Positions 1 to 64,000 of a DNA stretch of 64,000 nucleotides are shown here, piece by piece. Origin of the DNA: Dyella choica (GTDB lineage: Bacteria > Pseudomonadota > Gammaproteobacteria > Xanthomonadales > Rhodanobacteraceae); NCBI RefSeq assembly GCF_003977665.1, contig NZ_RYYV01000004.1, forward strand, positions 186,001-250,000. Direction: 5' to 3'. The notes beneath the pieces were generated by a model, which was given only the letters and a program-made list of their open reading frames with translations, had not been told where the DNA came from and searched no databases. The translations under genes and the position numbers were made by a program. Each line of letters starts with the position of its first letter. Position 1 is the first letter of the stretch.

Positions 1-27
1 GAGTGCTACGCACACCCTATTGAAGCG

Positions 28-52
28 GGATTCCGGCCTGCGCCGGAATGAC
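28..52. repeat. Short palindromic repeat, ATTCCGGC family
   Basis: ATTCCGGC (30-37), a 4-base loop and GCCGGAAT (42-49) form a perfect 8-bp hairpin. The same hairpin with its flanks recurs in inverted orientation at 3213-3240, so this is a dispersed intergenic palindrome distinct from the GTAGGCTGGG REP family of this window. Confidence 0.7.
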
Positions 53-206
53 CAACAAAAACGTGGGGACACCTCAATACCCAACGGGTTTTTCGCGGCC
101 ACTGACGCCATTCGCTTGGCCAAGCCCCGCATTCAAGCGACCCGCTCGGTGGCCGATAGCCTTTCAAGGGGCGCTGACCGGCACGCCCGACTGACTGGAA
201 AGCGCT

Positions 207-755
207 ATGACGACTACCAAGCTCCTGGCTGAAGCGGGAGACGACATCCCGACCAACGTGGTGCCGTTTCGACGTACCAGGAGCAACCTGCGCGGCTTGG
301 GCGCCCGCTCCTTTCGATCGCGGGGAGTTCAGGTGCGTCCCAGCGGCCCGAACGCGGTGGAACTCGAGCCGGCTGAGCAGCGTTTGGCACGACGTGTGGA
401 GCGGGTACTGGCAGCGCTGCTCTATCACGCGTTGCTCGAACCTGGCGATCTGCTAGGCGCCAAGCCCGTGTCCGTGGAAAAGCGCATAAGCCGGCTGGTA
501 TCGCACGACCGACTGATCGCGATTGCACGCGCGGCGATCAGCCATGACCTGACCGACGACCTCGCCCGCCTGGCCGCGGCAGTGATCGTGTTCGAACTCA
601 AGACCCAGTCCCGCTGGTGGAACCGCATGCTGCGACTGGTCTCTGTCCGTCGCCGGCAAATCAACGATGACAGCCTGGCCATCGCGCGTCTGCTCGCCTG
701 GGATATGGCGGCCTTGCAGGTTCGCCTGATCGACCAGTTCGCCGCGTTTCTTTGA
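207..755 (+). CDS. Hypothetical protein, 182 aa
   Basis: I do not recognise this protein. The ATG at 207 follows a GGAAAG purine stretch at good spacing. The first 50 residues are Arg-rich and low complexity; from about residue 55 the protein looks helical and mixed-charge, with a WW pair near residue 138. There is no signal peptide or clear membrane segment. It converges on the hydrolase-OsmC gene, with only 5 bases between the two stops. A regulatory or nucleic-acid-binding role is possible from the basic N-terminus, but that is a guess. Confidence 0.6.
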   Translation: MTTTKLLAEAGDDIPTNVVPFRRTRSNLRGLGARSFRSRGVQVRPSGPNAVELEPAEQRLARRVERVLAALLYHALLEPGDLLGAKPVSVEKRISRLVSHDRLIAIARAAISHDLTDDLARLAAAVIVFELKTQSRWWNRMLRLVSVRRRQINDDSLAIARLLAWDMAALQVRLIDQFAAFL

Positions 756-760
756 AGGCG

Positions 761-1975
761 CTACCAGTCGACAGACTCGCCGTCCTCCAGCATTTTGGTG
801 GGCACGCTGGAACCACGCGTAAGGGTCAGGTCGACAGGACACTTGTTGGCAATGGCCAACAATTTGGCGCGCTGCTCCGCATCGAGCGGCCCTTCCAGGA
901 CAATGCTGCGTGCGAACTGATCCTGGGGCGTCTGCTCAGGCAGCTTCGTGTGTTCGACTCGCACCCTGATGCGCTGCAAAGGCATCCCTTTACGTTGGGC
1001 ATACATTCGTACCGTGATCGCTGTGCAGGCAGCAAGCCCGGAAGCGACAAATTCATACGGCGAGAGGCCGCTGCCCAATCCGCCAAGCGCCGTCGGCTCG
1101 TCCGCGAAATAGCGATGCGGCCCGCTGCGCATGGCCAATTGGTAACCGCCCTTGCCCGTTTCTTCGGCGACGATGCCCACCGGCTCGCTGTTTGCTGCCG
1201 CCAGGGGCTCGGCATGCGGGAGATAACGCGAGGCCCATGCGGCAATCACATCGGCCACGTAATCGGCATCCTCCCGTTTGGTCAGCAAGTGATCGGCGTG
1301 GTCCAGCGAGACAAAACTCCTTGGGTGCTTGGCGGCCAGAAAAATCCGCGTGGCATGATCGATTCCTACCGTGTCGTCAGTGGGCGAATGCATGACCAAC
1401 AAGGGTCGATGCAATGCCGCGATCCTAGCCTCCAGATCCTCGGCGCGCGCGTTTTCCACGAAGCCCTTGCGAACCACAAAAGGACGGCCGGCGAGACTGA
1501 CCTCGGCCTCGCCCTCCGCCGCGATCTTGGCCAGGCTCTCGGGCGCGAACTGCGTCAGGATATGCGCCACGTCAGCCGGGGCGCCGATCGTGGCCACGGC
1601 CTTGATCGATGGCATGCTTGCGGCTGCCGCGAGTGCCGCGGCACCGCCGAGGCTGTGCCCGATCAGAAGGCTGGGCGTGCGGCCTGCAGCCGTCATGTGC
1701 TGACCGGCAGCGATGAGGTCGTTCACGTCGGCGGCGAATGAGCCGTCTGCAAAGGCCCCGCCACTGGCCCCCAGCCCCGCAAAATCGAACCGCAATACGC
1801 CGATCCCGGCGCGCGCAAGCGCTCCCGCAATACGTGCTGAGGCCAAGCTGTCCTTGCCGCAGGTAAAGCAATGGGCGAGGATCGCCCAGGCACGCGGCTG
1901 CCCCTCCGGCATGTCCATGCGACCGGACAGTTGATAACCCCTGCTGCCTTCAAAACGGATAGTTTCACTTGCCAT
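761..1975 (-). CDS. Bifunctional alpha/beta hydrolase / OsmC family protein, 404 aa
   Basis: Two domains are fused. Residues 1-250 form an alpha/beta hydrolase with the nucleophile elbow GHSLGG and a late acidic/His pair (SPTDDTVG, DHADH). Residues 265-404 are OsmC-like with the two redox cysteines in LAACTAIT and NKCPVD, the signature of Cys-based organic peroxide reduction. This fusion is a known family of roughly 400 residues. The ATG at 1975 starts MASETIRFEG, where family similarity begins; an in-frame extension to 2158 would overlap the divergent gene at 2105 and is not needed. Likely cytoplasmic, since no signal is seen. The natural substrate of the hydrolase half is unknown. Confidence 0.85.
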   Translation of the reverse strand: MASETIRFEGSRGYQLSGRMDMPEGQPRAWAILAHCFTCGKDSLASARIAGALARAGIGVLRFDFAGLGASGGAFADGSFAADVNDLIAAGQHMTAAGRTPSLLIGHSLGGAAALAAAASMPSIKAVATIGAPADVAHILTQFAPESLAKIAAEGEAEVSLAGRPFVVRKGFVENARAEDLEARIAALHRPLLVMHSPTDDTVGIDHATRIFLAAKHPRSFVSLDHADHLLTKREDADYVADVIAAWASRYLPHAEPLAAANSEPVGIVAEETGKGGYQLAMRSGPHRYFADEPTALGGLGSGLSPYEFVASGLAACTAITVRMYAQRKGMPLQRIRVRVEHTKLPEQTPQDQFARSIVLEGPLDAEQRAKLLAIANKCPVDLTLTRGSSVPTKMLEDGESVDW

Positions 1976-2104
1976 GCTGCATGCTCGGTTGGCCGGTATC
2001 GCACGATACTGTAACGGTGACGGAGCGAAACTCGAATACCCGCCGATGGCCTTCATTCCTTCGGATGGGCACTGGGTAAAGATCAGGCTCGCGGGAGCGC
2101 ACGC

Positions 2105-3142
2105 ATGAACCGTCGATACTTTCTGCAGATGATTGGCAGCCTGATCGTTGCGGCACAACCATCCAGGCCGGCATTCGCGCGCACGGACGATGATCCCGAG
2201 GACATCTACGCCAGATTGAAAAGCTCAGCCGAATTGCACTTTTCAATGTGTGGCGGGACCCTCTCCATCGCCTTGGACGGCGATTCCGGGCCGCTCGACC
2301 AGCACCGTGTGGAAGCCTGGGTCCGGCGCAGCGCAGCCGCCGTCTCCACCTATTTTGGCCGCTTTCCCGTCGAGCAGTGGGGCTTGCTCGTTACGCGCAC
2401 GGAAGGCTCGCATATCGGCCCTGCCACTACCTGGGGCTATCCAGGTTCGATAACGCGCCTCAGCGTAGGACGCGATGTCAGCGATGAAGCCTTGCGCGAC
2501 GACTGGGTGATGGTGCACGAAATGATCCATCTGGCGCTCCCGCGCGTCCCCCTGAGCAGCGAATGGTTCATGGAAGGCAACGCCACCTATGTCGAACCGA
2601 TTGCCCGTGCCCAGTTGGGACAGATCCCTCCCCAGGAAGTCTGGCGATGGGCTGTCGATGCCATGCCCAAAGGACAACCCCAACAGGGCGACGAAGGACT
2701 CGATCATACGCACACCTGGGCAAGAACCTACTGGGGCGGCGCTATGTACTGGCTGCTCGCCGAAATAGCCATCTACAAGCACAGCAACGGCAAATATTCC
2801 TTGCAGGACGCGTTGCGCGCCATCAACCGTGCAAGCGGAGGCAACACGGCCTACTGGAGCGTGGCTCAGACTGCCCGAGTGGGCGACACCGCGGTGAAAA
2901 GCGACGTGCTCGCGTCCCTATACGATCAGCTCAAGGATCGCGCTGTCAGCGTCGATCTTGATGGCATGCTGCGGCAGCTGGGAATATCCGAAGAAGCAAG
3001 CGTGATTCGCTTTGACGATCGCGCACCGCTGGCGGAACTTCGCCGGTCCATCACATCCTTGAGAAACCCGAATGGGTCTTCAACGAAAGCATGTATGGAT
3101 GAAAACCTCGGTAAAAAGCCCATACATCGGGATAAACCCTGA
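2105..3142 (+). CDS. Secreted HExxH (gluzincin-like) metallopeptidase, 345 aa
   Basis: The N-terminus NRRYFLQ followed by a hydrophobic stretch and AFAR resembles a twin-arginine export signal. The core has H138-E139-M-I-H142 within VMVHEMIHLALP and, 15 residues later, WFMEGNATYVEP, whose E157 fits the third zinc ligand of gluzincins. This predicts a zinc peptidase acting outside the cytoplasm. The precise family is not certain and no substrate can be named. The C-terminal 60 residues are basic and low complexity. The gene is divergent from the hydrolase-OsmC gene, with a 129-bp shared upstream region. Confidence 0.7.
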   Translation: MNRRYFLQMIGSLIVAAQPSRPAFARTDDDPEDIYARLKSSAELHFSMCGGTLSIALDGDSGPLDQHRVEAWVRRSAAAVSTYFGRFPVEQWGLLVTRTEGSHIGPATTWGYPGSITRLSVGRDVSDEALRDDWVMVHEMIHLALPRVPLSSEWFMEGNATYVEPIARAQLGQIPPQEVWRWAVDAMPKGQPQQGDEGLDHTHTWARTYWGGAMYWLLAEIAIYKHSNGKYSLQDALRAINRASGGNTAYWSVAQTARVGDTAVKSDVLASLYDQLKDRAVSVDLDGMLRQLGISEEASVIRFDDRAPLAELRRSITSLRNPNGSSTKACMDENLGKKPIHRDKP

Positions 3143-3563
3143 GTTATATCCAAGTTTTTTTGGCTTGCATCTCGGAAAATCGGCGTTAAAGGCATGCTAT
3201 TTCAGAGCGCATCGTCATTCCGGCGAAGGCCGGAATCCAGTTCAAATACGTCGTGCGAAGCACTCAACTTTAAAAAGCCGGCGGCAGTCCAGTAATGCGA
3301 TCGAATCAGGAAAAAAAGCAGCGCACTTCGCTCCTCTTTTCACTCCTGATTTTAATCGTCGATCTATATACCAAGCCGTACACGCAAACCGACCATCCCC
3401 TACATCATCATTCAAGCAAGTTTGTTAGCGTATGCCTGTCACCCATGCCATCGGCAATCGCCTCGCATGAGTGACCCTTGCAGCAATGCTAGGAAAAGCG
3501 CGGATCGTGAGAGTTGGCGCTCCCACGACCCGCTAAACCACAAACAACTTGGGAGAGTTGATC
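3143..3563. other. Intergenic region, 421 bp, with one palindromic repeat
   Basis: No convincing gene. The region holds the ATTCCGGC palindrome at 3213-3240 and otherwise unremarkable sequence; small open frames here lack a good start or any recognisable similarity. Confidence 0.5.
3213..3240. repeat. Short palindromic repeat, ATTCCGGC family
   Basis: ATTCCGGC (3217-3224), GAAG loop, GCCGGAAT (3229-3236). It matches the element at 28-52 in inverted orientation. Confidence 0.75.
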
Positions 3564-3884
3564 ATGGTCTCCAGACATAGTACGTCACGTTCGCACCCTT
3601 CTGAACCCTTCTGGCTTGGTGAGCCGCCACGGCGCCCCCAAGACCCACAAAGAAGCGAGCGATATACCTACCTGATGAAGCTCGCCGGCACCAGCCTGGC
3701 CATTCACGTCATTCAAAACCTGCTGAGGAATAGCGAAGCCTTCAGCCGTGCAAAAGCCGCCGACAGGCTGCCCGCACCCGGCCAATGGCCACTCTCCTCT
3801 AGCCAAGTCGATGGCCTTTATGCAGCTTTGTATGTGCTCCGTCGCCATGGCGATAACATGCTGATGGCCGAGCAAGACAGGTAG
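3564..3884 (+). CDS. Small hypothetical protein, 106 aa
   Basis: The ATG at 3564 is preceded by GGGAGAG at 3551-3557, a strong ribosome binding site, which favours it over the upstream in-frame start at 3549. The N-terminal 30 residues are Ser/Pro/Arg-rich; the rest looks helical, with no signal peptide or membrane segment. I do not recognise a family. It stands alone, downstream of a 421-bp intergenic region. Confidence 0.5.
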   Translation: MVSRHSTSRSHPSEPFWLGEPPRRPQDPQRSERYTYLMKLAGTSLAIHVIQNLLRNSEAFSRAKAADRLPAPGQWPLSSSQVDGLYAALYVLRRHGDNMLMAEQDR

Positions 3885-3980
3885 TTCACCTGCGTACGCA
3901 TGTCTCTAGTGCGACACATCAGCAGGAGGATGATGTGTCGCAGAGAGGTATTAGGGGTATCCATGATTGATGGGCCGCCA

Positions 3981-4125
3981 CTTCTACCCAAGTCTTTCGA
4001 TGCTCGTAGGAGCGTCCGCTATAAGCATCCTCGCCGCAGAGGAAGGCTCGGCGCACGCAGCGCGAAACGCAGTGAAAGAAGCCGCCAGACGCTGGATCGA
4101 CGATTTGATGGCGGGGATACGTCAT
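3981..4125 (-). pseudogene. Truncated RAYT transposase, N-terminal fragment
   Basis: Starting at the ATG at 4125, the first 48 or so residues (MTYPRHQIVDPASGG and onward) are almost identical to the start of the RAYT pseudogene at 5831-6693. Similarity stops abruptly at 3981, and the frame then runs into unrelated sequence with a stop near 3919. The HUH motif and everything after it are missing, so this cannot be an active transposase. Confidence 0.8.
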
Positions 4126-4213
4126 GGCCCCACACTACTCCCCGCCGTGAGCCGCCCATATCAGTCATTGGCGCACATGCTCGTCGGCGGCGGAGCATTT
4201 CATGGGTGTCCCA
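3981..4213. repeat. 233-bp direct repeat, copy 1
   Basis: Aligns without gaps to 6549-6781, with only scattered substitutions. The unit contains the first 48 or so codons of a RAYT transposase (minus strand) plus its upstream DNA, ending in CATGGGTGTCCCA. Copy 1 lacks the rest of the transposase. Confidence 0.9.
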
Positions 4214-4344
4214 GCCCCCCCCTAAATCCCCCTTTTCGGAAAAACCGTCAAATATGATGGAACTGATCTTGCCCCTGAGTCACGGACACTCCGTTAAGCG
4301 ACAATATGCCAACCTTCGGATTTTTTTGTATAGAAAAAGACAAG

Positions 4345-4785
4345 TCACCCCCATACGGCATTTTTTGGCAGCCTTTCATTAATAAAATCAGCTACTTTTT
4401 GGTAGTCACCAAAACAACCAAGATAGATCAAAACTCTTGAATTTCCTCCGAAGAGCTTATAAGCAAGTTGCTTATACGACACTCTCTCGACAGATTGCCA
4501 TTTGAGATTGGTTGTCGCCAAAAAACGACCTCTCTCAAAAAAAACTATTTGTTCAACACCATCAGCAGAGAATCGAGTAGAAGCGACGCGTATCATGTAC
4601 GGCACTAACAGGCACGAAAGAAGTACCAAACCAGCAATAATTACAATTACCAGATAACGACCCTGCGCATCTTGGCCAGGGATAGTGGTGGCCAGCCATA
4701 TGGTCATGGCAGTCGACACCACCGCCATGGCGAGAATGAAGTATTTCGCAAAGGCGTTAATTTTTGGAATGCTATCTATTTCCAT
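4345..4785 (-). CDS. Two-TM membrane protein with PH-like domain, 146 aa, copy A
   Basis: Two hydrophobic segments lie at about residues 13-33 and 43-62. A soluble half follows with the pattern SADGVEQIVFFERGRF, LKWQSVERV and GDYQKVADFINERLP, consistent with a bacterial PH-like fold. The ATG at 4785 follows a purine-rich AAGGTCAGAGAA. It is a diverged paralogue of the protein at 5064-5495 (shared DGVEQ, LKW..VERV, DYK/Q.V..F). It lies just downstream of a small Ala/Gly-rich gene, in an island of Rhs tip and immunity genes. An immunity function is a reasonable inference but not shown. Cell location: inner membrane. Confidence 0.6.
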   Translation of the reverse strand: MEIDSIPKINAFAKYFILAMAVVSTAMTIWLATTIPGQDAQGRYLVIVIIAGLVLLSCLLVPYMIRVASTRFSADGVEQIVFFERGRFLATTNLKWQSVERVSYKQLAYKLFGGNSRVLIYLGCFGDYQKVADFINERLPKNAVWG

Positions 4786-4795
4786 TTCTCTGACC

Positions 4796-5062
4796 TTACT
4801 TAGAACAACCACAGTCCGAATCCGATCCATCTGCAGGATTGGGAGAACTTGATGCCTCCCCGCCTCCAAAACCTCTAGCCAAAGAGCTAAGACCAGTGTT
4901 GGCACGAATCGCTGCGGCGTCATTGCTGGCATCGACCATCTCAGTGCTTGCAGCACTTCCCGCGTATCCCCAAGGGGTCGGGATGTCAACTGCGCCTCCG
5001 ATGGCACCACCAATCAGGCCACTTCCCAACGCGACAAAAATGGCGCCAAGAACGTTCGACAT
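4796..5062 (-). CDS. Small Gly/Ala-rich protein with Cys tail, 88 aa
   Basis: The start at 5062 gives MSNVLGAIFVALGSG, a Gly-rich hydrophobic N-terminus (GSGLIGGAIGGAV), then an Ala/Ser/Gly-rich middle containing DASNDAAAIRANT, ending in DSDCGCSK. The start lies next to the stop of the upstream membrane gene (5064) and its stop is 10 bases before the next start (4785), so the three probably form one transcript. The glycine zipper-like N-terminus resembles the hydrophobic linkers before Rhs or bacteriocin tips. No family was recognised. A diverged partial copy lies at 5506-5658. Confidence 0.5.
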   Translation of the reverse strand: MSNVLGAIFVALGSGLIGGAIGGAVDIPTPWGYAGSAASTEMVDASNDAAAIRANTGLSSLARGFGGGEASSSPNPADGSDSDCGCSK

Positions 5063-5063
5063 A

Positions 5064-5495
5064 TCAAAACTTTCCGGGCAACTTATCACTCAAAAAAGCA
5101 ATGACGCTCTTATAGTCGTTAAACCAGACAAAACCAATTACAACCTTATCCACTCCACCATACAAAGACAGAGTCATTCCTTTGTGTGTCACACGCTCAA
5201 CGTCCACCCACTTCAACGCAATCCTTTTTCGAAAGACACCTTTCAATAAAAATGAAGTCTGCTCCACACCATCCGAAGATAACTTTATCGATAGAGATGA
5301 CATTACTGGCAGAGCCAGAACGGCCGTTCCAAGTAGCGTACCCAGGAACGTCACCTCAGGCCCATACAAATCTGCCCCAGCCTTTCCCATATAGAAAACC
5401 AAGATGACGAGCGAAGATACGATCGGAATTAACCCGACAATCGCCATGAATGATTTTACATACATACCTATCGCTGGTATAGCAATGCTTGTCAT
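5064..5495 (-). CDS. Two-TM membrane protein with PH-like domain, 143 aa, copy B
   Basis: Paralogue of the 4345-4785 protein. Two hydrophobic segments (about residues 10-35 and 45-68) precede a soluble half with SSDGVEQTSFLLKG, LKWVDVERV and NDYKSVIAFLSDKLP. The ATG at 5495 was chosen; a GTG at 5507 would add four residues. The upstream neighbour on the same strand is the remnant of a second Ala/Gly-rich small protein, so the small-protein plus membrane-protein pair occurs twice in tandem. Inner-membrane location is predicted; function is unknown, with immunity or envelope regulation the options I would consider. Confidence 0.6.
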   Translation of the reverse strand: MTSIAIPAIGMYVKSFMAIVGLIPIVSSLVILVFYMGKAGADLYGPEVTFLGTLLGTAVLALPVMSSLSIKLSSDGVEQTSFLLKGVFRKRIALKWVDVERVTHKGMTLSLYGGVDKVVIGFVWFNDYKSVIAFLSDKLPGKF

Positions 5496-5505
5496 ACTTC
5501 GTCTC

Positions 5506-5658
5506 ACTTCTCTTTTTTACATCCAAAGTTGGAAAGAATGTCAGTGAAATCGGGGCGTTTGACGCAAGCCCACTGCCCGCACCTCTAGCCGATTTGCCAG
5601 CCGCCGTATTTGCACGATACGCGGCCGCTTCATTACTTGCGTCCGGCAACCGGGACAC
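5506..5658 (-). pseudogene. Remnant of a second Gly/Ala-rich small protein
   Basis: The frame reads PDASNEAAAYRANTAAGKSARG, clearly related to the DASNDAAAIRANT part of the protein at 4796-5062. The hydrophobic Gly-rich N-terminus is absent. After about 35 residues similarity fades; a different frame offers a tail ending GCKKEK that resembles the DCGCSK end of the intact copy, suggesting a frameshift. I read it as a decayed duplicate. Boundaries are approximate. Confidence 0.4.
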
Positions 5659-5830
5659 TCACTATTTATCTCGATTTGAACGACAAACGCAATGACCCGG
5701 CAAGCCAATAGCGCTAGGCCTGCTTACACGAATAGATGCATCTCGCCCGTTGCCGATCCTTCCGATTACCGAAAGCGGGTTAGAGGAGCACATGCCCGTT
5801 ACCATCGGCGCACGTGCACCGCTTTCTCCA

Positions 5831-6693
5831 TCAGCCGCCCCCATATACAGGCCGCCTTGCGCTTCCCGCCCCTTTCAACCAGCACTGCCCCAAGGCTCTC
5901 GCCTTTGCGATCAAGGATTCTACCGTCCCCACCGCGCGCCAGTAACGACTCTCGATACCCAACATTTGTGTCTGCCACTGCCGCCCGTGCAAGCCAAGCT
6001 GCGCCAGTACCGATTGCACTGCCGGCGCAATCGACCCACGCTTACCCTCTCGCACCACGCGGCCGCTCCAGTCGACCAACTCCAGGTAATCGAGCGTTCG
6101 CAACGAAAGCGCCGGGGCTAGCAACATACCCGCTAGTGGGCGCAATGCTTCGCCCAGCGAAGCCGTTCTTGTCTCTGCGCCCTGCAAACGATGGCAAATC
6201 GACGTGTGCTCCGAGGCGGCGTGCACCCGTCCTCGCGATTGGCCTGGCGGGCAATCGGCTCGTTTAGACAACGCATGAACCATGACAGATCGCCCAGGCG
6301 ACGACGTAGCTCCATCATTCGCTCCGGATCGCCTTGCAGACGCTGTGCCTTTTCCTGGCATAGCCGCTCATCAGGCGACTCGTCGACGCACACTGGAAAT
6401 ACCCGAACCCACCGTTCAGCCACTTCTTCATCCGACCAGTCCTTGGCCGCCTGCGGGTCCACATAGAGAACGACGTGTACGTGGTTGCTCATGACGGCAT
6501 AGGCGTAAAGCCCGACCGCGAAGCAGTCCGCCAAGGCCAGCAATCGCTCTTCTACCCACGTCTTTCGATGCTCGTAGGAGCGTCCGCTATAAGCATCCTC
6601 ACCACAGAGGAAGGCTCGGCGCACGCAGCGCGAAACGCAGTGAAAGAAGCCGCCAGACGCTGGATCGACGATTTGATGGCGGGGGTACGTCAT
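5831..6693 (-). pseudogene. Degenerate REP-associated (RAYT/Y1) transposase
   Basis: From the ATG at 6693 the protein reads as a RAYT: MTYPRHQIVDP, RCVRRAFLCG, then the HUH metal motif HVH in MSNHVHVVLYVDP and NEPIARQANREDGC. Just after this the frame shifts near 6225, and the downstream part continues in another frame to 5831 (SEHTSI, LDYLELVDWSGR, LGQCWLKG). Compared with the family as I know it, about 40 residues are deleted at the junction: the segment that normally carries the GRFWEGRF stretch and the YVDLNP helix with the catalytic Tyr. The element is therefore inactive, although REP-type repeats remain abundant around it. Confidence 0.8.
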
Positions 6694-6781
6694 GGCCCCA
6701 CGCTACTCCCCGCCGTGAGCCGCCCATATCAGTCATTGGCGCACATGCTCGTCGGCGACGGAGCATTTCATGGGTGTCCCA
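6549..6781. repeat. 233-bp direct repeat, copy 2
   Basis: Gapless partner of 3981-4213. Here the unit is continuous with the rest of the RAYT pseudogene, so this is the probable source copy. Confidence 0.9.
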
Positions 6782-6823
6782 GATCCCTCCAGATCCCTCG
6801 ATTTTTCCAATGGCCCGATTGGA

Positions 6824-7438
6824 CTATCCTTTTTTGCGAATTGCAGCCTTGCTACCAGCCTTATGCGATTTGCTGCCGCGCTCTTCTAAAATGTCAAGAC
6901 CAAGTCTTGCATAAGGGGCAGAATGCCTGTCTTTAGAAAGAGATTTGAGGGCATTCAATGCATCGCGCGCACCTGAAGAGTTGCCTAAAGCATAAGCAAC
7001 GGAAGCCCTAACTTTCTTACTCTTGTCGTCTTTGAGAGCGATCAATCTTACTTCCGCCACCTTGGGCATCTTCTCATACGAAAGATGTCCTATGCCGGCT
7101 GCGGCTGCAGCCCTCACGTCTTCATCATCATCTGATAGCAGCTCGATTAAATAAGGATAGCTATCCTTTCTCCTTGGCATAGTAGGTGTACCGAGCTGCC
7201 CAAGCACAAACGCTGATATCTCTCTCACATATGCGCTTTTGCTGGAAATCAATGGAATTATTTTCTCAAGGATCGCGTCGACATCCGGCCGAGCATGTAA
7301 CTCGCGAGCCGCAGCTGTACGGACTATCGCAGACTTATCTTGAGCAGCACCAACCAGAGCTTGCGAACTCCAATGCTTAAGACCGTCTGCGACAAGTAGC
7401 CGCAGAAGCGAGTCGGATGCATCTAGATTGTCTATCAT
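6824..7438 (-). CDS. HEAT-repeat protein, candidate immunity protein, 204 aa
   Basis: Repeated helical pairs of HEAT type are visible: IVRTAAARELHA, YVREISAFVLGQLG, DVRAAAAAGIGHLS and KVRASVAYALGNSS. The C-terminus is Lys-rich. It is cytoplasmic, with no signal or membrane segment. It lies directly downstream of an orphan Rhs tip remnant (7555-7700) on the same strand, and HEAT-repeat proteins are a known immunity type in Rhs/CDI islands. Immunity to a lost tip is therefore the best inference. A general scaffold function cannot be excluded. Confidence 0.65.
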   Translation of the reverse strand: MIDNLDASDSLLRLLVADGLKHWSSQALVGAAQDKSAIVRTAAARELHARPDVDAILEKIIPLISSKSAYVREISAFVLGQLGTPTMPRRKDSYPYLIELLSDDDEDVRAAAAAGIGHLSYEKMPKVAEVRLIALKDDKSKKVRASVAYALGNSSGARDALNALKSLSKDRHSAPYARLGLDILEERGSKSHKAGSKAAIRKKG

Positions 7439-7554
7439 TGCAAATTTTCCAAAATGATTTCTGAGTTACCTACCCAATTTACCTTCCCGCCCTGCTTCTT
7501 CTACAACCCCAAGCCTTTTCAGTAGCTTTTACTTGATCAGGCCTGTATCTATTC

Positions 7555-7700
7555 TTATTGTGCGATTGCGTCGCCGCCACCGGCCGCAATTGCGCCGATC
7601 GCCCCAGTAATTAGTGGCAAGAATTGTCCGGTCGGATCATTGAAATCCAATGGATCGCTGCCGGCATAACCGTAGAATGTGAGCTGTCCGCCAAGAAACC
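7555..7700 (-). pseudogene. Orphan Rhs C-terminal core/tip remnant
   Basis: On the minus strand the frame ending with TAA at 7555-7557 reads GGQLTFYGYAG, SDPLDFNDPTG, then a short Ala/Gly-rich tail. This matches the end of the Rhs core at 8648-13939 (GGQLSFYAYVGGNP, NDPSG). Upstream of GGQL the preceding core sequence is deleted. It has no start codon or long frame of its own. It is a displaced tip of the kind left when a new tip recombines into an Rhs gene. The HEAT protein at 6824-7438 follows it. Confidence 0.75.
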
Positions 7701-8006
7701 CGACCGAACGCCCGACCGCAAGACGTTCAGATCAGCCAATGGCTCGCGCGATCGTCGGCGAATGGCCATTTGATGGATGTCCCGGATCTCGATGCCGGAT
7801 CTCCGGATCTCCCGCCCACGTTACCCGGCATACCAGCGCAGGGTGAAACAGCGTGCGTTTGGAAGGCGGGGACGTAGAGCGCTTACGATTATACGATCAC
7901 AAATCAGCGCGAAATTTTGTGGAGATAAAGCCCAGTCACCACGATGCTCCACTTTGGAGTAATGCAATGACTTGGAGTTCAATGCTTCTGAACAAACTCT
8001 CTTCTT
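7701..8006. other. Intergenic region with a RAYT-flank-like motif
   Basis: No gene recognised. At 7753-7785 the sequence CATTTGATGGATGTCCC resembles CATTTCATGGGTGTCCC at the edge of both 233-bp repeats, so it may be a diverged element of the same family. From about 7880 the DNA becomes AT-rich, leading into the immunity gene. Confidence 0.4.
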
Positions 8007-8651
8007 TTAATATAAATATGCATTTTTTCTTACCCACAACAAAAGATCACTATCATAATTTTTAACATTATCCTCCAAAACTTTCTCAACCCTCTCCAAA
8101 CATGACGATTCCGCCAAAATTAAGCCTATTAGAGCCGATCTTTTACACGCCAAATTATCAATTCGCAGACAATAATCCATAACATCAATTATCGCCTCAT
8201 CTATCTCATGACATCGCCTATCAAACACTAAAATCAAAGGAAATATAGCCCACCACCTCAAACAAATGGATTCATATGTGGAACCAACTTCAACAAGCCC
8301 ACCCTTACACTTTGAGCTAAAAAGCCCAGAAAATACGTTCTTCATTGCCTCAATGGTGCCAACTTCCTCTCTTACATCCTCATAGGTCGCATAGCTAAAT
8401 GTCGACCACCAACATATAGCTGGATCAAGCAAATATTGAAGGCCGCGCGATACTGAATGTTCCGAGAATCTAGACGACACTAGATCAATTTCGGCAAAAA
8501 TTTTTTTTGCATAGACCACATGATTTAGATCACTCAAAAGGATGTCATTTCCTTTTCCATCCCCCTCAAGGCCCTCTTCATCAAATAAGCCCTCAAATAC
8601 GAAGTAAACAAATTCATCGTAACTCATGGTCTTCATCACAAGCCTCGTCAT
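8007..8651 (-). CDS. Putative Rhs immunity protein, 214 aa
   Basis: The start at 8651 overlaps the Rhs stop (TGA at 8648-8650) in an ATGA arrangement, so it is translationally coupled to the toxin gene. The DNA is strikingly AT-rich compared with its surroundings, as usual for horizontally shuffled tip/immunity pairs. The protein is acidic, with mixed helices, aromatic patches (CWWSTFSYATYEDV, LRWWAIFPLILVF) and no signal peptide. I recognise no family. Position and coupling support neutralisation of the Rhs tip in the cytoplasm; the mechanism is unknown. Confidence 0.7.
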   Translation of the reverse strand: MTRLVMKTMSYDEFVYFVFEGLFDEEGLEGDGKGNDILLSDLNHVVYAKKIFAEIDLVSSRFSEHSVSRGLQYLLDPAICWWSTFSYATYEDVREEVGTIEAMKNVFSGLFSSKCKGGLVEVGSTYESICLRWWAIFPLILVFDRRCHEIDEAIIDVMDYCLRIDNLACKRSALIGLILAESSCLERVEKVLEDNVKNYDSDLLLWVRKNAYLY

Positions 8652-11600
8652 TTACAATTGCACCAACGCTTAACTGCATTTTGTGCATTCGCTATTTGAT
8701 TATTTATATCATTATACAGTTGAGGGTCATGTGCCGCATCCACTCCTTGGTACCATTTATCAGTAAAAGCTTGTCGTGCGGCCTTACACCTCAAAGCTTT
8801 GCTTAGCTCCCACTTTGCACGTTCGCACGGGTCATTCAATCCGTTGGGCGCTTTTTCGTTACAGATACGTTTATATTCTCGATAGTTAGCTCTGTATTCA
8901 ATGGAATCAATTGCACCATCGATTGCAGCCCCTATCAATGTACCGATAAAAGTACCAGCTGCAGCCGCATCTCCGAGCGGGTCTTCAGGCCCTCCCCCCA
9001 TAGCATCAACGGCGGCTGCGCGAGCAATTGCGTTCGCAAGCGCACTACCTGCTGCAGGCGCAAGAAGCAAACCCGATGGATCGTTATAACTTATCGGGTT
9101 TCCACCCACATAGGCATAGAAACTCAGCTGCCCACCTGCAAACGCAGTTGGATCTTCCCCGATAAATCCACCCATGACAGGGCTGTAATAACGCGCCCGG
9201 TAGTAGTAAAGCCCCGATGCGTCAGTTTCACGTCCTGAATACTGGTATGGATTTGTAAACCCCGTCGTCGTATCAGACAGTACGGCATTTCCGTATGGGT
9301 CATAGCTGTATTGCTCTCTGATCGCTCCCGTTGGATCGGTCAAGGCAATAGTGCTGTTCAACAAGTCCGTCAGGTAATATGCACGCCCCGTCACGTCGTT
9401 CCGAGCAAAACGCTCATCAGCAGCCAGGCCCGCCAAGATTGGGTTGATAGTGTTGCCTTGTGTTTCTTGCACGATGTTACTGCCATCGTATAGGAACTGT
9501 GTCGCGACACCCTGCACACTCTTGCTAATACGCCGCCCCATGGCATCGTAACTAAAACTCAACTGGACGGTGCCATTCTGACTTACCTGTGCCAGCTGGT
9601 TACGCGCGTCCCACGTGTATGTATTAGTGCCATCAAAAACCAGGTTGCCATTGGCGTCATAGCGCAACGCCGCACCATTAAAGCTGGTCTCTCGATCATT
9701 GAGGTCGAATGTCGCCGGCTGCGCGGTCGATCTCGGCATTGTGTCCGTAGCAAAGCTGCCTCCCTTACTAGCGATTCGTCCGTCAGTATCATAGGCATAG
9801 GTCAGGTTTCCCAACGTGCTGCCGTTGCGTTGGGTATAGCCAAGTCCAGTCACCTCGCTGGCAGCGTCATAGCCATAGTTCACTACGATGCCATTGGGTA
9901 GCGTCACTGTGGCGCGCCTGTGATCAGCATCGTAAACCAACTGCACCGTTTCACCACCTTGGGTGATGCCAGTCACATGGTTAGCGTTGTCATAAGTATA
10001 GTTAACCGTGGCTTGCGATGCGGGCGTCATACTAGTGCGCCGACCTGCCGCATCATATATGTAACTAACGCCCGCCCCCGGTGTAGCCGCGGTTGTCACG
10101 CGATCTAGGCCGTCATAGCTCCAATTCAGTGTGCCCGAAACCGAATCAACCAAACTGATCAGGCGATTGCCGGCATCATAAGCGGCCTGGATGCCGGAAC
10201 CGTCGGAATAAGACACCAGGCTTTTTCGATTGAGCGCGTCGAAACTAACATCGGTGACCTGCCCCTTTCGGTCGATATGGCTGAGCACGTTGCTCATACC
10301 ATCATACGTCCACGATTCGCTCTGATTCATTGCATCGCTATGAGTGATCATGCGATCACGAGTATCGTAGGCGTAGTTAATGGCCCCTGTATTTGGCAAG
10401 ATCACTTTCAGTAGATTGCCATTTTCGTCATAACTCAACGTGATGGTTTGGTTGAGTCCATTCGTAGCTGAGACGATATGGTCATTGGTGTCGTATTGGG
10501 TCAACGTGACATTACCAAGCGGATCGCGCGTAGCGATGCGCCTGCCCAACGTATCTACCACGTAGTTGACAGTTCGATTCAGAGGATCTGTGACACTTTG
10601 CAGATCGTAACCCTGATAAGCAAACTGCGTCGTGTTACCCAACGCGTCTTGCAACGCGGTTGGCTGTCCAGCACTGTTGTACTGGATCGTGGTCTTATTG
10701 CCCAACGCGTCAATGATCTGAGTCAGACAACCATTGGTGTAGCTGAAGCTAGTAGTGTGACCAAGTGGATCTGTCACAGAGGCTAGCTGATTATAGTCGC
10801 TAATATAGGTAAAGCTGGTGGTGACCGCGTTAGAAGTGCCGGACAACCGCGTAGCGCTCAACAAATTGCCCACCTCATCATAGGTGTAGGAAGTGGTTCG
10901 ACCCAGGGCATCAGTTTGTGAATCGACAATTCCTGAAGGTTCACGGACATAAGTCGTGGTTTGTGCCAATGGCGTACCATAGGCGCGGGTATCGCTGCTC
11001 GGATAGCCACTTACCGAATCGAAGGCCACTTGTTCCTTATTTCCATTCGGATCGGTTACGGTGGTTGCTGTGACGCTATTATTACTGTCCGTGGCGTAGG
11101 TAAACTGATAGGACGAATTATCCGCATACATCTGTTTAATCACGCGGTTACTGGCATCGTATTGGTTAGTTACCGTCACGTTGCCACGCCTGTCCTGCAT
11201 CGTTAAGAGATGGTGACTAGAGTCGTAAGTGTACTGTTCGGCAGTCTGATCAGGATAAATAACCTTGGCCAAAGTACCTGCACTATCGTAGCTGTAACTG
11301 ATTGCGCGACCGCTGTTGTCTATTGCACCGACGATCCGGTTACTACTGTCGTAATTTAGCGTAATGCTACGACCACTTGGCGACACCATCTGATCTAACA
11401 GTCCACCGTTATAGTTAAATAGAGTCTGGTTGCCGAAGCGGTCTTGAATCCACTCGAGGGAATTAGGTGCGTGCCGGGCAAACGCATATTGCGTCCCGTC
11501 CTTCTTTGTTAGGAGCCAATGCGCTCCTATGGGCGTGTTATCAAACAAGAACTGAAGCGTGGCGCCATAAAAAGCAGAATCAGTACCGCTATGCAACCAC

Positions 11601-13939
11601 ATTGTTCCCGCAGGGAATGGCCAAGTCGCGGAACCACTGACTAAATTGAAAACGACTCCTTCCCCGCAACTCATGACTAATGTCATGCTGTTCCAGTTGC
11701 CCGTACCGTTGTAAAGGTACATTCCAGCATTAGTGTTACCCCCGATACCGAAGGCGTGTGCATTGCTATCAGCGGAGTCATAACCGCGGGTTAATGCCAG
11801 CGGTAGCACATCATCTATGGCCAAATCGCTCCACTGGTGAGTAAAAATGCCCGTCTGCAGATCGATAGGATCTGCCGCAGTCACATTGCCGCACTTGTTA
11901 GCAGTAGGCCCATTGGAAGTGTTGATCGATGCACCGGCCCCCAAGGCCATCGTAAAGCCCACCCCAGGATCAGGGGCCAGATGCTTGCTATCGGCGGTGA
12001 CGTGACCGGCACCGTACATCTGCCAGCCCGTGTCCGCGTTGTAGGCCCAGAAGTCACCGGCCGTATTCGGCTTGGCGTGGCCGTAATTGGGATACACCAC
12101 GCGAATGCCCTTGGCCGCCTCCGGCGTCAGCCCTTGCACCACCGCGTCGCCCGGCTGGATGGTGAAGTACATCGGGAAGTTGTCGGGCAGCGGAAACGGC
12201 GCGTGATCGACCGGCGTGGGGACCAAGGCGATATGCGTCAGCACATGGCCATCGTGGTCTTTGAACACGGCACCGGCCGGGATGTGCAACGCCAGTCCCG
12301 GCATGTCCGGATGGGTGAGCACCACTTCACGCGTCGTCGGGGTCGGCAAGGCGATCTCGTCGCGCGGCAGGATGCGTGGCAGGTACATCACGAACGGCAT
12401 GTGGCTGATGGCTTTCGCCTTGACAGTCGCGCCCACCACAAAGCGGCCGTACGTCACGTCGCCATGACTGGCCGAGCCGCCGTCCACGAACATGTCTTGA
12501 TGCCCGGCAGCAAGGTCTTTCAACACGAACACGCCTTGCGCGTCCGTCTTGACCTGCTGGCCGCCGATGCTGATCGCCACGTTGGCCACCGGCGTTTCGT
12601 CGATTTGACGCACCTGGCCGATCAGCGCTGCCGTGTCTTTGGGTAGCGCGGCCTCCAGCACGTGCGTGTCGGGCAGGTGTTGGTAGGTGGTGTACAGGCG
12701 CCAATGGGCGCCCGTGGCATCCGGAGCATTGTTCTTGCCGGGATAGAACGCGCCATCACGAACCATGCCCTGGGCGCGGCACAGTTGATCGCCTGCACAA
12801 TCGGCCTGACCACCGCCCGCCATCACGTACAGTGGCGGCTGAGCGGGTGCCGAAGCAGCTTCCGTGGTCGACACTGGACGCGTGCCCGGCCCTGCCAGTA
12901 CCACGCCGCTCTCGTCATGGCTGGCCGTGGTAAAGCCCACCGCGGTGTACGGCACCGCCGCACCCGCTGCGGTGTGCAAGCCTTTTACGAACAGCGTGTA
13001 ACGCGAACCCGGGTAGAGATCATCCGGCAGCTGCACGAAGGCCAGGCGACCGCCTTCGGCGCCCACGACTTTGGCCGCCACCGTGCCTTCGGGGCCCAGC
13101 AAGGTCACCGCGCGGTCGTTGAGTTGGCGCAGGTCGACGGGCGCGGCAAAGCGAACCACCAGCGGGCCATGAATTGAGGCGGACGAGTTGTCCTTGCCAG
13201 GCAAGGTTGCTGCGATGAGCGGCACCGGCCTGACGGATGAAGCCACAACATCATTCAAGCGAGATCGGATGGGATCGTATTGCCATGCTTCGTGCCGCGA
13301 CAGGCCGTGTTTATCCACGCCGCCCTCCATCACGACCGTGCCGTCACCTTGGAGGATGGCATTCGCCTCCATCCGCGGCGACAAGCTTTCGCTGAGCACG
13401 GTGGATTGGTGTGTTTGCGGTTGCCACACGACGGCGCTGGTCGCAGGGGTGCCATCCGCAGACCACCCCCCGGTCATCAATACGCGGCCATCCGTCAGCA
13501 CGGTCAGCGTATGGCCGGCACGGGCTGGTAAGCCCAAGGAACCCGTGCGCGCGAAATGGTGCGTGGAGGGATTTAACCATTCGCCATGGTCGAGTACGCG
13601 GCCTTGGGCGTCGATACCGCCCCAGAGCAGCACTTCACCGCCCGGCATGACGGTCACCGAGGCAAACCGACGCACTTCCGGCAGCAAAACCGCTTGGCGC
13701 TGATTCCTGTCGATCAAATAGGCCAGGCTTTGTGCGCCATGAACTTCCAGGACGCGACCATCCGGCAACAAAGTACGACTGACTTCAGCGGACATCGGCA
13801 ACGCATATCTATGCCCGACACTGCTGATGTATTCAGGTGTAGCAGGTGGTGGCAGCACCAAGCCCATTGCGCTGAGTGCCACCAGGACGACCAAACTTGC
13901 CGCCGTTGCCCCATTCCTATTTGTCCGCATCGCTTTCAT
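8648..13939 (-). CDS. Rhs/YD-repeat protein with N-terminal kelch domain and C-terminal toxin tip, 1763 aa
   Basis: Residues about 10-30 are hydrophobic (a signal or anchor). Four kelch-like blades follow (LPDGRVLEVHG, MPGGEVLLWGG, LTDGRVLMTGGW, QGDGTVVMEGG), then Ig-like and regulatory beta domains. A DUF6531-like entry (DPIDLQTGIFTHQWSDL) leads into a long series of YD repeats from about residue 880 to 1550. The core ends with YYYRARYYSP, FIGEDP and NDPSGL. After this the last 130 or so residues change in composition: an Ala/Gly linker, then a Cys-containing, charged, AT-rich tip ending RWCNCK. I do not recognise the tip as a named toxin. The overlapping downstream gene is its likely immunity. 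The role is inferred as contact or secretion-dependent competition; no VgrG or T6SS gene is nearby. Confidence 0.85.
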   Translation of the reverse strand: MKAMRTNRNGATAASLVVLVALSAMGLVLPPPATPEYISSVGHRYALPMSAEVSRTLLPDGRVLEVHGAQSLAYLIDRNQRQAVLLPEVRRFASVTVMPGGEVLLWGGIDAQGRVLDHGEWLNPSTHHFARTGSLGLPARAGHTLTVLTDGRVLMTGGWSADGTPATSAVVWQPQTHQSTVLSESLSPRMEANAILQGDGTVVMEGGVDKHGLSRHEAWQYDPIRSRLNDVVASSVRPVPLIAATLPGKDNSSASIHGPLVVRFAAPVDLRQLNDRAVTLLGPEGTVAAKVVGAEGGRLAFVQLPDDLYPGSRYTLFVKGLHTAAGAAVPYTAVGFTTASHDESGVVLAGPGTRPVSTTEAASAPAQPPLYVMAGGGQADCAGDQLCRAQGMVRDGAFYPGKNNAPDATGAHWRLYTTYQHLPDTHVLEAALPKDTAALIGQVRQIDETPVANVAISIGGQQVKTDAQGVFVLKDLAAGHQDMFVDGGSASHGDVTYGRFVVGATVKAKAISHMPFVMYLPRILPRDEIALPTPTTREVVLTHPDMPGLALHIPAGAVFKDHDGHVLTHIALVPTPVDHAPFPLPDNFPMYFTIQPGDAVVQGLTPEAAKGIRVVYPNYGHAKPNTAGDFWAYNADTGWQMYGAGHVTADSKHLAPDPGVGFTMALGAGASINTSNGPTANKCGNVTAADPIDLQTGIFTHQWSDLAIDDVLPLALTRGYDSADSNAHAFGIGGNTNAGMYLYNGTGNWNSMTLVMSCGEGVVFNLVSGSATWPFPAGTMWLHSGTDSAFYGATLQFLFDNTPIGAHWLLTKKDGTQYAFARHAPNSLEWIQDRFGNQTLFNYNGGLLDQMVSPSGRSITLNYDSSNRIVGAIDNSGRAISYSYDSAGTLAKVIYPDQTAEQYTYDSSHHLLTMQDRRGNVTVTNQYDASNRVIKQMYADNSSYQFTYATDSNNSVTATTVTDPNGNKEQVAFDSVSGYPSSDTRAYGTPLAQTTTYVREPSGIVDSQTDALGRTTSYTYDEVGNLLSATRLSGTSNAVTTSFTYISDYNQLASVTDPLGHTTSFSYTNGCLTQIIDALGNKTTIQYNSAGQPTALQDALGNTTQFAYQGYDLQSVTDPLNRTVNYVVDTLGRRIATRDPLGNVTLTQYDTNDHIVSATNGLNQTITLSYDENGNLLKVILPNTGAINYAYDTRDRMITHSDAMNQSESWTYDGMSNVLSHIDRKGQVTDVSFDALNRKSLVSYSDGSGIQAAYDAGNRLISLVDSVSGTLNWSYDGLDRVTTAATPGAGVSYIYDAAGRRTSMTPASQATVNYTYDNANHVTGITQGGETVQLVYDADHRRATVTLPNGIVVNYGYDAASEVTGLGYTQRNGSTLGNLTYAYDTDGRIASKGGSFATDTMPRSTAQPATFDLNDRETSFNGAALRYDANGNLVFDGTNTYTWDARNQLAQVSQNGTVQLSFSYDAMGRRISKSVQGVATQFLYDGSNIVQETQGNTINPILAGLAADERFARNDVTGRAYYLTDLLNSTIALTDPTGAIREQYSYDPYGNAVLSDTTTGFTNPYQYSGRETDASGLYYYRARYYSPVMGGFIGEDPTAFAGGQLSFYAYVGGNPISYNDPSGLLLAPAAGSALANAIARAAAVDAMGGGPEDPLGDAAAAGTFIGTLIGAAIDGAIDSIEYRANYREYKRICNEKAPNGLNDPCERAKWELSKALRCKAARQAFTDKWYQGVDAAHDPQLYNDINNQIANAQNAVKRWCNCK

Positions 13940-14005
13940 AGCCTGTTCCTGAGAGCACCGCTGCGCAGTCCATGTGGTTCAGCGCAACCACGGTCGTTCA
14001 ATTTG

Positions 14006-15990
14006 TTATTGCGGCGCCAAGGTCATTTGCGCGCTCGCCGGCATGCCTGAGGTGGAAATGACCGCCGTATACGTGCCGGTCGCCGGCAAGTTGGTCAGAC
14101 TGAGCGTGCCGTTGCCGGTGAACGATCCGCTCAGCAACGCGTTCGTCGTGAGGATCGTGCCACCCGGTTGATACACCGCAATCGCCACCGCTTGGCCCGA
14201 CGGGTTCGTAGTGCTTACGTTGGCTATGCTCAACGCCAAGTTGCTGCCGGCGTTGGCGGCGAAAGTCATACGCTCAACCTGGCCCAGGCCCAGCGTTACC
14301 GTCGCGGGTGTATTCAGGCTCAAGGAAGAACCGATCGTATCCGCCTGTAATGTGACATTGAAACTGGTCAACGCGCTGCCCGAATTCGGCGGCGACACTA
14401 CCAACGTATACGTGCCTTGCGCCAAATTCCACAGTGGGAGGCGGCAGGTTGATTGGGTAGTACTTTGCGCAGAGGTGTAGCACTGTCCACTGGCCACGGT
14501 AGTGCCGTTCGTGGCAGTTATGCTCACGGCTACCGGCCATGCCCAACTGCCATTAATGCTGATGTTGCTCAGCGTCAACTCCAGGTTGTCTCCTGCACTG
14601 GCCGCGAAGTTGATGTCTGCGTTCTGTCCTACCTGATAACCGCCGTATGTGTTCGCCTGTCCGTTCGGCGTGATAGCCTGCTGGACCAACGTCAACTGTG
14701 CCGCTCCTGCCTCACCGCCCGTACTGATGACTACCGTATAGGTGCCGGTCGCGGGCAGATTCGGCAAATTGAGCGCGGCATTGCCGGTAAACGCCACGGT
14801 TTGAAGTGAGTTGGTCGTGAGTATCGTGCCACCTGGCTGGTACACGGCGACAGTCACGGGCTGGCCTGAAGGGTTCGTGGTGCTTATGTTGGCGACATTC
14901 AATGCAAGATTGTCGCCAGCGTTAGCGGCAAAAGTTACGCGCTGAACCTGGCCCATGCCCAGCGTCAACGTTGCTGGCGTGTTCAAGCTCAGCTGCGCGC
15001 CGATTGAGTCTGCCTGCAACGTGGCATTGAAGCTGGTCAACGCGCTGCCTGAATTTGGCGGCGACACCACGATCGAATACGTGCCTTGCGCCAGGTTCCA
15101 CAGCGGGAAGCGACAGGTCGATTGGGTGGTACTCTCAGCTGGCGTATAGCACTGCCCACTGGCCACGTTGGTGCCGTTCGAGCCGAACACGTTCACACTC
15201 ACCGGCCACGCCCAGCTTCCGTTGATGCTGATGTTGCTTAGCGTCAGCTCCAGGTTGTCACCGGCATTGGCCGTGAAGTTTAAGCCTGCGTTCTGCCCCG
15301 CCTGATAACCGCTATACGTGCTTGCCTGCCCGTTCGTCGTAATGGTCTGTTGAGCTAGCGTCAACTGTGCTGCACCTGGCTCACCACCGGTGGTAATGAC
15401 CAACGTATAGGTGCCGCTTGCCGGCAGGTTTGTCAGGTTGAACGTGCCATTACCTGTGAACGCCTCGGTCTGCAACGCGTTGGTCGTGAGGATCGTGCCG
15501 CCCGGTTGGTACACCGCGATCGCCACCGGCTGACCCGACGGGTTAGTGGTACTTACATTGGCGACGCTCAACGCCAAATTGTCACCCGCGTTGGCGACGA
15601 AAGTCATACGCTCGACCTGGCCCAAACCCAGCGTCACCGTAGCAGGCGTATGCAAGGTCAGGGGCGGGCTGACCGTATCTGCCTGCAGCACGGCATTGAA
15701 GCTGGCTACCGAGCTACCCGAATTCGGGGGCGACACTACCAACGTGTACGTGCCTTGCACCAAGTTCCACAGGGGGAAGCGGCAGGTCGATTGGGCAGCA
15801 CTCTCCGCAGGGGTATAGCACTGCCCGCTAGCCACGCTGGTGCCATTCGGGGCAGTCACGCTCACACTCACCGGCCAAGCCCAACTGCCATTGATGCTGA
15901 TATTGCTCAGTGTCAGCTCCAGGTTATCGCCTGCGTTCGCTGCAAAGGTGATGGTGTCACTTTGACCCGCAGGGAGACCTCCTTGCAACA
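14006..15990. repeat. Tandem 669-bp coding repeats
   Basis: Equivalent points at 14547, 15216 and 15885 are exactly 669 bases apart. The period is a multiple of three, so the repeat keeps frame. Boundaries are approximate because each unit itself contains two related half-units. Confidence 0.85.
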
Positions 15991-17413
15991 CGGCCTGGCC
16001 ATTGGTAGGCAGCGCATTTCCAGGCCCCAGATGCAGTTGGACCGTACTTGTGACACCACTATCCGCACCGACAACGACTTGATACGTGCCCGCACTGGTG
16101 ACGGGCACAGCGATGATGCCCGAATTCGATACCGAGCCGCTGAGAACGCTCTGTTGAGCGGTGTTATAGATGTTGTAACTGACGCTTTTGCCAGCAGGAT
16201 TCGTGGAAGTGCTGTCAATGAAGATCGTTAGCGCCTGGTTGGCCGCGGCCTGAAATATCAATCGTTTGCTCTGGCCGGGCACGACAGTTGCCACGGTTGC
16301 CTCGGTATTGAGAACCAGTGGTGCGTTGCTTACCGCGTTCATGGTGAGCTGGGCGCCACCGCCCACCGGCTGGATAATCACAAGATAAGGTGTACCAGCT
16401 ACCAGGTAGGGTAGGTGTATCGATGGCGACGAGGATGAAATCGCGCCTTGCTGCACAAGGCTATTGCCAGGCGCGTAAACCATGTAATTGATGGAGCTTG
16501 CAGATGCACTGATACCGCTTGCCTGCAGGCTTACCCAGCCACTTGAGGGCGCAGTGAAAATCACCGCCCCAAATTGACTGGCAGTGGCGATGTTGAGATT
16601 GACGCCATTGCCATCGATAGCTGCGTAGCCACTGCCAGCCATGTTGAAAGCACTGAAAGTGCCGGGCAACACGGCTACAGGCAGTGGGCTGATGCCCGAG
16701 CCATAGGGAGTGCTTGCCTTGACATAACCGGTAGTGCCGCTATTTGGCACGACGTATTGCAATTGCGAATTCGAGGCTGCAGAAAGCGAGGGGATCGCGC
16801 TTCCGCCCATGTCCACAACCGTTATGCCACTCGCTACGGGTTGAAGGCGAGTTCCTGTCACCGTAACCGTGTTACCTACTGAAACAACAAGCGGACTAAC
16901 CTGCGTGATAGTCGGCGCGCTGGTGTCATCGACGACGAACGGCGTTGCCGTAGTGGCGGTTTGGCTTCCCGCTGAAATACTGATAGGCCCAGTCGAGGCA
17001 TTGCTCGGAACTGTGGCGATGAGTTGCGTAGCTGAAGCCGTAAGCACCGATGCCACAGCGCCGTTGAAACTCACCGTATCATTGGCTGCGTTGCTGTCGA
17101 ACCCCTGCCCTTGAATGGTGACCTGCGTCCCCGCCGCACCATGGGTCGGTGTGAAGGTGAAGGTGTCGAGCTGCCCAGCCGGGAGCGGCGCACCTATCTG
17201 GCTGACATGCCCTAATGCGTCGTAGCTATATTGAGCGCTAGTGCCATTGTTCGCGGTAACCGCGACGACACGACCCTGGGCGTCGTAGACGTAGCTCGTG
17301 GACTGCGCGTGAATTACGCCACACGCAAATAACAATAAGCTGCAGAGCAGCCCTACGAGACTTTGAGGAAAAGCCCGGCCGACGGCACATCCGCCGTTTT
17401 CTTGCAATTCCAT
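14006..17413 (-). CDS. Secreted beta-repeat protein with YD repeat, IPT/TIG domain and three 223-aa repeats, 1135 aa
   Basis: A signal peptide (SLVGLLCSLLLFACGVIHAQ) is followed at once by a YD-repeat fragment (YVYDAQGRVVAVT, QYSYDALGHV). An IPT/TIG domain comes next (GAAGTQVTIQGQGFDS), then pre-peptidase-like beta domains. The C-terminal two thirds contain a 669-bp (223-residue) unit repeated three times without length change. Each unit has two related halves, one with NLELTLSNISINGSWAWP and a Cys pair, one with LGLGQVERMTF. The protein is predicted to be exported. It lies 66 bases upstream of the Rhs start on the same strand, so the two may be co-expressed, perhaps as surface or adhesion partners (inferred). 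Confidence 0.75.
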   Translation of the reverse strand: MELQENGGCAVGRAFPQSLVGLLCSLLLFACGVIHAQSTSYVYDAQGRVVAVTANNGTSAQYSYDALGHVSQIGAPLPAGQLDTFTFTPTHGAAGTQVTIQGQGFDSNAANDTVSFNGAVASVLTASATQLIATVPSNASTGPISISAGSQTATTATPFVVDDTSAPTITQVSPLVVSVGNTVTVTGTRLQPVASGITVVDMGGSAIPSLSAASNSQLQYVVPNSGTTGYVKASTPYGSGISPLPVAVLPGTFSAFNMAGSGYAAIDGNGVNLNIATASQFGAVIFTAPSSGWVSLQASGISASASSINYMVYAPGNSLVQQGAISSSSPSIHLPYLVAGTPYLVIIQPVGGGAQLTMNAVSNAPLVLNTEATVATVVPGQSKRLIFQAAANQALTIFIDSTSTNPAGKSVSYNIYNTAQQSVLSGSVSNSGIIAVPVTSAGTYQVVVGADSGVTSTVQLHLGPGNALPTNGQAVLQGGLPAGQSDTITFAANAGDNLELTLSNISINGSWAWPVSVSVTAPNGTSVASGQCYTPAESAAQSTCRFPLWNLVQGTYTLVVSPPNSGSSVASFNAVLQADTVSPPLTLHTPATVTLGLGQVERMTFVANAGDNLALSVANVSTTNPSGQPVAIAVYQPGGTILTTNALQTEAFTGNGTFNLTNLPASGTYTLVITTGGEPGAAQLTLAQQTITTNGQASTYSGYQAGQNAGLNFTANAGDNLELTLSNISINGSWAWPVSVNVFGSNGTNVASGQCYTPAESTTQSTCRFPLWNLAQGTYSIVVSPPNSGSALTSFNATLQADSIGAQLSLNTPATLTLGMGQVQRVTFAANAGDNLALNVANISTTNPSGQPVTVAVYQPGGTILTTNSLQTVAFTGNAALNLPNLPATGTYTVVISTGGEAGAAQLTLVQQAITPNGQANTYGGYQVGQNADINFAASAGDNLELTLSNISINGSWAWPVAVSITATNGTTVASGQCYTSAQSTTQSTCRLPLWNLAQGTYTLVVSPPNSGSALTSFNVTLQADTIGSSLSLNTPATVTLGLGQVERMTFAANAGSNLALSIANVSTTNPSGQAVAIAVYQPGGTILTTNALLSGSFTGNGTLSLTNLPATGTYTAVISTSGMPASAQMTLAPQ

Positions 17414-17679
17414 ACACCCACCATCCCTACGTGCCGTTCCGTCGGAAACGACTGGCCTGATTTAAACGTGTAAACCCTTGATTTCAAACACTCACCCATC
17501 ATGTTAATGAAAGGTGAAGAAACAACATCATGTGATCGACTACGTAAAATTTATGTGAAAACCCTCGCGGTAGCCATCCTCGGCTCTCATGAGCTCTAAT
17601 GCACGGCGCCAGGCGCAAGCATGAAAACAAGTAAACACGCCCGACGTCCACGAGAGCATCATTTTTTATCAGGGAACCC

Positions 17680-18171
17680 ATGAGTCGAACAGGATTGTAT
17701 GTATGCGCACTGGCGGTGGCATTGGTAGGCTGCAATCACCCTGCCTCTGAGGGCAGCACTGCGAATACTCCTTCAGCCAGCCCCCCAAAACCTGCCGCAA
17801 AAGCGGACGAAAGCACCTGGGGCAACTACCTTTCCGAACAAGGCCGATTGCACGGCAAAGATGTAAGTGTGCGGCCGTATATTTACGTCATTCCGGGCGG
17901 TGACAACGTAGCAGCGAATGATCGACGGCAAAATGAAACCGATTCGATCGTGCATGGCATTGGGCCCATCCTGAAGCCAGGCGGCATGTTGATACTTGGT
18001 GGCGCGGATTCGAAACAGACCACCCTGTTCGTTACGAATCTTGGCAAACAGCTCAAAGCCGATGCCATGAAGGGCATCGTCGTGATGGTCGTGAATGATA
18101 TTTCCGAACAAACCGTCGACGCCACTGCACTTAAGCCCAGCGGCGCAGCCTTGCGTTTTGTCGCCATGTAG
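17680..18171 (+). CDS. Small lipoprotein, 163 aa
   Basis: The N-terminus LAVALVGC is a lipobox with the lipidated Cys at residue 18, so the mature protein should be membrane-anchored. A Pro/Ala/Ser-rich linker is followed by a small domain (PYIYVIPGGDN, LKPGGMLILGGADS, GIVVMVVNDIS) that looks like an alpha/beta fold. I recognise no family. It ends 26 bases before the di-heme peroxidase gene on the same strand, so the two may be co-transcribed. The 17414-17679 region upstream is shared with the divergent repeat-protein gene. Confidence 0.65.
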   Translation: MSRTGLYVCALAVALVGCNHPASEGSTANTPSASPPKPAAKADESTWGNYLSEQGRLHGKDVSVRPYIYVIPGGDNVAANDRRQNETDSIVHGIGPILKPGGMLILGGADSKQTTLFVTNLGKQLKADAMKGIVVMVVNDISEQTVDATALKPSGAALRFVAM

Positions 18172-18197
18172 TTCGACAAGCCGGTTAGGACACGCCT

Positions 18198-19262
18198 GTG
18201 TCGGTATCGCCATCGTCAGACATCTTCCGTCGCATAGGATTAATCGCCTTGCTCGGCTGCTTGGCCGTGGGCGCAGTAGTTGTCAGCCATCAAATTGGAC
18301 ATCAGGCCGATACAAAGGCGCTGCTTGCCCAGCGCATCGCCCTAGGCAAGCAGCTCTTCAACAATCCCCATCTCAGTGCCGATGGCAAAGTCCGTTGTGC
18401 GTCGTGCCACATGCCCGAAAAAGACTATACCGATGGGCGGCAGGTGGCAGTTGGCGTGAATGGACGCACGGGTACGCGCAATACGCCAAGCTTGATGACG
18501 CTTGCGGATGCGCAAGAAACCTCCTTTTTCTGGGATGGCCGGCGTAGCGCGTTGGATCAGGCCGTGCTGGATCCGCTGACCAATCCGGTGGAGATGGGGT
18601 TGCATGACCGGGCTGAGCTGCTTCAACACGTGCAGCAAGATCCGGCTTATGCGCCGGCTTTTGAACGTGCTTTTCCCGAAGCCAAGCCGGCCATCTCGTC
18701 CGAACATATCGCTGCGGCACTGGTGGATTACGTTCGATCCTTGCGCTCACCCGAGAGCGCCTACGATCGCCATGCCGCGCATAACGACAAAACGGCACTG
18801 AGTCCACGCGCGCTACTGGGTCTCGCCCTCTTCCAAGGCAAAGGACGTTGCGCCGAATGCCATCGATTGGAAGGCACGCCGGCCATGCTGACGGACCACA
18901 CCTATCACCGAACAGGCGTCGGTTTAGATGCCATCACGACGAACCTGCCCACCCTCACCGAAGAAGTTATCAAACGCTCCTTGCAAGGTGGCGCCGTGGG
19001 CAATCGTGTCGCCACTCATGCGGATGAAGCCCAACTGGGCCGCTTCAACATCACGCAGGACCCTGCCGACATCGGCTTGTTCCGAACACCTTCCTTACGC
19101 GACGTGTCGCATACGGCGCCTTATATGCACGATGGCAGTGTAGCGACGCTGGACGATGCGATCGACCGCGAGGTTTACTACCGTAGCCTGCAAGCGGGTC
19201 ATCCTCTGCAGCTTAGCGTTGAGGAAAGGGAGAACTTGAAGGCTTTCCTCCAGTCGCTCTGA
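18198..19262 (+). CDS. Di-heme cytochrome c peroxidase / MauG family, 354 aa
   Basis: The GTG at 18198 is preceded by AGGA at 7 bases. An N-terminal membrane or signal segment (IGLIALLGCLAVGAVVV) precedes two heme c motifs: C67-A-S-C-H71 and CAECH near residue 215. The typical surrounding sequence of the family is present (FFWDGRRSALDQAVLDPLTNPVEMG, FRTPSLRDVSHTAPYMHDGS). Known members reduce H2O2 or oxidise protein-derived substrates in the periplasm; which applies here is not determinable. Confidence 0.85.
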   Translation: MSVSPSSDIFRRIGLIALLGCLAVGAVVVSHQIGHQADTKALLAQRIALGKQLFNNPHLSADGKVRCASCHMPEKDYTDGRQVAVGVNGRTGTRNTPSLMTLADAQETSFFWDGRRSALDQAVLDPLTNPVEMGLHDRAELLQHVQQDPAYAPAFERAFPEAKPAISSEHIAAALVDYVRSLRSPESAYDRHAAHNDKTALSPRALLGLALFQGKGRCAECHRLEGTPAMLTDHTYHRTGVGLDAITTNLPTLTEEVIKRSLQGGAVGNRVATHADEAQLGRFNITQDPADIGLFRTPSLRDVSHTAPYMHDGSVATLDDAIDREVYYRSLQAGHPLQLSVEERENLKAFLQSL

Positions 19263-19321
19263 AGACTGAATCGCTGCACCCGCAACTAGAGCATATATCG
19301 ATGGAATCCTTGGCAAAGTCG

Positions 19322-19414
19322 CGTAGGCTGGGGTGTAAACCCCAGCATTGTCATATACACAACATCGCGATGTTGGGGTTTACACCCCAACCTACGATCG
19401 TCATCCCAGCCTAC
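19322..19414. repeat. REP cluster (three GTAGGCTGGG-type elements)
   Basis: A forward element (19322-19346), an inverted one (19372-19396) and a third partial inverted one (19402-19414) lie between two convergent genes. The last abuts the TAG stop codon of the DUF1223 gene at 19415. Confidence 0.85.
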
Positions 19415-20140
19415 CTATTGCGGATATATGTTAGCGCTCAGTATGTCTCCGCCATTTTGCTCCTGGACAAGGACCGCGGTGTACAAGCCAGGTAGTGATG
19501 GCGCGGGCAACGAATAGACCGCATCGTTGCCCGTCCATTCGCCCAAACGGACCAGTTCGCGCACCACATTCCGCTGGTCGAGTGTGCGTCCGCTGTTTTC
19601 ACCTCCGCCAATGGGGACATGAAGGGTGCGTGGGTCATAACGCACAAGCCATACGTCACTTGTCGCATAACGATCGGGTGCGCCCTTGATCTGCACCCGG
19701 TCGGCCGAGACCCAGGCAATGGACGGTCCGCTGCTTTGGGCTTGCTGGATGGCTTCGTTCAACTGCATGCGATTGGTGCCTACCAGATCGGCATGGCCGT
19801 TGATGTAAATCTGCGGCGTCCAGACCGTATCGCGATGACGATAGTGGGCGTAGCGCCATTGCCTGTCGGTATAGGCATCGGTCGCGAAGCTGTCCTTCCA
19901 GCCTAAGCCGTCCCAATAGGTCACGCCAAACGACAAGGCGAGGACCGTCGGATCATCCGCAAGCGCGTTGAGGTTTTCCTCGGCCGGCGGGCACGAAGAG
20001 CAGCCCTGGCTTTGAAAGAGCTCAACGACGACCAGCTTCGATGCAGAAGTCTGGCCGATGGCTGACGCATCGCTCGCATGCACGCCCATGGCCAGGGCCA
20101 TACCCAAGATCGCACCCGCGTAGGTAGTTGAACGTCGCAT
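19415..20140 (-). CDS. DUF1223 secreted thioredoxin-like protein, 241 aa
   Basis: A signal peptide is present (YAGAILGMALAMGVHASDA). The domain begins with VVVELFQSQGCSSCPPAEENL, the CxxC-bearing hallmark of DUF1223, followed by TYWDGLGWKDSFA and TPQIYINGHADLVG. This indicates a periplasmic thioredoxin-fold protein of unknown redox partner. The length is normal for the family. It converges on the di-heme peroxidase with a REP cluster between them. Confidence 0.85.
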   Translation of the reverse strand: MRRSTTYAGAILGMALAMGVHASDASAIGQTSASKLVVVELFQSQGCSSCPPAEENLNALADDPTVLALSFGVTYWDGLGWKDSFATDAYTDRQWRYAHYRHRDTVWTPQIYINGHADLVGTNRMQLNEAIQQAQSSGPSIAWVSADRVQIKGAPDRYATSDVWLVRYDPRTLHVPIGGGENSGRTLDQRNVVRELVRLGEWTGNDAVYSLPAPSLPGLYTAVLVQEQNGGDILSANIYPQ

Positions 20141-20308
20141 ATCTCACTCACCGATGGTGGAAATCGCCATCGAGACGAATTGTCTCGATCCTCTCCTATC
20201 CGTTCGCTTGAGCGGGTCTGCGCGTTACACTTCGATGAATGGCGATCGCACGGGCGTCATGTCCTGGCGCAACGACGACTCCATGTTCCGGACAGTCCAG
20301 CGTAACCG

Positions 20309-20383
20309 CGTAGGCTGGGGTGCAAACCCCAGCATTGCCATGCACGCAACCTGTGCGATGCTGGGATTGTCATCCCAGCCTAC
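20309..20383. repeat. REP pair (GTAGGCTGGG family)
   Basis: Two inverted elements (one with TGGGGTGCAAACCCCA) separated by a short ATTGCCATGCACGCAA-like spacer, just upstream of the start of the secreted hydrolase gene. Confidence 0.85.
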
Positions 20384-20414
20384 TTGCTTCTAAAGGCGTC
20401 ACCAAGGAGTTCAT

Positions 20415-21194
20415 ATGCGCGCAGTACTCTCGCTTGCAATGTCGACGCTGATCACGCTGAGCGGTATGGCAGCGTCCGTACCGGTCATTGCCGCCAGCAT
20501 GCAGCCGTCACCGGCCACGGCCACCTCCGATGTCAGTTTCAAGGCCAGCGATGGCGTGGTGATCCATGGCCGGTACTATCGTGCGGCATCGCCGCGGGCC
20601 TTGATTGTCCTGTTTCATCAGGCCGGCTCCAGCAAGGATGAATACAAGACCATTGCCCCAAAACTCGCTGCGGCCGGCTACAGCGCCTTGGCCATCGATC
20701 AGCGTTCGGGTGGCGAACTGTTCGGCCCGAACCAGACCGTTCAAGCGCTGGGCCATTCCGCCGACTATCTTGATGCCAAGCCTGATCTCGAAGCCGCGCT
20801 GTCCTTTGCCCGGCAACAGAAACTGCCGATCATCCTTTGGGGCAGCAGTTACTCCGCATCGCTGACCGTGGTGGTTGCATCGGAACACGTCAACGAAGTC
20901 AGCGCGATCGCGGTCTTTTCACCGGGCGAATATTTCGACGCATCGCCTTCCATGATCCGCTCTGCCGCGGCCAAGGTAACGGTTCCGTTCTATGTCACCT
21001 CGGCCAACGATGCCCGTGAGATCGCTGCGGCCAAGGCCATCCTGGCGGCGTCACCCTCCAAACTCAAGGTTCAATACGTTCCCACTACAGGCGGCGTGCA
21101 TGGCTCTTCCACGCTGATCGCCAGCCGCGATCCGCAAGGGGCCGAAGACAATTGGAAGGCCATCCTTGGATTCCTTGACCGGCTTCATTTGTAG
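20415..21194 (+). CDS. Secreted alpha/beta hydrolase (dienelactone hydrolase-like), 259 aa
   Basis: A signal peptide (LSLAMSTLITLSGMAASVPVIAAS) precedes an alpha/beta hydrolase core. Visible features are the oxyanion strand LIVLFHQAGSS, nucleophile elbow GSSYSAS, a late Asp region and HGSSTL with the likely catalytic His. The size fits dienelactone hydrolase-like proteins, with an extracytoplasmic location. The substrate cannot be told. Its TAG stop (21192-21194) lies inside the REP element that follows, so the repeat supplies the stop codon. Confidence 0.75.
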   Translation: MRAVLSLAMSTLITLSGMAASVPVIAASMQPSPATATSDVSFKASDGVVIHGRYYRAASPRALIVLFHQAGSSKDEYKTIAPKLAAAGYSALAIDQRSGGELFGPNQTVQALGHSADYLDAKPDLEAALSFARQQKLPIILWGSSYSASLTVVVASEHVNEVSAIAVFSPGEYFDASPSMIRSAAAKVTVPFYVTSANDAREIAAAKAILAASPSKLKVQYVPTTGGVHGSSTLIASRDPQGAEDNWKAILGFLDRLHL

Positions 21195-21284
21195 GCTGGG
21201 TTGCGAAACCCAGCATTGTCATGCATGCAAGCGGCGCAGTGCTGGGTTTCTCAACCCAGCCTACGATTGCCATCCCAGCCTACG
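21191..21284. repeat. REP cluster (GTAGGCTGGG family)
   Basis: A forward element, an inverted one and a third partial element in 94 bp between convergent genes. The first GTAGG provides the stop codon of the hydrolase gene. Confidence 0.85.
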
Positions 21285-21297
21285 TCTCGACTGCCCT

Positions 21298-21858
21298 TCA
21301 TCGCCCCCGGTCATCGGGCCGCAGTTTCAACACCGCCATTTTTTCCGATGCGGCCACGTCTTGCTGCTGGCCCGACATGACTACATGGTCGAACACGATG
21401 AGGGTCTTTCCAGGCGACAGGCGCACCACCTGCCGGGTCGCCAGGTTCAGCATCAGGCGATAGCGATGGAAGCGGGGATCGCCGCGCGGCTCATCCGGAA
21501 AATCCTTCAGCAGGATGTGCGGGTGATCATCCACCAGCAGCAAGGCCGGTTCCTGGTAGTAGTCGATGGCAATCCCGGCCGTGAACTTGACCTGCTCGGC
21601 CGCGCCTTCGATATGAAAGCGTAATTCCAGCGAGTTCAACGGAATCAACAGCGCGTTCGGGATGCTCCTGCGATGCTCGACCCGCTCGCCCGAAAAACAC
21701 AGATAGGTGGGGCCTGGTTCCGCTTGTTGCTCCGCCATGTTCAAGGCGACCAGCACGATTTCCTTGCCTTGCCGGTAGTAGAAGCCGGGCTGCGCCTGGT
21801 CCGGCATGCACGCATTGCCCAGCTCTTGCATGGAAACCGGGTTGAACTTCATGGCCAT
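21298..21858 (-). CDS. Hypothetical protein, 186 aa
   Basis: No family recognised. There is no signal peptide. The protein is beta-rich (EIVLVALNM, TYLCFSGERV, LLIPLNSLELRFHI, LLLVDDHPHILL), with RLMLNLATRQVVRL and KTLIVFDHVVMSG near the end. It starts with MAMKFNPVSMQELGNAC. REP clusters flank it on both sides. It reads toward the secreted hydrolase. Confidence 0.6.
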   Translation of the reverse strand: MAMKFNPVSMQELGNACMPDQAQPGFYYRQGKEIVLVALNMAEQQAEPGPTYLCFSGERVEHRRSIPNALLIPLNSLELRFHIEGAAEQVKFTAGIAIDYYQEPALLLVDDHPHILLKDFPDEPRGDPRFHRYRLMLNLATRQVVRLSPGKTLIVFDHVVMSGQQQDVAASEKMAVLKLRPDDRGR

Positions 21859-21900
21859 GAACTAGACTCCCGCCTTCCCAGGTGCCGGGTCCAGCATTGA

Positions 21901-21977
21901 GCGTAGGCTGGGATGATAATCCCCGCATCACGCGGCTGCACGCATGGCAATGCTGGGTTTAGCAACCCAGCCTACGC
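21901..21977. repeat. REP pair (GTAGGCTGGG family)
   Basis: Two inverted elements with a GCACGCATGGCAATG-like spacer, in the divergent gap between the hypothetical gene and the AraC-type regulator. Confidence 0.85.
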
Positions 21978-22029
21978 TTCGTTAGACGCGCATACAATTT
22001 AAGATAAGAAGAGCTGTTCTTTCTCATTG

Positions 22030-23166
22030 ATGACGCGAGCGCTTGTGGATTTCACGTTCTGGACTTTTGTCTACATCGCAGGGGCTGTGCAGGCCGCCTT
22101 GCTGGCCTTGACCTTATGGCGGCGCCCCGCCAACCGAGGCGCCAACCATCTATTGGCCGTATGGGTGGCGCTGAGTGGCGTGGACCTGGCGGTGAAGGCG
22201 ATGTACTGGCATGTTCTGTCACCGGAATGGTTCCGCGCCTACCGCTTCGTCGCACTGTTTCCGTTTCTCTACGGCAGCCTGTTCTATCTGTATGTGCGCG
22301 CACTGGTCGAGGAACGCCGATTCCGGTCACGCGACCTGGTGCACCTGGCCGGCTTCGCCGTCATGCTGGTGCTCAACAGCTATGCCCTGCTCGGCAGCCA
22401 TGCGCAGTTGCAGGCGATGTCGGCCCGCTGGATCGCCGGCGAGCGCAGCGTCGGCGCCTGGTTTGACGGGCCGCTATTTCTTTACAGCCTGTCCTACGTC
22501 GTGGCTGCGCTGGTCCGGGTACGCAGCTATCGCCGCCAGCTGCGCGAGTATCGGTCGGATGCCGATCGCTTGTCGCTGCGCTGGATCGATGCGATGGCCG
22601 GTTTCCAGATCGCGATCTGGGGCGTGGCCATCGTGCAGTCCGTGGTGTATCTGCCGATCCTGAATTACGGACTGTTGTTTGGCCTGGTGGCGGCATGGGT
22701 GTGCATGGTGGGCTGGTTCAGCCTGGGACAGCCGCCGGTGGTGACAAAACCAGCAGCTGCCGTCGTGCAACAAGAGGAACGTGATCCTGCCGCGGACATC
22801 GATTCCACTCGCTTTGCGGAAGTCGAAGGACGCCTGGCGCACCTTATGGGTGGTGACGCGCCTCTCTACCTTGAGCCGGCGCTCACCATTGGACAGGTAG
22901 CCAAGCGCAGCGGCTACCCGGAATATCTCGTCTCGGCGGTGATCAACCGGCGCCTGGGTGGCAGCTTCTGCGATTACGTCAACCGCCTGCGCGTGGAAGC
23001 AGTGCGCACATACCTGGCGGATGCTTCCGAGTCGCGAACCATCCTCGACCTGGCCTACGCCTGCGGCTTCACCTCCAAATCCACTTTCAACGCCGCGTTC
23101 AAGCGACAGGTCGGCGATACGCCCAGCAACTACCGCCGACATCAGGCCGCCGCAGCGATCACCTGA
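22030..23166 (+). CDS. AraC-family regulator with N-terminal membrane domain, 378 aa
   Basis: Several hydrophobic segments fill residues 1-230 (FVYIAGAVQAALLALTLW, LVHLAGFAVMLVLNSYALL, LLFGLVAAWVCMVGWFSL), giving about seven membrane helices. A linker leads to a C-terminal AraC DNA-binding domain (LTIGQVAKRSGYPEYLVSAV, ILDLAYACGFTSKSTFNAAF, TPSNYRR). This is a known class of membrane-bound AraC regulators. The ATG at 22030 is preferred to the adjacent TTG at 22027. Its stop overlaps the convergent serine-hydrolase gene by 8 bases. The target is unknown; that hydrolase is a candidate only by position. Confidence 0.85.
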   Translation: MTRALVDFTFWTFVYIAGAVQAALLALTLWRRPANRGANHLLAVWVALSGVDLAVKAMYWHVLSPEWFRAYRFVALFPFLYGSLFYLYVRALVEERRFRSRDLVHLAGFAVMLVLNSYALLGSHAQLQAMSARWIAGERSVGAWFDGPLFLYSLSYVVAALVRVRSYRRQLREYRSDADRLSLRWIDAMAGFQIAIWGVAIVQSVVYLPILNYGLLFGLVAAWVCMVGWFSLGQPPVVTKPAAAVVQQEERDPAADIDSTRFAEVEGRLAHLMGGDAPLYLEPALTIGQVAKRSGYPEYLVSAVINRRLGGSFCDYVNRLRVEAVRTYLADASESRTILDLAYACGFTSKSTFNAAFKRQVGDTPSNYRRHQAAAAIT

Positions 23167-24556
23167 GCGCAATCCCGGCTGGGGTGGCGTGATGCAGGGC
23201 GGCGATGATCGCGGCGGTCGCGTCGCCTATACCGGTGCCTCCGCCCTGCACGCTCAGCCCCATCCGCACCACCACCAGGTGCTCTGAGGGCACGATGATG
23301 ACGTACTGGCCGAAGGCGCCGCGCGCATAGAACATGTCTTTGGGCAACTGCGGCATGCCCCACGGTGCGTCCCACACCGGCACGCTGCCGTGGTTCACCA
23401 GATTGGTCCAGAAACCGGCGCCATAGCCGGTGTCCAGCGTCTGCGAGTGGGCATAGGCCGCCCACCCTTCAGGCAGAATGCGCTGGCCGGCCACCACGCC
23501 GTCATCCAGGTAAAGCTGGCCGAAGCGGGCGAAGTCGCGCGCGGAACCGTACATGAAGCCCGAGCCAAGCAAACTGCCGCTGGCATCGGTCTCGATCACC
23601 GAATGGTGCATGCCCAGCGGCTCGAACAAGGCTTCGCGTACGAATTTCTCGGTACTGGCGGCGGTGTCGCCGCTGGCGTCGCCAATCAGTTTCGAAAGCA
23701 GCGCATAGCTGAGATTGCTGTATCCCCAAGTGGTGCCGGGCGCATGGGCAAGCGGCATGCGTGCCGCGTAGGCGGCCGTATCGGCCTCGCGGAACCACAT
23801 GTGGGTGGTGGGGCTGACCGGGCCATCGGTTTCATCGAAGGGCAGCCCGCTATCCATGCGCAACAATTGATCAACTGTAATGACGCGATGCGGGTCGGCC
23901 GGCGAGGCCCAGGCAGCGATAGGCGCTGCCTGATCGAGGCGCAGCCGCCCCTGGCGCACCAGGACGCCGACCAGCGCCTGCATCACCGACTTGGTGATCG
24001 AATGTCCCCAGATCGCCGTCTCCGGACCGTAACCGGGAGCGTAGCGCTCGGCGACCAAGTGGCCGTCATGCAGCACCACGACGGCCTTGGTCAAGCGCGG
24101 ATGCGCCGGATCCGGCTCGGCGAATGCACGTTCAAGCGCCGCACGCAGCGCAGGGTCTGCCGGCGCAACGACCTCGTGGCCGAAGGCATCGGGCTGCGTC
24201 TGTTCGTGGGCGACGGCTGCTTCCGGGGCCGGATCGTCGCCGTAGGCCAGCGTGCAACCCAGGCCATCCCGGTATGCCGACCGCGCGTGGACCAATCCCA
24301 GCACGCTGCTGTGCACGTCGCGGCGTGAGCGGTCCACGGTGTAGCGCACCGCCCAGGCAATGCCGCTCATCTGCGGACGCTGTTCTTCTGCGTAGACCCG
24401 GTCGGGGTCGACATGGGATACGAACGCCGCGGCACACACCGACTGGCTGACCGAGGCGGCGGCGACACGCAGCGCCTCTCGTTTGAACCCCACGAAGGCG
24501 GTAGCGATCAACAGCAGCACGAGCAGGCCCAACGGGATGTAACGAACGAATCTCAT
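23159..24556 (-). CDS. Beta-lactamase-fold serine hydrolase, 465 aa
   Basis: The start at 24556 gives MRFVRYIPLGLLVLLLIATA, a membrane anchor or signal. Class C beta-lactamase-type motifs follow: SITK (catalytic Ser and Lys, SxxK) within WGHSITKSVMQAL, YSN (YxN) in WGYSNLSYALL, and a C-terminal RGAFGQYVIIVPS region. Such proteins include esterases, D-aminopeptidases and peptidases; a substrate cannot be assigned. It probably acts in the periplasm. The upstream in-frame extension to 24691 is not needed and lacks a site for translation start. Confidence 0.8.
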   Translation of the reverse strand: MRFVRYIPLGLLVLLLIATAFVGFKREALRVAAASVSQSVCAAAFVSHVDPDRVYAEEQRPQMSGIAWAVRYTVDRSRRDVHSSVLGLVHARSAYRDGLGCTLAYGDDPAPEAAVAHEQTQPDAFGHEVVAPADPALRAALERAFAEPDPAHPRLTKAVVVLHDGHLVAERYAPGYGPETAIWGHSITKSVMQALVGVLVRQGRLRLDQAAPIAAWASPADPHRVITVDQLLRMDSGLPFDETDGPVSPTTHMWFREADTAAYAARMPLAHAPGTTWGYSNLSYALLSKLIGDASGDTAASTEKFVREALFEPLGMHHSVIETDASGSLLGSGFMYGSARDFARFGQLYLDDGVVAGQRILPEGWAAYAHSQTLDTGYGAGFWTNLVNHGSVPVWDAPWGMPQLPKDMFYARGAFGQYVIIVPSEHLVVVRMGLSVQGGGTGIGDATAAIIAALHHATPAGIALR

Positions 24557-24702
24557 GGCTTGGACTCCGGGACTAGAGGCCTGCAGGATAGGGTTGAAGG
24601 GCCGTCCTATCGTCCTGTCCGGCGGATTCGTACGCCCGCACCACGATCTCGGACGTGCCCTCTGTATGAGGACGCCCCACGTGTCAGCCACGTGACATAC
24701 AG

Positions 24703-24827
24703 CTCCCTCCCCTGCTCGCAGGGGAGGGCTGGGGAGGGGTTGTACGAGCTTGCCGCGTTACTTGGGTTCACCGCGAGGTTGCTTCACCCCACCCCAACCC
24801 TCCCCTACTAAACGTAGGGGAGGGAGC
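24703..24827. repeat. Inverted pair of CTCCCTCCCC-type palindromic repeats
   Basis: One unit at 24703-24740 (CTCCCTCCCCTGC, then GGGGAGGGCTGGGGAGGGG) and a second, inverted unit at 24785-24827. It is a separate repeat family from the GTAGGCTGGG REPs and forms the gap between two minus-strand genes. No gene is seen in 24557-24856. Confidence 0.75.
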
Positions 24828-24856
24828 AGAGATTGCCGGTGGATGGCCGCAAAGCG

Positions 24857-25834
24857 TCAGGGGCGCAGCAGCACCTTGCCCTTGCGACCCGGTTGCGCAC
24901 TCGCGGAAGCGGCCTGGGCCACGTCGGCGAGATGGAAGACCGCCTCGACCGGCAGCTTCAATTCACCGCTTGCGGCATGGCGCAACAGTTCCCCGATCAA
25001 GCGCCGTCGGGTTTCCCCATGCATGGCGGCCCCCACCTTGCTGCCCCAGAAACCCTTCACCGTGACCTGCTTGAAAATGAGCTCGGCGGAGGACAGCTGC
25101 ATCGGGCCCTCGCCGGTCGAGCCGAAGGACACCAGCAGGCCGTTCTCACCCAGCAAGGCCAGCAACTCGCCGCTGGCCTTGCCGCCGATGGAATCGACGG
25201 CTGCGCGAATCGGCGCGCCAGCCATGATCGAAAGGACGCGCTGCTGCCATTCATCCTGAGCGGTGGACACGGCATGCTGGATGCCGAGCGCAGCCAGCTC
25301 GTCCACGCCTGCTTCACGCCGCACCAGGTTGATGACGTGGATGCCGCGCGCCTTGGCCAGGATCGCCAGGGTCTTGCCGACCGCACCGTTGGCGGCGTTC
25401 TGGATGATCCAGTCGCCGTGTTCCACGTGCAGGAAATCCAGCAGCGAGATCGCGCTGAACGGCATGGCGATCAGCTGCGCCGCCACTTCGTCGGCGATGA
25501 GGTCGGGCACCGGCACCAGGATCTGCGCCGGGGCGAGGAAATACTCCGCCCAAGTTCCGTGTACGGACGCCACCGCGACACGCTGTCCGACGGCAATACC
25601 CTGCACCCCGTCGCCCAGCGCGTCGACGACGCCGGCCGCTTCGGAGCCGCCAATCGCCGGCAAGGCCGGCTTGTAACCGTACTGGCCTCGAATGGTCCAC
25701 AAATCGTGGTTGTGGATCGGCGCGAGCAGGGTACGGACCCGAACCTGCCCTGCCCCAGGCTCCGGCATCGGGCTATCCCGCATGGCGAGGACTTCACCGG
25801 GAACACCAAACGAGGCATGGATGGCACTACGCAT
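24857..25834 (-). CDS. Zinc-type alcohol dehydrogenase / quinone oxidoreductase (MDR family), 325 aa
   Basis: The MDR layout is clear: an N-terminal GroES-like domain (PEPGAGQVRVRTLLAPIHNHDLW, GSEAAGVVDALGDGV, VGQRVAVA) and a nucleotide-binding domain (NAANGAVGKTLAILAKARG, LLVSFGST). The structural zinc Cys cluster is absent, so it resembles the quinone or enoyl reductase branch, which uses NADPH without zinc. The length is typical. It is cytoplasmic. Separated from neighbours by repeats upstream and downstream, it looks monocistronic. Confidence 0.85.
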   Translation of the reverse strand: MRSAIHASFGVPGEVLAMRDSPMPEPGAGQVRVRTLLAPIHNHDLWTIRGQYGYKPALPAIGGSEAAGVVDALGDGVQGIAVGQRVAVASVHGTWAEYFLAPAQILVPVPDLIADEVAAQLIAMPFSAISLLDFLHVEHGDWIIQNAANGAVGKTLAILAKARGIHVINLVRREAGVDELAALGIQHAVSTAQDEWQQRVLSIMAGAPIRAAVDSIGGKASGELLALLGENGLLVSFGSTGEGPMQLSSAELIFKQVTVKGFWGSKVGAAMHGETRRRLIGELLRHAASGELKLPVEAVFHLADVAQAASASAQPGRKGKVLLRP

Positions 25835-26278
25835 GGAGCTGCTCCTTCATCAGTGGGCGATTCATCGGGAGTGGCGCCGCCGGCCAGATGGGCAGATGCC
25901 GCCACCTGAGGATTGCGGTGTTCAATCCAGCATGCGCATCGACTGTCAAAGGCTTGAGGCCAGACTAAACCCATGTCCCGCCTTCCTCCAGCAAAACCGG
26001 CATGTCGGTATCGACGACGATCGTGCCGGACCAGCCCCCCCCCGGTTGCAGGCAACCAGCAAGTTGCCGGCATTCACCGAGCCCAGGCCAGCTGCAAAGC
26101 TCCAGCCTGGCCCTGCCGCATGCAGCCAGGTTCGCACAGCAAGAGCAAGCGCCCGACGTTAAAAAAAGACCAGCGAAGCAAGCTTCGCTGGTTCGCCAAT
26201 GAGTGGCAGCGGGGATCTTCCGGATGGCTTGAATGGCCGCACGTGAGGGGCCTTTCGCCCCGCGCACGGAAGGATGGT
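25835..26278. other. Intergenic region, 444 bp
   Basis: It contains the intrinsic terminator of the GH18-like gene (26161-26192) and probably the promoter of the MDR gene near its left edge. Small frames inside show no recognisable protein. Confidence 0.5.
26161..26192 (-). terminator. Rho-independent terminator
   Basis: On the minus strand ACCAGCGAAGC, a 2-base loop and GCTTCGCTGGT form a perfect 11-bp stem (26169-26192) followed by a run of seven T (26161-26167 on the plus strand as A). It lies 87 bases after the stop of the GH18-like gene. Confidence 0.85.
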
Positions 26279-28261
26279 TCACTGCACCAGCGTGATGGCC
26301 ATGACCTGTACGTTCGGGTTGTTCGGCAGCTGGATGCTCTTGACCGTCTTGCTGTTGTTCAAGTTGAATTTGTAGTTGTAGAGATAGAACGTACGGCTAT
26401 CACGGCCGCCGGATGAAGTATCCCGATAAGGCAGCTTGGCGGCCTGCAATTCACCGGCATAGCTCTGCGGACTGAACCAGTCGCTGATGCTCTGGGTAAA
26501 GGTCGACTTGCTGCCGTCGGTATAGGTGACGGTGAAGGTTTGCGAGGTCTGGTTTCCATTCACTGCGGCTGCCAACAACTGCAGGGCGGAGAACTGCCCC
26601 GACGGCAGGGTGATCGCCTGTCCTGACGCGCTTACGTCATTGGCAACGTTGGCGTTGCCGAAGCGATACAGCACATCGTTGAACTCCAGCGACGATCCGA
26701 GCAATTGCGCCGAATAGGCATCACCCACGCCATCCACGCCGCCATTGGAAGCAAAGGTGGCGCCGTCGTTGTACAGGCTGGTCTTGTTGAAGGCCGATGC
26801 AAGGCTGACCGATGCGGCGTTAATGCTTGGGTTGCTCAACGCATAAGACAGTACCGCTACGTTGCGGTTGTTCGGCAGCATGACGCTCTTGACGGTCCTG
26901 GTGCTGTCGATCGGAAACGCATAACCATACAAATAGAACGTCCGGCCGTCCTTGCTGCCACTGCTGGTATTGCGATAGGCCATCGTGACGGCGTTCGATT
27001 CGCCCGGATAGCTTTGCGGGCTGAACCAGTCGCTCAAGCTTTGATTGATGACGGTACTGGTACCGTCGGTGTAATTGACCATGAAGGTCTGCGCCGCCTG
27101 GCTGCCGTTGAGGCCCGTCGCGAGCATGCTCAACTCACTGTACTGGCCCTGCGTAAGGTTGATGGTGCTGCTGCTCAACGCGTTGGCGGTATTGGCCGCA
27201 CCGAAGCTGAAGGTATCGCCATTCCAGGTCTGCGAAGTGCCGAGCAAGTTGGCCGAGTAGGCGTAACCGTTGCCATCCAGCCCGCCGGTGGTGAACGCCG
27301 TTCCATCGCTGTAAATGCCATACACGCCGCTTGTCGTCGTGCCTCCTCCGAGGCCGGCATTGATGGCGCTGGCGTAGGCAGCCGTTTCGTTTCCGCCGTT
27401 GTAAGTCTTCCCGGCAATGTCGTCGTACAACCAAAGGAAGCCGCCGGTGATCGTGCATTGCGAGTGCCAGCTGCTCATCTGGCTTTGCATCTGCGGGGGC
27501 GTGTCGTCACTGTCCCACAGTCCGGGATAAACCGGCACGCTGCCGAAACTCCAACCCGAGCACGGACTGTTGCCTGCACCGCCGGAATAGGCTTGCAGAT
27601 GCACGCCATCGACCGTGCCGGGAAGCTGGCTGTTGGTTTGCGACACCACCGATGTCCAATAGGAAGCGTTGGTGTACGGAGAAATCGTCACGTGGTAACC
27701 GAGCTTGCCAAGCATCACCGCAAAGGCCACGGTCGAGGCCGAGTCGTAGCTGTTCTCGTCATCGAAGTCGATGGCATCCACCGACGGCAAGGCGGCCTTC
27801 AGCGCCTGGAAGTCCTGGTAGAGAATGCTGCCGGACCCGGTTCCTTGCGCATTGACCAGGGCCTTGATGTCCTGGAAGTCGCCGACGTTCGAGGAGCCGA
27901 TGCTGAGCGTGATGCGCTTGGGGGTGCCCTGCTTCATGGTCACCAGATCGGCCGCGAAAGACGGCCAGGTGTTGTTGCCCACGTAAGTGCCGCCAGACGT
28001 CAACGGGAATTCGCCATTAAGATTCAGATCGCCCACCGAATTCACCTCGACGCTCCACACGATCACTTCAGTGAAACCGGAGTTTTCGATCTCGGAGATA
28101 TTGCTCGCCACGTGCTTGTACATTGGGCCGCCACCATAGATGCCGGTGTAGCCCGTGGCTTGGCCATGCGCGCTACCGCACGCGAATGCCAGAGCCGAAA
28201 CAAAAAGCAGCAATGCAGGCTTGCGACGCAAGCGTGAATACCCAACCTTCGTGTGCTTCAT
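26279..28261 (-). CDS. Secreted GH18-like protein with two C-terminal repeats, 660 aa
   Basis: The start at 28261 gives MKHTKVGYSRLRRKPALLLF with a signal peptide ending in GSAHGQ. Residues about 30-300 look like a glycoside hydrolase 18-type TIM barrel; SVDAIDFDDE fits the DxxDxDxE motif with its catalytic Glu. The last 330 residues consist of two related repeats sharing SDWFSPQSY, RTFYLYGYAF/YNYKF and KSVMLPNNRNV/KSIQLPNNPNV, likely carbohydrate-binding beta sandwiches. Export and polysaccharide binding or cleavage are inferred. An in-frame extension to 28441 has no signal and crosses a REP. An intrinsic terminator follows. Confidence 0.7.
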   Translation of the reverse strand: MKHTKVGYSRLRRKPALLLFVSALAFACGSAHGQATGYTGIYGGGPMYKHVASNISEIENSGFTEVIVWSVEVNSVGDLNLNGEFPLTSGGTYVGNNTWPSFAADLVTMKQGTPKRITLSIGSSNVGDFQDIKALVNAQGTGSGSILYQDFQALKAALPSVDAIDFDDENSYDSASTVAFAVMLGKLGYHVTISPYTNASYWTSVVSQTNSQLPGTVDGVHLQAYSGGAGNSPCSGWSFGSVPVYPGLWDSDDTPPQMQSQMSSWHSQCTITGGFLWLYDDIAGKTYNGGNETAAYASAINAGLGGGTTTSGVYGIYSDGTAFTTGGLDGNGYAYSANLLGTSQTWNGDTFSFGAANTANALSSSTINLTQGQYSELSMLATGLNGSQAAQTFMVNYTDGTSTVINQSLSDWFSPQSYPGESNAVTMAYRNTSSGSKDGRTFYLYGYAFPIDSTRTVKSVMLPNNRNVAVLSYALSNPSINAASVSLASAFNKTSLYNDGATFASNGGVDGVGDAYSAQLLGSSLEFNDVLYRFGNANVANDVSASGQAITLPSGQFSALQLLAAAVNGNQTSQTFTVTYTDGSKSTFTQSISDWFSPQSYAGELQAAKLPYRDTSSGGRDSRTFYLYNYKFNLNNSKTVKSIQLPNNPNVQVMAITLVQ

Positions 28262-28380
28262 GAACACCCTCCCGAGGGTAATGGACGAAAAGGCGCTGAC
28301 TGCCCTGCTGCCTCCCTGAACCCGACCGCATGGCCGCAGGCATTCGGCGCTACTGAACGGCAAAGTTGTGAAGAGCCCAA

Positions 28381-28454
28381 CGCGTAGACTGGGATGGCAA
28401 TCCCAGTATCGGGATGCCGCGTGGAAAGCTGGGATTGTCATCCCAGCCTACGCG
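28381..28454. repeat. REP pair (GTAGGCTGGG family)
   Basis: Two inverted elements. The inverted one overlaps the end of the TPR-sulfotransferase gene and supplies its TAG stop at 28448-28450. Confidence 0.85.
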
Positions 28455-30085
28455 CTAAAACGTTGCTCGCCGAGCAGAGGAAGAAAAAGCGCCTGGCGCA
28501 GCGGATTCAGCCATTCGCCATAGCGTGACGCGCGCGCCGTGTCGGTGCGCAGCGGCTCGCGCACTTGCATGGCGCTTGGCGTACCGATAGCGCGCTGCGT
28601 TTCGTTGAAACGCAGGCAAGCCTCCTCGAAGGACAAGCCGCAAAATTTCAACAATGCTCGAATTTGCGTTTCCGGTTCTGCAATCAAATCTTCGTAGGCG
28701 TGCTGGTAAACGTGTGCCGGCTCTTTCTGCACCCAGTAGTTCGCCGCGGCATCGAAACTGCGCCAATACGCGGCCAGGTCGGAAAACGTGCGGGTGTAGT
28801 CGTTGCCCGGAAAATACTGCCGATAACACGAGAAACAGGTTTCGAGCGCATCACGGCGACTGATCACAACGCGCGCGCCCGGCAGCATCGCGCGGATCAA
28901 GCCGATATGCATCCAGTTATTGGGAAGCTTGTCCGTAATGATCGGACGGCGCTTGCGCCAGCGAGCCGTGCGCTCCAAATAGCGCTGCCCCAGCCGACGC
29001 CAATCATCCGCCCCCATGTCCGCCAGCCATTGGGGATAAGGCTGTTTGCGGCGGTTCGATTCTTCGGCGATAACCAAAGGCAAATCGGTCAACTCCGCGG
29101 TTCCTTCCACGTTCGAATGCGTAGCGAGAATCTGCTCGATCAAAGTCGAGCCCGAACGCGGCATGCCCACGATGAAGATCACTTCCGAGCCCAGCTCTTG
29201 CCCGGCATTGGTGGTACAGGCGGCGGAGCGGATTGCCTCGATCGTCGCGGCAAAACCCGCCGCATGCCACGCCCTGCGTCTGCGGGCAATGTCATTGGCT
29301 GCAGCCAATGCCTGCATCGCTTCGGCATAACAGCCCTGATCATCCAGCGCCTTGGCCAGGGCGAAGCCCATCGCGACGCGGTCGCCGTCGCTGGCACGCG
29401 GATGTATGAGTGCACGGCGGATCGCATCGCTGTCGACCGCGCCCAAGCGCAAGGTCTTGATTTCCGCCAGGCCCCACCATGCCATGCCGGCCCACGGTTG
29501 TTCGGCCAGCAGCTTTCTATATTCGGCAATGGCTTCCTCGCGAAAATTGTCCATGCGCAGCAAATCGGCGAGCTGTGCTCGCGCTGCAGCGTAATCGGGT
29601 GCCAGTTGGATGGCGCGCCGCAACGCCGTCCTCGCTTCGTCAAAGCGCGCACTGCGCATTAGGAACAGGCCGAGGTTGTACCAGGCAAGGACAAAGCTTG
29701 GCTGCAGCTGGCAGGCGTGTTGCAAAACGTCGACCGCCTGGTCAAGTTCGCCCGCCTCCGCCAGGAAGATGGCAAGTGCATTGTGATACAACGTTTCTTG
29801 CGGGCGCTGCTCCAGCGCACGACGCATTTCGCGCAGGGCGTACCGGTGCTCTCCCCGCAAGCTCAGCAAGCTCGCATGGAGGCGCAAGACTTCCGGATGG
29901 TCCGGATGACTGGCCCGTACCGAGCCCAAGGGGCCGGCAGCTTGATCGGGCCGCCCCATGGCCAGCGCTTGCTCCGCTGCGATCACCCGATTCGCCGCGG
30001 CGGGATCCAGGCCTTGCAGTAGCGGATTCAAATTCGCCTCCGAATTCATTGCGTTCGCTTGCGTGCCGTCCGTCGGCGCCTTCAT
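28448..30085 (-). CDS. TPR-repeat sulfotransferase, 545 aa
   Basis: Residues about 20-270 hold tetratricopeptide repeats (LYHNALAIFLAEAGELDQAV, AWYNLGLFLMRSARFDEARTAL, AQLADLLRMDNFREEAIAEY). The C-terminal half is a sulfotransferase: IFIVGMPRSGSTLIEQIL is the PAPS 5'-phosphosulfate loop and ARVVISRRDALETCFSCY fits the 3'-phosphate binding region. It follows the TonB-dependent receptor with 35 bases between them, a pairing I know from other xanthomonads and sphingomonads. The acceptor of the sulfate is unknown. The start could be ATG 30085 or ATG 30049; neither has a strong ribosome site. Confidence 0.85.
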   Translation of the reverse strand: MKAPTDGTQANAMNSEANLNPLLQGLDPAAANRVIAAEQALAMGRPDQAAGPLGSVRASHPDHPEVLRLHASLLSLRGEHRYALREMRRALEQRPQETLYHNALAIFLAEAGELDQAVDVLQHACQLQPSFVLAWYNLGLFLMRSARFDEARTALRRAIQLAPDYAAARAQLADLLRMDNFREEAIAEYRKLLAEQPWAGMAWWGLAEIKTLRLGAVDSDAIRRALIHPRASDGDRVAMGFALAKALDDQGCYAEAMQALAAANDIARRRRAWHAAGFAATIEAIRSAACTTNAGQELGSEVIFIVGMPRSGSTLIEQILATHSNVEGTAELTDLPLVIAEESNRRKQPYPQWLADMGADDWRRLGQRYLERTARWRKRRPIITDKLPNNWMHIGLIRAMLPGARVVISRRDALETCFSCYRQYFPGNDYTRTFSDLAAYWRSFDAAANYWVQKEPAHVYQHAYEDLIAEPETQIRALLKFCGLSFEEACLRFNETQRAIGTPSAMQVREPLRTDTARASRYGEWLNPLRQALFLPLLGEQRFSA

Positions 30086-30120
30086 GCGGTGGAAGGTATG
30101 AAGGCGCCGACGCCCGCCGT

Positions 30121-33100
30121 CTAGTCGTACTGCCAACGGAATACCAGCTCGCCGGTACGCGGCTGCTGGAACGTATTGGGCTGCATGAAGTTCGGATTGA
30201 ACTGCCCGTTGCCGTTGCTGATATTGGTGACGTACGAGGTAACGGTGTTGCTGTTGAACAGATTGAGCACCTTCAAATCCAGCGACAAGGCGTTCTTGCC
30301 ATAGGCCCAGTCGTAACCGATATCTAGATCCACCTGCTTGTAAGACGGAAGGCGACCGTAGCTGCCGCGGGTGTAGTTGATGCTGTTCGAGATGGGAGAT
30401 TGGCCAGCCAACACATTCGACAACGTGTTGCAGTAAAAGGCGTTGTTGTTGCCGAGTTGGTTGCTGCCGATCGCCAGGCTTCCGTTGCTGGGATATTGGG
30501 ATTGGCAATCGACGGGACCGCCGTCGTAGTACGTGAATGCACCACCTACACGCAGACCCTTCAACAAATTGTCCTGATGGGCAAACTTGTAGTAGCCGAA
30601 CACCTTGACCGTGTTCGGGATATCGTTGCCCAGATTACCTGCGGCGCCCTGCAGGAAGCCCGAGGCATTCAAGCCGCCGTCATAGCCGGTTGCACCAGTG
30701 TTGTTACCGCCACCGGCATAGCTAGTGGTGCCGTCGGTGTTGCCAAACTCATGACGCCACGTGTAGGACGCGCTCAGGTAATACGGCTCTTCCTCGGAGT
30801 AGGCGTGATCCATGCTCAGGCTGAGCTGATAGATCTTGCGCCGCAGCGACGGGAAACCGATGTAGCTGTTCGGGAAGTTGACCATCGTGAGCGGGCTGTT
30901 GGCGCCGTTCAGCTGCACCGGAATGTTGATGTCCTTGCCCGGCGTGATCAGGTATTGGCCGAGGAATACCGCATTCGGGTAGCCCTTATTGGTCAGGTAC
31001 GCCTTCAATTGATCGATGTTGTTGTAGATATTCGGCAAGCCCGTCAGCTTGCTGGTGAAGAACGTGGCACCTGCGGTCCAGCTGTCGCCGAGCTTTTGCT
31101 GCGCGTAAATCGAAAATTGCTTCAGCTTGGCGTTTTGCGTCGTGCTCGAAATGAACTGTCCGGGTGTCAGGTAATGCAGGCCGCTGCCGGAGCTACCTTG
31201 CACGGGTCCCACTTGGGTCAGGCCGGTTGGAACGCCATCGGCTCCTACTCCGGTATAGGTGTAAGTGGTGTTGGTGTGGATGTAGCCCTGACCCGGCGTC
31301 CCGCCGTAGGCATTGAAGTAAAGCGGAATGCCTTCGGAATACTCGCCCGCCGTGGCGCCGATCTTCAGCGTGGAGTCGCCATGGACGTCCCATGCCACAC
31401 CAACTCGAGGCAGAAAGTTGCCCTTGCTGTACATCTTGACGTTGATGTTGTCGGTCATGGCGTAATTGTCGTAACGCCCGCCGACATAGGCGGTCCAGTT
31501 CTGTGCGAAATGCCAGCTATCGCCCAGATAGAAGCCGTAGGTGGGCGAGCTGTTGTAGTAGATGCGCGGCGCATAGGCCAAGGTGACGTACTTCGTTCCC
31601 GGCGCGACCGACTGGCCGTTGATGGTGCAAGGCTCGGTCGGCCCCAGTGACGTGCTGCAATAGCTGTAGGTCCACGAGTTCGGGTTCGGGATATTGGCCT
31701 GCGCCATGGTCGGGCTGTAACGCTCGCCACCGAAGGTCACTTCGTGGTTGTCGGTTGGGCTCCAGGTGAAGTCGATACGCGCACCCATCATGCGGTACTT
31801 CAGGTAGTACAGGCTGCTGGTACCGTTGCCAGGCGGCTGCGACGTCTGCTTCGTGTCTGGGTTGTAGAACTGGAGATACGGAACGTCGATGCCGTACTGG
31901 TTATACGAGGTGAAATACTGCTGTGAGGTACCCGCCATCGCAGAGACGGACAATGTATCGGTGATCTGGCCGTGGTAGTTGACCACCGCCAGGGTGTCGT
32001 GCCAGGCGTTGCCGCTCCAGTTGTCCAGGGCAGTGGCCGCACTGGAAGGATCGAATGGCCTAGACAGCGCATACTGCGACTGCGTCTGCAGGTTGCTCTG
32101 ACGGTCGACGAAGATGTTCAGCGTATGACCGTCAGCGATGTTCCAGGTGAAATTGCCGAGGAACTGCTTGTTGCGGTTTTCATTGAGGGTCTTGTTGCTG
32201 GAGCTGTAGGTCGTGGTCGGGTTGACGCCCTGCACGCCCTGGCCATAATTGTTCGGCTCGATTTCGGCGAGCACGTAGTAGAACAGTTTGTTCTTCAGGA
32301 TCGCGCCGGATGCCCAGTAGTCCTGCAACAGGCTCGGCGACCAGTGGTTCAACTGGTTGGCGTTGGTCAGCTGGCCATTGTAGTTGTAGGTGTTCCTGGG
32401 GTTTTCATTGAGCACGCCGGTGGCGGGCGTGAACGCCAGATCCACCCCGGCCTTGAAGTCGTTCGAGCCTTGCTTGATCGTGCCGGCAACGACGCCGCCC
32501 ATGGCGCTGCCGTACTTCGCATCCATGCCGCCATCGACAGTGGAGACGCTGGCAAGAGCTTCGTTCGGAATCTTGTCCGGCACCGCGCCCTGCTGCATGT
32601 CGGTGACGTTGAATTCGTTGAGGAAGTAGCGGTTTTCAGTACCCGACGCGCCGTTGAACTGCGGCGCATTGCCGTGCGAGCTGGTGATGGCCGTGACGTT
32701 CGACTGCATCGAGGCGACCGCGAGCAGATCCGGATTGATCAACGGCAGCCGATTGATGTCTTTGGAACTCCAGGTCTGGATCTGTTGGCTCGTCGTAACG
32801 TCGATCGCATTGACCGGCGGTTGCGAAGCAGTCACGGTGACCGCGTTGAGCTCTTTCACGTTACCGGCTGCCGCAGCCGCGGTGAAGATCGCGGCGCTGT
32901 TGGAGCCGGCCTGAACGACTACGTTGCGCTGATCGACCACCTGGCCGCCGCGCAACAGCTTGACGACGTAATTGCCGGGCATCAGTCCGGTGACGGTGTA
33001 ATGGCCGTTGGAATCGGCATGCACCGTGCTGTCGTAGCCGGTCGCCGGGTTGCTCACTTCAGCGGCGATGTCCTTGCCTTGCGGCAGGTTGCCGTAGACG

Positions 33101-33213
33101 CCGCCGGTAATGTCCTGCGCAAACAGTGAACCACTGGTCATGGCAGCGGCCCATAGGCCCATGCGGATGCTGGCGCGCAAGCTGCTGCCCAAACGAAACT
33201 GCACTTTGCTCAT
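30121..33213 (-). CDS. TonB-dependent receptor with carboxypeptidase-regulatory N-domain (Oar-like), 1030 aa
   Basis: The ATG at 33213 follows GGGGAGCAGGA and gives a signal peptide ending in SGSLFAQ. Residues about 25-110 form a carboxypeptidase-regulatory-like beta domain (TGGVYGNLPQGKDIAAEV, GHYTVTGLMPGNYVV). A plug domain and a long outer-membrane barrel follow, ending with aromatic VFRWQYD. The length and architecture match Oar-like receptors. The ligand is unknown. The 635-bp upstream region carries a perfect CTTGGATCGATCCAAG palindrome, suggesting LacI-type control. It is probably co-transcribed with the TPR-sulfotransferase. Confidence 0.9.
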   Translation of the reverse strand: MSKVQFRLGSSLRASIRMGLWAAAMTSGSLFAQDITGGVYGNLPQGKDIAAEVSNPATGYDSTVHADSNGHYTVTGLMPGNYVVKLLRGGQVVDQRNVVVQAGSNSAAIFTAAAAAGNVKELNAVTVTASQPPVNAIDVTTSQQIQTWSSKDINRLPLINPDLLAVASMQSNVTAITSSHGNAPQFNGASGTENRYFLNEFNVTDMQQGAVPDKIPNEALASVSTVDGGMDAKYGSAMGGVVAGTIKQGSNDFKAGVDLAFTPATGVLNENPRNTYNYNGQLTNANQLNHWSPSLLQDYWASGAILKNKLFYYVLAEIEPNNYGQGVQGVNPTTTYSSSNKTLNENRNKQFLGNFTWNIADGHTLNIFVDRQSNLQTQSQYALSRPFDPSSAATALDNWSGNAWHDTLAVVNYHGQITDTLSVSAMAGTSQQYFTSYNQYGIDVPYLQFYNPDTKQTSQPPGNGTSSLYYLKYRMMGARIDFTWSPTDNHEVTFGGERYSPTMAQANIPNPNSWTYSYCSTSLGPTEPCTINGQSVAPGTKYVTLAYAPRIYYNSSPTYGFYLGDSWHFAQNWTAYVGGRYDNYAMTDNINVKMYSKGNFLPRVGVAWDVHGDSTLKIGATAGEYSEGIPLYFNAYGGTPGQGYIHTNTTYTYTGVGADGVPTGLTQVGPVQGSSGSGLHYLTPGQFISSTTQNAKLKQFSIYAQQKLGDSWTAGATFFTSKLTGLPNIYNNIDQLKAYLTNKGYPNAVFLGQYLITPGKDINIPVQLNGANSPLTMVNFPNSYIGFPSLRRKIYQLSLSMDHAYSEEEPYYLSASYTWRHEFGNTDGTTSYAGGGNNTGATGYDGGLNASGFLQGAAGNLGNDIPNTVKVFGYYKFAHQDNLLKGLRVGGAFTYYDGGPVDCQSQYPSNGSLAIGSNQLGNNNAFYCNTLSNVLAGQSPISNSINYTRGSYGRLPSYKQVDLDIGYDWAYGKNALSLDLKVLNLFNSNTVTSYVTNISNGNGQFNPNFMQPNTFQQPRTGELVFRWQYD

Positions 33214-33848
33214 TCCTGCTCCCCTACTCTTTCGGCTTGTCTGTTTCCGTGCCCGCATGGGTGTTGTTTCGTGGGCACAAAACCACCTCTGAGCCATGGC
33301 GTTTGCCGAGGCCCTCCGTCACTGCTGTTTTGAAAAAGCACAACCGACCCGATCACCAGCGTGCGCGGCCGGTGAAAAGACTGCCTCGCCCCACGTCATC
33401 GCCAGGGCTTCCCTAACGCTTGCTTTCAATCGATCCAAGCTCTCGTGACAACGTTGTACCGGATGTCACGAGCGGGCCAATCAATAGGACAGCAAAAAGA
33501 CAATGTCAATAGGAATTTATATCGATTCAAATCCAAGTAAGTGATTCATCGGCAAGGAAGATATTGCATGACAACAAAGAAGCTTGGATCGATCCAAGTT
33601 TTCCTTGGATTACGCCGTGCTGCACCGCAAAGGCGTTTTTCGACTCCGTGTAAGGAAAATCCGGAATGAGGCTCAGCGCCGCACCCGGATTGGGGCGTTA
33701 CGGCTATTTACCCATAAATTACTGGTTTACATATAGACGAATAGGACTGCGTGGCATGGCCGCAACGCCACGCGTCGGATGGCTCGCGGCCCAAGCTCTC
33801 GATAACGCAATGCCTCTACCCGACCCGTTGGGCAGCACTACGTGCGCT
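33214..33848. other. Long upstream region of the TonB receptor, 635 bp
   Basis: No gene found. It carries the operator-like palindrome at 33583-33598, a related half-site ATCGATCCAAG at 33429-33439 and another degenerate one near 33518-33536. The stretch at 33480-33600 is AT-richer than its surroundings, as expected for a promoter region. Confidence 0.5.
33583..33598. promoter_or_regulatory. Perfect 16-bp palindrome, putative LacI-type operator
   Basis: CTTGGATCGATCCAAG is a perfect palindrome with a central CG, the form of LacI/GalR-family operators. Related half-sites occur nearby at about 33429 and 33518. It lies about 370 bases upstream of the TonB receptor start on the opposite side of AT-rich DNA. 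No lacI-like gene is in the window. Confidence 0.5.
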
Positions 33849-34085
33849 TTAGGCTGCGCGTAGGCTGGGACGATAATCCCAGCTTTCGCGCGGCGTCCCA
33901 GTGCTGGGATTGCCATCCCAGCCTACGCGCTGGATTCCGAATTGAATACCCAGATAGTGAAGCGAAACGCCGCCGCTTTGCGGTACCTGGAGAGTGTCCT
34001 TCGGCGCATAGGCGGCATGCACGTACTCATACAGCGCCAACAGGCAAGCCAAGGCAAGCCATAGCGTCCTGGTCTTCTTGCTCAC
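33849..34085 (-). CDS. Small membrane/exported protein reading into a REP, 78 aa
   Basis: The GTG at 34085 is preceded by GGAGGA about 10 bases upstream and starts SKKTRTLWLALACLLALYEYVHAA, one signal-like or membrane segment. The remaining frame continues (QSGGVSLHYLGIQFG), then the last 27 or so residues are encoded by the REP pair at 33858-33929 (VGWDGNPSTG). The REP insertion probably replaced the original C-terminus. It could be a genuine small protein or a relic. Confidence 0.45.
   Translation of the reverse strand: MSKKTRTLWLALACLLALYEYVHAAYAPKDTLQVPQSGGVSLHYLGIQFGIQRVGWDGNPSTGTPRESWDYRPSLRAA
33858..33929. repeat. REP pair (GTAGGCTGGG family)
   Basis: Two inverted elements, with the spacer CTTTCGCGCGGCGTCCCAGTG. 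It encodes the C-terminus of the small protein at 33849-34085. Confidence 0.85.
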
Positions 34086-34300
34086 GTTATTGCATTCCTC
34101 CGCACACGAACCACCATGTCCTGCGACGATTGACGGCCAAAAAATGGAAATGCCTGTCCGCTCAGGAGGAAATAGGGAAAGCCGCCGCGGCAATGACTTA
34201 CGAACCGGATGCCGCTCAGCGGCATGCTGAGCGGAACGAGGTGAAATACGTGCCGCTTGAAATCAGGTCCTGAGGCAACGAGTGCATCCTTGCGGAAACA

Positions 34301-34948
34301 TCAATCAAGCGTGCCCGCGCCAAAATGCTCATCGACACGCCGGGTTGCAGCAACTTCCAGGGCAATGTGCAGGGCACGCTCTGCATCTGCCCTACTCATG
34401 CTTGGAGTAGGGTCGCCCACCTGCTCGGGAAAATACGGTATGTGGATGAAGCCAGCACGCCGGTCGCGATGTTTGGCGGCAACGTGCAGCATCAGATAAG
34501 CGACGTGGTTGCAGACGAAGGTGCCGGCGGTGTTGGATACCTCGGCAGGCAATCCCTCAGCGAGCAGAGCTTTGAGCATGGCCTTGATCGGCAACGTACT
34601 GAAGTAGGCTGCGGGGCCATCTGCAATGATCGCTTCATCGATGGGCTGCGCACCGGTATTGTCTGCGATGCGTGCATCCTGCACGTTGATCGCCACCCGC
34701 TCGATGGAAATGCAACTGCTTCCACCCGCCTGCCCCACTCCAAGCAGGATCGACGGCTTGACCTCGTCCACCATCAAAGCCAATTCGCGTTGCGATTCGG
34801 CAAACGCCGTGGGCAGCAGCCGCGATACCACCAAGTGGCCGCCGATGAACTTGCCGTCGAGAGCACGTACCGCCTCCCACGAGGGATTGATGTCTGCTCC
34901 GTCGAACGGCGTGAAGCCAGTCAGCAGGATGCGCGGGGGCTCGCTCAT
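34301..34948 (-). CDS. pcp: Pyrrolidone-carboxylate peptidase (pyroglutamyl peptidase I), 215 aa
   Basis: Starts MSEPPRILLTGFTPFDGADINPS, the family signature, and has SNTAGTFVCNHVAYLMLH with the catalytic Cys, plus FIHIPYFPEQ with the His at its start. The length of 215 is exactly that of the family. The enzyme removes N-terminal pyroglutamate from peptides in the cytoplasm, giving 5-oxoproline. It is the last gene of the DUF969-DUF979-pxpA run, so it supplies the substrate of PxpABC. An in-frame N-terminal extension to 35422 is a read-through artefact across the DUF979 gene. Confidence 0.95.
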   Translation of the reverse strand: MSEPPRILLTGFTPFDGADINPSWEAVRALDGKFIGGHLVVSRLLPTAFAESQRELALMVDEVKPSILLGVGQAGGSSCISIERVAINVQDARIADNTGAQPIDEAIIADGPAAYFSTLPIKAMLKALLAEGLPAEVSNTAGTFVCNHVAYLMLHVAAKHRDRRAGFIHIPYFPEQVGDPTPSMSRADAERALHIALEVAATRRVDEHFGAGTLD

Positions 34949-34974
34949 GGGGATCTCGCTATAGAGTGAATGGC

Positions 34975-35943
34975 TCAGCGAAAAACCAGCAGCCACAGGA
35001 TGACGAAATTGGCGATGAAAATGCCGGCGGCGCTCCACGCCTGCGCGCGAATCACTCCATAGGGATTGCGCAGCTCCAGCAACGCCGCCGGCACCAGGTT
35101 GAAGTCGGCGGCCATCGGCGTCAGCAGCGTACCGCAGTAACCACACAACATCCCCATCGAACCGAGGATGGCCGGATTGGCCCCATGGCGCTGCACCAGC
35201 AGCGGCAGCCCAATACCGGCCATCATCACCGGGAATGCGGCAAACGCGTTGCCCATGATCACGGTGAACAGCAGCATGCCGAAAGCGAACAACAATAGGC
35301 ACATGAAGGCATTGCCTTCCGGCAGCAGCGCCTTCGCCAACGCAGCGATCGCGGCCCCCACCCCGCTTTGCGTAAACATTTCCCCCAGGGCTGCCAGCAA
35401 CATCGGCAACAAGGCCGCCCATCCGATGGCGTCGAGCAGGCGCTGACCCTCCGCCAGCCCCTGATGCAATGGCGCCCGTGTCACGCGTGCAGCGGCGAAC
35501 AAAGCCGCCACACAGGCCATGCCCAGTCCGATCAGCGTCATCTGCGGCTTGGCAAACAGTGCCGTACCTCCAATCGCAAGATGGGCTCCGAACAATGCCA
35601 CCAGCAGCGTCAGCAGGGGAATCAGCAAGGCGGGCAAAAAAAGCTTATGTCCCAGACGCAACGCGGATGCGAGTCGTATCGAGCTACCCGCGGTTTCCGG
35701 ATGCGGCCGGCGACGAAGCAAGGGGGACAGCAGCGCCAGCGCAATGACCATGCATCCGGCGAGCTGAGCCGGCCACACTCGGCCGGCATGCTGTTGCGCA
35801 AGTACGCTGTCGCCACCGCCAAGCAGCAAACCAAGCAGCAACCAGAAGGCGGCGCGTGCGAGCTTTCGCTCACGCAAATTGCGCCATGCGGTGAAAAGCA
35901 GAAAGGCTGCGATCAATCCATACACATATTCGATGCGCAGCAT
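34975..35943 (-). CDS. DUF979 membrane protein, 322 aa
   Basis: About nine hydrophobic segments (GLIAAFLLFTAW, LLIPLLTLLVALFGAHLA, LLLFAFGMLLFTVIMGNAFAAFP, AGIFIANFVILWLLVF). It contains the conserved GSMGMLCGYCGTLLTPMAADFN region typical of DUF979. It starts 2 bases after the stop of the DUF969 gene. These two families occur side by side next to pcp and 5-oxoprolinase genes in many bacteria, and together are thought to form a permease. 5-oxoproline or pyroglutamyl-peptide transport is inferred from context. Confidence 0.85.
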   Translation of the reverse strand: MLRIEYVYGLIAAFLLFTAWRNLRERKLARAAFWLLLGLLLGGGDSVLAQQHAGRVWPAQLAGCMVIALALLSPLLRRRPHPETAGSSIRLASALRLGHKLFLPALLIPLLTLLVALFGAHLAIGGTALFAKPQMTLIGLGMACVAALFAAARVTRAPLHQGLAEGQRLLDAIGWAALLPMLLAALGEMFTQSGVGAAIAALAKALLPEGNAFMCLLLFAFGMLLFTVIMGNAFAAFPVMMAGIGLPLLVQRHGANPAILGSMGMLCGYCGTLLTPMAADFNLVPAALLELRNPYGVIRAQAWSAAGIFIANFVILWLLVFR

Positions 35944-35945
35944 GC

Positions 35946-36623
35946 TCAATCTCCGCCGGCGTGACGTACGAGGCGCCGCTGGAACAGCCATATGCGCACC
36001 GACTGGATCACCAGTGCGGCGATCGCCGTCGGCAGGGCCCACAATGCGATGCTCAACGGCGTGAGATCGATGCCGTGTTGCGCGTAGAAACTCTGGATGA
36101 GCAGCACTGCGCCCAGCGCAACGAAGACGTCTTCGCCGAAGAAGCGACCAATGTTGTCGGTTGCGGCAGCGACGGCGCGCAGCGCATCGCGATCGGCGTC
36201 GCTCAGGCCCGGATCCATCTTTTCGGCGGCAGCCTCGCCCATCGGCGCCAGCAGGGGACGCACCGTTTGCGCCGGGCCTGCGACGCCAGTGAGGCCCAGC
36301 ATGGCGAGCCCTTCACGCAGCAGCAGGTAACCGATCAGCAGGCGCGCGAGGGTGAGGCCGCGCAATCGTCCCATCCATTGCTGGGCGTGCTCGCGCAATC
36401 CGGCATGCTCGAGCAAGCCGATGGCGGGCAGCGTGAGTACGAACAGCAACAGCATGCGTGAGGAGACGAAACTCCTGCCCAGCAGCGCCAGCACGTCTGG
36501 CAGCGGCAGCCCGGCCAGCAAGCCGCTGACGAGCGCCGCACAGGCCACGACAGGAACCGCATTCAGGCGCAGTGCGAAACCGACGATGATGACCGCGACG
36601 CCCAGTAGCGGCCAGTAGTTCAT
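35946..36623 (-). CDS. DUF969 membrane protein, 225 aa
   Basis: Multi-pass membrane protein of DUF969 type (LLGVAVIIVGFALRLN, MLLLFVLTLPAIGLLEHAGL, TDNIGRFFGEDVFVALGAVLLI). It overlaps the end of pxpA by 4 bases (36620-36623), so it is translationally coupled to it. It is expected to act with the DUF979 protein in uptake across the inner membrane. Confidence 0.85.
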   Translation of the reverse strand: MNYWPLLGVAVIIVGFALRLNAVPVVACAALVSGLLAGLPLPDVLALLGRSFVSSRMLLLFVLTLPAIGLLEHAGLREHAQQWMGRLRGLTLARLLIGYLLLREGLAMLGLTGVAGPAQTVRPLLAPMGEAAAEKMDPGLSDADRDALRAVAAATDNIGRFFGEDVFVALGAVLLIQSFYAQHGIDLTPLSIALWALPTAIAALVIQSVRIWLFQRRLVRHAGGD

Positions 36624-37426
36624 GCCTGCCGCCCGCTCCCGTGCGGAGGAGCGATGCCGATGTCAGCGGCTTCCAGTGCGGCGCGCAACTGGCGCGCCAA
36701 GGTGACCGCATGCGCGCTGTCGCCATGCACGCACACAGTGTCGGCCTGCAGTTCGAGGATGCTGCCGTCAACGGCGCGCACTCGCCCTTCACGTGCCATC
36801 GCCATCGCCTGCGCGATGGCTTCGTCGCTTTCCTGGATCAGGGCATCGGGTTCGCGTCGTGGTTGCAGGCTGCCGTCGGGACGGTAGCGGCGATCGGCAA
36901 AGGCCTCCGCGGCAACCGGTATGCCCACTGCCCTGCCCGCATCGATCAGGGCCGAGTTGGCCAAGCCAAACAGGTACAGCGTGGGATCGAAATCATGCAC
37001 GGCACGCGCGATCGCCGCGGCCAGCTTTGCATCGCGCGCCGCCATGTTGTACAGCGCGCCGTGCGGCTTCACGTGCCGCAGCCGCGTACCCGCCGCCTGC
37101 GCAAATCCATGCAGCGCACCGACCTGATACAACGTAAGCGCATAGGCCTCATTCGGTGTCACTGCCATCTCGCGCCGGCCGAAACCCTGCAGGTCGGGCA
37201 GCGACACGTGCGCGCCTATGGCCACGTCACGCTGCACGGCCATGGCCACGGTGCCGCGCATGACGTCCGGGTCACCGCCGTGAAAGCCGCAGGCTATATT
37301 GGCCGAGCTGACGATGGCGAGCAGTGCGACGTCGTCGCCCATGCGCCACGCGCCGAAGGATTCGCCCAAGTCGCTGTTGAGGTCGATGGTCTTGGTGAAG
37401 GCGCCTTTCATGTGGATTCCGGACAT
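36620..37426 (-). CDS. pxpA: 5-oxoprolinase subunit A (LamB/YcsF family), 268 aa
   Basis: Contains the family hallmarks DLNSDLGESFGAWRMGDD near the start, SANIACGFHGGDP, GAHVSLPDLQGFGRR, and HVKPHGALYNMAA. PxpA acts with PxpB and PxpC to hydrolyse 5-oxoproline to glutamate with ATP in the cytoplasm. The ATG at 37426 gives five extra residues before the alternative ATG at 37411; the true start is uncertain. Unusually, pxpB and pxpC lie 3.5 kb upstream, separated by the tautomerase, GMC oxidoreductase and LysR genes. Confidence 0.92.
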   Translation of the reverse strand: MSGIHMKGAFTKTIDLNSDLGESFGAWRMGDDVALLAIVSSANIACGFHGGDPDVMRGTVAMAVQRDVAIGAHVSLPDLQGFGRREMAVTPNEAYALTLYQVGALHGFAQAAGTRLRHVKPHGALYNMAARDAKLAAAIARAVHDFDPTLYLFGLANSALIDAGRAVGIPVAAEAFADRRYRPDGSLQPRREPDALIQESDEAIAQAMAMAREGRVRAVDGSILELQADTVCVHGDSAHAVTLARQLRAALEAADIGIAPPHGSGRQA

Positions 37427-37542
37427 GGTTCGATGCTTCGGTGCAGGTACCGCCATGCCTCCTCGCGCCCGACAGGGGTGCTCTGGGCGTCCTCATCCTA
37501 GCCCGAAATCAGGCCCGGGACGAGCTGCCTACGACAGCCCGG

Positions 37543-37974
37543 TCACTGGCTCGGATTGGGCTTCGCCCGTTGGCACGCACCACCGCCCAGCTCGCCGGTG
37601 AGAAACTGCGCACGCCCGTTGCCGAAGCTCCAATCAGCGTCGGTATTGTTCACAAACGACACCACAACGTCGCTCTCTTCGATACCACAGCTGATCTTCA
37701 GTTCACGGCAAAGCTCGGCATAGAAAAATGTCTTTTCCTGCTCGCTGCGCGGGCGGGAAATGACCGTCACGACGACCACCTTGTCGGTCCGCTCGATGCC
37801 CAGGCCGGTATCCTCGACTATCATGCGGGACGCATGGTGCTCGTTGACGATTTGATAGCGATCGCGCTGGGGCACCTTGAAGGCGGCGAGCATAGCCCGG
37901 TGCGCCGCATCGAGCATGACACGGATTTGCTGGTTGCTGCGCCCTTCGAAGATGTCAAATTTAATTAGCGGCAT
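37543..37974 (-). CDS. Tautomerase-superfamily protein, 143 aa
   Basis: Starts MPLIKFDIFEGRSNQQI, placing the catalytic Pro at residue 2 as in 4-oxalocrotonate tautomerase-like enzymes. The length (about 130-143) and HHASRMIVEDTG fit the Tautomerase_2 group. It is cytoplasmic. It lies 3 bases downstream of the GMC oxidoreductase stop, so the two belong to one operon: the oxidase or dehydrogenase could produce a keto or aldehyde compound that the tautomerase isomerises. The substrate is unknown. Confidence 0.8.
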   Translation of the reverse strand: MPLIKFDIFEGRSNQQIRVMLDAAHRAMLAAFKVPQRDRYQIVNEHHASRMIVEDTGLGIERTDKVVVVTVISRPRSEQEKTFFYAELCRELKISCGIEESDVVVSFVNNTDADWSFGNGRAQFLTGELGGGACQRAKPNPSQ

Positions 37975-37977
37975 GAT

Positions 37978-39696
37978 TCAATCCTTGGTACCGTTGCGTG
38001 TAAAAGCATCTGCCATCAATCCGTTCTCGTTGCGTATCCAATGCGAGGCTTTCTCGGCGATCATCATGGTCGGCGCGCTGGTGTTTCCGCTCGTGATGGT
38101 AGGCATCACGCTCGCGTCGACCACCCGAAGCCCGGCAATGCCGCGCACCCGCAGGTGGCTATCGAGCACGGCCATGGGGTCATCGGCTTTGCCCATCTTG
38201 ACGGTACCTACTGGGTGGAAGATCGTCGTACCAATGTCGCTGGCGCTCTGCATGAGTTCCTCTTCCGTCTGGTACTGAATACCCGGCTTGTATTCTTCGG
38301 GCTCATAACGGGCGAGTGCCTGCTGTTGCACGATACGCCTCGTCAGCCTCAGTGCGTCGGCGGCTATTTTCCGGTCTTCATCCGTGCTCAGATAGTTCGG
38401 CGATATCGCCGGCGCCTGTTCGAAGTCCGCACTCTTCAGCTGCACCGTTCCTCGGCTGGTCGGATTGATATGGGCGACGCTGGCCGTAAAGGCCGGGAAC
38501 GTATGCAGCGGCTGGCCAAATGCATCGAGGCTCAACGGTTGCACGTGGTACTGCAGGTTGGCGTAGGGTCGCGATGGATCGCTCCTCGCGAAGACGCCCA
38601 ATTGAGACGGCGCCATGCTCATCGGCCCTGAACGATGCAGGGCGTATTCGATGCCGATCTCCGCCTTGCCTAACAGGCTGGAAGTCATGACGTTCAATGT
38701 CTCGGCATGCTTGACTTTGTAGATCGTGCGAAGTTGCAAGTGATCTTGCAAGTTGGCGCCAACGCCAGGCGCGTCATGAATGACGTCGATCCCGAACTGC
38801 CTAAGCAAGGCGGCGGGGCCGACGCCGGAGCGCTGCAGGATGTGCGGCGAGCCGATCGCGCCGGCACTCAGAATCACCTCGCATCCGGCGTGAACAGTGA
38901 CAAGCTCCCGTTCCCGGACGATTTCCGCGCCGGTGCACCGCTGTGACCCATCGGCATGGCGGCCAAAGCTCAGCTGCTTGACGACTGAATCCGTCCAAAT
39001 TGTAAAGTTGGGGCGATGACCTTCGATGGGCGCGAGAAACGCCTTCGAGGTATTCCACCGCCAGCCGGCCTTCTGGGTCACATCGAAGTAGCCGACGCCG
39101 TAGTTGTCGCCCGTATTGAAATCGTCGATGGGCGGAATGCCGGCTTGCTGTGCAGCCAGTGCAAATGAATCGAGCAGTTCCCACTTCAAGCGCTGCTTTT
39201 CCACACGCCATTCGCCGCCATGCGCATGGAAAGCGGCAACCTCCCCGGCCCGTCCATTGAGCAATGCACGATTCTCGGGGTCAAGCTTGTAATAATTCTC
39301 GTGCGCCATGAAATCTTTCAGCGAATGACTCCACGCCCACTCCTCGTCCCCCGTCAGCTCCGCCCATTGGTCATAGTTGTTCGCCTGACCGCGCATATAG
39401 ATCATGCCGTTGATGCTGGAGCTTCCGCCCAGCGTCCTGCCGCGTGGATAGACCAATTGGCGTCCATGAAGCCCTCTTTCCGGCTGCGTACGAAACTGCC
39501 AATCGGTGCGTGGATTATCGACGCAATACAGATAGCCGACCGGGATGTGAATCCATAGGTAGTCGTCCCGTCCACCTGCTTCGACCAACAGCACGTTTTT
39601 GGTCGGATCTTCGCTGAGGCGGTTTGCGAGCAGGGCGCCCGCTGATCCCGCACCGATGACGATATAGTCGAATTTGCAACTGCTCATGAATTTCAT
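37978..39696 (-). CDS. GMC-family oxidoreductase (choline dehydrogenase-like), 572 aa
   Basis: FAD-binding GxGxxG in DYIVIGAGSAGALLANRLSE, the GMC signature GRTLGGSSSINGMIYMRG, and the C-terminal active site region TTIFHPVGTVKMG and TSGNTSAPTMMIAEKAS. The length is typical of choline dehydrogenase-like enzymes, which oxidise alcohols. The ATG at 39696 follows AAAGGGAAA; ATG 39687 is an alternative. It is divergent from the LysR gene at 40026, the likely regulator, and co-transcribed with the tautomerase. Confidence 0.9.
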   Translation of the reverse strand: MKFMSSCKFDYIVIGAGSAGALLANRLSEDPTKNVLLVEAGGRDDYLWIHIPVGYLYCVDNPRTDWQFRTQPERGLHGRQLVYPRGRTLGGSSSINGMIYMRGQANNYDQWAELTGDEEWAWSHSLKDFMAHENYYKLDPENRALLNGRAGEVAAFHAHGGEWRVEKQRLKWELLDSFALAAQQAGIPPIDDFNTGDNYGVGYFDVTQKAGWRWNTSKAFLAPIEGHRPNFTIWTDSVVKQLSFGRHADGSQRCTGAEIVRERELVTVHAGCEVILSAGAIGSPHILQRSGVGPAALLRQFGIDVIHDAPGVGANLQDHLQLRTIYKVKHAETLNVMTSSLLGKAEIGIEYALHRSGPMSMAPSQLGVFARSDPSRPYANLQYHVQPLSLDAFGQPLHTFPAFTASVAHINPTSRGTVQLKSADFEQAPAISPNYLSTDEDRKIAADALRLTRRIVQQQALARYEPEEYKPGIQYQTEEELMQSASDIGTTIFHPVGTVKMGKADDPMAVLDSHLRVRGIAGLRVVDASVMPTITSGNTSAPTMMIAEKASHWIRNENGLMADAFTRNGTKD

Positions 39697-40025
39697 TTTC
39701 CCTTTGGAGAACGTGTCCACCGCGACGCCGGCATGGCACGACATCGCCCATCACTGCGCATTGAAGGGGAACGACGTCAAGGAGGATGCATCGACACCCT
39801 GGCCTGAATCGTCGCTGAGTCGGCGGCGGAGCCGGTTGGCGATGGGGGTCGCACCAGCGACTGAGTAAGCAACAAATAATTCAAGATCACGAACCTTTTT
39901 AAGCACAGTATTTCGTTGCATTCAGTGTAGTTACCGTGCATACATCGCATCAATGGAATTATTTATATAATCATCATGCCTTGCCGGACTAATGTGTCTT
40001 GAATTTTTCTCATGGAGCTACAGCT
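39697..40025. promoter_or_regulatory. Divergent promoter region between GMC oxidoreductase and lysR genes, 329 bp
   Basis: No gene. The section 39880-39985 is AT-rich (TTATTTATATAATCATCAT), as expected for promoters. A LysR-type site is likely, but I could not fix one motif with confidence. Confidence 0.45.
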
Positions 40026-40913
40026 ATGGAACTGCGCGCTTTGCGGTATTTTGTGGAATTGGTTCGCCGCGAAAGCTTTACGGCAGCCGCCGACACACTC
40101 TGTGTAACCCAGTCGGCGGTCAGCAAGATGGTGCAAAGCCTGGAGGAAGAAATGGGTACCGCATTGCTCGTGCGCGACAGCGGCGCACGCAAGCGACGGG
40201 TCGTGCTGACCGATGCCGGGCACCTAGTGCAGGCGCGCGCGCAGGAGATGCTCGCATTAGCGACTGCTTTGCGGGCTGACCTGGAATCGCTGGGCACGCT
40301 TGAACGAGGTGAACTGACGATTGGCATCCCACCCCTGGGCGCAAAGCTTATGGCTCCGTTTATCGCCGCCTTTCATGCGCGCTGGCCCGGCATCGAGCTG
40401 AAATCGATCGAATCCGGCTCCCACGCGATTGGCGAGGCACTGCGCGCCGACGCGCTCCAGCTTGGGGTCTTTTTGGCACCTGTCGAGGAGGATCTCGATT
40501 TCATTCCGATCTGCGATTACAGGCTTCAGCTGCTTGCTTCCAGAACTTCTCGCTGGAACGATCGCAAACGCAAAGCGGTGGCCTTGGCGGAACTGGCCAG
40601 CGAGTCATTTCTTCTGTACGACGAGACGTTCCGGCTCAATGAGGTCATTGATCGGGCCTGCCGGAAAGCGGGTTTCTCGCCCCGTATCGCGTGCCGCAGC
40701 AGTCAATGGGACTTGATTTCCACGCTGGCCGATAAAGGAACGGGCGTCGCGCTGCTTCCCGAGCCTTATTGCACTGACGCCGACGCAACTCGGTTTGTGT
40801 CCATGCCACTCATTGAACCGGAAATTCGCTGGAGCCTGGTGCTGGCTTGGCGTCGATCGGCGCACCTGTCGCGCGCTGCTCGCGCCTGGATCGACATGAC
40901 GCGAGGTGTCTGA
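40026..40913 (+). CDS. LysR-family transcriptional regulator, 295 aa
   Basis: Starts MELRALRYFVELVRRESFTA with a winged HTH (AADTLCVTQSAVSKMVQSLE) typical of LysR proteins, followed by a two-lobe periplasmic-binding-like effector domain (ELTIGIPPLG). The ATG at 40026 is preceded by GGAG; the upstream in-frame TTG at 39999 is less likely. It is divergent from the GMC oxidoreductase and tautomerase genes, which it probably controls. Its insertion separates pxpA from pxpBC. Confidence 0.9.
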   Translation: MELRALRYFVELVRRESFTAAADTLCVTQSAVSKMVQSLEEEMGTALLVRDSGARKRRVVLTDAGHLVQARAQEMLALATALRADLESLGTLERGELTIGIPPLGAKLMAPFIAAFHARWPGIELKSIESGSHAIGEALRADALQLGVFLAPVEEDLDFIPICDYRLQLLASRTSRWNDRKRKAVALAELASESFLLYDETFRLNEVIDRACRKAGFSPRIACRSSQWDLISTLADKGTGVALLPEPYCTDADATRFVSMPLIEPEIRWSLVLAWRRSAHLSRAARAWIDMTRGV

Positions 40914-40946
40914 ACGGCCGTCCTTGCTCCTGCCTGGACAGACAAC

Positions 40947-41942
40947 TTATGCAGCAGGCGATGTGGAAAGCAGGCGCTGTTCGGTGCGTTGAAGCAGGCT
41001 TCGCAGCGATTCCTCGCGCTCGCGCTGGCGTTGACACGCCTCGTCCATGCCAGTCTCGCGAAAATATACGGCATCGCCCGGCCGGCGTTGCGCGAGGCGC
41101 GGAAGGTCCACTGCGGCGAGCTGGCCGATGCGCGGATAGCCGCCCGTAACCGGCGCATCCGCCTGCAGCAGGATCGGCTGTCCGGAGGGTGGCAATTGCA
41201 GCGTGCCGGGCAACGTGGCTTCGGATAGCAGCTCCAGCGGTTGGCGCAGACCCAGTGGCGCGCCATCCAGGCGGCTGCCCGTACGGTTGCTGTCCTTGCT
41301 GATGAGAAAAGGCCGCGAAAACAACGCCTGCTGCGAGGCGTCGTCAAGGGCCGCGTAATGATGGCCGCGCATCAGCGCCAGCGGAGCCTGCGCATAGTCG
41401 AGCCACGGCTGCGGATCGAGCCCCCAGCGCAGTGCACGCACCTGCTTGCCTGAATGAAACCAGGGGACTGCGGCGCGCTCGCCGATCGTCAAGACGTCAC
41501 CGGCCTGGATTGCTCGTCCATCCAGCGGACCGATCCGTGCGTGCAGATCGGCGCTGCGGCTACCCAGCACCGGCGCACAGTCGAAACCACCCCGCACAGC
41601 GAGATAACTGCGGCAGCCATGGTGCACGCCACCGAGGCGCAGCACGGCTCCTGCAGGCAGAAAGCAGCTCGTCCAGGGCGGCAAGGGCTGGTCCTCTACA
41701 CGGGCTTCGATGATCCCGCCCGTCACGGCAATCACGGCATCCTGTAGGAAACGCAGCAGGGGTCCGGCCAGCGTGATCTCCAGTGCGGCTTCGCCATCGG
41801 CGTTGCCCACCAGCGCATTGGCCAGCCGCCATGCCGGCTGATCCATCGCGCCCGCGCGTCCCACGCCAAGCGAAGCAAAGCCGCGGCGCCCCGCATCTTG
41901 CAGGCTGCTGAGCAGGCCGGGCTTGATGACTTCGATGCTCAT
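40947..41942 (-). CDS. pxpC: 5-oxoprolinase subunit C (biotin-dependent carboxyltransferase-like), 331 aa
   Basis: Starts MSIEVIKPGLLSSLQDAGRRG and contains GAMDQPAWRLANALVGN, YLAVRGGF, and GRP/QPILLQADAPVTGGYPRIG, the family pattern of PxpC/KipA. Length is normal. It works with PxpA and PxpB on 5-oxoproline. pxpB lies upstream on the same strand, separated by 93 bases that contain a REP. An in-frame extension to 42029 is encoded by that REP and is rejected. Confidence 0.92.
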   Translation of the reverse strand: MSIEVIKPGLLSSLQDAGRRGFASLGVGRAGAMDQPAWRLANALVGNADGEAALEITLAGPLLRFLQDAVIAVTGGIIEARVEDQPLPPWTSCFLPAGAVLRLGGVHHGCRSYLAVRGGFDCAPVLGSRSADLHARIGPLDGRAIQAGDVLTIGERAAVPWFHSGKQVRALRWGLDPQPWLDYAQAPLALMRGHHYAALDDASQQALFSRPFLISKDSNRTGSRLDGAPLGLRQPLELLSEATLPGTLQLPPSGQPILLQADAPVTGGYPRIGQLAAVDLPRLAQRRPGDAVYFRETGMDEACQRQREREESLRSLLQRTEQRLLSTSPAA

Positions 41943-41965
41943 GCCTCGGTGCCCGTAACAACTTG

Positions 41966-42040
41966 CAGCCTTGCGTTGCAAAACCCAGCATTGCCATGCG
42001 TGCAATACCCGCGACGCTGGGATTGGCATCCCAGCCTACG
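41966..42040. repeat. REP pair (GTAGGCTGGG family), left arm degenerate
   Basis: It lies between pxpB and pxpC. The right element supplies the TAG stop codon of pxpB (42036-42038); the left arm has diverged (TTGCGTTGCAAAACCCAGC). Confidence 0.75.
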
Positions 42041-42743
42041 GAGTGACGCGGCGTAGATATTCATGCTCATCTATCGCTTGGAAGCGAACACGATCGCCCG
42101 GGCACAATAAGGACGGCGCATCGGCAGCCGGATCGAACAAGCGCAACGGCGTGCGACCGATCAATTGCCACCCACCGGGGAGTTCCTGCGGGTAGATGCC
42201 CGTCTGTTGCCCGCCGATGGCGACGCTGCCGGCCGGCACGCTGATGCGTGGACTGCTCCGCCGCGGCACCGCCAACACCGGATCGAGACCAAGCAGATAA
42301 GGAAACCCGGGGGCGAATCCGAGCATGGCCACGCGGTAAGTCGCGCGGGTATGACGCGCGACGACCTCTTCCGGCGTCAAGTGCGTGTATTCCGCGACCT
42401 CTTGCAGATCTTCACCCGCTGCTCCGCCGTAGCAAACCGGTAGGGTCATTTCGCGTGACGTGATTTCCGCGCCGCTTGCCTGATCCAACGCAGACTGGAT
42501 GGCCTCGCGCAAGTACTGTTCGGAAAAGCGGCCCTCATCCTCCCGCCAGCCGAGCGGATCGAAGCGCAATAGCAGGCTCGCATAAGCCGGCACGCATTCC
42601 ACGCTGGCAAGGCAGGACTGCAGCCTCGCGGCTACCTGCAGGACGCGCGCGTTCACTGCTTCATCGATGGCTTCACCGAAGCGCAAGAGCCACGCATCCT
42701 CCGCCAGCGGATCGATTTGCACCTGCGGCCAGGCTTGTGTCAT
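42036..42743 (-). CDS. pxpB: 5-oxoprolinase subunit B (KipI-like), 235 aa
   Basis: Contains the allophanate-hydrolase subunit 1 signature: VAMLGFAPGFPYLLGLD, PRRSSPRISVPAGSVAIGG and QTGIYPQELPGGWQLIGRTP. Partner of PxpA and PxpC in ATP-dependent cleavage of 5-oxoproline to glutamate. Its stop codon comes from a REP element. A second REP pair lies just upstream (42777-42846), so the promoter must be close to or overlap the repeat. Confidence 0.92.
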   Translation of the reverse strand: MTQAWPQVQIDPLAEDAWLLRFGEAIDEAVNARVLQVAARLQSCLASVECVPAYASLLLRFDPLGWREDEGRFSEQYLREAIQSALDQASGAEITSREMTLPVCYGGAAGEDLQEVAEYTHLTPEEVVARHTRATYRVAMLGFAPGFPYLLGLDPVLAVPRRSSPRISVPAGSVAIGGQQTGIYPQELPGGWQLIGRTPLRLFDPAADAPSLLCPGDRVRFQAIDEHEYLRRVTP

Positions 42744-42776
42744 GTCAATCTCAGCTCACCTGCACGTCTGGCGGAG

Positions 42777-42846
42777 TGTAGGCTGGGATGGCAATCCCAG
42801 CATCGGGATGTCGCATGCAATGCTGGGATTGTCATCCCAGCCTACG
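42777..42846. repeat. REP pair (GTAGGCTGGG family)
   Basis: Two near-perfect inverted elements in the divergent gap between pxpB and the secreted protein at 42993. Confidence 0.85.
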
Positions 42847-42992
42847 CTCCTGAGTTCACGACCTGTTGACCGAATGGCAGCTAACCAGACCCATCTTCCT
42901 GCGGGACCTGACCCGCTACGCATCCCACCTTCCTGGTATACGATTTTTCCCAAGCCTTTCCCACACCGCAACGAAAACTCATGGAGCACAGC

Positions 42993-43964
42993 ATGACTGC
43001 ATGCAAGCAGCTTTCCTGGAAGGTGTTGCCTTTTTTTGCCGCCATGGCCTTGGCCGGCCCCATGACCTCGGCTACTGCGGCACAGCCCATGTCAAGGCTC
43101 GTCATCAATGCCCCTACCTCCCAAGACTTTCAACAGCTGTTTTACGAAGACGATAAGTGGACGTCGACGCGATCCATGGTGAACGGTCTACTCGCGGTGC
43201 CGTTCACGTTCAAGCACTTTTCCGACGATGATCTGCAGCAGTTCGGTTCCCAGATGAAGTCCTGGCACAAAACGCTGGATCTGGAGGTCGGCGCCATCAA
43301 GGAGTGGTCGCAGGACGGCGAAAAGAGCTTTCAACTGCAAAAGGCGGAATTCGATCGCCTCGGCCAGCACGGCTGGATCATCAGCGGTTTCGCCATGGAC
43401 GAGCCGTTGTCCAAGGCGATGAGCCTGCACATGTCTGAGGACGCCACCCTCGAACAGACGATACGATTCATCATCGCGGTGAGAAGGAACTATCCGGACG
43501 CGCTGATCGGCGATATCGAGCCATTTCCCTCAAGAAGCGTCGATGAGCACGTTCGCTGGCTGGACCGTCTGCAGGCAAGGCTGCATCAGCTCGGGGAAAA
43601 GGGGCTGGACTTCTATCGTGTCGATCCCGACTGGGTGGCCTTTCAAGTCGCGCACAAGGGCTCGTGGAGCGATCTGAAGAAGATCGAAGACCATTGCCAT
43701 GCGAGCGGCGTGAAATTCAGCCTGATCTATTGGGATTCGGATTTCTGGCAAGCCAAGCAATCCGGCACGCTCAGCGACAAGACCTGGTATGACGGCATCA
43801 TGAAAGAACAGCGCTCGTATGCCGCCGCCGGTGGAAAGCCCGACCAGTATGTCATCGAGAGCTGGACCGGCCAGCCCAAGACCGTGCTGCCCGACTCGGC
43901 GCCTTACAGTTTTACGAATTCGGCCAGGGATTTTGTGCGCCTGATCGGTGGTGGCAAACTGTAA
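42993..43964 (+). CDS. Secreted protein of unknown function, TIM-barrel-like, 323 aa
   Basis: The ATG at 42993 has GGAG six bases upstream and is preferred to ATG 42981. A signal peptide (LPFFAAMALAGPMTSATAAQ) precedes a domain with barrel-like strands (HGWIISGFAMDEPL, YPDALIGDIEPFPS, KGLDFYRVDPDWVAF, KFSLIYWDSDFW). Asp and Glu at strand ends would fit a glycoside hydrolase-like fold, but I recognise no family. It appears monocistronic between two REP pairs. Confidence 0.65.
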   Translation: MTACKQLSWKVLPFFAAMALAGPMTSATAAQPMSRLVINAPTSQDFQQLFYEDDKWTSTRSMVNGLLAVPFTFKHFSDDDLQQFGSQMKSWHKTLDLEVGAIKEWSQDGEKSFQLQKAEFDRLGQHGWIISGFAMDEPLSKAMSLHMSEDATLEQTIRFIIAVRRNYPDALIGDIEPFPSRSVDEHVRWLDRLQARLHQLGEKGLDFYRVDPDWVAFQVAHKGSWSDLKKIEDHCHASGVKFSLIYWDSDFWQAKQSGTLSDKTWYDGIMKEQRSYAAAGGKPDQYVIESWTGQPKTVLPDSAPYSFTNSARDFVRLIGGGKL

Positions 43965-43988
43965 ATGCCATTCCCATAGGCGAAAGAT

Positions 43989-44057
43989 GTAGGCTGGGAT
44001 GACAATCCCAGCATCGGTATGTCGTGTGGAAAGCTGGGATTGTCATCCCAGCCTACG
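43989..44057. repeat. REP pair (GTAGGCTGGG family)
   Basis: Two inverted elements between convergent genes, 2 bases from the stop of the transporter gene at 44060. The spacer matches the one at 28381-28454 (ATCGG..TG, GTGGAAAGCTGGG). Confidence 0.85.
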
Positions 44058-44059
44058 CA

Positions 44060-45412
44060 CTAGAAGCCGCTTGCGTAGGCAAACACCATCAGCACCAGCG
44101 TCACGGTGATGGCGCCGAAGATACGGGTGGCAATCTGCGCAAAGGGCATCAAGGCCATCCGCTCCGAAGCGGAGAGGATAGCGACATCGCCGGTGCCACC
44201 CTGTCCGCTGTGGCAGGCACAAACGATTGCCGTATCGATCGGGTACATGCCCATGCGGCGGCCCACGTAGAAACCGGTAATCATCAGCGTAGCCACCGTC
44301 GAAGCTATCGTCAGGGCGTTACTCAGAGTCAATGCCGAGACCAGCTTGTCCCAGGGCGTCATGGAGACACCGATAGCGAACAGCAACGGATAAGTCACCG
44401 CAACGGCAAAGAACCGGTAGGCAAGGCTCGCTCCCCGCTGCAACTGCGGGGAAATGGCCATGCCGAGTTTGGCCAGTACGGCGATGAACAGCATCGATAT
44501 CGGTGCCGGTAAGCCGAACAGGTGGAAGGCCAGCAGACCCGCCACATAGAAGCTGATGCCGGTTATCCCTGCTGCGGCCAGATGGGCGATATCCACGCTC
44601 GCGCCTTCCTGGTCGCGGTCTACGTAAGCATGGACCGCGTTTTCTTCCCCCGGATACAGGTATCCGCGCCCGCTCAGATGCGGGTATTTGCGCCCCACGA
44701 AATGGAACAGGCCCGATAGCAGAATGGCCGTCAGGCTTCCCAGCATCACCGAGGGGAGTACCTGGGCGAACACCTCATCCTGCGCCTGATGCAGTACCGC
44801 CGCATACCCATAGGACAAGGGCAACGCACCCTCGCCTACCCCGCCAGCCATGATGGGAATCACCACGTAAAAAAACGTGTGGCGGACGTCCAGCCCGAGC
44901 AGGCTGCCCACCAGGGTGCCTACCAGCATCGCCGCGACCGAGCCACAGGCCAGTGGCACGAAGATCTTGAGGAAACCCTGGATCAGCACACGCCTATCCA
45001 TCGACAGGATGCTGCCAACAATGATCATGCAGATGAACAGATAGAGAAAATGGGTCGACTTGGTAAAGCTAGTGACACCATGCACGACGATTGGCGGAAG
45101 CCATTGCGCGTAGACCAGGTAGGACGGCAGGAAGGTCGCCAGAATCGCCGCGGCGCCGACATGTCGAAGATAGGGCAAGCGCTTGCCGATCTCGCCGCAG
45201 GTAAAACCGCCCACTGCCAGTACGGCGATGGCGATGTTGATTTCACCCGGCATCCATCCCTGCCACACCATGACACCAAGCAACGCAAGCAACAACACAT
45301 AGACAGGCAGGGGAATGATGCCGATGCGGATGTCCATCCACCGCCACCAGCCTTCCGGCCAGAATCGGCGAGCGGCAAGCGCGGATTTCGTGCAGGTCTC
45401 TGGAGCACTCAT
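44060..45412 (-). CDS. 2-hydroxycarboxylate transporter family protein (citrate/malate:cation symporter), 450 aa
   Basis: Multi-pass inner-membrane protein. Two Gly-rich motifs of the 2HCT family are visible: IMAGGVGEGALPLS near residue 195 and ACHSGQGGTGDVAILSA near residue 405, each in a reentrant loop. The length matches CitS/CimH-type carriers, which take up citrate, malate or similar acids with Na+ or H+. The porin gene lies 43 bases upstream on the same strand, suggesting an uptake operon for organic acids. Confidence 0.9.
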   Translation of the reverse strand: MSAPETCTKSALAARRFWPEGWWRWMDIRIGIIPLPVYVLLLALLGVMVWQGWMPGEINIAIAVLAVGGFTCGEIGKRLPYLRHVGAAAILATFLPSYLVYAQWLPPIVVHGVTSFTKSTHFLYLFICMIIVGSILSMDRRVLIQGFLKIFVPLACGSVAAMLVGTLVGSLLGLDVRHTFFYVVIPIMAGGVGEGALPLSYGYAAVLHQAQDEVFAQVLPSVMLGSLTAILLSGLFHFVGRKYPHLSGRGYLYPGEENAVHAYVDRDQEGASVDIAHLAAAGITGISFYVAGLLAFHLFGLPAPISMLFIAVLAKLGMAISPQLQRGASLAYRFFAVAVTYPLLFAIGVSMTPWDKLVSALTLSNALTIASTVATLMITGFYVGRRMGMYPIDTAIVCACHSGQGGTGDVAILSASERMALMPFAQIATRIFGAITVTLVLMVFAYASGF

Positions 45413-45455
45413 CGTTCAAACCATCCTGATCCCATCCTGGCCGAGGTGCTTGCGC

Positions 45456-46823
45456 CTAGAAGCGGAAACGGATGCCGATCATGGGATCGACGTTCCACCG
45501 GTGCAGATAGCCGCTGGCCAATCCCCCTCTGACCCGCGAATACATCACGCCGGCATAGGTGTCGAAATGGCCGTTGATCCGATAATCCATCCGCACTGAA
45601 GGCATGGTCTGGGTGCCGTAGCACTGTGGGGAATCGGACCCCGAGCATTGGGTCTTTCCGTAGGCGTTCTGGTGGTAGTAGTACCAGCCCGCCGCCAGAT
45701 CCAGCTTGGCCGTGATGGGATGGTCAAAGCCGATCCAATACACAGTCAGTACTTTGGCATGCGGATAGGCCGAATCGTTGACTACGCTAAACCAATACCC
45801 GCCCAGCCCTTGCAACGGCGCCGCAAGTGCATGCGAAGGGTTGCGCAATCGCAGGTTTGCGATACCCGCGTAGAGCGTCCAGTGATCCAAACGGTATTTG
45901 GCCATGGCCAGATAGGACGTATTGTCCGAAACGGTGGCGACCAACGAATCGGGTGGAGCGCCCTTGGCCATTTGCCCTGCCGTGAGTGAACTCGCGGAAA
46001 GGGCTGTGTTTTTGTGTCCCCATGCGATGTCCATGGACCATCGTCCCTGGTCAAAGCCGACATCGATGTTTTTGGCCATGCCCGGGCTTCCTTGGGTGTA
46101 GCCCGGCTGGAACAGTCCGCTGATCCGAAAATGTTTGTACTGGTAAGCGTATTTGATGGAGTTGTCCAAACGGCCGTCTTCGGTTACGCCGATGCCCGCC
46201 GCGGCATTGGAATAAGAAAGGATGGAAAAGGCGTAGGAGCCGGCCAAGGGATCGTAGTGGCTCATCGCGTCTCTGTCCGGGAGGTTGTTGCGCCCCAGCG
46301 TGAGGCTGCCATAGGTCTTGGAACTGATACCCCAATAGGCCGGTCCGTTGAAGGTTTGTCCCGCGCGACTGGAGTCGCCCGCCGCACGCTGTCGACTTTG
46401 CGGCACCCCGTTGTTGTCGACGAGGGATTGCAGACCATTCGTCAAACGGAACGAATGCGGCGAAAACCCGGTTTCCAGCTTGAACACGAAGTCGAAATCG
46501 CCCGCTATCTTTTGCTTGCCGCGCAAGCCGATGGACGACTGGCTTAGGCCATTGGGCGCGATCGAAACCAGGGATTGATGCGCGGTCTTATTGATAAAGT
46601 AGTTCAAGCCCGCAGCCGAGCTTCCACTGACTTTGGCACCTGCACGCAAATACGCAACGCCGATGTCATAAACGCCGTACAACGTGATGCCATGCCAAGT
46701 CAGTTCGTCCTCCGCCGCTTTCGTTTCGGAGGGGGCCAGCATGCCCATGACAAGCAAGGCGAGCGCAGACCGACCCATTCCCTTTCTCGCAACCGACTCC
46801 ATCGCAATACGCTTGCAGTTCAT
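45456..46823 (-). CDS. Gram-negative porin, 455 aa
   Basis: A signal peptide (ALALLVMGMLAPSETKA) precedes a typical trimeric porin start (ELTWHGITLYGVYDIGVAYL). The pattern of porins is clear: SSIGLRGKQKIAGDFDFVFKLETGFSP, GSLTLGRNNLPDRDAM, and a barrel end with aromatic GIRFRF. It should form an outer-membrane diffusion channel. It probably serves the adjacent 2-hydroxycarboxylate transporter. Confidence 0.9.
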   Translation of the reverse strand: MNCKRIAMESVARKGMGRSALALLVMGMLAPSETKAAEDELTWHGITLYGVYDIGVAYLRAGAKVSGSSAAGLNYFINKTAHQSLVSIAPNGLSQSSIGLRGKQKIAGDFDFVFKLETGFSPHSFRLTNGLQSLVDNNGVPQSRQRAAGDSSRAGQTFNGPAYWGISSKTYGSLTLGRNNLPDRDAMSHYDPLAGSYAFSILSYSNAAAGIGVTEDGRLDNSIKYAYQYKHFRISGLFQPGYTQGSPGMAKNIDVGFDQGRWSMDIAWGHKNTALSASSLTAGQMAKGAPPDSLVATVSDNTSYLAMAKYRLDHWTLYAGIANLRLRNPSHALAAPLQGLGGYWFSVVNDSAYPHAKVLTVYWIGFDHPITAKLDLAAGWYYYHQNAYGKTQCSGSDSPQCYGTQTMPSVRMDYRINGHFDTYAGVMYSRVRGGLASGYLHRWNVDPMIGIRFRF

Positions 46824-47481
46824 GGCACTCCTCGGTCATTGCATTCGTCACTCGCTCACACCATCACGGGCGCACGCACCGAGAGTCATCCATTGCATGA
46901 CTCTTGCAGATGCGGCGTAGCGCGGCGGGAGCCCGTTGCAGTCGAATGTACCGACCTCAGATCGATCGCCCAATAAAAGAACTCCTAAATTGTTTAGAGA
47001 TGCAGGTGAGTACCGTGGCGCACGCGCACCACGGCCTGCTTCGAGGTTTTAGCGCACGTCGCGCTGCTCCCTGGCCATCCTCCCATTGAGCGGAACGCAG
47101 GTTGACGCAAGCCAACCTCCGGCAAGGCTTCAGGGCACCCGGCGAAAACGTTTACCAGCGTCTTTCCTCACGCCGTTTTCACGGGGCACATTGTTTGATC
47201 GCCCCCGAAGATTTGGGGGAATCTAGCGGGGGAGTGAGTTCCGTTTTTCACGCGTCTGGTGACAACCAGGGTAAGTAACTCACCCAATAGATCGCGTTTG
47301 CAGAAAGTCGCGCCGGCAAGCAGGCCGCGACTCGTCATCGTTTGATTCGAATTTGCGCAAAGCAAGCTCATGGTGCCTGCATGTCATCGCCCACGAAAGC
47401 CGGGGCGCGCACCGATTTGATACACCGCGCAAGAAAGTTGACTGATCGACTTTTTCTTACTTTCCACAGGAGTAGAGAGCG
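46824..47481. other. Intergenic region, 658 bp
   Basis: The region between the divergent porin and cytochrome genes. I see no convincing gene, repeat or RNA. Promoters for both genes should lie at the edges; ACAGGAGTAGAGAGC just before 47482 is the ribosome site of the cytochrome gene. Confidence 0.5.
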
Positions 47482-49344
47482 ATGAGAAAACTAGCTGCAA
47501 CGAAGCGGAACAATCGTGCGGTTTTCAGGTTCCTGGGCGCCTCGGTACTGGCGCTGGCGCCGGTGGGATTCGTCGGCGCCCAAACCGTGGTGCCGTCGAA
47601 TGCGAAAGCGCTGTGCGCAGTCGCGCCAACCACCTTCGCCAGTTGGTTTGTCAGCGGCAAGCCAAGCCTGAATGGCGCGGTCAATCCGGCCGACAGCATC
47701 AAGTTCCCGAACCAGAACGACTGCAACTTCTACAACTGGAGTGCGCAGATGTTTCTCTGGCTCACCTCTCCAGCATCTGGCGCGTATGGCTCGAAAGGCT
47801 TCGTATTCACGTCGCCGATTTTCTATAACGTCTCCGGCTTGAGTAACGGCAAGCGCACCTATTCGCAAAACCAGCCGGACAACCCGCTTCCCCTGCTCAA
47901 CGTACGCGCCGCTCAGGCCGGTGAGCACGGCTTGCAGCTGGTCACCGACAAGAACGGTCAGATCTTCGAAGTGGTGCCGGCTACGCAGGCCGAGAACGGC
48001 AATTCGCTACTGCGCAACGCGGCCGGCAAAATGATCGAGATTCGTCGCGTCGAAGAGCAGCCCGGCAAGAAGCCGAAGTTCTTCGATGCGGCCGACAAGG
48101 AGATCGTGCAACCGAAGGCTCCGAAGCTCGATACTACGCTGGCTTTGCGCGTCGCACCGCAATTGGCCACGGCCACGCCCGCGGAAAAGAAGAACTTCGT
48201 GCAAGGGTTCCAGGTGAACGGCGAGGTGGTGTTCGTCGACAGTAACGGCAACACCATCGACCCGACCCAGGGCCAGGCCGGCGGCTTGTCGGGCGTGCTG
48301 CTCGCGCAAGACCAGTCGCTGGTGTACTACGCCACGATGGTCAACGACGTTTATGCGTTTTTCCAGACCGGCACCGTGAATGGCACCTTCCCAAGCGGCC
48401 CGAGCGGCTACAGCTTCTTCCCCACCTCGGCCCAGCAACTGACCCCGGTGCTCAGGTACGCTGCCTCGAAGGGTTCGAACCTGCCGGACCGGGTCGCCCT
48501 GACGATGGAATTGAAGACCTCGTGGATCGATACCGCGGGCCTGCCTGCGCTGGGATTGAAGCCAAGCGACTTCATCACCGTCACGACCACGGTACCCGTG
48601 TACAACCGCAGTAATCCGAAGCTATGGATTCCTACCAGCCAGACCAAGCAAGTCAACCTGGCCATGGTGGGCATGCATGTGGTCGGCAGCGTCGCCGGAC
48701 ATCCGGAAATGGCCTGGGCCACCTTCGAGCACGTCACCAATGCGCCGAGCTCCGGTTACCAGTACACCAATGTCCAGGGCGGGACGTCCTCGGTGCCGCA
48801 AGGCAAGGCCGGCAAGTGGGCATTCGCCTCACCCACTGCAACGGTCTACAACTTGCAGAAGGCGAACTACAAGGCTGCGCCAAACATCCAGGGGCAGACC
48901 TACAAGGACGGCACCAACACGTATGTCACGGATATCACGCCTAGCGACACCCTGCGTTCAAAGGCCTGGGGTACCGGCTCGGACGCGTCGGACTTCGTCT
49001 TGGAAAATACCGAAGTCATTTCGTCCGACAGCAGTGTGTTGACCCAGATCGCGAAGGGTGACGTGCGCGCCAACTACATCATGACCGGGGCGACCTGGAC
49101 CATCCATGGGCAGACGGTGCAGAACCCGCCGCCCGGCCAGACGCAGCCCAACAACCAGATCGGCACGAATCTGCTCAACAACACCACCATGGAGACTTAC
49201 GATCAGGGCATCGATGCCCGATCCAACGGTTCGAACTGCTTCAGCTGCCATGCCAACGGCTCGCAGCCTGCGGGGCAACCGGCCAATACCGCAGTAAGCC
49301 ATATTTTCACCACGCTGGTCCCGCTATACCCGAAGTCGAACTAG
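47482..49344 (+). CDS. Secreted cytochrome c-like protein, 620 aa
   Basis: A signal peptide (FLGASVLALAPVGFVGAQ) is followed by an early WSAQMFLWLTSPASG region and a long beta-rich middle. Near the C-terminus TTMETYDQGIDAR is followed by NCFSCHANG, a single CxxCH heme c site (residues about 587-591), and VSHIF, which may contribute the distal His. The pattern fits a little-studied family of large single-heme periplasmic proteins. The start has a strong ribosome site (AGGAG). A GC-rich hairpin separates it from hypF, so it is probably not part of the hyp operon, although it is on the same strand. Confidence 0.7.
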   Translation: MRKLAATKRNNRAVFRFLGASVLALAPVGFVGAQTVVPSNAKALCAVAPTTFASWFVSGKPSLNGAVNPADSIKFPNQNDCNFYNWSAQMFLWLTSPASGAYGSKGFVFTSPIFYNVSGLSNGKRTYSQNQPDNPLPLLNVRAAQAGEHGLQLVTDKNGQIFEVVPATQAENGNSLLRNAAGKMIEIRRVEEQPGKKPKFFDAADKEIVQPKAPKLDTTLALRVAPQLATATPAEKKNFVQGFQVNGEVVFVDSNGNTIDPTQGQAGGLSGVLLAQDQSLVYYATMVNDVYAFFQTGTVNGTFPSGPSGYSFFPTSAQQLTPVLRYAASKGSNLPDRVALTMELKTSWIDTAGLPALGLKPSDFITVTTTVPVYNRSNPKLWIPTSQTKQVNLAMVGMHVVGSVAGHPEMAWATFEHVTNAPSSGYQYTNVQGGTSSVPQGKAGKWAFASPTATVYNLQKANYKAAPNIQGQTYKDGTNTYVTDITPSDTLRSKAWGTGSDASDFVLENTEVISSDSSVLTQIAKGDVRANYIMTGATWTIHGQTVQNPPPGQTQPNNQIGTNLLNNTTMETYDQGIDARSNGSNCFSCHANGSQPAGQPANTAVSHIFTTLVPLYPKSN

Positions 49345-49351
49345 CCGCATG

Positions 49352-49380
49352 GCCCTGCGGCGCCGCCGGCGCCGCAGGGC
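49352..49380 (+). terminator. GC-rich hairpin between cytochrome c and hypF genes
   Basis: GCCCTGCGGCGCC (49352-49364), loop GCC, GGCGCCGCAGGGC (49368-49380): a perfect 13-bp stem starting 7 bases after the cytochrome stop. No long T tract follows (ATCGTCCCTTT), so it may terminate poorly or act on mRNA stability. Confidence 0.6.
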
Positions 49381-49440
49381 ATCGTCCCTTTCCGTACCAG
49401 GGCCTGGTGCGGACCTGTGCATCCACGTTGGGAACGGCAC

Positions 49441-51870
49441 ATGTCGACTGTGTGGCAACACCTCGAAGTGCGGGTCACCGGTACAGTACAGGGCGTGGGG
49501 TTTCGCCCTACGGTATATCGGCTGGCCCTCGCCTGCGGACTTGACGGCGAAGTCCTGAACGACAGCGAAGGCGTACTGATCCGGCTGGCCGGCGCTCCGG
49601 ATGATGTACGTGACTTCATGCGCCGACTGCCCGGCGAAGCGCCGCCGCTGGCGAAGATCGATTCGATTGCCGCGACCGAGCGTGCCGACTTCCGCGAATA
49701 CCGCGGCTTTCGCATCTCCGATTCGCGCCACGCTGCGGGCCGCACCGAAGTGGCCGCCGATGCCGCAGTCTGCCAAAGCTGCCTCGACGAGATCAGCGAT
49801 CCGCAGCAGCGGCGCTATCTCTATCCCTTTACCAACTGCACCCATTGCGGACCGCGGCTGTCCATCGTGCTGGGCATTCCCTACGATCGTGCGGCCACCA
49901 CGATGGCAGCTTTCGCGATGTGCCCCGCGTGCGCGCGGGAATACGGCGATCCGCTGGATCGGCGCTTCCATGCGCAACCGATCGCTTGCCACACTTGCGG
50001 TCCAACTTTGACGCTGCACGAGGATGGAGCAGCGCTACGCTTCGGCGCAGACGGCAATGCGCGTGCGACGATGGCGCGCCAGCTGGAGCACCTGTGCCGT
50101 GCACTGGCCGCGGGCAAGATCGTGGCTTTGAAGGGTCTCGGCGGATTCCATTTGTGCTGCGACGCCACCCAGCACGCGGCGGTCGCCACGCTACGCCGGC
50201 GCAAGGCACGCGAAGCCAAGCCTTTCGCCCTGATGGCTGCGGACCTGGCCGCGATACGCCGCTATTGCGATATCTCCCCGCTTGAAGAGCAACTGCTGGG
50301 AAGCCCCGCCGCGCCGATCGTTCTGCTCGAGGCACGCAACGAGCCGGCGCCCGACCGCCCGGCGCTTGCGGACGCCATTGCGCCGAACAGCCGCCTGCTC
50401 GGGTTCATGTTGCCCTATACGCCGCTGCACTACCTGCTGTGCCGCCAGTTCGGCCGGCCGCTGGTCATGACGAGCGGGAACCTGTCCGGCGAACCGCAAC
50501 TGATCGACAACGCCGAAGCCCTGCTCAAATTGGGCTGCATCGCCGACCTGATCGCCACCCACAATCGCGACATCGCCAACCGCATGGACGATTCGGTCGT
50601 GCGCGTCGTCGCCGGCCAAGCTCGGCTACTGCGGCGCGCGCGCGGTTATGCGCCGCGCTCGATCACGCTGCCCGCGGGTTTCGAGCGTGCCGATGGCATC
50701 CTCGCTTACGGCGCCGAGCTCAAGTCCACGTTCTGCCTGGTGAAACAGGGCGCAGCCATCCTGTCGCAACACCAAGGCGACCTGGAAGAGGTCAACACCT
50801 ACGAAGACTACGAGCGCAATCTCAGCCTCTACCGCCGATTGTTCGAGTTCACTCCGCGCCATTACGCCGTCGACCTGCACCCCGAATACCTGAGCAGCAA
50901 GCTGGCGCGCCGCGAGTCCCCTGCTTCCGTTATCGCGGTACAGCACCATCACGCGCACATTGCCTGCGCCATGGCGGAAAACGGTCTGGCCAGAACGCAT
51001 CGCCCGGTGCTGGGCATCGCCTTCGACGGGCTGGGCATGGGCGACGGCGGTAGCCTGTGGGGCGGCGAATTCCTGCTGGCCGACTACGCGGGCTACCGCC
51101 GGCTGGCTTGCCTGAAGCCGGTGGCCATGCCTGGCGGCGGACAAGCGGTCCGGCAGCCATGGCGCAACACCCTGGCCCAACTGCTTGCCTGCATGGAGTG
51201 GGAGGATTTCGCTACGCGCTACGGCGATACGGGCATAGGCCGAATGCTGTTGGCCCAACCCATCCCGACATTGCGCACCATGTTGTGTGAGCGCGTGAAC
51301 TGCCCAATGGCCAGTTCCGCCGGCCGCCTGTTCGACGCCGTCGCCGGCGCGCTCGGCCTGCACACTGAGCAGGCGCAGTTCGAAGGGCAAGCCGCCATCG
51401 CGCTGGAAATGCTGGCCGACCGCCCTACGCTGCAAAGCTGCCTCGCGCTCGGCATGGAGCATGGTGGCGAGGCCTACCGCCTGGCTATCGTGGCCGATGC
51501 CGTACCGCTCGTGCTCGATCCAGGCAGCATTTGGCCACGGCTTTGCGACGACCTGCTGCACGGCGTACCGCCCGCCGTCATCGCCGCCCGCTTCCATGCA
51601 GGATTGATCCTGGGCATCGCCGACATGGCCGAGCATTTGCGCCGCAAGCATGGCTTCGGCGACGTGGTGCTATCCGGCGGCTGCATGCAGAACGCACTGC
51701 TGATGGAGGGCTTGGTCGACACGTTCACCGCCGTTGGCATGCGCTGCCTGACCCATACGCTCGTGCCGGCCAACGACGGTGGCATCGCACTCGGACAAGC
51801 CGTGGTCGCCGCTGCACGCATTGCCGGACAGCCGTCCATCGCCGCATCGATTCCCCAAGTTCATGCATAA
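49441..51870 (+). CDS. hypF: Carbamoyltransferase HypF, 809 aa
   Basis: All HypF domains are present: an acylphosphatase domain (GTVQGVGFRPTVYRLA, residues 12-27), two zinc fingers (C-x2-C-x18-C-x2-C, from residue 110 and about 160), a YrdC-like domain (about 200-395) and a Kae1-like domain with HHHAH near residue 502 and GGCMQN near 745. The enzyme turns carbamoyl phosphate and ATP into a carbamoyl group on HypE, the source of the CN ligands. The ATG at 49441 is preceded by GGGA; a GTG at 49417 is an alternative. It is the first gene of the nine-gene cluster. Confidence 0.95.
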   Translation: MSTVWQHLEVRVTGTVQGVGFRPTVYRLALACGLDGEVLNDSEGVLIRLAGAPDDVRDFMRRLPGEAPPLAKIDSIAATERADFREYRGFRISDSRHAAGRTEVAADAAVCQSCLDEISDPQQRRYLYPFTNCTHCGPRLSIVLGIPYDRAATTMAAFAMCPACAREYGDPLDRRFHAQPIACHTCGPTLTLHEDGAALRFGADGNARATMARQLEHLCRALAAGKIVALKGLGGFHLCCDATQHAAVATLRRRKAREAKPFALMAADLAAIRRYCDISPLEEQLLGSPAAPIVLLEARNEPAPDRPALADAIAPNSRLLGFMLPYTPLHYLLCRQFGRPLVMTSGNLSGEPQLIDNAEALLKLGCIADLIATHNRDIANRMDDSVVRVVAGQARLLRRARGYAPRSITLPAGFERADGILAYGAELKSTFCLVKQGAAILSQHQGDLEEVNTYEDYERNLSLYRRLFEFTPRHYAVDLHPEYLSSKLARRESPASVIAVQHHHAHIACAMAENGLARTHRPVLGIAFDGLGMGDGGSLWGGEFLLADYAGYRRLACLKPVAMPGGGQAVRQPWRNTLAQLLACMEWEDFATRYGDTGIGRMLLAQPIPTLRTMLCERVNCPMASSAGRLFDAVAGALGLHTEQAQFEGQAAIALEMLADRPTLQSCLALGMEHGGEAYRLAIVADAVPLVLDPGSIWPRLCDDLLHGVPPAVIAARFHAGLILGIADMAEHLRRKHGFGDVVLSGGCMQNALLMEGLVDTFTAVGMRCLTHTLVPANDGGIALGQAVVAAARIAGQPSIAASIPQVHA

Positions 51871-51888
51871 CCGGAAGAGGAAAGGCAT

Positions 51889-52167
51889 ATGTGCCTAGGC
51901 ATACCAGGAAAAATCGTCGCCATTAGCGATAGCGTGCAACTGCTCGGCATCGTCGACGTGGGCGGCATACAACGCGCGGTGGACTTGAGCTGCGTCGCCC
52001 AAGGCTACGAATCGCTGGAATCGCTGATCGACCGCTGGGTGCTGGTCCACGTGGGCTTCGCCATGAGCGTGATCGACGAAAGCGAGGCTCAGGCCACTCT
52101 CGCGGTACTGACCGAGCTGGGCCAGGTCCAGGAAGAGCTGGCCGCCATGCAGGAAGGCGCATCATGA
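51889..52167 (+). CDS. hypC: Hydrogenase maturation chaperone HypC, 92 aa
   Basis: Starts MCLGIPGKIVAI with the essential Cys2, and has the conserved VDVGGIQRAVDLSCV core and VLVHVGFAMSVIDE. HypC binds HypD and carries the Fe(CN)2(CO) unit to the large subunit. The start has GGAAGAGGAAAGG upstream and lies 18 bases after hypF. Its stop overlaps the next gene (ATGA at 52164-52167). The C-terminal 20 residues are acidic, as is common. Confidence 0.95.
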   Translation: MCLGIPGKIVAISDSVQLLGIVDVGGIQRAVDLSCVAQGYESLESLIDRWVLVHVGFAMSVIDESEAQATLAVLTELGQVQEELAAMQEGAS

Positions 52168-52877
52168 GCGGCGGCGAGAACATCGAACAGCTGCACGCGC
52201 TCTATCCATTCTTGGGTACAAAAAAAACCAATAGCGCCGCCATGCAGCAGGCCCTGCTGATTTCGGTGCAGCAAAAAATCGCCCAACACCTGGATATAGT
52301 CGGGCGATTTTTTGCGACGCAAAACGAGGCCGTGATCGCGTGTGCGCGCACCATTGCCGACATCTATCGAAGCCAGGGCCGGCTCTTCACGATGGGCAAT
52401 GGCGGTTCGAGCTCGGACGCCTCGCATATTGCGGTCGAGTTTCTGCATCCGGTGACGACCGGCCGTCCGGCACTTCCGGCCTTCGACCTCAGCTGCGACA
52501 AGACCGTCATGAGTGCGATCGCCAATGACGTCGGCTACCAGCACGTTTATGCGCGTCAGGTGGCGAGCCTGGTGCGCAAGGAGGACGCGCTGATCGGCGT
52601 TTCGACCAGCGGCAATTCGGCCAACCTACTGCGTGCGTTTGTCCAGGCCAAAAAAATCGGCGCCGCCACCATCGGCCTGTGCGGCGGCGATGGCGGCGAA
52701 ATGGCCAAGGCCGAGCTGGACCATTGCCTGGTGGTCGACTCGGACAGCATCCACCGCATCCAGGAGTGCCACGTCGCCATCTATCACGTGCTGTGGGATC
52801 TGGTGCATACACTGCTGGCCGACGAGCGCGGATTTTCGGGCAGCAAAACCCAAGAACCAACAGGGGCCAAGTCATGA
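52164..52877 (+). CDS. SIS-domain sugar isomerase (GmhA-like) inside the hyp operon, 237 aa
   Basis: A SIS domain of the phosphoheptose isomerase type: MGNGGSSSDASHIAVEF, GVSTSGNSANLLRAF, GLCGGDGGEMA and HRIQECHVAIYHVLWDLVH. By comparison with E. coli GmhA, the metal and catalytic residues (His, Glu, Gln, His) correspond to H88, E92, Q200 and H208, all retained, so it may be an active ketose/aldose-phosphate isomerase. It has about 40 extra N-terminal residues. It overlaps both hypC and hypD by 4 bases. It is not expected for LPS heptose synthesis here. Its reading frame contains a long inverted repeat at 52271-52315. Confidence 0.85.
   Translation: MSGGENIEQLHALYPFLGTKKTNSAAMQQALLISVQQKIAQHLDIVGRFFATQNEAVIACARTIADIYRSQGRLFTMGNGGSSSDASHIAVEFLHPVTTGRPALPAFDLSCDKTVMSAIANDVGYQHVYARQVASLVRKEDALIGVSTSGNSANLLRAFVQAKKIGAATIGLCGGDGGEMAKAELDHCLVVDSDSIHRIQECHVAIYHVLWDLVHTLLADERGFSGSKTQEPTGAKS
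52271..52315. promoter_or_regulatory. Intragenic terminator-like inverted repeat
   Basis: GCAAAAAATCGCCC (52271-52284) and GGGCGATTTTTTGC (52302-52315) are perfect 14-bp complements around a 17-base loop. On either strand this gives a GC stem edge followed by a T run, like an intrinsic terminator, within codons 36-51 of the SIS gene. Confidence 0.6.
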
Positions 52878-54028
52878 AGTATGTGGATGAGTATCGCGAC
52901 CCGGTGGCGGCGGATAAGCTGATCAAGGAAATCACGCGGCTCGCCGATAAGCTCGCCGCCCAACGTGGCCGACCGGTCAACGTGATGGAAGTTTGCGGCG
53001 GCCACACGCATTCGATCTTCCGCTACGGCATCGAGAACATGCTCCCGCCGAGTGTGGAGCTGATCCACGGGCCGGGTTGCCCGGTCTGCGTACTGCCCAT
53101 AGGGCGGGTCGACGATTGCGTGGCGATCGCCGAACACGAAAACGCCATCATGACCACCTTCGGCGACGCGATGCGCGTACCGGGGTCCAAACGCAGCCTG
53201 TTGCAGGCGAAGTCACTGGGCGCCGATGTGCGCATGGTCTATTCACCGCTGGACGCGCTCAAGATCGCACGTAGCCATCCCGACAAAGAGGTGGTGTTCT
53301 TCGGACTCGGCTTCGAAACCACCATGCCCAGCACGGCCTTGACCGTGCTCAAGGCCGAGGCGGCGGGCATCGGCAATTTCTCGCTGTTCTGCAACCACAT
53401 CACCATCATCCCGACGATCAAGGCGGTGCTCGACTCGGAAGACTTCCAGGTCGACGGCTTTCTCGGTCCCGGCCACGTCAGCATGGTGATCGGCACCCGC
53501 CCTTATGGCTTCATCGCCGAGCACTACCGGCGCCCCGTCGTAATAGCAGGCTTCGAGCCTCTGGACATACTGCAATCGCTGTGGATGGTATTGAAGCAAC
53601 TCGATGCGGGGGACGCGCGGATCGAGAACCAGTACAGCCGCGTCGTCCCGGAGGATGGCAACCCCGCGGCACTCCAGGCGATCGGCCGCGTCTTCGAGCT
53701 GCGCCCCTACTTCGAATGGCGCGGCCTCGGCTCGATCGACCATTCCGGCGTGCAGCTCACCGCGCGCTATGCCGCCTACGACGCGGAACGGAAATTCGCC
53801 CTGCCCTCGATCGCCATCGCAGAGCCCAAATCCTGCCAATGCGGCGAAGTGCTCAAGGGCGTGATCAAGCCCTGGCAATGCAAGGTCTACGGCAAGGCTT
53901 GCACTCCGCAGACACCGCTGGGTGCGTTGATGGTGTCGAGCGAAGGCGCGTGCGCCGCTTATTACCAGTACGGCGGCGGTCCGCGCGGACTCGTCAACGA
54001 ACACCCGCCAGGAGAACACGCCGCATGA
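52874..54028 (+). CDS. hypD: Hydrogenase maturation protein HypD, 384 aa
   Basis: Starts MKYVDEYRDP and contains the conserved cysteine motifs: CGGHTH near residue 39, HGPGCPVCVLP near 66, and a C-terminal [4Fe-4S] set (CQCGEVLKG, WQCKVYGKACTP). GFETTMPSTAL is also family-typical. HypD is the scaffold on which Fe receives CN and CO with HypC and HypE. It overlaps the SIS gene stop by 4 bases (ATGA). The longer in-frame reading from 52679 lies inside the SIS gene and is rejected. Confidence 0.95.
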   Translation: MKYVDEYRDPVAADKLIKEITRLADKLAAQRGRPVNVMEVCGGHTHSIFRYGIENMLPPSVELIHGPGCPVCVLPIGRVDDCVAIAEHENAIMTTFGDAMRVPGSKRSLLQAKSLGADVRMVYSPLDALKIARSHPDKEVVFFGLGFETTMPSTALTVLKAEAAGIGNFSLFCNHITIIPTIKAVLDSEDFQVDGFLGPGHVSMVIGTRPYGFIAEHYRRPVVIAGFEPLDILQSLWMVLKQLDAGDARIENQYSRVVPEDGNPAALQAIGRVFELRPYFEWRGLGSIDHSGVQLTARYAAYDAERKFALPSIAIAEPKSCQCGEVLKGVIKPWQCKVYGKACTPQTPLGALMVSSEGACAAYYQYGGGPRGLVNEHPPGEHAA

Positions 54029-55131
54029 ACGTCACGCAGGAAAAATCCTTGGCCGGATTGACCGGTAGCGCCGCGAAAGATTCCCGCATTCGGCGCAGCA
54101 AGCTGGCCAGTCCGCTCATCACGCTGGCGCACGGCGGTGGCGGCAAGGCGATGCGCGAGCTGATCGATGACGTCTTCATCGATGCCTTCAGCAACCCTAC
54201 GCTCAACACGCTGGAGGACCAGGCGCGCATTCCGCTGGCCGAGCTGGCGCGCCTTGGCGACCGCCTGGCCATGACGACCGATTCCTACGTCATCGACCCG
54301 ATCTTCTTCCCCGGCGGCGACATCGGCAAGCTGGCCGTCTGCGGCACCGTGAATGATTTGGCCGTTGGCGGTGCCACGCCGCTTTACCTAACGTGCGCCG
54401 TCATCATCGAGGAAGGCATGCAGGTGGAAACACTGCGTCGCATCGTTGCCTCCATGGCCGAGACTGCCAGGGCGGCCGGCGTCAGCATCGTCACCGGCGA
54501 TACCAAGATCGTCGGACGTGGCAGCTGCGACAAAATATTCATCAACACCGCCGGGGTCGGTGTGATTCGCCAGAACCATCAGCTCGGCGCCAACCGGGCG
54601 CGCCCTGGCGACCGCATCCTGGTCAACGGCTATCTGGGTGATCATGGTGCCGCCGTGCTGAATGCGCGTGGCGACATGCATCTGAGCAGTCCGATCCAGA
54701 GCGATTGCGCTGCCTTGCACGGCTTGATTTCCGTGCTGCTTGCAGCTGCACCGGGAACGCGCTTCATCCGCGATGCCACGCGCGGCGGCATTGCGTCGGT
54801 GCTGAACGAAATCGCCGAAGCCTCGGCGTGCGGCATCGAAATCGCCGAGGCTGCCACGCCGCTTCGCCAGGAGGTCAAGGGATTCTGCGAAATACTGGGC
54901 CTCGACCCGCTCTACCTGGCCAACGAAGGCAAGCTGGTCGCCGTGGTGCCGGAAGCTGAAGCAGCTGCTGCGCTGCAAGCCTTGCGTGCACACCCACTGG
55001 GGCGCGAAGCGGCCGACATCGGTGCGGTGCTTGCCGACGGCCACGCCGGCCGCGTCCACATGCAGACCGTTTTCGGCGGCAAGCGCATCGTTGACATGCT
55101 GATCGGTGAACAGCTGCCGCGCATTTGTTGA
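54025..55131 (+). CDS. hypE: Hydrogenase maturation protein HypE, 368 aa
   Basis: PurM-like ATP-binding fold: LAHGGGGKAMRELI, DQARIPL, TTDSYVIDPIFFPGGDIGKL, VTGDTKIV and RDATRGGIASVLNEIA. It ends in LPRIC, so the conserved C-terminal Cys, which is carbamoylated by HypF and dehydrated to thiocyanate, is present. The first 30 residues are an extra N-terminal extension. The ATG at 54025 overlaps the hypD stop by 4 bases. With HypC, HypD and HypF this gives a complete Fe(CN)2(CO) assembly set. Confidence 0.95.
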   Translation: MNVTQEKSLAGLTGSAAKDSRIRRSKLASPLITLAHGGGGKAMRELIDDVFIDAFSNPTLNTLEDQARIPLAELARLGDRLAMTTDSYVIDPIFFPGGDIGKLAVCGTVNDLAVGGATPLYLTCAVIIEEGMQVETLRRIVASMAETARAAGVSIVTGDTKIVGRGSCDKIFINTAGVGVIRQNHQLGANRARPGDRILVNGYLGDHGAAVLNARGDMHLSSPIQSDCAALHGLISVLLAAAPGTRFIRDATRGGIASVLNEIAEASACGIEIAEAATPLRQEVKGFCEILGLDPLYLANEGKLVAVVPEAEAAAALQALRAHPLGREAADIGAVLADGHAGRVHMQTVFGGKRIVDMLIGEQLPRIC

Positions 55132-55178
55132 TGCCGGCACCTTTGTAAGCGTGCCCCCCTCTCCGCCAAGGTTCCCCC

Positions 55179-55790
55179 ATGCACACATTCTCTTCCAAGC
55201 AGTACATCCCGGCAGAAGGCCTGCTGACCCGCATTGTCGACCAAGACGAAGTGTTGACGCTGGACTACCAGGAAGCCACGCGTCGTCATCAGCGCTCGCT
55301 CTGGTGGGGCACTGCCGTGGGCTATCGCGCCATGCAAGTTGCGGCCGTCGCGCTTTCGGCAGAAAGCCTTTGGCGGCGCGACAACCTGGTCGTCGTCAGT
55401 GCCCATCCCGGACCCGGCGTGCTCGACTCACTGAACTACGTCACGCTGTGCGCCGACCGCGGCACGCTGACCGTGCTGCAGAACGACCATTGCGTCAATC
55501 GCTGCAATAGCGAGATGAAATTCGAGTGGTGGGTCAGCGACGGCGACCGCACCGCCCACATCAGGCTCGACGAAGACTTCGTTCCGCGCGAATTCTATGA
55601 ATTGATCGATCGGCGCGTGTACAGCGAAACCCGTGCCGACGATGACAAGCTGTTCGAGCTGTACAAGGTGAACCTGTCCTCGCGGATCTGGGTGGCGCCG
55701 CTGGAGCAAAGCTTTACGTTCGAGTTGCTGCCGCCGATGGCGCGGGGGGAACGGCCGGTTGGCCACGCTTGGGTCAAGGAACCTGCATGA
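55179..55790 (+). CDS. FmdE-like (?) protein in the hyp cluster, 203 aa
   Basis: The ATG at 55179 follows AAGG. The pattern WWGTAVGYRAMQVAAVAL, then SAHPGPGVLDSLNYVTLC, and later ELIDRRV with LFELYKVNLSSRIW resembles the FmdE domain (usually HG..C..GYR, followed by a D.....TGCT stretch), though the similarity is distant and the usual N-terminal His/Cys metal ligands seem altered. Three Cys occur in DHCVNRCN and LCADRG. It lies 47 bases after hypE and overlaps the next gene (ATGA). It has no signal peptide. Role unknown; a metal- or cofactor-binding partner is inferred from context. Confidence 0.45.
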   Translation: MHTFSSKQYIPAEGLLTRIVDQDEVLTLDYQEATRRHQRSLWWGTAVGYRAMQVAAVALSAESLWRRDNLVVVSAHPGPGVLDSLNYVTLCADRGTLTVLQNDHCVNRCNSEMKFEWWVSDGDRTAHIRLDEDFVPREFYELIDRRVYSETRADDDKLFELYKVNLSSRIWVAPLEQSFTFELLPPMARGERPVGHAWVKEPA

Positions 55791-56683
55791 CGGAAAGCCC
55801 GTTTCCGCTTGCAATGGACCCGCTGAAGGACGAGATTCCGGCGAGAATGCTTGTGCTGGCGAGTGTGGCAGAACCACCACGTGACTACGACGGCGACCTG
55901 TTCGGGCATTATCCCGGCATGAAGCTCGGACGCATGTCCGATGTCGACTTTTTTGCGGGGAAACTGTGCGACCTGGCAGCGCAGGTGCTTGCGGAAGGCA
56001 CGGCGGACGATGAGTGGGTGTTGACCGCACCGGCCTATTACCGGCTTCCCGCCGGCGCCAATCTGCTGGCGGAGCGCATGCACAGCATGCTGTGCGATCG
56101 AGGCGTCGCATTGTCGCTCGTGGCATTGCGACAGTCGTTCGAACAGATCGCCGTGCACAGCCTCGAGGAGTTTCGGCTCTCCCACGACTACAGCCTGAGC
56201 CCGCTGGCCCAGCGCGTCATCGAACGGCAACGCCTGCACGATATGGCGCCTTCGGACCCAAGCCGGCGGCGCTTCGCCAAGCGCAAGGTGATCGTCGTCA
56301 ACGATATTCACGTCACCGGCACGCAGCAGCGCTTCATGCAACTCGAACTGGCGGCGGCCGGTGCCAGTGAGTGTCATTGGCTGTATATCTTCCACATCGA
56401 GGATGAGCTGGCACGTGCTTGCCCAGAGATCGAACACCGTATCAACAACAGCGACCTGGCCGATCTCGACAGCTATGCAGCCCTGCTGTCGGATCCGGCA
56501 ACGCGCCACACAGCGCGCTGCCTGGCGCGTCTGTTCAATACAGAACCCGATCAGTTCCGCTATCTGGTCGCCACACTGCAACCGAATGCGCGCGAACGGA
56601 TCTATCGCCTGGCGAGGGACGAGGAGCGCTATGACATCCCCTTATTCGCCGAAAAAATGCGCCTACTGGCCGGTAGCGACTAG
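55787..56683 (+). CDS. Phosphoribosyltransferase-like protein, 298 aa
   Basis: Residues 167-180 (KVIVVNDIHVTGTQ) match the PRPP-binding loop of type I phosphoribosyltransferases (hydrophobic strand, acidic pair, TGT). An earlier APAYYRLPAGANLLAERM fits the PPi loop area. After residue 200 the protein carries its own helical C-terminal part. The ATG at 55787 has AAGGA upstream and overlaps the preceding stop. A PRPP-using reaction is likely, but the acceptor base or sugar is unknown; binding without catalysis is also possible. Its place among hyp genes is unexpected. Confidence 0.7.
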   Translation: MTESPFPLAMDPLKDEIPARMLVLASVAEPPRDYDGDLFGHYPGMKLGRMSDVDFFAGKLCDLAAQVLAEGTADDEWVLTAPAYYRLPAGANLLAERMHSMLCDRGVALSLVALRQSFEQIAVHSLEEFRLSHDYSLSPLAQRVIERQRLHDMAPSDPSRRRFAKRKVIVVNDIHVTGTQQRFMQLELAAAGASECHWLYIFHIEDELARACPEIEHRINNSDLADLDSYAALLSDPATRHTARCLARLFNTEPDQFRYLVATLQPNARERIYRLARDEERYDIPLFAEKMRLLAGSD

Positions 56684-56701
56684 ACGGAGGCAAATCCGAT
56701 C

Positions 56702-57520
56702 ATGTACGCCATCAATTACCGTATCCCCCAAGTCGACCTGGCGGAAATCCGCAAGCCGCACTACCAGATTCCGCTGGACCGCTCTTCCGGGTTGTTTGCC
56801 GAGGAAATGGTCGACGTGCGCGACTACGGCCTCAGCTTCCTGTCCTGGCATGCCATCGATGACGGCAGCAATGCGCCTTATGGCAAGCCAATCGCCGGCA
56901 GCAGGACCGACGGCTGGCTGCGCAGGACGTTCGCCGAAAAGCTGGCGCGCGCCGACCGATTGCTTGCCGAGTACGATGCGCAATTGCTGATTCTCGACGC
57001 CTACCGTTCGATCGAATGCCAGCACGGACTGTGGGGATTTTTCTGGGAACTTGGGCGCAAGGAGAACCCCGCGGCGAGCGACGAAGACCTGCGCCAATAT
57101 GCGTCGCGCTACCTGCGGGACCCGCGCACCTTTGATCGCAACGACGCACGCACGTTCCCCATACACTGCACCGGGGCATCCATCGACGTCGTGCTGCGCA
57201 GCCGCTCGACGGGGCAATGGCTCGACATGGGTTCGCGCTTCGACGAATACACCGAGGCCAGCGTCACCGACTACTTCGAACGCCAGCTGCTGCAGGATGC
57301 GATCAGCCAGGACGACCACCGGCTGTGGAACCGGCGCCTGTTGCACTGGGCGCTATCGAGCCAGGACATTACCAACGACCCGCTGCTGTACTGGCACCAC
57401 GACTGGGGCAACCAGATCTGGATCAAGGTCAAGCGGGCGGTCTACGGCGACGCGCTGGAGACGGCCTGGTACGGCTACGTCGACGCCCCGCCCCGGTCCC
57501 CGGCCGCGCTCGCAGGCTGA
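56702..57520 (+). CDS. VanX-fold (M15D) protein lacking the catalytic Glu, 272 aa
   Basis: The D-Ala-D-Ala dipeptidase fold is recognisable: LLILDAYRS with R102, IHCTGASIDVVL with zinc ligands H155 and D162 (H-x2-G-x3-D), LDMGSRFDEYTE, NRRLLHWAL, and a last metal His in LYWHHDWGNQ (H232). In VanX the sequence before that His is EWWH, and the Glu is the general base. Here the aligned residue is L229, so the Glu is missing. Zinc binding is retained but peptidase activity is doubtful. It lacks a signal peptide. The ATG at 56702 follows GGAGG. The position in the cluster suggests a changed role. Confidence 0.7.
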   Translation: MYAINYRIPQVDLAEIRKPHYQIPLDRSSGLFAEEMVDVRDYGLSFLSWHAIDDGSNAPYGKPIAGSRTDGWLRRTFAEKLARADRLLAEYDAQLLILDAYRSIECQHGLWGFFWELGRKENPAASDEDLRQYASRYLRDPRTFDRNDARTFPIHCTGASIDVVLRSRSTGQWLDMGSRFDEYTEASVTDYFERQLLQDAISQDDHRLWNRRLLHWALSSQDITNDPLLYWHHDWGNQIWIKVKRAVYGDALETAWYGYVDAPPRSPAALAG

Positions 57521-57534
57521 AGGAGCATTTGCCT

Positions 57535-59367
57535 ATGGACTTTCAAACGCAGCCCCGCGCGATGACGGGGAACCCGGACGCGGTCGGCGAATTGAGCGCT
57601 GCGATGATGCGCGAGTTGCGTGCACGCAATCGTGCGAACCTCGCCGCGGCGGCGGCGCAGACCGACCCGCTGGCACGGCTCGAAGGCAGCCTGGCCGTGC
57701 ATTGCCGAGTCGATCTTGCCAGCCGCACGATGCTGGAAAGTGCTTCGATGGCCAGCTTGTTCAAGGGCTACGAAGCGCTGCTGCCAGGGCGCGACTTGAG
57801 CAAGGTCGGACTGATCAGCGCGACCGCCTCCGGCATTTGCGGCGGCGTCCACGCCACTGCCTCGGCGCTGTGCCTGGAGATGGCGCTTGGCCTGGCGCCG
57901 CCGCCTCTGGGCATCGTGTTGCGCAACCTGCTTTTGAGCTGTCAGTACCTCAACGACAGCTGCCTGCATCTGTTCGTACTGGCCGGACCAGACTATTCGC
58001 GCCAGGCGTTCGAACGGACCAATCCGGAAATCTGGAACCGTGCAGTAAAGGCACCGTCCCGCCACGCGCAACAGCACGGCTACACGCGCATCGGCGACCT
58101 CATGGCCGCGCTCGACAAAGGAACTGGCGCCTTGTACCAGGAGGCGCTGCAGATGGCGGCACGCGCACGCCAGGCCTACACGCTGCTGGGCGGCAAATAC
58201 CCGCACTCGGAATCGATCGTTCCTGGCGGGGTGGCGCTCCTCGCCGACGCGGCCAAACTCGCCGAATTCAGCGCTGTGTTGCAGCCGTTTGCCGCCTATA
58301 GCCAAAAGGCCGCCGCGGTCTGGGACGAAGTGTTCGACTTCCTGCTGGAGATCGAACCGCGCTACGCCGAACTCGGGCGCGCGCGCGCCTCGATGCTCGA
58401 CTTTGGCCAATGGGATCATCCGGATCACTACGACGGCAGCTACGCACGCTGCGACATCTGGGGTGCGCAGCGCTGGTCAACGCCAGGTGCGCTGATCGAT
58501 GGTCAGCTGGCCTGCACCGAGCTGAGCCTGCTCAACGCTGGCATCGAAGAACATCTGGACCACTCCTATCAGCAGCGCGCAGCCGAACCGCGCGCCTTCA
58601 TCAGCACTGATCCGAACGGTAACCCCATCTCGCGCTTCCATCCCTGGAACAAGAGGACCGAACCCGCCAAAGCGCACAATCCCCACGCGTATAGCTGGGG
58701 CTCAAGCTTTGCCTGGCGCGGCCACAATTTCGAGGTCGGAGCCTATGCGCGCCTCTACTTGAGTGCAGCGGCGCGAGCTCTGCCACCCAGCAGGCATGTT
58801 GCGGCCGATGGCGCTGGACTGGATTTCAGCTTACCGGATGAAATGGGCCGGGAACTCGCCTTGCGCTGGAATATCCCTGCACTATGGAACACCTTTGAGC
58901 GCAACCGCGCCCGTGCGTACTCCCTTGCGTTCAACCTTGGCGTAACGCGCGAGAATATCGCGCTGGCCGAGGCGGCCATTGCTTCGGGCGAAACCAGAAC
59001 GCGCGTATCGCTCGATAATCTACCAACCGGGCGGTGCCTCGGTGTCGGCTTGTGGGGCGCCAGCCGCGGTTTCCTTGCGCATTGGGCCGTGCTGGAGAGT
59101 CAGGTGATCGACAACTACCAGATCGCCATCCCTTCGCGCATCAACGTCGGAACGCGCATGCCGGATCGTACTCCGGGACCGCTGGAGCAAGCCTTGTCCA
59201 ACACGCGCATCGTTGAAAGCCGCTACAGCGGTCCGGATGATTTCACCGGCATCGATATCCAGCGTGTCGTGCAAAGCTTCGATCCATGCATGGATTGCAC
59301 GGTTCATATCCTGATCGGTGATGGCGCAACGGTACTGGAACGCACCATCGATACGCGCGCCCGGTAA
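57535..59367 (+). CDS. Divergent [NiFe]-hydrogenase large-subunit-like protein, 610 aa
   Basis: Homology runs end to end: DPLARLEGSLAVHCRVD (canonical R-I-E-G-H), SGICGGVHATASALCLEMALG (N-terminal metal motif), LGGKYPHSESIVPGGV, GVGLWGASRGFLAHWA, DNYQIAIPSRIN, and at the end SFDPCMDCTVH. The C-terminal pair C585/C588 and H591 are intact. The N-terminal motif retains C102 and H106, but C-to-H spacing is 4 instead of 7: a 3-residue deletion removes the second Cys, and the Arg before the motif is Gly. The His of RIEGH is Ser. A 19-residue tail follows H591. The ATG at 57535 has AAGGAG upstream. No small subunit is encoded nearby, so H2 oxidation is doubtful. Confidence 0.85.
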   Translation: MDFQTQPRAMTGNPDAVGELSAAMMRELRARNRANLAAAAAQTDPLARLEGSLAVHCRVDLASRTMLESASMASLFKGYEALLPGRDLSKVGLISATASGICGGVHATASALCLEMALGLAPPPLGIVLRNLLLSCQYLNDSCLHLFVLAGPDYSRQAFERTNPEIWNRAVKAPSRHAQQHGYTRIGDLMAALDKGTGALYQEALQMAARARQAYTLLGGKYPHSESIVPGGVALLADAAKLAEFSAVLQPFAAYSQKAAAVWDEVFDFLLEIEPRYAELGRARASMLDFGQWDHPDHYDGSYARCDIWGAQRWSTPGALIDGQLACTELSLLNAGIEEHLDHSYQQRAAEPRAFISTDPNGNPISRFHPWNKRTEPAKAHNPHAYSWGSSFAWRGHNFEVGAYARLYLSAAARALPPSRHVAADGAGLDFSLPDEMGRELALRWNIPALWNTFERNRARAYSLAFNLGVTRENIALAEAAIASGETRTRVSLDNLPTGRCLGVGLWGASRGFLAHWAVLESQVIDNYQIAIPSRINVGTRMPDRTPGPLEQALSNTRIVESRYSGPDDFTGIDIQRVVQSFDPCMDCTVHILIGDGATVLERTIDTRAR

Positions 59368-59368
59368 T

Positions 59369-59400
59369 CGTAGGCTCGGTTGTAAAACCCTGCATTGCCA
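59369..59400. repeat. Degenerate single REP (GTAGGCTGGG family)
   Basis: GTAGGCTCGGTTGTAAAACC with the spacer ATTGCCATGCACACAA remains, but the inverted partner is missing. It lies in the gap between the convergent ends of the hydrogenase-like gene and the ArsR gene. Confidence 0.6.
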
Positions 59401-59424
59401 TGCACACAACCCGCGCGATGCTAC

Positions 59425-59769
59425 TCAGCGCTTGCAAAGCACCTCATGCAACGCCGCCATCAGCGCATGCACACGCTCATCGCTGATGCGGTAATAGATC
59501 GACTGCCCTTCACGACGCCCCTGGACGAGGCCCTCGCGCCGTAACAAGGACAAATGCTGCGACACCACGCTTTGCGCCACCCCCAGCGTCTCGGCGAGGT
59601 CGTTGACCGAACGTTTGCCGTCCAGCATTTGACACAGCAGCAGCAAGCGGTTCTGGTTGCCGACGGCCTTGAGCATGCCCACGACATCCTCAGCGCGGCG
59701 TTGCATGGCCTGGATATCCAGGCTTCCGGCCTGCCGCTTGCGGGACGTGCCGGCAGGCATCCTGCTCAT
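59425..59769 (-). CDS. bigR: ArsR-family repressor, BigR-like, 114 aa
   Basis: A winged-helix ArsR domain (LLLLCQMLDGKRSVNDLAETLGVAQSVVSQHLSLLRREGLV) has one Cys in LLLCQML and one near the end in EVLCKR. This matches the two-Cys persulfide sensor of BigR, which releases DNA when the cysteines link through sulfur. It overlaps the end of the upstream metallo-beta-lactamase gene by 4 bases. With blh and the YeeE/YedE genes it makes the bigR-type operon. Its probable operator is at 61484-61503. Confidence 0.85.
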   Translation of the reverse strand: MSRMPAGTSRKRQAGSLDIQAMQRRAEDVVGMLKAVGNQNRLLLLCQMLDGKRSVNDLAETLGVAQSVVSQHLSLLRREGLVQGRREGQSIYYRISDERVHALMAALHEVLCKR

Positions 59770-60632
59770 AGGGCATCCAGCGGCAGCTTGAGATAGCGAA
59801 TGCCATTCTCCTCGGCCGCCGGCAAGTGTCCCGCCCACATGTTGACCTGCACCGATGGCAGCAGCAGCCGCGGCACGGCCAGCCTGGCATCCCGCTCAGT
59901 ACGCAAGCGTACGAACTCCTCTTCGCTCACCCCCTGACGCAGGTGGATATTGTTCCGCTTCTGCTCGCCCATCGTCGTCGCGTAGCCATAGTCTTCGCGG
60001 CCCGGCGGCTTGTAGTCGTGACACAGGAATACGCGGGTGTCGTCCGGCAGCTCGAACAGCTTGCGCGAAGAGCGATACAACACAGCGGCGTCGCCGCCGG
60101 GGAAATCGCAACGTGCCGAGCCATAGTCCGGCATGAACAGCGTATCGCCGACGAAGGCCGCATCGCCGATCACGTGTGTCATGCATGCAGGCGTATGCCC
60201 GGGCGTGTAAAGGGCGACGGCCTCGATGCTGCCCAAGTGATAATGTTCACCGTCCTTGAACAGATGGTCGAATTGGCTGCCATCGCGCCGGAATGCCGCC
60301 CCCGCATGGAACAGTTCACCGAACACATCCTGCACGGCCGCGATGTGCTCACCGATAGCCACTTTTCCGCCCAATCGGGCTTGCAGGTAGGGCGCCGCCG
60401 ACAAGTGATCGGCATGCACATGGGTTTCGATCAGCCAGACCAGCGACAAGCGCATCGCTTGCACGAAGGCCACGATGGCATCGGCCGAGACGTGGCCGGT
60501 GCGTCCCGAGGCCGGGTCGAAATCGAGCACGCTATCGATGATTGCCGCTTCGCGCGTCGCCGGATCCCACACCACGTAACTGAAGGTGTTGCTGGATGCG
60601 TCAAAGAATGCCTTGACCTCAGGAGCTGTCAT
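59766..60632 (-). CDS. blh: Metallo-beta-lactamase-fold persulfide dioxygenase-like (Blh), 288 aa
   Basis: The metal motif THVHADH and later TPGHTPACMTHVIGD, FVGDTLFMPDYG, and FLCHDYKPPGR are those of the ETHE1/Blh branch of the metallo-beta-lactamase fold, which oxidises glutathione persulfide to sulfite. It is cytoplasmic. The operon order (transporters, blh, bigR) matches known BigR loci involved in H2S detoxification. Confidence 0.88.
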   Translation of the reverse strand: MTAPEVKAFFDASSNTFSYVVWDPATREAAIIDSVLDFDPASGRTGHVSADAIVAFVQAMRLSLVWLIETHVHADHLSAAPYLQARLGGKVAIGEHIAAVQDVFGELFHAGAAFRRDGSQFDHLFKDGEHYHLGSIEAVALYTPGHTPACMTHVIGDAAFVGDTLFMPDYGSARCDFPGGDAAVLYRSSRKLFELPDDTRVFLCHDYKPPGREDYGYATTMGEQKRNNIHLRQGVSEEEFVRLRTERDARLAVPRLLLPSVQVNMWAGHLPAAEENGIRYLKLPLDAL

Positions 60633-60644
60633 GCGCGGTTTCCT

Positions 60645-61046
60645 TCAAATACGATCAGCCAATCGCCAGCCCAGCACCATCGCGGCAACCAGGCCCCCTA
60701 TCGGCAGCATGTCGCCTGCCAACGACACCAGGGCCGGCCCCGGGCAATAGCCGGCAAGCCCCCAGCCCACACCAAAGATAGCTGCGCCGCCCACCAGGCG
60801 CACATCGATACGGCGCGTTTCCGGCAGGCGAAAACCATCGGCCAGCCATGGTGTGGACCGTCGCCACGACCAGCGGTAACCGAGCATCGTGACCGGAATC
60901 GCTCCCAGCATCACGAACAGCAGGCGCGGGTCCCAGGCACCGGCCACGTCCAGAAAGCCTAGCACCACCGCCGGCTGCGTCATGCCACCCAGCACCAGGC
61001 CAACACCAAGGAGCAATCCCGCCAACCCGGCCATCAGGAACTTCAT
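60645..61046 (-). CDS. YeeE/YedE-family membrane protein, second half-size subunit, 133 aa
   Basis: Hydrophobic segments (GLAGLLLGVGLVLGGMTQP, LVGGAAIFGVGWGLAGYCPGPAL) include the conserved Gly-rich GWGLAGYCPGP motif with one Cys. It starts inside the stop of the upstream partner (4-base overlap). YeeE/YedE proteins move thiosulfate or related sulfur species across the inner membrane; here the two halves are separate small proteins. Confidence 0.88.
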   Translation of the reverse strand: MKFLMAGLAGLLLGVGLVLGGMTQPAVVLGFLDVAGAWDPRLLFVMLGAIPVTMLGYRWSWRRSTPWLADGFRLPETRRIDVRLVGGAAIFGVGWGLAGYCPGPALVSLAGDMLPIGGLVAAMVLGWRLADRI

Positions 61047-61471
61047 GCGGGCAGACCTCCGATAATGTGCCGCACCACGAACACTGTGGCCATGGCCGTG
61101 AGCATGAACACCACGGTCGCCACCATCGAGCGTGGCGAAAGGCGCGCCACCCCGCATACGCCGTGGCCACTGGTGCAGCCACGGCCCAACCGGGTCCCCA
61201 CCCCCACCAACAGACCTGCCGCAAGCATCCAGGGCCAGCCAACCTGGGGCACTCCCACGCGGGTTCCCGGCCACCACCACAAAGCCACCGGCGCCGCGAC
61301 CAGGCCGAGAAGAAAACTGACGCGCCACGCGCGATCCCCTGGCGACACACCCGATACCAGGCCCGCAGCGATGCCGCTGATCCCAGCGACCCGACCCAAT
61401 GAGCCCATCAGCAAGACGGCGGCCAAGCCAACCAGAACACCACCCAAGGTGGCGAAGAGCCAGGCATGCAT
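61043..61471 (-). CDS. YeeE/YedE-family membrane protein, first half-size subunit, 142 aa
   Basis: Membrane protein with GRGCTSGHGVCGVARLS, the Cys-containing signature of YeeE/YedE sulfur transporters, and several hydrophobic segments. It is the first gene of the operon that continues with its partner, blh and bigR, with 4-base overlaps typical of coupled translation. The AT-rich operator lies 13 bases upstream of its start. The substrate (sulfide, persulfide or thiosulfate) is not determined from sequence. Confidence 0.88.
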   Translation of the reverse strand: MHAWLFATLGGVLVGLAAVLLMGSLGRVAGISGIAAGLVSGVSPGDRAWRVSFLLGLVAAPVALWWWPGTRVGVPQVGWPWMLAAGLLVGVGTRLGRGCTSGHGVCGVARLSPRSMVATVVFMLTAMATVFVVRHIIGGLPA

Positions 61472-61483
61472 AATAATATTCGC

Positions 61484-61503
61484 ATATTAGATACTTCTAA
61501 TAT
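61484..61503. promoter_or_regulatory. AT-rich inverted repeat, probable BigR operator
   Basis: ATATTAG (61484-61490), 6-base spacer, CTAATAT (61497-61503): a perfect 7-bp inverted repeat in AT-rich DNA just before the first gene of the bigR operon, where it would overlap the promoter. BigR is known to bind an AT-rich palindrome in this position. Confidence 0.7.
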
Positions 61504-61551
61504 ATCACACATGTGTTCTACCGGGCAATGCGGCTGCCGCGTCACCTCGAA

Positions 61552-61629
61552 ACGTAGGCTGGGATGACAATCCCAGCATCGCGTGGCTTGCGTGCATGGC
61601 AAAGCAGGGTTTCGCAACCCAGCCTACGC
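61552..61629. repeat. REP pair (GTAGGCTGGG family)
   Basis: Two inverted elements between the bigR operon promoter and the end of the Old Yellow Enzyme gene. One arm reads TGGGATGACAATCCCA, the other CAGGGTTTCGCAACCC, so arms of two subtypes are combined. Confidence 0.85.
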
Positions 61630-61667
61630 GCGTTCAGTGCGGTGACGCGTATGCGGAGAAGATCGGG

Positions 61668-62765
61668 TCATGCCGCTTCGTAGCGCTCCAGCCAATGGGC
61701 ATAAGACGCAGGCAGCGTCCACGACGCGCGCTCGACACCCAAGGCGCGAGCAGCTTTGTAGGTCCAATGCGGATCGGCGAGATGAGCCCGGCCGACCATC
61801 ACCAGGTCGAGCTGCCTGTCCTGCAGCACACGCTCGGCCAATTCAGGAGTACCGATGCCCCAGGCCGAGGCAACCGGAAGGCCCGCCTCGCGGCGCACCC
61901 GCTCGGCGATCGGTGCCAGAAAGGCGGGCGCCCACGGAATGCTGGCCGTGGGCGTGGAAAAACCAACACTGACACTGAGCAAATCCAATCCTCGCTGCTT
62001 GAAGCCCTTGGCCAATTCGATGGATTCGGCCAGCGTCTCATTGTCGCGTCCGTCGTATTCGATCACGCCAAAACGGGCGGTGAGCGGCAAATGCTCGGGC
62101 CACACCTCGCGCACCGCAGCCAGGGTTTCAAGCAGGAAGCGGCTACGGTTCTGAAGGCTGCCGCCATAAAGGTCATCACGCTGGTTGGAGTGCACCGAGA
62201 AAAAACTCTGCGCCAGATAGCCATGGGCGAAGTGCAATTCCAGCCATTCAAAGCCGGCATCGCGCGCGCGCCGAGCTGCCGCAACGAAGTCCGCGCGCAC
62301 GCGAGCGATGTCTTGCAGGGTCATCGCCTGTGGCGGCTTGGACAGATGGGCGCCGAAGGGTACGGCCGAAGGAGCGATGGTCTGCCAGCCACGCGCATCG
62401 TCCACGGCGATATGGTCATCGCCCTCCCACGGCACATTCGCGCTGGCCTTGCGGCCGGCATGGGCGATCTGGATGCCGGGCACCGCGCCTGCCGCCTTGA
62501 TCGCCTCGACCACCGGTACGAAAGCCCGCGCCTGCTGATCCGTCCACAATCCGGTGCAACCGGGCGTGATGCGGCCTTCAGGCGACACCGCGGTCGCCTC
62601 CACGATGACCAGGCCGGCGCCGCCGCGCGCCAGGCCAGCAAGGTGCACACGGTGCCAATCGTTGATCAGGCCGTCTTGCGCCGTGTACTGGCACATTGGC
62701 GGAACGGCGATGCGATTGCGCAGGGTGACATCCTTGAGTTTGAACGGTTCGAACAGGGCGGGCAT
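61668..62765 (-). CDS. Old Yellow Enzyme-like NADH:flavin oxidoreductase (YqjM/XenA type), 365 aa
   Basis: FMN-dependent ene-reductase of the thermophilic-like branch: LFEPFKLKDVTLRNRIAVPPMCQYTAQDG with the characteristic Cys, QIAHAGRKAS, FEWLELHFAHGYLAQSFFS, and LVMVGRAHLADPHW. It reduces activated C=C bonds or nitro compounds with NAD(P)H. It is cytoplasmic. It is divergent from an ArsR-type regulator gene, with an operator-like inverted repeat between them. Confidence 0.92.
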   Translation of the reverse strand: MPALFEPFKLKDVTLRNRIAVPPMCQYTAQDGLINDWHRVHLAGLARGGAGLVIVEATAVSPEGRITPGCTGLWTDQQARAFVPVVEAIKAAGAVPGIQIAHAGRKASANVPWEGDDHIAVDDARGWQTIAPSAVPFGAHLSKPPQAMTLQDIARVRADFVAAARRARDAGFEWLELHFAHGYLAQSFFSVHSNQRDDLYGGSLQNRSRFLLETLAAVREVWPEHLPLTARFGVIEYDGRDNETLAESIELAKGFKQRGLDLLSVSVGFSTPTASIPWAPAFLAPIAERVRREAGLPVASAWGIGTPELAERVLQDRQLDLVMVGRAHLADPHWTYKAARALGVERASWTLPASYAHWLERYEAA

Positions 62766-62793
62766 GGGGAGGGCTCCGGGTTGATGTACTATT

Positions 62794-62811
62794 GTTCGAT
62801 AATAATCGAAC
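62794..62811. promoter_or_regulatory. Inverted repeat operator between OYE and arsR genes
   Basis: GTTCGAT (62794-62800), AATA, ATCGAAC (62805-62811): a perfect 7-bp inverted repeat in the 82-bp divergent gap, well placed for repression of both genes by the ArsR-type protein. Confidence 0.65.
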
Positions 62812-62847
62812 TTTCAAAGAAAGGTCAAAGGCCTTACCATTCCACCG

Positions 62848-63189
62848 ATGCGTCCGTACAAACACCCCGCCGCCGACCAACTGACCCTCGAGCGGATTTT
62901 TCACGCCCTCAGCGATCCGATCCGGCTGGAAATCGTCCTGCATCTGGCACGCGTGGAGACCGCCACCTGCGGAGAGCTGGACGGCGATCGCCCCAAGTCA
63001 AGCATGTCCCACCACTTCCGCATCTTGCGCGATGCGGGGCTGGTACATACGCGCGCAGAAGGCACCACCCATCAGAACAGCTTGCGCCTCACGGATCTCG
63101 ATGCGCGTTTTCCGGGGCTGATGCATGCGATCCTTGCGCAGGCCATGAGCGGTGGCGCGGCTTCCGCCAAACCTAGGCGCAAACGCTGA
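62848..63189 (+). CDS. ArsR-type HTH transcriptional regulator, 113 aa
   Basis: A winged helix (TLERIFHALSDPIRLEIVLHLA, KSSMSHHFRILRDAGLVHTRAEG) without the metal Cys box of classic ArsR. The start is ATG 62848. The closest known setting is the divergent regulator of Old Yellow Enzyme genes, so it probably represses the gene at 61668-62765 and itself; the effector is unknown. Confidence 0.85.
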   Translation: MRPYKHPAADQLTLERIFHALSDPIRLEIVLHLARVETATCGELDGDRPKSSMSHHFRILRDAGLVHTRAEGTTHQNSLRLTDLDARFPGLMHAILAQAMSGGAASAKPRRKR

Positions 63190-63201
63190 GCAAACCGGGG
63201 C

Positions 63202-64000
63202 CTACCTGCCCAGCTTCAAGGACAGCGGCACGTCGATCCCTTCCACTACGCTGGGCGCGATTCCACGTGGCGCCGGCCCCTGCAGGCGGACCTGCAAGGC
63301 CAGATCGGTGCGCGAGTCCGCATGCTCCAGTGCCTCCGCGTAATCGATCGTACCGGCAGCATAAAGCGCGTACAGAGCCTGATCGAAAGTTTGCATGCCG
63401 ACCTCGCTGTTCTGCCTCATGGCATCGCGGATGGTCGCAATCTCGCCCTTTTCGATCAGCTCGGAAATGTAGGCGGTGGTCAACAGCAGTTCCACCGCCG
63501 GCACGCGGGTGCCATCAACAGCATGCAGCAGACGTTGCGAGACGACTGCCTTGAGATTGAGGGACAGATCGATCAGCAACTGATGCCGTGCGGTATCGGG
63601 AAAGAAATTGAGAATGCGGTCGAGCGTCTGGTTGGCATTGTTGGCATGCAGCGTCGAAAGGCATAAATGGCCGGTCTCGGCATAGGAGATGGCCTGCTGC
63701 ATGGTTTCCCGGTCGCGGATTTCGCCGATCATGATGACATGGGGCGCCTCGCGCATGGCATTGCGCAGCGCATCGGGATAGCTCAGGGTGTCGATGCCGA
63801 CCTCGCGCTGGTCGACGATCGATAGCCGATGCTGATGCAAGTATTCAATCGGGTCTTCGACAGTGAGGATATGCCCGCTACGATTACGGTTGCGATAGTC
63901 GATCATCGAAGCCAACGTCGTCGATTTTCCCGAGCCGGTGGCTCCCACCACCAGCACCAGTCCACGCGGCAACATCACCAGGTCGCGCAGTTTCGACGGC
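63202..64000 (-). CDS. pilU: Type IV pilus retraction ATPase, PilU-like (5' end cut by window)
   Basis: The visible part has Walker A VGATGSGKSTTL, the Asp box VEDPIEYLHQH, Walker B HVIMIGEIRD and the His box STLHANNANQTLDRILNFF of PilT/PilU motor ATPases. The C-terminal extension past the usual PilT end and the wording of RQNSEVGMQTFDQALY suggest PilU rather than PilT. It powers pilus retraction from the cytoplasmic face of the inner membrane. The gene begins beyond 64000; the frame is open to the end (SKLRDLVMLPRG). Confidence 0.85.
   Translation of the reverse strand, partial: PSKLRDLVMLPRGLVLVVGATGSGKSTTLASMIDYRNRNRSGHILTVEDPIEYLHQHRLSIVDQREVGIDTLSYPDALRNAMREAPHVIMIGEIRDRETMQQAISYAETGHLCLSTLHANNANQTLDRILNFFPDTARHQLLIDLSLNLKAVVSQRLLHAVDGTRVPAVELLLTTAYISELIEKGEIATIRDAMRQNSEVGMQTFDQALYALYAAGTIDYAEALEHADSRTDLALQVRLQGPAPRGIAPSVVEGIDVPLSLKLGR

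What the first reader, a model, noticed from the sequence alone, without database searches (positions are those of the whole stretch)
49441..59367. Nine-gene Hyp cluster dedicated to a divergent hydrogenase-like acceptor, without small subunit or Ni-insertion genes
Seen: hypF, hypC, SIS, hypD, hypE, FmdE-like, phosphoribosyltransferase-like, VanX-like and hydrogenase large-subunit-like genes are all on one strand, most with ATGA overlaps or short gaps. Known: HypC/D/E/F build Fe(CN)2(CO) for [NiFe] hydrogenases, which also need HypA/HypB for Ni, a small FeS subunit and usually an endopeptidase. None of these is in the window, and genes downstream are unrelated. Inference: the cluster makes a non-classical organometallic protein, possibly Fe-only or with another metal, coupled to sugar-phosphate or PRPP chemistry.
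Basis: partly seen in the sequence, partly recalled or inferred. Interest (0 to 1): 0.92.

Follow-up and report, generated by a model that had tools for sequence, protein, structure and literature searches.

The report
Nickel-less hydrogenase relative with own gene cluster
A group of bacteria carries a conserved gene cluster that could build the iron-cyanide-carbon monoxide half of the hydrogen-splitting enzyme's metal centre for a sister protein that has lost a nickel-binding residue and the usual partner genes, which suggests a non-hydrogen use of this unusual chemistry.

Summary
Nine intact genes (hypF, hypC, SIS, hypD, hypE, FmdE-like, PRTase-like, VanX-like, hydrogenase large-subunit-like "LSU") lie on one strand; an exported CxxCH protein directly upstream (47482-49344) probably belongs too. 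The window's genome (99.96% complete) has no HypA, HypB or HycI endopeptidase match; its one PF01058 match looks like NuoB. LSU belongs to one clade (23 sequences, support 100/100) of Proteobacteria. The sister group has normal cysteines, a small subunit and an endopeptidase. In the clade the first nickel cysteine is Ser in 23 of 23, Cys in 16 of 16 relatives; the Arg and Ser of the cyanide pocket are kept in 23 of 23, the second iron-bridging Cys in 22. Of 22 other carrier genomes, 0 have a small subunit, 0 HycI, and 2 HypA and HypB (over cut-off). Eighteen of 23 loci hold all nine genes; four of the other five are cut by contig ends. FmdE-like and LSU genes occur in the same five of 299 genomes. 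The proteins that build Fe(CN)2CO are present with their key residues; those of the later steps are missing. Best reading: a nickel-free Fe(CN)2CO protein, not a hydrogenase. Cofactor and reaction are inferred, not shown.

The parts
47482..49344 (+). CYT: predicted exported 620-aa protein with one CxxCH haem-c motif near its C-terminus (window NCFSCH); tenth member by conserved neighbourhood
   Evidence: relative found by tblastn in 12 of 23 clade-A loci and by single-linkage clustering in 16 of 23, including relatives at 17-21% identity; window copy without Pfam or NCBIfam match; signal peptide judged by eye
49441..51870 (+). hypF, carbamoyltransferase, 809 aa
   Evidence: TIGR00143 E 3e-225; all five HypF Pfam parts
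51889..52167 (+). hypC, 92 aa, Met-Cys start
   Evidence: PF01455 E 3e-22; starts MCL in the 19 of 19 clade-A copies examined
52164..52877 (+). SIS-domain protein (GmhA-like), 237 aa
   Evidence: PF13580; same place in the C. necator group 1h hyp operon
52874..54028 (+). hypD, 384 aa
   Evidence: TIGR00075 E 5e-150; Cys motifs in the 18 of 18 clade-A copies over 300 aa
54025..55131 (+). hypE, 368 aa, ends PRIC
   Evidence: TIGR02124 E 4e-136; LPRIC C-terminus in the 18 of 18 clade-A copies examined
55179..55790 (+). FmdE-like protein, 203 aa; invariant H37, H76, C105, C109 (possible metal ligands)
   Evidence: 12 of 15 members match PF02663 at E<=1, best 4e-4; invariant residues in 15 of 15; AlphaFold model pLDDT 82 matches 2glz (TM by target 0.70 and 0.72) and 2gvi (0.54)
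55787..56683 (+). PRTase_3-like protein, 298 aa; loop VNDIxVTGTQQ at the place of the PRPP loop
   Evidence: PF15610 in 16 of 16 members at E<=1, best 6e-14; NDI-VTG invariant in 16 of 16
56702..57520 (+). VanX-like M15 protein, 272 aa; zinc ligands H155, D162, H232 kept, VanX catalytic Glu absent
   Evidence: PF01427; 1r44 E 4e-8 by profile; 16 aligned sequences, two of them from L057
57535..59367 (+). LSU: hydrogenase large-subunit homologue, 610 aa; Cys1 replaced by Ser99; Cys2 C102, Cys3 C585, Cys4 C588 present; 19-residue tail after DPCMDCTVH
   Evidence: 5aa5 HofG E 2e-94; model TM 0.82/0.89 to 5aa5; residue census; tree

Best explanation
The cluster makes and serves a cytosolic protein that descends from a [NiFe]-hydrogenase large subunit but is kept, as its final form, at the stage that true hydrogenases pass through just before nickel insertion. 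HypF, HypE, HypD and HypC build Fe(CN)2CO and HypC delivers it to LSU (Hyp residues shown intact; synthesis and delivery inferred; the source of the CO ligand was not examined). The iron is held by the bridging cysteines C102 and C588 and the cyanide pocket R511/S534 (residues shown, binding inferred). Nickel is not added: HypA and HypB are missing and the first terminal nickel cysteine is serine. No HycI endopeptidase cuts the tail, and no small subunit takes electrons. Freed from H2 chemistry, the site most likely acts directly on a small substrate. The FmdE-like, PRTase-like and M15-like proteins make or handle that substrate, and the exported haem-motif protein is a redox partner elsewhere in the pathway. 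These last steps are inference and the reaction is unknown. Whether another metal sits at the vacated nickel place is left open (second rival, a special case counted inside this confidence).
For: (1) Cys1 is Ser in 23 of 23 clade-A sequences and Cys in 16 of 16 relatives (8 sister clade, 4 group 1h, 4 others); C102, C585, R511, S534 and D583 are 23 of 23, C588 22 of 23. The five clade members found by whole-protein search, without any motif pattern, all have Ser. (2) Steps after Fe(CN)2CO are missing: over cut-off in 22 other carrier genomes, small subunit PF14720 0, HycI 0, HypA 2 and HypB 2, the same two genomes; in the window's genome no HypA, HypB or HycI. Contrast in 8 sister-clade genomes: small subunit 7, HycI 6. 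(3) Hyp proteins look intact: HypC Cys2 19/19, HypE PRIC 18/18, HypD Cys motifs 18/18 of the copies examined. (4) One origin, support 100/100, among sequences with canonical cysteines. (5) Purifying selection on all ten genes, dN/dS 0.07-0.31 against four close orthologues. (6) FmdE-like gene and LSU in the same 5 of 299 genomes. (7) In C. necator the order is hypF-hypC-SIS-hypD-hypE-hypA-hypB; here FmdE-like, PRTase-like and VanX-like stand where hypA-hypB stand there. (8) In E. coli HycE Fe(CN)2CO goes in before nickel, probably first at C244, which by spacing is the second cysteine of the N-terminal motif and is kept here (review PMC12134894, section 9). A nickel-free intermediate that holds Fe(CN)2CO is known (PMC11565642, passages).
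Against: In E. coli HycE C241, by spacing the cysteine lost here, is essential for binding HypC (PMC12134894, section 9); delivery to LSU would need another contact. One clade member (L048, a MAG) has Thr for the fourth cysteine, an iron-bridging ligand. Cys3 (C585), a nickel ligand, is kept 23 of 23, so nickel or another metal may still bind. Two of 22 carriers have HypA and HypB: G307, with a second hydrogenase on the same contig, and G301, where no second PF00374 gene was found. A third, G304, has a 27-residue HypA fragment under the cut-off and two further PF00374 stretches on another contig, so it may hold a true hydrogenase too. G321 has a small-subunit match under the cut-off (1.3e-4). 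Sister clade B also mostly lacks HypA and HypB over cut-off (1 of 8 each), so their absence alone is not decisive. One of the two patterns of the collection scan contained the Ser motif, so 23 of 23 is partly by selection. HypX or another CO source was not searched. No cofactor has been measured.
Confidence: 0.55

Rival explanations
1. LSU is a small-subunit-free [NiFe] protein (H2 sensor or minimal hydrogenase) with Ser or water as fourth nickel ligand; nickel comes by a route other than HypA/HypB.
For: Three of four cysteines, the Arg over the site and the Asp before Cys3 are kept. Clade B hydrogenases mostly lack HypA/HypB over cut-off too, yet carry canonical cysteines, and several have a CobW gene (4 of 8 loci) or a CooC-like ATPase (6 of 8) nearby (CobW checked by Pfam for L052, CooC-like judged by eye), so other nickel routes may exist.
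Against: No small subunit and no HycI over cut-off in any of 22 carriers; the Ser is invariant rather than variable.
Confidence: 0.15
2. Special case of the best explanation: a heterobimetallic site with another metal (Fe, Zn, Mn or Co) at the former nickel position, loaded by the FmdE-like protein, whose invariant His/Cys residues could bind metal and which stands where hypAB stands in C. necator.
For: C585 and C102 kept, Ser99 invariant; FmdE-like H37, H76, C105 and C109 invariant in 15 of 15; gene position.
Against: No direct evidence of metal transfer by FmdE-type proteins was found here.
Confidence: 0.2
3. LSU is a scaffold that passes Fe(CN)2CO to a small organic ligand made by the PRTase-like and M15-like proteins, giving a diffusible organometallic cofactor, in the way the FeGP cofactor of [Fe]-hydrogenase is a nucleotide-like iron complex (recalled comparison).
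For: A PRTase-family gene in 19 of 23 loci and an FmdE-like gene in 20 of 23; loss of the tail cut and the small subunit would leave the site open.
Against: The PRPP loop is altered (VND-VTG); no ligand is known; nothing shows release of the iron unit.
Confidence: 0.08
4. A decaying hydrogenase operon with no function.
For: Loss of several hydrogenase genes and of one metal ligand.
Against: dN/dS 0.07-0.31 for ten genes; additional genes kept across distant proteobacterial lineages; key Hyp residues kept in the copies examined.
Confidence: 0.02

Closest known systems
Group 1h (actinobacterial-type) [NiFe]-hydrogenase of Cupriavidus necator H16, large subunit HofG (PDB 5aa5) and its pHG1 operon
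   Same: best sequence and fold match of LSU among solved structures (33% identity, TM 0.82/0.89); hypF-hypC-SIS-hypD-hypE in the same order
   Different: C. necator adds hypA, hypB, an endopeptidase and other accessory genes and keeps all four cysteines; the window has no hypA, hypB or HycI and has three other genes there
Sister clade B hydrogenases (L050-L053, L056, L060, L061, L067)
   Same: nearest relatives in the tree, share C136, E226 and S534 with clade A
   Different: canonical cysteines 8 of 8; small subunit in 7 of 8 genomes, HycI in 6 of 8
Nickel-free large-subunit maturation intermediate (preHoxG without Ni)
   Same: Fe(CN)2CO without nickel in a large subunit is the state proposed here (PMC11565642, passages)
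   Different: there a maturation intermediate; here proposed as the final protein
FmdE-like proteins (2glz, 2gvi)
   Same: fold
   Different: 10-14% identity over the fold; Pfam score of the window copy below cut-off
VanX D-Ala-D-Ala dipeptidase (1r44)
   Same: M15 family and His/Asp/His zinc ligands
   Different: the catalytic Glu of the EWWH motif (role recalled) is replaced by a non-acidic residue in 16 of 16

Membership tests
[NiFe]-hydrogenase | four cysteines in two CxxC motifs | tested here: not met
   Cys1 is Ser in 23 of 23
[NiFe]-hydrogenase | FeS small subunit | tested here: not met
   PF14720 over cut-off in 0 of 22 other carrier genomes, one match under it (G321); own genome has one 207-aa PF01058 frame only
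[NiFe]-hydrogenase | nickel insertion proteins HypA and HypB | tested here: not met
   own genome none; over cut-off in 2 of 22 other carriers. Clade B, taken as true hydrogenases, has them in 1 of 8, so the feature is not universal
[NiFe]-hydrogenase | C-terminal endopeptidase | tested here: not met
   own genome none; 0 of 22. Some true hydrogenases have no tail to cut (PMC7294309, passages), but LSU keeps a tail
[NiFe]-hydrogenase | large-subunit fold | tested here: met
   PF00374 E 2e-56; TM 0.82/0.89 to 5aa5
[NiFe]-hydrogenase | Fe(CN)2CO made by HypCDEF | tested here: inconclusive
   genes and key residues present; cofactor not measured
[NiFe]-hydrogenase | H2 activation | not testable with these tools
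   needs purified protein
FmdE family | FmdE fold | tested here: met
   E 2e-4, TM by target 0.54-0.72; sequence score below Pfam cut-off
VanX / M15D dipeptidase | zinc ligands His, Asp, His | tested here: met
   H155, D162, H232 invariant in 16 of 16 sequences, two from one locus
VanX / M15D dipeptidase | catalytic Glu | tested here: not met
   the position, set by the alignment to 1r44, holds non-acidic residues in 16 of 16
PRTase_3 (PF15610) | family profile | tested here: met
   16 of 16 members match at E<=1, best 6e-14; window copy 1.8e-4, 21.4 bits against a cut-off of 28.7
PRTase_3 (PF15610) | phosphoribosyl transfer | not testable with these tools
   PRPP loop altered to VNDIxVTG

The most novel reading that the evidence does not exclude
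The Fe(CN)2CO centre, known to me (recalled) only as half of the [NiFe]-hydrogenase site and its maturation intermediates, is used here as a complete nickel-free cofactor in a non-hydrogenase enzyme with its own 9-10 gene pathway, taken over once from a hydrogenase and spread through Proteobacteria.
Probability: 0.4. Interest if true: 0.95.

Novelty: new variant of a known kind. Interest (0 to 1): 0.83.

Why it matters
Cells make iron cyanide and carbonyl bonds at high cost, and as far as I know (recalled) only for [NiFe]-hydrogenases by the Hyp route. A conserved clade that keeps the costly iron half and drops a nickel ligand, the small subunit and tail cutting would be a natural experiment on what Fe(CN)2CO can do alone. 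It could give a stable stand-in for a maturation intermediate. It also warns that a protein annotated as 'nickel-dependent hydrogenase large subunit' without a small subunit and without Cys1 should not be counted as H2 metabolism.

Tried and rejected
Decaying operon: rejected on dN/dS and conservation. SIS as the sign of sugar chemistry: not accepted because it stands in the ordinary group 1h hyp operon. VanX-like as a true D-Ala-D-Ala dipeptidase: lacks the catalytic Glu. VanX-like as a replacement endopeptidase: could not be tested. Profile search of FmdE-like proteins against solved structures gave one chance-level match (0.34); the fold search gave FmdE. NCBIfam on 14 exported haem-motif proteins gave nothing meaningful. 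Literature: eight answered searches (and on side questions 102, 103) listed no paper whose title or abstract start describes a Hyp cluster with a large-subunit homologue without small subunit and HypAB; only this open-access library was searched and most hits were judged from the listing alone. Papers opened: PMC12727194 (passages), PMC12134894 (passages and section 9), PMC11565642 (passages), PMC7294309 (passages); PMC6769069 was asked for once, the call failed, and it was not read. dN/dS against L043 was saturated for most genes and is not used. The dN/dS is a simple Nei-Gojobori count of my own. Promoter scan 2 found against 2.8 expected, terminators 15 against 10.3: no use. Clade (A or B) was assigned from the motif and agrees with the tree. 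Not done: a search for HypX, PF14720 on the window's own genome, a metagenome scan.


Full report
WHAT IS THERE. The nine genes are intact and on one strand, with 4-base overlaps at four junctions. hypF, hypC, hypD and hypE are unambiguous. SIS is a GmhA-like SIS-domain protein. LSU is a PF00374 protein (E 2e-56) whose best solved relative is HofG of the group 1h hydrogenase of Cupriavidus necator (5aa5, E 2e-94). The predicted LSU structure (pLDDT 83.8, pTM 0.88) matches 5aa5 with TM 0.82 by query and 0.89 by target. The loop that carries the changed cysteine motif (93-101) has pLDDT below 50, as have residues 1-17. The FmdE-like label is right by fold (2glz, 2gvi) although its Pfam score is weak. 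The PRTase-like protein belongs to PF15610 by 16 of 16 members. The VanX-like protein keeps the three zinc ligands and lacks the catalytic Glu in 16 of 16 sequences.

A TENTH GENE. Upstream of hypF, 96 bases away, lies a 620-aa protein with an apparent signal peptide and one CxxCH motif (47482-49344). A relative is found by tblastn in 12 of 23 clade loci and by clustering in 16 of 23 (with some relatives at 17-21% identity). The two large ORFs before it are on the other strand, so a ten-gene unit is plausible. No clear promoter was seen.

ABSENCES IN THE WINDOW'S GENOME. The assembly (99.96% complete) has no HypA, HypB or HycI match at E<=0.001, one PF01058 frame of 207 aa that I take for NuoB and one PF00374 gene. 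The same searches rang in named control genomes, E. coli among them. PF14720 and HypX were not searched in this genome.

RELATIVES. A whole-protein search of 299 genomes of the order (the window's own included) found a match in 41; five are close (51-100% identity, E below 1e-190), the other 36 are distant (E no better than 1e-25). A pattern scan of the 84,980-species collection gave 29 loci. With the window and G060 (L036) these 31 fall into two groups. Clade A has 23 members (window, L036, L040-L049, L054, L055, L057-L059, L062-L066, L068), all with the motif ASGICGGVH. Clade B has 8 members (L050-L053, L056, L060, L061, L067), all with ACGVCGGVH. The scan used two patterns; one, SGICGGVH, contains the Ser, the other, M[LV]DFGQW, does not. 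So the Ser count is partly by selection and the number of carriers is a lower bound, but the five found without patterns are also all Ser. By record titles and recalled taxonomy the carriers are Alpha-, Beta- (Oxalobacteraceae) and Gammaproteobacteria.

TREE. Clade A is one side of a branch with support 100/100; A and B together are separated from four group 1h sequences with 98/97; B as a group has only 72/68, so A may arise from within B. Thus A most likely came once out of enzymes with canonical cysteines. The stem of A is long (0.44).

ACTIVE SITE. Census on 39 sequences: Cys1 is Ser in 23 of 23 A, Cys in 8 of 8 B, 4 of 4 group 1h and 4 of 4 others. Cys2 (C102) and Cys3 (C585) are Cys in all 39; Cys4 (C588) is Cys in 22 of 23 A (Thr in L048). 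R511, D583, P584 and H106 are 23 of 23. S534 is Ser in all A and B and Thr in the other eight. That the Arg and this Ser/Thr hold the cyanides, and that Cys2 and Cys4 bridge to iron while Cys1 and Cys3 are terminal on nickel, is recalled from hydrogenase structures. The His at the usual cleavage point is kept in 16 of 23 only; a tail persists wherever the gene is complete (L042 ends at its contig edge). Other positions specific to A include C57 (22 of 23), C113, Q137, S225, S227, D307, R535 and Q580.

PARTNERS. With adjoining stretches fetched for eight loci, 18 of 23 loci have all nine genes; L047, L048, L059 and L062 are cut by contig ends, and L054 lacks SIS and PRTase-like in the stretch seen. 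Counts: HypF 22, HypC 21, SIS 20, HypD 21, HypE 20, FmdE-like 20, PRTase-like 19, VanX-like 20 of 23. Gene order and strand vary between loci, which suggests that the linkage is selected. In the 299-genome draw the FmdE-like family (E below 1e-100) occurs in exactly the five genomes that carry clade-A LSU; one further genome has a weak match of 8e-9 (same handles as as far as listed).

CONTRAST WITH TRUE HYDROGENASES. Over cut-off in the 22 other carriers of A against 8 of B: small subunit PF14720 0 against 7; HycI 0 against 6; HypA 2 against 1; HypB 2 against 1. The two A genomes with HypA and HypB are G301 (L042) and G307 (L048); G307 has a second PF00374 gene on the same contig, G301 shows none. 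G304 (L045) has a 27-residue HypA fragment under the cut-off and two further PF00374 stretches on another contig, so it may hold a true hydrogenase as well. G321 (L062) has a small-subunit match under the cut-off (1.3e-4). Many genomes have HypB matches under the cut-off, which I take for UreG or CobW relatives. Completeness is known for four of the 22 carriers, all 99% (G060; and G189, G020, G015, which are the genomes of L049, L063, L055); all four lack all four families. The others are drafts or MAGs of unstated completeness, so single absences are weak, the pattern strong. Because B also mostly lacks HypA and HypB over cut-off, the sharp contrast is small subunit, HycI and Cys1.

ORIGIN. 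On C. necator plasmid pHG1 the group 1h hyp genes run hypF-hypC-SIS-hypD-hypE-hypA-hypB. The window has the same first five in the same order, then FmdE-like, PRTase-like, VanX-like and LSU. SIS is therefore probably part of an inherited hyp set, not a sign of a new sugar pathway.

MECHANISM. Present knowledge, from the review PMC12134894 (section 9): HypC brings Fe(CN)2CO to the apo large subunit before nickel, probably first to C244 of HycE (by spacing the second cysteine of the N-terminal motif, here C102); nickel later binds C531 (here C585); tail cutting then closes the site. A nickel-free large subunit with Fe(CN)2CO is a known intermediate (PMC11565642, passages). Clade A keeps the Hyp proteins for the steps up to that point (HypC Cys2, HypD cysteines and HypE PRIC in all copies examined) and lacks those for the later ones. 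The source of the CO ligand was not examined. I therefore read LSU as a hydrogenase halted before nickel and put to another use. Shown: genes, residues, absences, co-occurrence, selection (dN/dS 0.07-0.31 against four orthologues). Inferred: presence of Fe(CN)2CO, absence of nickel, the substrate and the roles of FmdE-like, PRTase-like, VanX-like and the exported haem-motif protein. The main obstacle is that HycE needs C241, by spacing the residue that is Ser here, to bind HypC.

NOVELTY. Eight literature searches in the held library (side questions 102, 103) listed no description of such a cluster; subscription journals are mostly not held. SIS genes among the neighbours of hydrogenase genes are on record (PMC12727194, passages of a table). 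I grade it a new variant of a known kind, because the fold and the Hyp route are known and the cofactor is not measured; if the nickel-free Fe(CN)2CO cofactor is shown, it would be a new kind of enzyme.

Noticed in passing
L044:4972-5583, L044:6303-7175, L047:4990-6585, L063:14332-15957 (-), L082:9381-11003 (-): In four clade-A loci an insert beside VanX-like (in three of them between it and LSU) encodes a multicopper oxidase, a YCF48-like BNR protein, two family-2 glycosyltransferases and a conserved protein without significant Pfam match; the BNR protein and, in L044, a ricin-lectin protein carry repeated K-x-A-F-[AGS] motifs (two to five), as if they were sites of modification (families checked on L044 and L063 copies).
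   Followed up: partly
L058:12250-13527, L054:11953-13131, L059:4498-5736, L062:10321-11607, L057:12210-13376, L064:11690-13018: In six clade-A loci (mostly alphaproteobacterial) a YcaO protein (PF02624; scanned for L058 and L062 only, the rest by similarity) lies near LSU on the same strand, which may point to peptide-backbone modification.
   Followed up: partly
L048:4314-6134: The LSU of a Methylococcaceae MAG has Thr in place of the fourth cysteine (DPCMKT) in addition to Ser for the first.
   Followed up: no
L035:8358-9107: Dyella subtropica (G189 = genome of L049) holds a second, partial LSU copy (residues 361-610, 89% identical) on another contig, without the other eight genes in the 12 kb looked at.
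   Followed up: partly
L057:1167-1955 and L057:2881-3681: One alphaproteobacterial locus has two VanX-like genes on either side of the PRTase-like gene.
   Followed up: no
L052:17791-18420 and L061:17539-18069: Two clade-B hydrogenase loci carry an ORF weakly similar to the FmdE-like protein (blastp; tblastn found none in clade B), in L061 beside ABC transporter genes judged by eye.
   Followed up: no
window 59425-61471, - strand: Downstream of the cluster, on the other strand, lie ORFs that look like an ArsR-type regulator, a metallo-beta-lactamase-fold protein and YeeE/YedE-like membrane proteins, perhaps a sulfide-response set (read by eye, not searched).
   Followed up: no
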